From a virus, in IMG/VR virus record IMGVR_UViG_3300042991_000126, positions 1 through 20,122 of that record: a stretch of DNA of 20,122 nucleotides, one strand, 5' to 3'. The position numbers and the translations under genes were made by a program. Shown in pieces: positions 1 through 20,122 of this stretch; position 1 is the stretch's first letter, and each line of letters begins with the position of its first letter. A model generated the notes under the pieces. It made no database searches. It was not told where the DNA came from and saw only the letters and a program-made list of their open reading frames with translations.

Positions 1-327
1 GACCTTCGCGGTGCATCGGGCCTTTGAGGCGTCGAAATCCAGCGAGCATGTGGGGTCTTTGTACGGGAGAGAATAGGCCCGCGTGCCATACACGTATGAG
101 TTGTACATCCCAACGGAAAAATGCGATTTCTGCGCTCCGTTGACCACAAATGCCGGGTGGCTGCCCGTGCCGAGATCGGTATCGATGGCCTCGACGGAGA
201 ATGCAGGGACCCGGACCATGACCGACGGCAGGCTTAAGTCGTCGAAAATAACCGTGTTGCGTCCGCCGCTGCCAGCCTCCAATGCGTGCTTATACGCTTC
301 CCATAATGAAATATTCAGTAACGGCAT
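1..327 (-). CDS. C-type-lectin/FGE-like tail receptor-binding protein, 3' truncated by window edge
   Basis: The first 109 codons are in the window; the gene runs off the left edge without a stop. The ATG at 327 follows AAGGAGG with 8 nt spacing, a very strong ribosome binding site, 19 nt after the stop of the zinc-ribbon gene. The N-terminus has the pattern seen in phage tail proteins carrying a formylglycine-generating-enzyme-like C-type lectin fold: VIFDDLSLPSVMVRVPAF (residues about 27-44), then HPAFVVNG, then RAYSLPYKDP, DFDASKARC. In that family the missing C-terminal part normally continues into GWHL-type motifs and carries the ligand-binding, sometimes hypervariable, surface. Position at the end of the tail module, after the hub, fits a receptor-binding protein. 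The family assignment is from remembered motif patterns, not a search. The actual variable region, if any, is outside the window. Confidence 0.7.
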   Translation of the reverse strand, partial: MPLLNISLWEAYKHALEAGSGGRNTVIFDDLSLPSVMVRVPAFSVEAIDTDLGTGSHPAFVVNGAQKSHFSVGMYNSYVYGTRAYSLPYKDPTCSLDFDASKARCTAKV

Positions 328-346
328 GATGTGTCCTCCTTATTAA

Positions 347-616
347 TTATGTGATTTTTTTTATGTCCGCCTGTAAATGGCGGCTGAAATCGCGCTTTTC
401 CTCGATGCTGAGCCCCAGCGGAAGGCCGTATTTCCGTAGTATCGGGCGGATATCCAGGAGCGCCCTGTAGCCGCACCCTGCACAGGTCAGCCAGTCTTCC
501 GGAGGCAGGTCAGAGGTGATCTCTATCTGGTTTGGAAACCGGCACTGCGGACAGCGCAGGGTTTCCACGCCAAGATGCACCGTTCCTGTCTTGATAATGG
601 GCAATATCATGGGCAT
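347..616 (-). CDS. Small zinc-ribbon protein of the tail module (89 aa)
   Basis: This 89-residue protein contains CPQC (residues about 22-25) and CAGC (about 45-48), a CxxC-x19-CxxC arrangement typical of a zinc ribbon, followed by a basic and hydrophobic C-terminal half (RPILRKYGLPLGL) likely to be helical. The ATG at 616 is preceded by AAAGGAG with good spacing; a second ATG two codons later is possible. It starts 12 nt after the hub gene ends and precedes the lectin-like gene by 19 nt, so it is co-transcribed with tail-tip genes. Mu Com is also a small zinc-binding protein, but the sequence outside the cysteines does not look like Com. I do not recognise the family. A tail assembly or structural zinc protein is the simplest reading. 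Confidence 0.8.
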   Translation of the reverse strand: MPMILPIIKTGTVHLGVETLRCPQCRFPNQIEITSDLPPEDWLTCAGCGYRALLDIRPILRKYGLPLGLSIEEKRDFSRHLQADIKKIT

Positions 617-627
617 ATTGGGCTCCT

Positions 628-3231
628 TTAGTTTTCCGCTGCAACGATGTCGATGCAGTCGATCTGTTTGCGGCTGCCGAGATGGTGCAGGAGCTTCTGC
701 ACCTCCACGGTGAATCCGCCCATATTGTCGAGCGGGTGGGTAATGTCGATGATGTCGCCCGGCTCGATCTCCATGTTATCCAAAAATACGCTGATTTGCG
801 GCATCCGGCGGGCCTGCTGATGGTAATCGATCAGATAGAGGCCGACGTGTTCCGCCATATCCGGATCGCGCACAGCGTCGAACAGGAACAGGCTGCGATC
901 GCCCTTCCATTCGCGCTGGCCGTAGAGGGCGATCGAGGCGGCATTCTGGATATTCCAGACGCCGCAATATGCCTGGTCGTCGGCGGCGTCGCGGGTGAGG
1001 TCGAGCTCGTAACAGAGATTCAGGTAGTTGATGATCTCGGATGACGGTGAGCGCTGGATGGACACGGAATCACGCTTGATTTCGCCACTCGGGATTGAGT
1101 GACCGCTCGTCTGGCCAAGCTGGCGGACAAACAGTTTCGCGGCGCCGTAAGCCGTGACCAAAAACCGGCTGCGGCACTGGAGCGCCAGGCGCATCAGCAG
1201 ATCGCTCGCCTGTACGGGCTTATTGATTAACAGCGCGAATTTGTAGGCGTTGGCCGCGTAGAATGTCCCCGCCGCGCTGAATGTGGCGGCATCGATGTCG
1301 CCGACGGGGGCGCCGAGGAGGACAGACCAGGCGTGCCGGAAGACATGGTCGGGCCGCTCGATGAGGGCGTAGGGCGTGCCGGTGTATGTGCCTGCCGCGT
1401 CATCCTGCCAGCCGTCCACGTCGGCCGTGATGAGCTTGCCGATACGGACGTCGGCTACGGAGTTGCCGGTGAGGTGACCATACGAAAGCGACACAGACCC
1501 TGATTTGGCAATTTCACCCGTCAGGGTGATATTGCCGGATGCATTCCGGGCAAAACTCCCACTATGGGATGGATTACCGCTTAATGTCCCTGTCCCGGAC
1601 ACTGAGCCGTCGCCAGACAAAGAGACGCCAGGAGACGCGCTGCGAAAGGCCGCCCCGGACTTGGGATCGGTCGGCGTGTATATCACCTCCTTATACCAGA
1701 CCTCCTGTACCGCCCCGTATCCGCCGGACAAGAATGTCACGCCGTCGCCCCAGCCCCCCCCAGTTTTTGACAGGCGCACCTTGACTATGTCGCCTTCTCT
1801 CCCCCCGCCCAGGTTTACCAGGGAAGGCGCCCACCCACCGGTAACCCCGACCGTAAAAGAACCATACGATGCCAGCTGGACGGATATATGAAGGTATTGG
1901 TTCGCTATTGTCCCATATGACGTAGAGGGAAACGACGCACTGCAAGAATTGCCGTATATGCCAATCCCTGTCACGTCGCATCCATCAATGATATTGGTAG
2001 CGCCGCCGGACGGGTAGATGGTCTTGGTCGTCGTTGGTGTTGCAATCTCGATGTCGTCTCCGACGGTGATCTCGTCGGACACGCCCGTGTCATCCAGCGC
2101 GGCGCTGATATCGGATACCGTGAGCGTGCCGTTGTTGACGGCAAAGCTCGAATCTATCACGTCCATTAAATCATTGATATCGAGAGAGCCATTGCCGACA
2201 CTCGAATCATCGCTGATATCCACCGCCAGTGAGTCCGTCAGTATATCCAGCACTTGCTGCCGGACGAGGCGCGCCGGAACGGTGAATACCGCCTGCCCCT
2301 CGTACCCGGCCAGCTCGTTTCCAGTCTGACCGGTGTATTTCGTGGCGATGGAGGTGACGCGCAGCCCATCCACATAAATATCGCCGATTGCCTGGACTGG
2401 ATGGCCTGCCGTCTGATAGACGAAAGCGGATCGCTCCTCCCACAACGCCACGCCCGTGAGATGCGTCGATGCGACGGTGGCGTTATAACCGCGCGTGCAG
2501 CCGGTAAGCGTATTGGCTGCATTGCCCGTGTAGGATATCTGCTCCGCATCGACGCCGATGACGCCGGATGGCGGCAGACAGGAGGAATCAGACAGCTCAA
2601 TCGAGGTCTGGGAAGCGGTGATATCCGCAGCCAGGCTTGTGACATCGCCAGAGACTATCGCCCGGCAGGGAACATTTGGGCAACTCCCGTAGATGATGTT
2701 CTGCATCGCCCCATAGACGTCCGGATCCGCATCGGGGAAATCGACGGCATTGATAACCAGATCATCGCCGATCATCTTGTTGTATTTATCGAATATCCCA
2801 CGGATGGTCAGTGTGCAGGTGTATTCGTCATATTTGATTGTCCCGGAAATCAGGCCCTTGAAAATGATCTCGCGCTCTGAATAAAGAAGCCCGCCGAACC
2901 ACTGATACAGAGTAACCACCACATTTTCTGGCGGGTCAGCGACGGTGAAGTTTTCCGAAAAACGGGGAGTGGTCGTATTGATCAGCGTGAGCTGCAAGTC
3001 GGCGATATCAATGGAGCCGAGTACGCCGCTTCCGGGCGTCTGCGTGATCGACGTATCGACGAACCCCCATGATTTCAGTATGCCGCTGTGATCCGGGCCG
3101 CCGGAGGGTGCGACATCAAAATCGGAGACATAGACAGGCGCGGCAAAATCAAACGTCAATAGATTGATCGGCGCCGGGCCGTCTGCGCGCCTGTTTTTCT
3201 CGGCTATGAAATTGGCGTTAAAACTGCGCAT
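628..3231 (-). CDS. Tail hub/tip (central fiber-like) protein, 867 aa
   Basis: Large protein placed after tape measure and distal tail genes, where lambda J or Mu-like tail hub genes lie. Visible parts: an N-terminal beta-rich region with FKGLISG (about 124-130) and DKYNKMIGDDL; a small phage-tail module at about 205-264 with the pattern IELSDSSCLPPSGVIGVDAE...ISYTG...CTRGYNAT...H; an insert at about 340-590 holding two EF-hand-like half motifs and a Gly/Ser-rich stretch (SGDGSVSGTGTLSG); then a hub-like C-terminal half with KRDSVSIQRSP and, near the end, EPGDIIDITHPL followed by FTVEV, common in phage tail hub proteins just before the C-terminus. The ATG at 3231 follows AGGAAAG. The start is 5 nt after the stop of the 55-aa gene. 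The insert between the hub halves is probably surface-exposed. Confidence 0.85.
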   Translation of the reverse strand: MRSFNANFIAEKNRRADGPAPINLLTFDFAAPVYVSDFDVAPSGGPDHSGILKSWGFVDTSITQTPGSGVLGSIDIADLQLTLINTTTPRFSENFTVADPPENVVVTLYQWFGGLLYSEREIIFKGLISGTIKYDEYTCTLTIRGIFDKYNKMIGDDLVINAVDFPDADPDVYGAMQNIIYGSCPNVPCRAIVSGDVTSLAADITASQTSIELSDSSCLPPSGVIGVDAEQISYTGNAANTLTGCTRGYNATVASTHLTGVALWEERSAFVYQTAGHPVQAIGDIYVDGLRVTSIATKYTGQTGNELAGYEGQAVFTVPARLVRQQVLDILTDSLAVDISDDSSVGNGSLDINDLMDVIDSSFAVNNGTLTVSDISAALDDTGVSDEITVGDDIEIATPTTTKTIYPSGGATNIIDGCDVTGIGIYGNSCSASFPSTSYGTIANQYLHISVQLASYGSFTVGVTGGWAPSLVNLGGGREGDIVKVRLSKTGGGWGDGVTFLSGGYGAVQEVWYKEVIYTPTDPKSGAAFRSASPGVSLSGDGSVSGTGTLSGNPSHSGSFARNASGNITLTGEIAKSGSVSLSYGHLTGNSVADVRIGKLITADVDGWQDDAAGTYTGTPYALIERPDHVFRHAWSVLLGAPVGDIDAATFSAAGTFYAANAYKFALLINKPVQASDLLMRLALQCRSRFLVTAYGAAKLFVRQLGQTSGHSIPSGEIKRDSVSIQRSPSSEIINYLNLCYELDLTRDAADDQAYCGVWNIQNAASIALYGQREWKGDRSLFLFDAVRDPDMAEHVGLYLIDYHQQARRMPQISVFLDNMEIEPGDIIDITHPLDNMGGFTVEVQKLLHHLGSRKQIDCIDIVAAEN

Positions 3232-3236
3232 ATCGC

Positions 3237-3404
3237 TTAGCTTTCCTGGTCGAAGGCGAGAGCGGCGAGGGTTTTCTCCAGGGCTTCTCGTGCCTTATCG
3301 ATAGCGTCGGAAACCGGGATTTCCTCTTTATAGAGGGCTACTGATAAATTGCTCATGCTGGTATTGTGGTCGCGTAATAATCGGTACAGCTTCATCGGTC
3401 CCAT
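3237..3404 (-). CDS. Small 55-aa helical tail-region protein
   Basis: A 55-codon ORF fills the gap between the distal tail gene and the hub gene. It starts with ATG at 3404 after GGGAGG (10 nt spacing) and ends with TAA at 3237. It begins 1 nt after the stop of the upstream gene and ends 5 nt before the hub start, as expected for a true member of the operon. The protein begins MGPMKLYRLLRDHN and ends EALEKTLAALAFDQES; it is mostly charged and probably two helices. I do not recognise a family. A small tail assembly factor or a hub/tape-measure partner is possible, but this is inferred only from position. Confidence 0.75.
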   Translation of the reverse strand: MGPMKLYRLLRDHNTSMSNLSVALYKEEIPVSDAIDKAREALEKTLAALAFDQES

Positions 3405-3405
3405 C

Positions 3406-3774
3406 TTAAATTTCCTCCCTCAAATGGATTGTGCCGGAATACATTTCGTGCGCGACCCCTTTGAGGGGGTTGCGCGTATCGAGCAGGCGGACGGTGTGGG
3501 CGGCGCCGGACTCGTCGGTGTATGTAAATGTGTTCAGCGGTCCCACGGCAATGTTCAGCAACCAGTCGGAAAAATTGTTGAAATCCGCCTGCGGAAGCCT
3601 GTCGAAGGAGAGGTTAATGAACTGCTCCTCGATGCCCTTGTCATAGGCGTAGAGCTGCCCGCCTTCGCTGTAATCGACGGGGACATTCACCTGGCCGGGG
3701 TCATCGAGGGGGTAGGCGCGCCCCTTTGAAAACGTGAATGTATCCACTCCTTTGGCAAATATGATGTTAGGCAT
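3406..3774 (-). CDS. Distal tail (Dit / minor tail M-like) protein, 122 aa
   Basis: This 122-residue protein overlaps the end of the tape measure gene by 8 bp and precedes the hub, the place of lambda M/L-type or Dit-type adaptor genes. The sequence is beta-rich: FTFSKGRAYPL near the N-terminus, a DKG-EEQFINLSF strand, a DW motif in NFSDWLLNIAVGP, and FTYTDESG...HTVRLLD toward the end. The last two features recur in phage minor tail proteins that describe a strand with FTY-D-G followed by VRL. It likely joins the tail tube end to the hub. Family identity is inferred from order and these weak motifs. Confidence 0.7.
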   Translation of the reverse strand: MPNIIFAKGVDTFTFSKGRAYPLDDPGQVNVPVDYSEGGQLYAYDKGIEEQFINLSFDRLPQADFNNFSDWLLNIAVGPLNTFTYTDESGAAHTVRLLDTRNPLKGVAHEMYSGTIHLREEI

Positions 3775-6343
3775 GCAACTTCTCCAATTCGGGGACTATG
3801 TATTGCCGGGCAATCTCCCGCCAGTCTTCCGCGCGCTGCGGGGCTGCGGATTCAGGAATGTTGATCACAATATCGCCGATCTGGACGGTACGTGCATCGG
3901 ATCGACCGACGGCGCCCTGGGGGCTGCTTCCCGACAGGCTGGCCCGCTGACGGATCTGCCTGGATTGCTCCTCGGGGATGACGATCTCGCCCTCGTGGAG
4001 ACGGTAGAGGCCGGTGCGCGGAACGTAGTCTGTGCCCGACGCATAGCCGGGCAGATTCAATTTTGCCGCAGAATAAATGCTGTTATAAATATCAGAAGAT
4101 GTGGAAGACGCTCCACCCCCGTCGCCGATGGCATGATAGACCGTGGTGATGTGGATGGTTTTGTCGTGCAGGCCGGCCAGAGACCGGGAAATGTCGTTCA
4201 CCACCCAGGAGACCTGGTCGTCGCCAGTGATGGTGATGACCTTCTGCATCGCTGTTATGCGCGCTTCCAGTTCGGAGATAACGCCCTGGATTTCGTTAAT
4301 GGCCGATACAGCCTGATTGGCGGACTGCTGCAGGGCGAGGCCCATATTCCTGTCCGCCTCGATTTGCTGCTGCTTCTCAACCTCCAATTCGTCCATCGCC
4401 CGCATCTGCATCGAGGTGGCCTGCTCGATGTCGGCAATCACCGAGTCGATGATTTCCTTGCCCGTCGCGATCACCGACGTCTGCGAGCCGGTGATGATGT
4501 TCTCGGTGACTTCGTTTACGCCCTGAGACCATGTCTGGCCGAACGAAACCAGCGCCTGCTTGTACTCATCCAGCGCCTTGACCTGCTCCTGCCCGGAGAG
4601 GCGCATCGCCGAGACATACTGATCTGTCAGCGCGGTCTTCTGGGATTCGTACTTCTGCGTCGGCGACATGCCGATTTCCTGCAGGCTGCGTATCTGATCT
4701 GCCGTCGTCTTGCGGATGTCGGCCTGCTGGCGGTACAGGGCGTTCAGCTCTTCAACGTGTTTTTTTTCCGTTTCGGCATTTTTCTCAATCATGCCCTGCA
4801 GGTCGCTGTAATATTTCTCGGCGGCCGACAGACGCGATTCCAATGCCTTTTTGTCCTGTTCTGCGATTTTCAGCGCCGCCGCGGCTTCTGCAGCCACAGT
4901 CTCCGTACTGGACTCCTGAACATTGCGCAGCCCCGTCTCGGCGTCAGCCACAACCTTTTCGACGCCCGCGGACGCCTTCGCCTGGATGCCAGCCATCGTG
5001 GCGTCAAATCCAGCCCAGAAGTTTCGCATGAAATCGGAGGCGGACCCGGTATCGGCAGAGCCCGCGGCGCCCGCGGCCCGTTCGGGATTCTCCTGGTCAA
5101 ACTCCCGCAGGTAATCGGCCAGTTCCGATCCGTTCATCCCGGCGAACTCACCGAATCCCATCTGGCCGGAGGCGATCAGACCTAAACCTGCCGCCTGGTT
5201 GCGCACCATCTGGATCGCCTTGACGGCGGCCGCCAGCGCAAAGGCCCCTTTTTTCCCGTAAATGAACGCCCCGATAAGCCCGGCATCGCGGATCCATTCG
5301 GGAAACGACGTGAATGCACCCCAGAGGCTCGACACCTCGGCCGCTATCCTGGGGACATATTCCATCACGGAATCGTAAATACCCGCGGCGGAAAGGGTGA
5401 TCCTCTTGAATGCGGCGACCACCCGCGTGGAGACGTCCTCCGCCCATTTCTGGAACGATCCGTCGGCGACCATTTGGGCTATTTTATCATTGACGGACGT
5501 CAGGCCCGCCTCGATGGTCCGCATGACGCCGGAATCCATGACGAGGCGCTGAAACTCCTTCCAGTAACCCTCCATCGCCTCCCAGAGGCCGGAGAATTTT
5601 TTCTGTATCTTATCGGATTGACCGCCGAATCGCTCGGCCAGGCCCTCCATGACCGCCTTGATGATCGCGCCGGAGCTGACCGACTGGTTGCCGATATCCT
5701 GTATCTGCGCGCCGGTCAGCCCCAGTTTTTCTTTGAGAATTTCGAATACCGGGACGCCCCGCTCGGCCAACTGCATCAACTCCTCGGCGCTGCCCTTGCC
5801 CTTCGCCTGGATCTGCCCCAGCGCCCGGGCAATGCCCTCCAGCGTGTCCGCCTGGCCGCCCAGCGCGGAGGTCGCATCGACCAGCGTCGTCATGTCGGCG
5901 ATCGACGGCTGCAAACCCATCGCCCGCATCATGATGAAGGATTGAATGGCCTTTTCGGTGTTGATCGGCATGGTCATCGCCCAATCATTCAACTTTTTAA
6001 ACCACGCCTCGCCATTGCCTTTGGTGATCGTATCGAGCGACAATTTCATTTTATCCATCGATGCGCCGGTCGAGATAAACGAACCGGCGAGACGCTCCAC
6101 GCCCCAGCCGACAAGCGCCGCCGCCGCCGCCGTTTTCAGGCTGACGACCCTGTTTTTCACGCCCTCGATCGCCCCGCCGAGGTTCTTCGTGAAGCTCTGC
6201 GAGAGCCCCTGAACATGCCCGGCTGAGCCGGACGACATTTTACGCACCTGGTCGGTCAGCGTCGAAGAAAACTGCGTCACCTTCGCGGAGCCGCGGTCAT
6301 CGACGTCGAGTATCAGTTGGATTGTATTGGAAGCGCCCATCAT
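3767..6343 (-). CDS. Tail tape measure protein, 858 aa
   Basis: Long helical protein with the typical tape measure layout. The N-terminus reads IQLILDVDDRGSAKVTQF, followed by Ala-rich hydrophobic segments (about 60-90 and 360-390) and the conserved region around MRAMGLQPSIADMTTLVDA and AEELMQLAERGVPVFEIL, which match the common tape-measure N-terminal domain. A coiled-coil stretch with many E, K, Q lies at about 470-680. Near the C-terminus is GYASGTDYVPRTGLYRLHEG followed by EIVIPEE, a signature of siphophage tape measures. At about 0.15 nm per residue the tail would be near 130 nm. Two tandem ATGs are possible: 6343 and 6340; GAGG lies only 3 nt before the first, so 6340 may be used. It overlaps the distal tail gene by 8 bp. 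Confidence 0.95.
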   Translation of the reverse strand: MMGASNTIQLILDVDDRGSAKVTQFSSTLTDQVRKMSSGSAGHVQGLSQSFTKNLGGAIEGVKNRVVSLKTAAAAALVGWGVERLAGSFISTGASMDKMKLSLDTITKGNGEAWFKKLNDWAMTMPINTEKAIQSFIMMRAMGLQPSIADMTTLVDATSALGGQADTLEGIARALGQIQAKGKGSAEELMQLAERGVPVFEILKEKLGLTGAQIQDIGNQSVSSGAIIKAVMEGLAERFGGQSDKIQKKFSGLWEAMEGYWKEFQRLVMDSGVMRTIEAGLTSVNDKIAQMVADGSFQKWAEDVSTRVVAAFKRITLSAAGIYDSVMEYVPRIAAEVSSLWGAFTSFPEWIRDAGLIGAFIYGKKGAFALAAAVKAIQMVRNQAAGLGLIASGQMGFGEFAGMNGSELADYLREFDQENPERAAGAAGSADTGSASDFMRNFWAGFDATMAGIQAKASAGVEKVVADAETGLRNVQESSTETVAAEAAAALKIAEQDKKALESRLSAAEKYYSDLQGMIEKNAETEKKHVEELNALYRQQADIRKTTADQIRSLQEIGMSPTQKYESQKTALTDQYVSAMRLSGQEQVKALDEYKQALVSFGQTWSQGVNEVTENIITGSQTSVIATGKEIIDSVIADIEQATSMQMRAMDELEVEKQQQIEADRNMGLALQQSANQAVSAINEIQGVISELEARITAMQKVITITGDDQVSWVVNDISRSLAGLHDKTIHITTVYHAIGDGGGASSTSSDIYNSIYSAAKLNLPGYASGTDYVPRTGLYRLHEGEIVIPEEQSRQIRQRASLSGSSPQGAVGRSDARTVQIGDIVINIPESAAPQRAEDWREIARQYIVPELEKLHA

Positions 6344-6359
6344 GTACCTCGCGTCGCCT

Positions 6360-6689
6360 TCAGGCCGGCAGTCCCCACGTCGCTATTGCCACGGCTGACA
6401 GATCGAGCGGGACGGGATCATGCGCGATCTGCGTCAGGCCGTCGGCGTCCGTGGTCTCGGCGTCGATGTACTGCCGCTCGGGGACGGTCAGCTCCGCGAC
6501 CTGCCAGTAGTGGTTCGCCCGTGCATCGGTCGAATATCTCCGGTCGGCGTCGAGCCATATCCGGACGGTCTGGCCGGCCTGCGGCTCGAGATCGATGGTC
6601 TGTTTCGCCACCCGCCCTAAGGCGCAATCAAACGCGGCGACCTGGAGCAGGGCGCCCGACACTGTGATTTTCGGTAATTTTGCAGTCAT
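6360..6689 (-). CDS. Conserved-looking small tail-region protein (109 aa)
   Basis: I place the start at ATG 6689 because AAAGGAGG lies 7 nt upstream; an in-frame ATG at 6713 would overlap the stop of the previous gene and has no better site. The 109-residue product is beta-rich with KITVSGALLQVAAFD, a TVRIWLDADRRYS segment and HYWQVAELTVPERQYI. It shows no signal peptide or membrane segment. It sits between the 97-aa gene and the tape measure, where lambda has only the G/GT pair followed by H, so it is an extra tail gene. I do not recognise a family. It may decorate the tube or help assembly. Confidence 0.75.
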   Translation of the reverse strand: MTAKLPKITVSGALLQVAAFDCALGRVAKQTIDLEPQAGQTVRIWLDADRRYSTDARANHYWQVAELTVPERQYIDAETTDADGLTQIAHDPVPLDLSAVAIATWGLPA

Positions 6690-6705
6690 TTCATTGCCTC
6701 CTTTC

Positions 6706-6999
6706 TTATGCATGCGGGATGATCGTGTAATCGAATGCGCTCACCGCAGAGCCGCTGTTGTAGATCACCACCGTATTGGCCGCCTTAACAACCCAGACCT
6801 CCCCCAGGAGCCCCCCGGCGTCGGCCGCCGGGTTAATGACGACCTGGTAGTTGGTATGGCCGTAATTGTGGGTGATCGTCCGACCGGCCGACGAACCGGC
6901 AAACGTGCTGGCTATCGGCTTCAGGTCCTCGTCCTGCGTCAATTTTGAGAGATTCGTCACGTCCACCGGCGTTGTTGCAACCCATGTCAATCGTGCCAT
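6706..6999 (-). CDS. Small beta-rich phage protein with tail-fiber-like C-terminal pattern (97 aa)
   Basis: The ATG at 6999 follows AAAAGGAGG with 6 nt spacing. The protein has the run ITHNYGHTNYQVVINP, then GEVWVVKAANTVVIYNSGSA and a final FDYTII. This order (a T-x-Y-x-V-x-I strand, a G-E-x-W-V strand, then NSGSA and an F-x-Y/W-x-I strand) is one I associate with small beta-sandwich domains at the ends of phage fiber or decoration proteins. Here it stands alone as its own gene between the tail chaperone and the tape measure. Function is unproven; a tail decoration protein is one option. Confidence 0.75.
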   Translation of the reverse strand: MARLTWVATTPVDVTNLSKLTQDEDLKPIASTFAGSSAGRTITHNYGHTNYQVVINPAADAGGLLGEVWVVKAANTVVIYNSGSAVSAFDYTIIPHA

Positions 7000-7015
7000 T
7001 TGATTCCTCCTTTTC

Positions 7016-7656
7016 CTATTGCCCCTGCTGCCGCTGGGCCTCGTCCCATTCCGCGATCACGGATGCAATGATGGTCATTTTCTCAAGGATGTCTTCCGCA
7101 TCCGTGCTGGTCAGCGTGAGATTCATCAGCCGAAATACCGTTTCCGCACCCAAAAAATGAACCTTCTGGTAGAGCGTGTATGCCTGGTCATTCTCCGGGA
7201 GCAGTTCCACCGCCCCGGTGGGGCAAATCCCTTTCTCGTCGCACGGCGGATCGCGGTCATCTTCCTCGTACCGGGCCCGGCACGCCAGACAGGAATCGCG
7301 GTGCGCCAGCTCCCAGGAGAGGAAGTCCCTCAGTTTTTTTCGGCGTCCTCATCCGTCTGATCCTCGCCTGTTCCGCCCAGTAAATTCACAAGTTCCGTCA
7401 ACACCTCTTCGGGCAGTTTCAGCGCCAGCTCGTCCGAATACGGAACGGCGGCGCCCTTCACCTGGACATTCTCCCAGCCGATGATGCCGGCGGTAATGAG
7501 TTCGGCTGTGACGGCGCTCCAGTCGCTTTTCCCTCGCTTCGTGTTTTTCCGCACGATGGCCGCGCGGCGGGCTGTCGATATGCGGCGGTAGAATATTTTG
7601 GAGCCCGCGTTTTCGTAGGTGAATTTCTCGTCGTCCTGGATGATCTGTATCGGCAT
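7016..7656 (-). CDS. Tail assembly chaperone GT-type fusion made by -1 ribosomal frameshift (213 aa)
   Basis: The 108-codon upstream ORF ends ...GAA AAA AAC TGA. The heptamer A AAA AAC (7339-7333) is a classic -1 slippery site, and shifting there opens a frame with no stop for 105 further codons to TAG at 7016. The extension starts LRDFLSWELAHRDSCLAC and continues through a Cys set (C-x2-C-x12-C-x5-C) to LLPENDQAYTLYQKV. The alternative, independent start at GTG 7210, would drop the Cys-rich 41 residues and has no clear ribosome binding site, although the frame is open and looks coding across that part. The arrangement upstream of the tape measure copies lambda G/GT. The T-like part is expected to bind tail tube subunits while the G part coats the tape measure. 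The four cysteines suggest metal binding. Confidence 0.8.
7330..7656 (-). CDS. Tail assembly chaperone G-type, unshifted product (108 aa)
   Basis: This is the zero-frame product of the G/GT pair. The ATG at 7656 follows AAAAAGGAG with good spacing, 18 nt after the stop of the second tail tube gene. The protein starts MPIQIIQDDEKFTYENAGS, has RRISTARRAAIVRKNTKRG (basic, as for a region dealing with tape measure helices), DWSAVTAELITAGIIGWENV and LKLPEEVLTELVNLL near the end, followed by an acidic tail DQTDEDAEKN. Size and position, directly after tail tube genes and before the tape measure, match siphophage G-type chaperones. The gene ends at TGA 7330-7332 immediately after the slippery AAC codon. 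Confidence 0.85.
   Translation of the reverse strand: MPIQIIQDDEKFTYENAGSKIFYRRISTARRAAIVRKNTKRGKSDWSAVTAELITAGIIGWENVQVKGAAVPYSDELALKLPEEVLTELVNLLGGTGEDQTDEDAEKN
7333..7339 (-). promoter_or_regulatory. -1 programmed frameshift slippery heptamer A AAA AAC
   Basis: On the minus strand the codons GAA AAA AAC TGA contain the X XXY YYZ heptamer A AAA AAC, set in the correct zero frame and ending directly at the stop codon of the G-type gene. The -1 frame downstream is open for 105 codons. Seven A residues in a row occur here. A possible short stimulatory hairpin exists just downstream (for example CTCC-TG-GGAG, or GAGG-gactt-CCTC), but both are weak and I did not fold the region. Confidence 0.8.
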
Positions 7657-7674
7657 TTCTCTTTCTCCTTTTTA

Positions 7675-8802
7675 TTATGATATCATCGGGTTGGTTGATA
7701 AATCGTTCTGAATCTGGATCAGCATCTCCTGCGTTGCCTGGCTGGGGAACCCGGCGGCCAGGCCGGTCGGAAGCTCCGCGGTGAATGTGCAGACAAGCGG
7801 CATCATGCCCGGCCCGCTGATCGGGGCCTTGCTCTGGTCAAATTTGATGGTCGGCAGCCATATCCAGAGTGTGTGGTCGTATCCCGTCGAGCCTATTTCC
7901 GCGCCGCTGAACCGCAGCATCGCCATTTTGGCCGTCTGACTGTTGAGATCGTCCAAAAAATCGTCCGCCTCATAGCGGGGAATGGTAAAGGAGCCGGTCA
8001 CGACGCGCTTGCCTGTGCGGCGCGGCTCGGCGATGTAGAGGCCAGACAGGCTGTCCCGCTCGATCGCCAGCTTGTTGTCGAGCTTGATCTCAAACGTATT
8101 GACGCCGATCGCGTCTGCCTGACTGAGGGCCGCCCCGGTGGAATAGTCGGCAATCCACAGTTCCATGTCTTGGAACAGCGCCGAGAGCCAGTCTGCGCCG
8201 GGTATGTCCCACGCGGCCGAGGATGTGTTGACAGCAGACGCCCGGTCGAGGCCGTACGGAACCAGATCGAGCGAAATCCTGACGCCTTTGGAGTCGCCCT
8301 TGATGGTCATGGCCTGCACCATCGCGGAGGCGTACTCCCAGATGGAGACCGACTTATCGATGCAGAGCGTTCCGCGCCGAACTTTCTGGTCGCCCGCGAG
8401 AAGCCCCGATCCGGCCAGAACCCCGTCGCCCGCAGCCCACGGCTCGGCGTGCAGATTCCCGGCCAGCTCGATGGCGTGTTTATAGACGCCCGCGGCTACC
8501 GTCTCCGGAGACGCGGAATATGAACAGAATCCGCAGGCAGAGGCCAGAATGGATTCGATGCCGCGATATACGGCGTCAATCTCCACCGACCCCTGCACGC
8601 CCCGGCCTGTGACGTCCGCGGCCCCGGCGCCCGCCTGGTTGCGGATGGTGTTGTCGGGCTCCTTTTCGAGATCAGCCGCCAGCGACTCCGTGACGAGCGG
8701 GATCTGGTCGCCCGAGCCGCAGACGATCGGCGTGCCGTGATCCGACTGGACGCCCTCTCGCGCCCATGCAGTTATCGAACTGAATCCGGCTCCCTGTGTC
8801 AT
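7675..8802 (-). CDS. Tail tube protein, second paralog (375 aa)
   Basis: This protein aligns by eye with the 334-aa product encoded just upstream. Shared landmarks are a Phe-Ser/Glu N-terminal opening, SIWEYASAMVQAMTIKGDS (against VWEYAGNKIDTLKISGE), RASAVNTSSA (against LASAVNTSG), and a segment EPRRTGKRVVTGSFTIPRYE (against EPQRNGFRSVKFNFTVPRYE), followed by a PTIKFDQSKAPISGPGM strand matching PKIKIDKADAAIGGPGL. That pattern is typical of the siphophage tail tube family I know as Phage_tube_2. The ATG at 8802 follows GGGGAAGGAG. A repeat element with hairpin and G-tract potential lies immediately upstream. It could be a major tube subunit, a minor one with an added domain, or a tail terminus piece. 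Confidence 0.85.
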   Translation of the reverse strand: MTQGAGFSSITAWAREGVQSDHGTPIVCGSGDQIPLVTESLAADLEKEPDNTIRNQAGAGAADVTGRGVQGSVEIDAVYRGIESILASACGFCSYSASPETVAAGVYKHAIELAGNLHAEPWAAGDGVLAGSGLLAGDQKVRRGTLCIDKSVSIWEYASAMVQAMTIKGDSKGVRISLDLVPYGLDRASAVNTSSAAWDIPGADWLSALFQDMELWIADYSTGAALSQADAIGVNTFEIKLDNKLAIERDSLSGLYIAEPRRTGKRVVTGSFTIPRYEADDFLDDLNSQTAKMAMLRFSGAEIGSTGYDHTLWIWLPTIKFDQSKAPISGPGMMPLVCTFTAELPTGLAAGFPSQATQEMLIQIQNDLSTNPMIS

Positions 8803-8817
8803 ATTTTCTCCTTCCCC

Positions 8818-8897
8818 TATTTCTTTTGTTTAAGGGGCAAAAACCCCATCCCCACCCCAACCCTCCCCTTGAAGGGGAGGGAGGTTTTCGAATCCCC
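8818..8897 (-). repeat. Intergenic repeat element, copy A (hairpin + G-tracts)
   Basis: About 80 bp nearly identical to 12011-12088, in the same orientation. On the plus strand it has CCCTCCCCTT-GA-AAGGGGAGGG symmetry (a 10-bp stem around 8861-8880) and a GGGG-CAAAAA-CCCC stem at about 8834-8847. On the transcribed minus strand it shows GGGG-A-GGG-TT-GGGG-T-GGGG-AT-GGGG tracts, a possible RNA G-quadruplex. It fills the whole spacer between the two tail tube genes, ending 11 nt from the stop at 8909 and 15 nt from the next ATG. No U-run follows the stem, so it is not a typical intrinsic terminator. Confidence 0.85.
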
Positions 8898-8908
8898 GGC
8901 CCGGTGGG

Positions 8909-9913
8909 TTAAGCCAGCGGCGATGTGGCGGTCGCGTTGGTTACAGCGATTTCAATTTCGTCGGTCAGCGTAAAGGACGCGGACACGCTCCCGGGATCGC
9001 GGTAGCACGTACACTGGATTTTCTGCTGAATCAGCCCCGGGCCGCCGATTGCTGCGTCCGCCTTGTCGATCTTGATCTTCGGCAGGTGGATGGAAAACGA
9101 GTAGCTGCCGGACGTAAACGTCAGCGACGCATGCAGGGCGGTGTCCGCATCCCGCCAGCCCAGATACGTGTCTGCCTCGTAACGGGGCACCGTGAAGTTG
9201 AACTTCACGCTCCGGAATCCGTTGCGCTGCGGCTCCAGGATGGTCAATGCGCGGTTGTCAAAATCGTCCAGTTTCAGGCCGTTGGCGAGCGTCACGTCAA
9301 ACTGGCTGATGCCGGATTCGGACGCGCCGGAAAGCGCTGTTGCCTGCGCGGCAATCTTGAATTCGAGGTCCGAAAACATGATTTTGGAGGCGACATCTTC
9401 CGTATCGAGGGCCAGCAGGACGCCGGACGTGTTGACCGCGGATGCCAGACTTAAAGTCTTCGCGACGCCGCCGACCTCGAAATCAAGCGGCTTGTTGGCC
9501 TCGCCCGATATCTTCAACGTGTCGATTTTGTTTCCCGCATACTCCCAGACGGAGACGCCCTTGTACACCGCCGCCGTGTAGCTGTACGACAGGTTCTGCG
9601 CCGTGGAGTAGAGGCCGTCATAGAGACTGCCGTTTATCGTGGGCGCGGCTGCCGCGCCGAGGGCAACCGCGATCAGCAGGTCGAGATCGCCGTATGTCAT
9701 TTTGCCGGGTATGGTGAACGGGTATGATTTATTCCCGGCGATGCTCGCGCCCTGCCCGGCCTTCCCGCGCAATACCTCATCTGCGTGTTTTTCCAGATCG
9801 TTTCCGAAATTCTCGGACACGAACGGGATGGCCTTTGTCACGGCTATCGCCGTGCCGTAGGCTGCCTCCTTTTTTATCCCCAGAATGCCTTCAAATCCTT
9901 TGCCGATTGTCAT
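8909..9913 (-). CDS. Tail tube protein, first paralog (334 aa)
   Basis: The ATG at 9913 follows AGGAGG with 8 nt spacing. The N-terminus (MTIGKGFEGILGIKKEAAYG followed by TA) matches the opening common in siphophage tail tube proteins, followed by FVSENFGNDLEKHADEVLRG, an IPGKMTYGDLDLL strand and VWEYAGNKIDTLKISGE. The C-terminal half has EPQRNGFRSVKFNFTVPRYE and LPKIKIDKADAAIGGPGL. No sheath gene is near, so the tail is expected to be long and non-contractile. The 375-aa neighbour is a diverged copy of this gene. Which one forms the bulk of the tube cannot be told from sequence. Confidence 0.88.
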   Translation of the reverse strand: MTIGKGFEGILGIKKEAAYGTAIAVTKAIPFVSENFGNDLEKHADEVLRGKAGQGASIAGNKSYPFTIPGKMTYGDLDLLIAVALGAAAAPTINGSLYDGLYSTAQNLSYSYTAAVYKGVSVWEYAGNKIDTLKISGEANKPLDFEVGGVAKTLSLASAVNTSGVLLALDTEDVASKIMFSDLEFKIAAQATALSGASESGISQFDVTLANGLKLDDFDNRALTILEPQRNGFRSVKFNFTVPRYEADTYLGWRDADTALHASLTFTSGSYSFSIHLPKIKIDKADAAIGGPGLIQQKIQCTCYRDPGSVSASFTLTDEIEIAVTNATATSPLA

Positions 9914-9925
9914 GATTATGTCCTC

Positions 9926-10369
9926 CTAATAGCGCTCATACCTGATGGTGAGCGTCTTGTACTGGATGCCCTGACCGTCCGATTCCATCAGGAGCGCGCT
10001 TTCCGTCTCCGACTCGGGCCATGCGGAATCCACAATGCCTCCGAGGCGGTTGCCCTTCAGCACGCCCCGTATGTCCGCTACCACGTCCAGCACACCCGAC
10101 TGGCCTGATGCACTGTCGCCCATGACCGCCGCTTCAGGCTTCGCAAGCTGTACGTAGGCAATGATCTTAACCAGCAGGCTGTCGTTTTCCTGACTCTGCG
10201 TGGCTGCCCGGTAAGCGATCGCCCCGTCCTTGATGGCTATGGCCGGGAACCGCACGGACTCCGGGAGCAGCAGATCGTCCTCCGTGACATAGATGTCGCC
10301 ATCGCGCACATAATCCAGATCGTTGCTCGCCTGGAGGGCATCCTTGATTGCAGCGATCAGCGTCTTCAT
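9926..10369 (-). CDS. DUF1834/Mu gp37-like or tail terminator protein (147 aa)
   Basis: It starts at ATG 10369, only 3 nt after the stop of the DUF1320 gene, with no strong ribosome binding site of its own, so it is likely translationally coupled. The N-terminus MKTLIAAIKDALQASNDL followed by DYVRDGDIYVTEDD and PAIAIKDGAIAY fits the Mu gp37 (DUF1834) and tail-terminator-like pattern: N-terminal helix, a beta-strand carrying 'FPAIAIKDG', a strand LLVKIIAYVQ, then a helix VLDVVADIRGVLKGN and a C-terminal strand KTLTIRYERY. Position between the head connector and the tail tube supports a head-tail joining or tail terminator function. Confidence 0.78.
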   Translation of the reverse strand: MKTLIAAIKDALQASNDLDYVRDGDIYVTEDDLLLPESVRFPAIAIKDGAIAYRAATQSQENDSLLVKIIAYVQLAKPEAAVMGDSASGQSGVLDVVADIRGVLKGNRLGGIVDSAWPESETESALLMESDGQGIQYKTLTIRYERY

Positions 10370-10372
10370 AGT

Positions 10373-10795
10373 CTAATACCCACTCATCTTGTCACGGGTA
10401 AACAGCCTGTCGTTACCCGTCACGGCCACGGTATCGCCCGTAGTTACCGGAGATGGCGCGTCCGCTCCCAGCGTCACAAGCCCCCGGCTCACATCCCGCA
10501 ACAGTCGCACCGCCGCATCGTATCGCGTCTTCCGGTCTTCGGGCGCGCCCTTGCGGCGGGCGTAGAGGTTGTAAATGGCGATATCGACGGACAATTTCTT
10601 GATAATGCCCGGGGCCGCCGCAAACGGAACCGTGTAACGCCCCCCGCAGTAGCTGTCGATTTCATCGTCGGCGTCGCTTACGGACGTGGTGATGACGCTG
10701 TCCACTACAGCGCCCTGCCCGTTGTCGTCCGTGAGCTGTATCAGCACCGCCTCTGATATCTGCAACAGGAGATCGCTTTTTGCGCAATAGGGCAT
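10373..10795 (-). CDS. DUF1320 / Mu gp36-like head-tail connector (140 aa)
   Basis: The protein begins MPYCAKSDLLLQISEAVLIQ, then LTDDNG...VDSVITTSVSDADDEIDSYCGGRYTVPF, a middle helix KKLSVDIAIYNLYARRKGAPED, and ends with DRLFTRDKMSGY. The 'A-D-EIDSY-GGRY-VPF' and 'DIA-YNLY-RR' stretches and the 'RLFTRD-M-G' tail are the marks of the DUF1320 family (Mu gp36). In Mu-like phages this gene follows the major head and gp35-type genes, exactly as here. It overlaps no neighbour but lies 2 nt from the previous stop. The protein probably forms the adaptor ring below the portal. Confidence 0.92.
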   Translation of the reverse strand: MPYCAKSDLLLQISEAVLIQLTDDNGQGAVVDSVITTSVSDADDEIDSYCGGRYTVPFAAAPGIIKKLSVDIAIYNLYARRKGAPEDRKTRYDAAVRLLRDVSRGLVTLGADAPSPVTTGDTVAVTGNDRLFTRDKMSGY

Positions 10796-10797
10796 GG

Positions 10798-11037
10798 TTA
10801 TTTGCCTTTCTTAACTTGTTTGACCGGCTCCTTGCCGACTTCCTCCGCTTGAGTCTTTTCGGTTGCGCCGGGATCGGGCGTTTCTTCCGCCACAATCTCC
10901 ACGATCAGACGGGGATCCGCCTGCATGACGGCTATATCGGCCGGGGTGAAACGGCCGTCCGGATAGTCCACGGCTGTTTTGGAGTGGGCGATGCCGCACC
11001 GGCGGAAGCCCTCTTTCGTGCTTCTGATCCTGATCAT
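10798..11037 (-). CDS. Mu gp35 / HI1506-like small head protein (79 aa)
   Basis: I choose ATG 11037, not the longer frame starting at 11091, because GGAGG lies 6 nt before it and the N-terminus then reads MIRIRSTKEGFRRCGIAHSK, the family pattern (R-x-x-x-EGFRRxGIxH). It continues FTPADIAVMQADPRLIVEIV, matching the FluMu/HI1506 N-terminal domain 'Ft-e-l-a-l-a-P-l-V'. The last third is Lys/Glu-rich and disordered-looking (TEKTQAEEVGKEPVKQVKKG). It lies between the major head gene and DUF1320, the expected Mu place. Exact role is unknown in the family. Confidence 0.85.
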   Translation of the reverse strand: MIRIRSTKEGFRRCGIAHSKTAVDYPDGRFTPADIAVMQADPRLIVEIVAEETPDPGATEKTQAEEVGKEPVKQVKKGK

Positions 11038-11056
11038 CTCTGCCTCCTTTTGTTGG

Positions 11057-11086
11057 GGTGGGGACAGGCGCAAGCCTGCCCCCACC
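11057..11086 (-). other. Strong hairpin after the major capsid gene, possible mRNA stabiliser
   Basis: The arms GGTGGGGACAGGC (11057-11069) and GCCTGCCCCCACC (11074-11086) flank the loop GCAA. In the minus-strand RNA this makes a 13-bp stem with one G:U pair and a UUGC loop. It lies 5 nt after the TAA of the major capsid gene. No U-run follows it, and the next ribosome binding site begins shortly after, so a rho-independent terminator is unlikely. It could block 3' exonucleases or be a chromosomal REP-like hairpin. Confidence 0.7.
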
Positions 11087-11091
11087 TGCAA

Positions 11092-11997
11092 TTATGCCGT
11101 GCCGGTGCTGCCGTAGCTCATCTGCCAGAAGGCGTATCCGCCAGCCGCGCGCGCCTCGGCGCCGAAGCGGAACTTCTTGCGCATGAAGACGTTGTCGTTC
11201 TGCTCGTCGGTCTGCTCGACGAACACAGGCGCTTTGCGCTCCTGATAGACGAACGGTTTCACGGGCATGGCGGTGCAGTGCAGAAACCACGCCGTGGCGC
11301 TGGTGAGTCGGGGATTGACGACGAGCTTCGCCGTCCCGAAATACGGGTTCGGTGAATCGTCGGTGAGCCGATCCATCGCCACCAGCCGCTTGCCGGTGAT
11401 TTCCAGCGCGGGCGGCACCTCAAGCACATCGGGGATCAGCGCCAGGGGACGGCCTTCGTCGTCCCGGAAGGACATGATCGCCGTCCGGGCGGCCCCGTAC
11501 GATGCGGCAGCCGCTGCAGCGGTAGCCGCGGAAAGCGCCAGCGTGCCCTTGTTGGAGACGGACGCCCCCGCCACGCTGTGGTCGGTGTCGTAGAAATACT
11601 GTCCGTCGTAACATTCCGACGCGAATGCGTTATTTTTGAGCTCGGAGACGATTTCGTCGGGGAGCTGGCGCGCCGAATAACCGGCCATCTGCGCCTGCGG
11701 GGAGTAAATGCCGAGGTTGTCGTCCTCGATGTCGTTGCGGTCCACCTCTACGGTGGCCTCAAAGTCGTCGTTTACGATCGTGTATTTGAACGCCTCCAGC
11801 GATTTAATGACCTTGTCGCCGATCCACTTGCGCATCTTCGGGAACTTGGACAGCCAGGTGTAGTCGTTCTGCCCGGAGCCCGACGGCACCAGCATGGCCG
11901 TGGCCTGCCACTGGCTCGGCGCGCCGTCGAAGGCGTTGTTGAATGTGGTCTTCAACGCCGTGAAAACCGCCATAATTGCAGCTTTATTTACTAACAT
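11092..11997 (-). CDS. Major head (capsid) protein, Mu gpT-like (301 aa)
   Basis: The sequence matches the Mu gpT family: MLVNKAAIMAVFTALKTTFN at the N-terminus, followed by a WLSKFPKMRKWIGDK stretch, IVNDDFEATVEVDRNDIEDD, a YDTDHSVAG motif, GRPLALIPDVLEVPPALE, and a conserved C-terminal FVEQTDEQNDNVFMRKKFRF. The length, 301 residues, is close to Mu gpT (305). The ATG at 11997 follows AAAGGAGGATCAAC with ideal spacing. Upstream lies the intergenic repeat element and downstream a strong hairpin. It forms the capsid shell after cleavage of the scaffold. Confidence 0.96.
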   Translation of the reverse strand: MLVNKAAIMAVFTALKTTFNNAFDGAPSQWQATAMLVPSGSGQNDYTWLSKFPKMRKWIGDKVIKSLEAFKYTIVNDDFEATVEVDRNDIEDDNLGIYSPQAQMAGYSARQLPDEIVSELKNNAFASECYDGQYFYDTDHSVAGASVSNKGTLALSAATAAAAAASYGAARTAIMSFRDDEGRPLALIPDVLEVPPALEITGKRLVAMDRLTDDSPNPYFGTAKLVVNPRLTSATAWFLHCTAMPVKPFVYQERKAPVFVEQTDEQNDNVFMRKKFRFGAEARAAGGYAFWQMSYGSTGTA

Positions 11998-12010
11998 GTT
12001 GATCCTCCTT

Positions 12011-12127
12011 TATTTCTTTTGTTTAAGGGGCAAAAAACCCATCCCCACCCCAACCCTCCCCTTGAAGGGGAGGGAGGTTTTCGAACCCCCAACCCTCCCC
12101 TTGAAGGGGAAGGAGGTTTTCGAACCC
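12011..12127 (-). repeat. Intergenic repeat element, copy B with extra half unit
   Basis: Bases 12011-12088 repeat the 8818-8897 element with about three differences (a C-to-A change in the GGGGCAAAAA...CCCC part and small changes at the end). A second partial unit follows at about 12089-12127, including another CCCTCCCCTT-GA-AAGGGGAAGG stem and the same TTTTCGAA end. The element ends 10 nt before the stop of the decoration gene (12138) and begins 13 nt before the capsid ATG, so it fills the whole spacer. G-tracts on the transcribed strand could form a quadruplex in the 5' leader of the capsid gene. Confidence 0.88.
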
Positions 12128-12137
12128 CTCGCGCCGG

Positions 12138-12545
12138 TTAATCAATGTCAATCCACGCATGCGTGCTGTCGATATACGCCGCGATTGTGCCTGCCGCAAT
12201 ATCGTTGGTGAGATTCGCCGCCAGATCGACGGTCTGGTCGTCCTTGAGACACACGGCGTCTCCCACGTTCGCCTGGGTGATGGCCGTGCCCATGACGCAC
12301 TTGACGAGGCCCTTCCTCCGGACGTTGACCGTTAGATCGCCGTCCGCCCCGGCGGCGTTGTCTTTCTGCTCTATCGCCACGCCCGTGAATATCAGACCCG
12401 CCGTGTCCGCTCCGGGGACTGCGTACCCGGCGGCGTTTACCGCCACCAGCGCCCCGCCGTAGATCGTGCTGCCGCCATCCACCGGAATGCCGACCTCAAT
12501 GCCGTCGGTGTATTCCAGCTTTCTGTCTGCCGTTAATGCCGCCAT
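12138..12545 (-). CDS. Head decoration / capsid cement-like protein (135 aa)
   Basis: The ATG at 12545 follows AAAGGAG with 8 nt spacing. The protein starts MAALTADRKLEYTDGIEVGI and shows PVDGGSTIYGGALVAVNAAG, TGVAIEQKDNAAG and LTVNVRRKGLVKCVMG, then GDAVCLKDDQTV and IAAYIDSTHAWIDID. The beta-rich pattern (VAV-G-A-PG, then a GVA-E strand, then a V-V-R-GLV strand) matches the small capsid decoration proteins common between protease/scaffold and major head genes. In Mu this slot carries scaffold-related genes; here the scaffold is inside the protease gene and the slot holds this protein. Confidence 0.82.
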   Translation of the reverse strand: MAALTADRKLEYTDGIEVGIPVDGGSTIYGGALVAVNAAGYAVPGADTAGLIFTGVAIEQKDNAAGADGDLTVNVRRKGLVKCVMGTAITQANVGDAVCLKDDQTVDLAANLTNDIAAGTIAAYIDSTHAWIDID

Positions 12546-12580
12546 AATGCTGCTCCTTTCGATTGTGTGTTAAATTGCCC

Positions 12581-13123
12581 CTACTTGTTGTATTTCTTGA
12601 ATGTTTCCGCGTCCACGCCCATCATCCGGTTGACTGCCGCCTGTACGTCGTCGGCGAGCGCGCCCGTCTGCGTATCCTTCGCCACAATAAGACGCTCGAC
12701 CGGGATCACGCTCCCCGCCGGGCGAGACAAGACGATCTGCCGGAACTGTTCCGGGGCCTTCCCGGCTAAGTCGCGGCCCCATTTGTCCAGCTCCTCGGGG
12801 CTCGTCTTACCTTCCTTGAGCGCAAGTGCCACGAGGTCTTCCTGCTCCATCGCGGCAAGCCTTGTTTTCAGCGTCGCGACCTCCAGGCTCAGGGTCTTTG
12901 CGACGTCCGCCGGGGCCTTGAGGGAGGCGACTATCTGGACAACCTCGTCTTTCCCCGCGCCTTCTTTCGCGCCGAGCGCATCCATGACTTCCTTGCAGGC
13001 GACGACTTTACCGGCAGCATCGCCCTGTTCCCTGTTCTTTGCCACTACCCCGGCCACCGCCGCCTCGACAGCCGCGTCGTCCGCGTCTGCTGCGAGCCCC
13101 AACAACTCCCTGATTTTTTTCAT
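12581..13123 (-). CDS. Internal-start scaffold protein within the protease gene (180 aa, Mu gpZ-like)
   Basis: Inside the protease frame an ATG at 13123 (codon 159 of the full product) is preceded by AGGAGG (13137-13132) with 8 nt spacing, as good a ribosome binding site as any in the operon. The 180-residue product starts MKKIRELLGLAADADDAAVE, is rich in helix formers and charged residues (LSLEVATLKTRLAAMEQEDL), and ends with a helix-rich segment containing VQAAVNRMMGVDAETFKKYN. This matches the Mu arrangement, where gpI protease carries gpZ scaffold from an in-frame internal start. A perfect hairpin lies 5 nt upstream of the ribosome binding site. Confidence 0.8.
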   Translation of the reverse strand: MKKIRELLGLAADADDAAVEAAVAGVVAKNREQGDAAGKVVACKEVMDALGAKEGAGKDEVVQIVASLKAPADVAKTLSLEVATLKTRLAAMEQEDLVALALKEGKTSPEELDKWGRDLAGKAPEQFRQIVLSRPAGSVIPVERLIVAKDTQTGALADDVQAAVNRMMGVDAETFKKYNK

Positions 13124-13597
13124 ACCTGATTCCTCCTGATTGATTTGCAGCCGATTGGGATCCCATTTGGACACAATCGGCTGCAAATGGTTAATTCTCG
13201 GGCTGTTCGTCAAGGCGACGTTGATGAGCTTCGCCACTGTACGCCTGCCCTCCCTGACCAGCATCACCGGCGAAAAATACCGGTATTCCCTGTTGCTGAG
13301 ATATTCAGCGGCCCGCTTCGTCCACTCGACCGTCGCCCAGAGCCCGTCGGCGGGCTTCCACGTCAGCGCCTTGATCCACCCGGCCGCAGGGGCCTCGACA
13401 TCATCGAGGGTGCGATGCTCGTAATCGATCACCATGTCGTTGCCGCGCGCCTTAAATGCGGCGATGATCTCGGTCGCCGCCTGCTCGTCGAGAAATGCCG
13501 CGCCGTCTCCCTCGATCTCGATCGTCCCCGCCGGCAGCACCTGAAATTCGTTCGGGGCGCCTGACAGCTCTTTCAAAATAATCAATATGTTTTTCAT
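12581..13597 (-). CDS. Mu gpI-like prohead protease with C-terminal scaffold region (338 aa)
   Basis: The ATG at 13597 follows GAGG with 6 nt spacing and lies 3 nt after the gpG-like stop. Conserved parts of the Mu I protease family are visible in the first 140 residues: FKARGNDMVIDYEHRTLDD (about 48-66), AAGWIKALTW, YLSNREYRYFSPVM (about 99-112), and LINVALTNSPRINHL (about 124-138). The remaining part is the helical scaffold. The protease cuts scaffold and itself during capsid maturation. Which residues form the active site is not certain; H61, S109 and S132 are candidates by position only. Confidence 0.93.
   Translation of the reverse strand: MKNILIILKELSGAPNEFQVLPAGTIEIEGDGAAFLDEQAATEIIAAFKARGNDMVIDYEHRTLDDVEAPAAGWIKALTWKPADGLWATVEWTKRAAEYLSNREYRYFSPVMLVREGRRTVAKLINVALTNSPRINHLQPIVSKWDPNRLQINQEESGMKKIRELLGLAADADDAAVEAAVAGVVAKNREQGDAAGKVVACKEVMDALGAKEGAGKDEVVQIVASLKAPADVAKTLSLEVATLKTRLAAMEQEDLVALALKEGKTSPEELDKWGRDLAGKAPEQFRQIVLSRPAGSVIPVERLIVAKDTQTGALADDVQAAVNRMMGVDAETFKKYNK
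13143..13188 (-). promoter_or_regulatory. Perfect 15-bp hairpin just upstream of the internal scaffold ribosome binding site
   Basis: Plus-strand arms ATTTGCAGCCGATTG (13143-13157) and CAATCGGCTGCAAAT (13174-13188) are perfect complements, separated by a 16-nt loop. In the mRNA the stem ends 5 nt before AGGAGG of the internal scaffold start at 13123. The hairpin lies in codons 137-152 of the protease gene, coding HLQPIVSKWDPNRLQI. A 15-bp perfect stem within coding sequence is uncommon by chance. It may slow ribosomes or keep the internal ribosome binding site free. Confidence 0.8.
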
Positions 13598-13600
13598 CTG

Positions 13601-14104
13601 TTACCTCGAAGCTATGTAATCGTTGATGATGTCGAGTATCTCCTCGCTGTTGGCGGCGCTTACCCCCAGAAACGGCCGGGCCGGGATTACTGAGCCGGGA
13701 TGATTCACCTTTTTGAACAGGCCGTAGGGAGTTTTCAGCGCCAGTTTGCGGCGCGGAACGATGACCGACGCGGCGGTTTTTCCGCCCAACTGGTGGATCG
13801 CGGCATAGACCTTGTTCGTCCCGATCACCACGCGCCTTCCATCGACCTGGGGCCGGATGCTGTCCCGCAGGTGGCCCGTTACCGTAAGCGTGCGCACCCG
13901 TTTCGGATTCGGAGATTTTGGGGGCAGCCAGGCGGCGCCGTCCGGGGCTGGGCCGCCTGCCTCGAAGCGGCGTTTGGTCTGCTCGACTACGCGATCGCCG
14001 ATGGCCCGCATGATGGGCGACATATTCGACAGCCGGGATGACAACTCCCGCAGCCGTTCCCTGATTGCGTCCGCTCCGTCAACTTTAATGGTTATTTCAG
14101 GCAT
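13601..14104 (-). CDS. Phage virion morphogenesis protein, Mu gpG-like (167 aa)
   Basis: The protein shows the family pattern: N-terminal MPEITIKVDGADAIRERLRE, a helix IMRAIGDRVVEQTKRRFEAG, then GPAPDGAAWLPPKSPN, LTVTGHLRDSIRPQVDGRRV, VIGTNKVYAAIHQLGG and near the end IPARPFLGVS. These motifs (F-x-x-x-G-P-DG-x-W-P, L-x-x-x-G-L-R-S-I, Y-A-IHQ-GG, PARPFLG) define the PF05069 family. In Mu, gpG acts in head-tail joining or tail completion. The ATG at 14104 follows AAGGGG with 8 nt spacing. It sits between the MuF gene and the protease gene as in Mu. Confidence 0.95.
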   Translation of the reverse strand: MPEITIKVDGADAIRERLRELSSRLSNMSPIMRAIGDRVVEQTKRRFEAGGPAPDGAAWLPPKSPNPKRVRTLTVTGHLRDSIRPQVDGRRVVIGTNKVYAAIHQLGGKTAASVIVPRRKLALKTPYGLFKKVNHPGSVIPARPFLGVSAANSEEILDIINDYIASR

Positions 14105-14239
14105 TTACTTTCCCCTTGACATCGTTTCGTCGTTATGTTTCACTGCTGCCGAACGGGCGACAGCAGGAAATTGCGGTGTGCCTGCGGCGGGTGCCCGAAA
14201 GGGTTCCTGGTATGGAGGGACTGCCGGCCTCCCGCCCGT
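14105..14239 (-). other. Unexplained 135-nt spacer between MuF and gpG-like genes
   Basis: Apart from repeat-filled gaps, this is the largest non-coding spacer in the operon. On the minus strand the three frames hold no ORF of useful length with a start: one frame stays open to the gpG start but has no ATG or GTG with a ribosome binding site. A weak GGAGG...CCTCC dyad and CG-rich stretches occur. I see no terminator (no U-run), promoter or tRNA. Confidence 0.6.
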
Positions 14240-15463
14240 TTAAATCTGTCCTCTGACCAGTTCATATCGTCTTTTGTCTTGCAACGCCTGCCTATCCATC
14301 TTGAACACCGAGACAGCCTCGTTGATCGTTTTATTCAGCTTCTGAACGTAAACATTGGATTCGACTACCACCTTCATTGCCGTTGGGTCTTTCTCGGCCG
14401 ACGCGACGTACAGCAATTTCCCGTCGGTTCGATCATACAAAACGGCCTCCGGCTCCAAAACGCCCGCCGGTAAATTGCGCCATTCGCTTTCCGTCAAGGC
14501 ATCTCCTGCTGCTGTATGACGCGCGGCCTTCTTGCCGACAATAAGACGATCACTGATGGCGATCTCCACACTTTGCGGGGTTTGGCCCTTCCCTTTCAAG
14601 AAGCTCAGATCCTCTTGCGTCATCGCGCCCAGCAATGCATAGGCGCGTTCCGGCTTCTTCCCGGCGAAGGCTTTGTCGAGGAATGCCAGATAATTCTCCT
14701 CGATGAGCTTCCGCGCCGGTACGGCCATCTCCGGCATGGCCTCAGCGCCGATATCCGCCGGCCAGTTTGCGAGCTTTCCGGCCAGGATGTCGTGGGTATG
14801 CTTCACGTAAGCATCCCCGACATTGTAGCCAAAGCCCCGGTCTATGCCTGCCGGTTCGCCGGTTTTGGGGTCAATCGGAGAGTCGGGCGCTTCACCTTTG
14901 CCTCCCTGACGCGCCGCTTCATATTCCTTCTTCGCGGCGCCGGAGACCCGGCATTTGCAGCCCCAGCCATTTTGCGGGAAATGCGTGTCCCACCAGGCGT
15001 CTTCCGCGGGAAGCGTGATTCCGTCCCATGCCAGGTGCGCGGGGCGTGGGTGCAGGCTGTCGCCGTGCCTGTAGGTCAGATACGGCATAACCTCCAACTG
15101 CTCCGGGTCGGTCAACTGCTGCCAGCGTCCGGCGTTGTACGCCTGCCGGACGTTTGTGGAGTAGATCACCTCGCTGCGCCAGTTGCGCGTGCCGTTGTAG
15201 CTCCACCCGTGCTTTTTTACGATGTTGTCAAAATCCTTGCGGAATTCCTCAAGCGTCGTGCCGTTTTTGATTGCCTTTTCCACCGCCGTGCGAAAATCCG
15301 TCAGGATATCCGCCTTTGCCGCCCCGGCCACCATGAATCCTTTGGCGTGCTGCTCGTGCCAGAGATCGTCCCAGCGGGCCGTCGGAATGTTCAGCTTATC
15401 CTGAATGAACTTTTCCGCCTCCGGAAAGGGGAGATTCAGCGCGATTTCAAGCTCGTGCGTCAT
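14240..15463 (-). CDS. MuF-type head morphogenesis protein with C-terminal nuclease-like (PBECR2-type) domain, 407 aa
   Basis: Residues about 50-175 form the MuF/SPP1 gp7 domain: WRSEVIYSTNVRQAYNAGRW (95-114), YLTYRHGDSLHPRPAHLAWD (128-147), DTHFPQNGWGCKCRV (159-173). This part is involved in head assembly and DNA delivery. After a Gly/Pro linker and a helical segment, residues about 250-400 look like the phage-Barnase-EndoU-ColicinE5/D-RelE-like nuclease (PBECR2) domains fused to MuF proteins: IAISDRLIVGKKAARHTAAG, LPAGVLEPEAVLYDRTDG, LLYVASAEKD and KVVVESNVYVQKL. H316 is a candidate catalytic residue. The ATG at 15463 overlaps the portal stop (ATGA). The nuclease call is by pattern memory. 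Confidence 0.85.
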   Translation of the reverse strand: MTHELEIALNLPFPEAEKFIQDKLNIPTARWDDLWHEQHAKGFMVAGAAKADILTDFRTAVEKAIKNGTTLEEFRKDFDNIVKKHGWSYNGTRNWRSEVIYSTNVRQAYNAGRWQQLTDPEQLEVMPYLTYRHGDSLHPRPAHLAWDGITLPAEDAWWDTHFPQNGWGCKCRVSGAAKKEYEAARQGGKGEAPDSPIDPKTGEPAGIDRGFGYNVGDAYVKHTHDILAGKLANWPADIGAEAMPEMAVPARKLIEENYLAFLDKAFAGKKPERAYALLGAMTQEDLSFLKGKGQTPQSVEIAISDRLIVGKKAARHTAAGDALTESEWRNLPAGVLEPEAVLYDRTDGKLLYVASAEKDPTAMKVVVESNVYVQKLNKTINEAVSVFKMDRQALQDKRRYELVRGQI

Positions 15464-17100
15464 AACGACGCCTCCTCGCGGATGTCGAGACGCCCCGATG
15501 CCTCGGCCAGCAGCATGGCTCGTGCGATGATTGTGCCCAGATCGGCGGGAGACATCTCCTGATAGAGATCGATGATGCGATCCCGCAGGTCTTCGAGATC
15601 GGCGGCCTCATTGACCAGCCTTTGGAGCGGGGCGATCATTGCGTCCATCGCGGCCAGCGAATCCTTCCCGAGACGCTCGGCGATCACGTCCGCCGGGTCA
15701 ATAGCCGTTCCTGCGCCTGTGTCTTCGTTAGAGGGGTCTGAGGCGGCTTTGGCTATAACCACCCTCCCGCCGGTCAGATCGTCGCCTGACGGCTTGTTTT
15801 TGGCGGCAATCGGGGCATTGTTTCGCGCTGCGGGGGCAGGCAGGGGCGTTTCGCCCTCCTGCGGCAGCGGCACCTTGAAGCGGTCGGCGACATGCTCAAC
15901 GGAGATCGGCTGGCCCATCTCGTGCAGATTCTTATACATGACGCTCAGCTTTTCGGTGTCTTCGGGGCGCTCGTGAAAAATCTTGAACCACGGGAGCGGC
16001 TTGTCCCAGCCAAAATTGAACCCGACGAGAGGCCGGATGATCTGCCCGCGAATGGTGTTGGCCAGCGCCTCCGCATCCGCCCGGATGAGATCATGGCGCA
16101 CCCTGTCCTGGGCGTCCTCATTGCCCAGCCGACCGGGCGTCCCTTCCGTCGTCGCCGTCTGGCCGAGGATCGCCTTCGACATCTGCGCGTCGCAGAAATT
16201 GGCAAGGGCCTCGTAAATGTTGTTCGTCCCGGCGTTTTTCACCGCCTCAACGAACTCGATCTCGGTATTTTTCGAGATTATTCCGGCGGCGTCCGACCCC
16301 AGCGAATAGATGGCGGCGCGCAGCGCGTCCTTGTCTTCCCGGCTGGCAGCGGGGTCGTATTTGCCCAGACGAAGCGGCATGCCGAACACCTCGGCAAACG
16401 CGACCCAGTCTTTAATGGCGTAGTTTTTGAACAGGTACATCCACGCGACGATGCGCAGCAGGCCGGCCCTGGTGTCGTACCCGGAACGCGCCTTGTACCG
16501 GTGATAGACCAGCTTGAAGGGCGGCATCTCTTCACCGTTAATCGGCTGGGCCTCGGTCAAAATCCTCGGGATCTCGCAGCTTTTCTGCCACTGGCTGGCG
16601 GCGCCGCGCTCGTAAAACACGGCCTTTTTCGCGTGGATCCACCGGATGTCGTCAATCACGGCGCGCCCTGAGTCGATTTGCCACATCAGCTCGGCCTGGC
16701 TGTACCCTTTGCCGATTGCGTCCAGCATGTGCAGCTCGGTTTCCTCGAACGCATCCATCGCAAAAATGCAATCGGCAACAAAATCCCTGATTTTCTTGTC
16801 TTCGGCGGCGTCGGACCAGGCTGTGACATCGTAGTCGAGCCCCGTGACGGCATTTTTGCGGGTCTGTATCTGGCTGAACAGGTGGGCGTCCTTCTCTTCC
16901 ATCTCCTCAAACAGCTCCGCCTGGCGGGCCACATCGCCCATATCGGCTTCTTTAAAGATCGTCGCCAGAGACTGCGGGGTGAGCCCGCCGGAGGGGTAGT
17001 TGCTCCAGCGGTCGCGGATGGTCGTGACGGCGATCTCGCGGGTCTCCGGTTGTTTTTTTACCTGTACCTCCCGCCCGAATTGATCGAAGAGCATTGCCAT
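15460..17100 (-). CDS. Portal protein, Mu gp29 / DUF935 family (546 aa)
   Basis: I set the start at ATG 17100, where AAAGGGG lies 7-8 nt upstream and the N-terminus MAMLFDQFGREVQVKKQPET fits the family; the open frame extends 65 codons upstream but that part overlaps other genes. Family motifs: SNYPSGGLTPQSLATIFKEA, DAHLFSQIQTRKNAVTGLDY, GYSQAELMWQ, LLRIVAWMYLFKNYAIKDWV, FAEVFGMPLRLGKYD, ILGQTATTEGTPGRLG and LVGFNFGWDKPLPWFKI. Length is close to Mu gp29 (512). The C-terminus contains an Ala/Pro-rich linker and helical tail (AMDAMIAPLQRLVNEAADLE). It forms the DNA entry ring. The stop overlaps the MuF start by ATGA. Confidence 0.95.
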   Translation of the reverse strand: MAMLFDQFGREVQVKKQPETREIAVTTIRDRWSNYPSGGLTPQSLATIFKEADMGDVARQAELFEEMEEKDAHLFSQIQTRKNAVTGLDYDVTAWSDAAEDKKIRDFVADCIFAMDAFEETELHMLDAIGKGYSQAELMWQIDSGRAVIDDIRWIHAKKAVFYERGAASQWQKSCEIPRILTEAQPINGEEMPPFKLVYHRYKARSGYDTRAGLLRIVAWMYLFKNYAIKDWVAFAEVFGMPLRLGKYDPAASREDKDALRAAIYSLGSDAAGIISKNTEIEFVEAVKNAGTNNIYEALANFCDAQMSKAILGQTATTEGTPGRLGNEDAQDRVRHDLIRADAEALANTIRGQIIRPLVGFNFGWDKPLPWFKIFHERPEDTEKLSVMYKNLHEMGQPISVEHVADRFKVPLPQEGETPLPAPAARNNAPIAAKNKPSGDDLTGGRVVIAKAASDPSNEDTGAGTAIDPADVIAERLGKDSLAAMDAMIAPLQRLVNEAADLEDLRDRIIDLYQEMSPADLGTIIARAMLLAEASGRLDIREEASL

Positions 17101-17201
17101 CAGTAAGCCCCTTTCTGCCGGAACGCTCCGGTTGCCGCTGCATCCACCGGGACGTCTGACGGTAAAAAACGATTCCAGGCCATTTTTGGGCGTCGGTTCA
17201 T
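17100..17201 (-). CDS. Small 33-aa ORF coupling the 116-aa gene to the portal
   Basis: The ATG at 17201 overlaps the TGA of the 116-aa gene (ATGA) and is preceded by AGGAGG with 4 nt spacing. The stop TGA overlaps the portal ATG (TGATG). Both overlaps and the strong ribosome binding site argue for real translation. The peptide begins MNRRPKMAWNRFLPSD, is basic at the N-terminus, and ends GAFRQKGAY. No known family. It could serve mainly to couple translation to the portal gene or be a small virion component. Confidence 0.65.
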   Translation of the reverse strand: MNRRPKMAWNRFLPSDVPVDAAATGAFRQKGAY

Positions 17202-17548
17202 ACCGCCTCCTGCCTGTTTTCCAGGAGGAAGGAAACCTCCTCTCGGATCGGGCAATCCATCCCCAGCACCGCATCGTCATACGTACCCTCCACAATCACC
17301 AGGCGCGCTTCCTTGTTTTGCGCCGACCCCAGCATTTGCAGATCGTCTCCCTTTAAAACAATCGTCACGGTCGATGCCGGCGTGGAGATGACGACTGCCT
17401 TGCGATCGTTGACGACCGCTCCCCCGGAATCCGTCAGCGACCATGCCAGCGTTTTTGGGGTTGCCGCTAAGCCGGCGGAATCGAAAAACGAGACCCTGAT
17501 TCCGTAAACACTCTCTTCAACGGCGACTGTGCTCAGTTTTAGTCCCAT
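17198..17548 (-). CDS. Conserved phage beta-sandwich protein, Ig-like (116 aa)
   Basis: I place the start at ATG 17548 (MGLKLSTVAVEES) because AGGAA lies upstream and the extra 15 N-terminal codons of the longer frame overlap the upstream gene. The pattern VEESVYGIRVSFFDSAG, LAWSLTDSGGAVVNDR, VVISTPASTVTIVLKGDDL and REEVSFLLEN is a repeated-strand layout I remember from conserved small phage proteins with an Ig or BppU-N-like beta-sandwich (Tw-LTD-G-v-N-R, then IvL-G-DL). Function unknown; it lies between fiber-like genes and the portal. Confidence 0.75.
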   Translation of the reverse strand: MGLKLSTVAVEESVYGIRVSFFDSAGLAATPKTLAWSLTDSGGAVVNDRKAVVISTPASTVTIVLKGDDLQMLGSAQNKEARLVIVEGTYDDAVLGMDCPIREEVSFLLENRQEAV

Positions 17549-17561
17549 AGGATCGTTCCTC

Positions 17562-18377
17562 TCACACTTCTTTTGCCGCGACGGATGGGGCAAGCCCCAG
17601 CGCTGTCATTGACGGCGTTATAGATGCGGCTATCGCTGCCATCGGCGCCGCAGCCGAAGCTAAAAGCGCAGGCGTGGCGGACAGGGCTGCCATTGACGGC
17701 GCAACGGCGGTTGCGGAGGCTTGCATGATGCCGATGTCTCGCGCCAGCACAGCGGAAAGGTTTCCGCCGCCGGAGACGACGACAACTGCCGCCGACGTTG
17801 CCTTCGACGCCTCGGCGAGAAGACATCCCGCACCTGAAATGACGGCTGCCCCGGAGTGGCTTTCCTCCCCGTTTGCGCCCGCAGCGCTGACGGATCCGCC
17901 GCCTGAGACGACAACCGCTGAGGCTGCTGCCATGTGCCCCGAGGCCGTAAGCGCCCCGGAGCCGGAGATTGCGACGATGTTTGCGGCTGCCTTCCCTCCG
18001 CAGGCGACCAGAGACCCGCTCGCGGAGACAAACGCCGTGCCCGAATGCCCTGATTCGCCGGTTGCGGACAGCGACCCGCTCAAGGAGATTACAGATGTGC
18101 CTCGGGCGCCCTTTTCTCCGGAAGCGGCGAGCGCCCCGGAGCCAGAGATGGACCCGATGCCGAGCATCGCGGCGACGCCCACGGCGACGAGCGCCCCGGA
18201 GCCGGAGATCAGCGCGGCGCCGGAATGGGACTCGCCGCCCGTCAGGGTGCGTGTCGCATGTTCCCAGACATCCCGGGCGATTTCCTCGGCCCTGTTTTGA
18301 GGCTCGCTGGGGACGCCTGCCAGAAGCGTCCTGGCGGCATATTCCCAGACTGCCTGCGCAATGCTTAATAGACTCAT
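17562..18377 (-). CDS. Fiber-like protein with eight 20-residue Ser/Gly repeats (271 aa)
   Basis: I choose ATG 18377, which overlaps the stop of the 419-aa gene (ATGA), rather than the longer frame at 18407. The N-terminus holds two copies of a VWEYATRTL-type motif (residues about 10-18 and 38-46). Residues 58-211 carry eight units on a SGSGALxAxG theme; the first six are spaced by exactly 20 residues (58, 78, 98, 118, 138, 158), the last two shifted by a few residues. Such periodic beta turns suggest a solenoid or beta-roll shaft. The last 60 residues are Ala/Ser/Pro-rich (SMAALSATPALLASAAAPMA). The gene lies just before the head block, so it may be a head or neck fiber. Confidence 0.8.
   Translation of the reverse strand: MSLLSIAQAVWEYAARTLLAGVPSEPQNRAEEIARDVWEHATRTLTGGESHSGAALISGSGALVAVGVAAMLGIGSISGSGALAASGEKGARGTSVISLSGSLSATGESGHSGTAFVSASGSLVACGGKAAANIVAISGSGALTASGHMAAASAVVVSGGGSVSAAGANGEESHSGAAVISGAGCLLAEASKATSAAVVVVSGGGNLSAVLARDIGIMQASATAVAPSMAALSATPALLASAAAPMAAIAASITPSMTALGLAPSVAAKEV
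17745..18206 (-). repeat. Tandem 60-bp coding repeats of the fiber-like gene
   Basis: The DNA encoding residues 58-211 of the 271-aa protein is made of about eight roughly 60-bp units, each containing a GCGCCCCGGAGCC-like core on the plus strand (for example near 18186-18206 and 18126-18150). Units keep the amino acid theme while the codons drift, so the array is old rather than a fresh duplication. Two later units are out of step with the 20-residue period. Confidence 0.75.
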
Positions 18378-19633
18378 GATGTTAAAGTCCTGTTGCCATA
18401 TTCCCACACCGCCTGCGCAATTTCCGCATCAGTAGGCTCCCCTGCCTCCTGGGTGAATTTGATGATGATGTCGGTATCGGCGTTGTTCGCCCAGCCGCGA
18501 TTAAAGACAGCCATCCCGGAGCCCTCGCGCAGAACATAGTCCTGCTCGTTTTTCGACGTGAAAATGACGTTGCGAAGCGGCAAGGGGCCCATCGCTACCC
18601 CAGGGCCAACCGTGGGTCCCCGCCCGTTCACCATCACTTTTATCGCGCTATTCATCGTGGCTCCGGCGGCGTAACCTTCCATGCGCACGTAACAATTTCC
18701 GCAGCAAAGCACGTTTTCATTCAGGGCATTCAGGGAATCCATCCCCGTGGGGACAATCTGCTCGCCGCAAATACCGGGGATCATGTCCTCGATATTCTCG
18801 ATGGTGTAAACAGGGCCGAGAGATGGCCCCTGTTCCGTAATCTCGATGCGAAGAATCTCGAACGGCGTGGCCCCTCCATTCATCACGCTGAACAGGGCTT
18901 CGGCCTCGCTGACAGCGATCATGTGCAGGCAGTAGCAGGCCCCGGTGGAGGAGTTCCGAATCCAGACGGAGATGTCGTATTCGAGGTTTATCGAGGCCGT
19001 CGCGGCTGTATGTACAGCGATTCCTTCTCCGGTGCGCATCACAATCTTTTGCTGGTCCGCGTGGCCTCCCCAGACGTAAAGCTGGGATAGCCCTAATTTA
19101 CGGTCCTGACTGGCGTTGAGGCCGCGTAAACTGGCGTAATCTGAAGGATACGGGTATAAGGAGTAACTCGACCCTACGGCGCTCCAGGCGTAATAGCTGT
19201 ATGGAAGCTGTCTGAACGCCAGGAGCTCCGCGCCGCTGGTTGTCACGGTTGAGCCTGCGACAAACGTAACGTCGGAGAGCGCCGCGCTCTGGGAGTCCAG
19301 GCTGGTCGCCGTTCCGTTCGCGGATCCTCCGGAGGCGGCGGTAATGCGGCTCAGCGTAAGTTTCGCCTGCAAGGATGCGGTTTTTGCCGGGGCAACAGGG
19401 CAAATCTCCACCTCGCGTATCCGGACGATCTGTCCCGATCCGCGCCGGTTGAAGATGCCGAGGAGGGCGACCGCCTCTAATTTTGCGTTATAGGGCGCGG
19501 GGATGGTCACGTTGGAAACGGAAGCGGCAGGGTTTGACAAAGCCTGCATGTTCTCGGCCGGCGGGCAAACCCAGGGCGCCCGCGTTGAGATTGCGCCGCC
19601 CCGTGTCCCTGTTCTTGCATGAAATGTTTCCAC
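18374..19633 (-). CDS. Beta-rich fiber/surface protein with two copies of a repeated domain (419 aa)
   Basis: The GTG start at 19633 is 3 nt after the stop of the 64-aa gene, in the same frame; GGGG lies about 9 nt upstream, a weak site, and the next internal ATG (residue 29) is a possible alternative. Two halves share landmarks: AVALLGIFNRRGSGQIVRIR (about 54-73) against EALFSVMNGGATPFEILRIE (245-264), and MRTGEGIAVHTAATAS (199-214) against LREGSGMAVFNRGWAN (368-383), each followed by a strand such as DIIIKFTQE. The end carries AQAVWEYGNRTLTS, the linker motif repeated in the next gene. No family recognised by name; the fold is likely beta-sandwich. Confidence 0.75.
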   Translation of the reverse strand: METFHARTGTRGGAISTRAPWVCPPAENMQALSNPAASVSNVTIPAPYNAKLEAVALLGIFNRRGSGQIVRIREVEICPVAPAKTASLQAKLTLSRITAASGGSANGTATSLDSQSAALSDVTFVAGSTVTTSGAELLAFRQLPYSYYAWSAVGSSYSLYPYPSDYASLRGLNASQDRKLGLSQLYVWGGHADQQKIVMRTGEGIAVHTAATASINLEYDISVWIRNSSTGACYCLHMIAVSEAEALFSVMNGGATPFEILRIEITEQGPSLGPVYTIENIEDMIPGICGEQIVPTGMDSLNALNENVLCCGNCYVRMEGYAAGATMNSAIKVMVNGRGPTVGPGVAMGPLPLRNVIFTSKNEQDYVLREGSGMAVFNRGWANNADTDIIIKFTQEAGEPTDAEIAQAVWEYGNRTLTS

Positions 19634-19636
19634 ACC

Positions 19637-19831
19637 CTACCCCGCTACATACCAGTCATCGGCGATCAAATCGGCATACCCCAGGCGCCCCATAGACAGC
19701 GGCTTTCGCACGCCGTCTTCTACCGAGCCGTGACCGAGAGAAACGTAACAGTCCTGATCATCCCTGCCGGAGCGACGGGCGACGGACGTGATATCGCGGC
19801 AATCCTGTTCCCATATCTGCGTGAGCGTCAT
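19637..19831 (-). CDS. Small protein with Tad2/DUF2829-like C-terminus (64 aa)
   Basis: The ATG at 19831 follows GAGGGAG with about 8 nt spacing, and the start lies 4 nt after the TAG of the previous gene. The 64-residue product begins MTLTQIWEQDCRDITSV, has VARRSGRDDQDCYVSLG in the middle and ends GYADLIADDWYVAG. The end resembles the 'DLLAeDWeiv' close of DUF2829, the family that includes the Thoeris anti-defence protein Tad2, and the middle could match its 'VaR-GW-g--yL' strand, but the tryptophan is absent. This is a weak motif match; it may just be a small structural gene. It ends in TAG, in frame with the following gene. Confidence 0.6.
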   Translation of the reverse strand: MTLTQIWEQDCRDITSVARRSGRDDQDCYVSLGHGSVEDGVRKPLSMGRLGYADLIADDWYVAG

Positions 19832-19835
19832 GGCG

Positions 19836-20122
19836 CTACTCCCTCGTAAACTCGATGGCAACATCCAGCAGCCCCGCCGCGCCGGAGACGTTGTACACCA
19901 TGATGCCCTCGCCCGTGCGCAGCGTGATCGGCTGGACATCGCTGTGGGGCTGCCACTCATACAGGACGTTCAGCGGGGGGAAGTTCTCCACCTCGTCGGA
20001 GGTGAGAGATGATGCCGCTGCCTCGTCGGACGACCAGACGATGCGCCGCAGGGTTGCCGGGGTCCCGCCGATGGCGCCGGCATGGCCGCAGACATACGAG
20101 GCGGGCAGGGTGTTAGTCGAGT
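19836..20122 (-). CDS. Partial ORF ending in the domain repeated in the 419-aa protein (5' end beyond window)
   Basis: An open frame enters from base 20122 and stops at TAG 19836-19838, giving at least 94 residues. It includes YVCGHAGAIGGTPATLRRIV and a close ITLRTGEGIMVYNVSG followed by LLDVAIEFTRE. The close is clearly related to MRTGEGIAV and LREGSGMAVFN...IIIKFTQE of the 419-aa protein, so the two genes carry the same domain. The frame was read directly from the reverse complement. The start and total size are not visible. Confidence 0.72.
   Translation of the reverse strand, partial: STNTLPASYVCGHAGAIGGTPATLRRIVWSSDEAAASSLTSDEVENFPPLNVLYEWQPHSDVQPITLRTGEGIMVYNVSGAAGLLDVAIEFTRE

Follow-up and report, generated by a model that had tools for sequence, protein, structure and literature searches.

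The window analyzed here, by which we mean the whole 20,122-base stretch, a fragment from a virus record, carries a run of tail genes in the order tube-tube-G/GT-two small ORFs-tape measure. Pfam places two tandem tail-tube-like genes of the Phage_tube_2 family (PF18906) at 7675-8802 and 8909-9913 on the minus strand and a TMP_3 tape measure gene at 3767-6343; the two small ORFs that separate the tape measure from the G/GT region (6360-6713 and 6706-6999, minus strand) have weak PHROG matches only and belong to no Pfam family. Tail assembly chaperone pairs usually occupy this slot between tube and tape measure. The head genes of the window are of the Mu type (i.e., portal, PF06074; Mu F-like, PF04233; Mu I protease, PF10123; gpT head subunit, PF10124; and Mu Gp36, PF07030). 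The tandem tube genes represent a duplicated tail-tube protein, of which one copy is perhaps the tube protein and the other a minor one. A 90-nt repeat that looks noncoding and contains CCCTCCCCTTGAAGGGGAGGGAGG is found at 8813-8902, 12006-12095, and 12045-12134 (93% identity between the two places, plus a partial copy in tandem); it sits between the two tail-tube genes and beside the gpT-like head gene and resembles a dispersed repeat or a terminator-like element. Imperfect repeats of ~42 nt also occur at 17938-18219, inside a 281-aa ORF (17562-18407, minus strand) of Ser/Gly/Ala-rich repeats.

Tailed phages are well known to make two tail assembly products from one gene by means of slipping ribosomes, and the G/GT region has the layout for it. 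G is read on the minus strand from an ATG at 7656, with a Shine-Dalgarno-like AGGAG on its 5' side (7665..7669), to 7330; it encodes 108 aa, and its last codons are GAC GCC GAA AAA AAC TGA. A slippery heptamer, A AAA AAC, thus lies in the zero frame of G at 7333..7339, and the TGA at 7330..7332 abuts its 3' side (a stop “intercodon”). The extension, T, is the -1 frame from the CTG at 7333, the last base of the heptamer, to 7019, with its own stop at 7018-7016 (7016..7333 in all, minus strand); its 105 residues begin LRDFLSWELAHRDSCLACRARYEEDDRDPPCDEKGICPTG and would bring the GT fusion to 213 aa. The -1 frame becomes open 16 nt before the end of the heptamer, and its first ATG, GTG, or TTG is the GTG at 7210, codon 42 of T, which lies past all four cysteines of a C-x2-C-x12-C-x5-C segment. 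An earlier note on this DNA had described the GAA AAA AAC TGA ending, the abutting stop, the 105 open codons beyond it, and the loss of the cysteine set from any product started at GTG 7210, and on each of these points our reading of the minus strand agrees.

Two lines of comparison bear on the identity of G. In the first, the solved structures that rank highest against the AF2 model of G (mean pLDDT, 80.5) are Bacillus YqbN (3KLU; Z, 6.8) and the HK97 tail assembly chaperone (2OB9; Z, 5.1), with unrelated rows at 2.5 or below and sequence identity to both chaperones of just 10 to 14%; a search of a viral model library returned tape measure and tail assembly chaperones at a probability of 1.00. 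The model lends moderate support to the view that G shares a fold with the solved chaperones YqbN and HK97. In the second, phrog_313 matches G weakly (E, 5.6e-4 for the G of the window and 3e-5 to 4e-3 for members of its family), and the G profile aligns with known chaperones of the phrog_313/8233 clan at 95.6% by hhalign over 32 columns, a match so short that it argues for a deep relation only. A Pfam search with G and T returned no family at E values up to 1, so there is no match to lambda gpG or gpT by sequence. T is a different case: its model (mean pLDDT, 77.8) retrieves unrelated weak matches only and no fold from the solved structures, and hhalign with known T parts gives an end-to-end alignment at a probability of 6.8%. 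DUF1799, tried as a relative of T, gave no match.

Conservation of the slip site and the T extension

The comparison set consists of 14 relatives, namely, 13 other distinct uncultured viral contigs and the isolate Sphingobium phage Lacusarx, and thus of 15 sites with the window. Lacusarx was reached through a weak tblastn lead, which opened the comparison with phrog_313/8233; apart from that lead, tblastn of the whole GT against isolated phages found no relatives, and none were confirmed in cultured genomes. The placement of Lacusarx G on phrog_8233 positions 20 to 139 and of its T on positions 141 to 261 is as would be expected of a GT fusion. Pairwise identity of G plus T among the sites runs from 73% down to about 20%, a range that sets aside a few Lacusarx alignments reading near zero.

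An in-frame X XXY YYZ heptamer stands at the G-T junction in 15 of 15 sites: A AAA AAC in 12 (the window included), A AAA AAT in L022, A AAT TTG in L015, and G GGA AAC in Lacusarx. The motif by itself says little, given that AAAAAAC occurs five times in the window against 1.6 expected, and the chance that synonymous codons for a given peptide spell a heptamer ranges from 0.01 to 0.47 per site, the sites being related rather than independent. What exceeds chance is that the heptamer is kept in frame at the same place, together with a conserved -1 frame extension, in all 15 sites. The earlier note had proposed an alignment of homologous G/GT regions as a check, and this is its outcome: the heptamer pattern and the -1 frame are both kept throughout, and the pattern named there as refuting, a lost heptamer combined with a second ORF that has its own start, appears at none of the 15 sites. 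A possible start codon lies near the slip point in three relatives (L010, GTG at codon -14; L022, TTG at codon 1; L015, TTG at codon 3), and all three retain the heptamer despite it.

T is conserved from the slip point onward, and most sites have no start codon near that point. Right after it, the alignment of relatives shows a conserved L-x-x-F-L-x-W, and farther on the four cysteines, arranged as two pairs, do not vary across 12 sequences. Within the second pair, the spacing is mostly x5, with x2 in L014, x7 in L004 and L027, and x4 in L015; such variation would be in keeping with metal-binding knuckles, and the segment may bind metal in the manner of a zinc ribbon.

The RNA 3' of the slip site also folds more than its coding content would require. 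We compared 75 nt, starting 5 nt past the heptamer, with recodings that preserve the -1 frame peptide: the mean folding z score over the 15 sites is -2.14, versus 0.18 and -0.41 for two control stretches inside T. Against 150 random in-frame segments per locus, the mean z is -2.12 versus -0.28 (resampled P, about 5e-6, with sites taken as independent). In the window, where z is about -3, the putative stimulatory structure spans 7253..7327 (minus strand), with CTTCCTC (7325-7319) predicted to pair with GAGGAAG (7267-7261) and to enclose an inner hairpin. The excess is absent in L037 and L039 and small in L022. A single conserved stem, either CTTCCTC/GAGGAAG or a hairpin over the Cys codons, was considered and set aside, with no convincing covariation and no helix common to all sites. 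Thus, a stimulating RNA structure 3' of the slip site is likely, though not as one conserved fold. An upstream Shine-Dalgarno-like stimulator likewise found no support: GAGGA-type motifs are frequent there, and they do not exceed in strength what synonymous recoding of the acidic linker gives (Fisher P, 0.46). In Lacusarx (L042), a very long, near-perfect hairpin at about 4202-4290 lies directly 3' of G GGA AAC TAA (z, about -4 versus synonymous recodings); the public annotation of that phage does not join the T frame to G.

Based on gene position, the conservation of the heptamer, an extension that mostly lacks a start of its own, the fold of G, and its homology to phrog_313/8233, we consider it very probable that the locus encodes a G/GT tail chaperone pair expressed by -1 programmed ribosomal frameshifting. 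We posit that most ribosomes would terminate at the TGA (7332-7330) and yield G, while a minority would slip one base back on A AAA AAC, read CTG in place of TGA, and yield GT, with the 3' RNA structure probably assisting the slip. By analogy with lambda, the tape measure protein would then be covered by many copies of G and few of GT, with T serving to recruit tail-tube subunits. The four cysteines conserved near the beginning of T probably coordinate a metal ion, which would fold the tube-binding end.

The adjoining stop and competing explanations

The position of the stop raises the issue of how the slip would occur. At 12 of the 15 sites (six TGA and six TAA; there is no abutting stop in L027, L028, and L035), nothing separates the heptamer from the zero-frame stop, versus 3.8 such sites expected given the -1 frame peptide and the codon usage of the locus concerned. 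The P value of this excess is 1.8e-6 if the sites are independent, 1.3e-5 if they are clustered at 70% identity, and 5.5e-4 at 60%; it is not significant (P, 0.26) once the clusters are drawn at 55% identity or below. The codon pairs that span the stop differ among sites (CTG AGG, CTA AGA, CTA AAG, CTG ACT, GTA AGA, and TTG AGG), a diversity that would favor selection for an adjacent stop, though weakly for the deepest comparison. According to published averages, phage chaperone sites have 26 and 36 nt between heptamer and stop (PMC10885494). Among 13 isolates of the clan, the distance is 0 in nine (Lacusarx, Kakheti25, KL1, CcrMagneto, CcrColossus, RcMotherGoose, XM05, R5C, and CcrPW), 3 nt in Xp15, Kikimora, and Vibrio phage 51E28.4, and 39 nt in Bordetella CN1.

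One mechanistic variant of -1 frameshifting, compatible with the reading above, is that the slip occurs mainly once translocation has brought the stop codon into the A site; slippage would then compete with release factor, whose level would influence the G:GT ratio. The adjacent stops, 12 versus 3.8 expected, would fit such a competition, as would an experiment in Escherichia coli in which an artificial stop was placed after the HIV slip site and overproduction of RF2 abolished slippage (PMC4373837). In the same system, however, a stop at that position lowered shifting (PMC4373837), and so the adjacent stop may merely mark the end of G. Moreover, L027, L028, and L035, as well as several isolates, are presumed to be functional without it, and the excess is lost under the deepest lumping. 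We therefore regard the variant as possible but tentative, and somewhat unlikely on balance. A wider proposal is more doubtful still, and we would expect it to fail: that, across the clan, the adjacent stop is part of the signal, such that competition between slippage and release factor would set chaperone stoichiometry according to the termination capacity of the host, and that T would carry an undescribed metal-binding module that recruits the tube.

Transcriptional slippage would dispense with a slipping ribosome altogether. Here, RNA polymerase would add or drop an A in a run of seven, and the resulting mRNA would fuse the T frame to G. An A7 run before C is indeed found in the window and in most close relatives. 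Yet the run is A6 in L014, L028, and L035 and is replaced by AAATTTG in L015 and GGGAAAC in Lacusarx, sequences with no long run and with an unchanged layout, and what is kept across the sites is the heptamer pattern of -1 ribosomal shifting. Because these relatives keep the layout, slippage by the polymerase is very unlikely.

We give even less weight to the idea that G and T are separate genes, with T initiating by itself, either by reinitiation near the stop or at GTG 7210. That GTG is in frame, and in L022 a TTG overlaps the heptamer and the stop; however, a start at GTG 7210 would drop codons 1 to 41, which hold the invariant W7 and the four cysteines, and retention of the heptamer would be needless. 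It is because the conserved beginning of T has no start codon before or near codon 1 in most relatives that separate initiation is improbable. Finally, the A7 run is a place where indels can occur, but an assembly error or a decayed gene that cut one ORF in two is excluded for practical purposes by the recurrence of the same layout in independent records, namely, 13 other contigs and the isolates, with different heptamers and stops.

Comparison with known chaperone pairs

Programmed -1 frameshifting of a chaperone pair remains our reading of the locus, and its closeness to described systems varies from feature to feature. In lambda, ribosomes reach T only by shifting to the -1 frame shortly before G ends (PMC5009743), and the pair in the window shares the gene position and, very probably, this mechanism, without a Pfam match by sequence. 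The claim of a lambda G/GT-type chaperone in the earlier note holds in the main: position, heptamer, extension, and fold all speak for a frameshifted chaperone, but the sequence relatives of G are phrog_313/8233 and not lambda gpG. The same note had pointed to the pairing of such a chaperone with a Mu-type head as worth a look, and this combination has already been described. The D3112-like Pseudomonas phages (MP42 and PaMx73) resemble the window in that they combine Mu-type head genes and a flexible tail with a chaperone pair that is frameshifted by -1 (PMC4378225; MP42 annotation); they differ in using T TTT TTC far before the stop (43 codons in PaMx73 and 108 nt in MP42) and in having a different T. 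The suggestion that the cysteine-rich T deserves attention has fared better. What is new here is that T opens with a four-cysteine segment, in a family represented by uncultured virus contigs alone, and the segment offers a concrete target for work on how T binds tail-tube subunits. The pair in the window likewise extends tail chaperone frameshifting to a family so far seen in nothing but uncultured viruses whose heads are of the Mu type.

The heptamer set directly before the stop is present in the window, as the earlier note had it, but this layout is not new. Given a distance of 0 in most clan isolates and the statement in the KL1 paper, it is typical of the phrog_313/8233 clan; for Burkholderia phage KL1 gp18/gp19, GGGAAAC is predicted immediately 5' of a TGA stop, with a stem-loop on the 3' side (PMC3483164). 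Its spread across much of a large chaperone clan provides a natural set for asking if -1 slippage competes with release factor in bacteria. KL1 resembles the window in the heptamer that abuts the stop, the 3' stem-loop, and the presence of an additional gene that separates GT from the tape measure (PMC3483164), and it differs in its G GGA AAC heptamer and in a T that lacks the Cys segment. Pseudomonas phage vB_Pae-Kakheti25 gp18/gp19 and Caulobacter phage CcrMagneto gp090/gp091 also have A AAA AAC directly before the stop, TAA in their case; both are annotated as a frameshift fusion, G ends at the stop, and the G profile is homologous to that of the window. Unlike the T of the window, theirs has no cysteine cluster.
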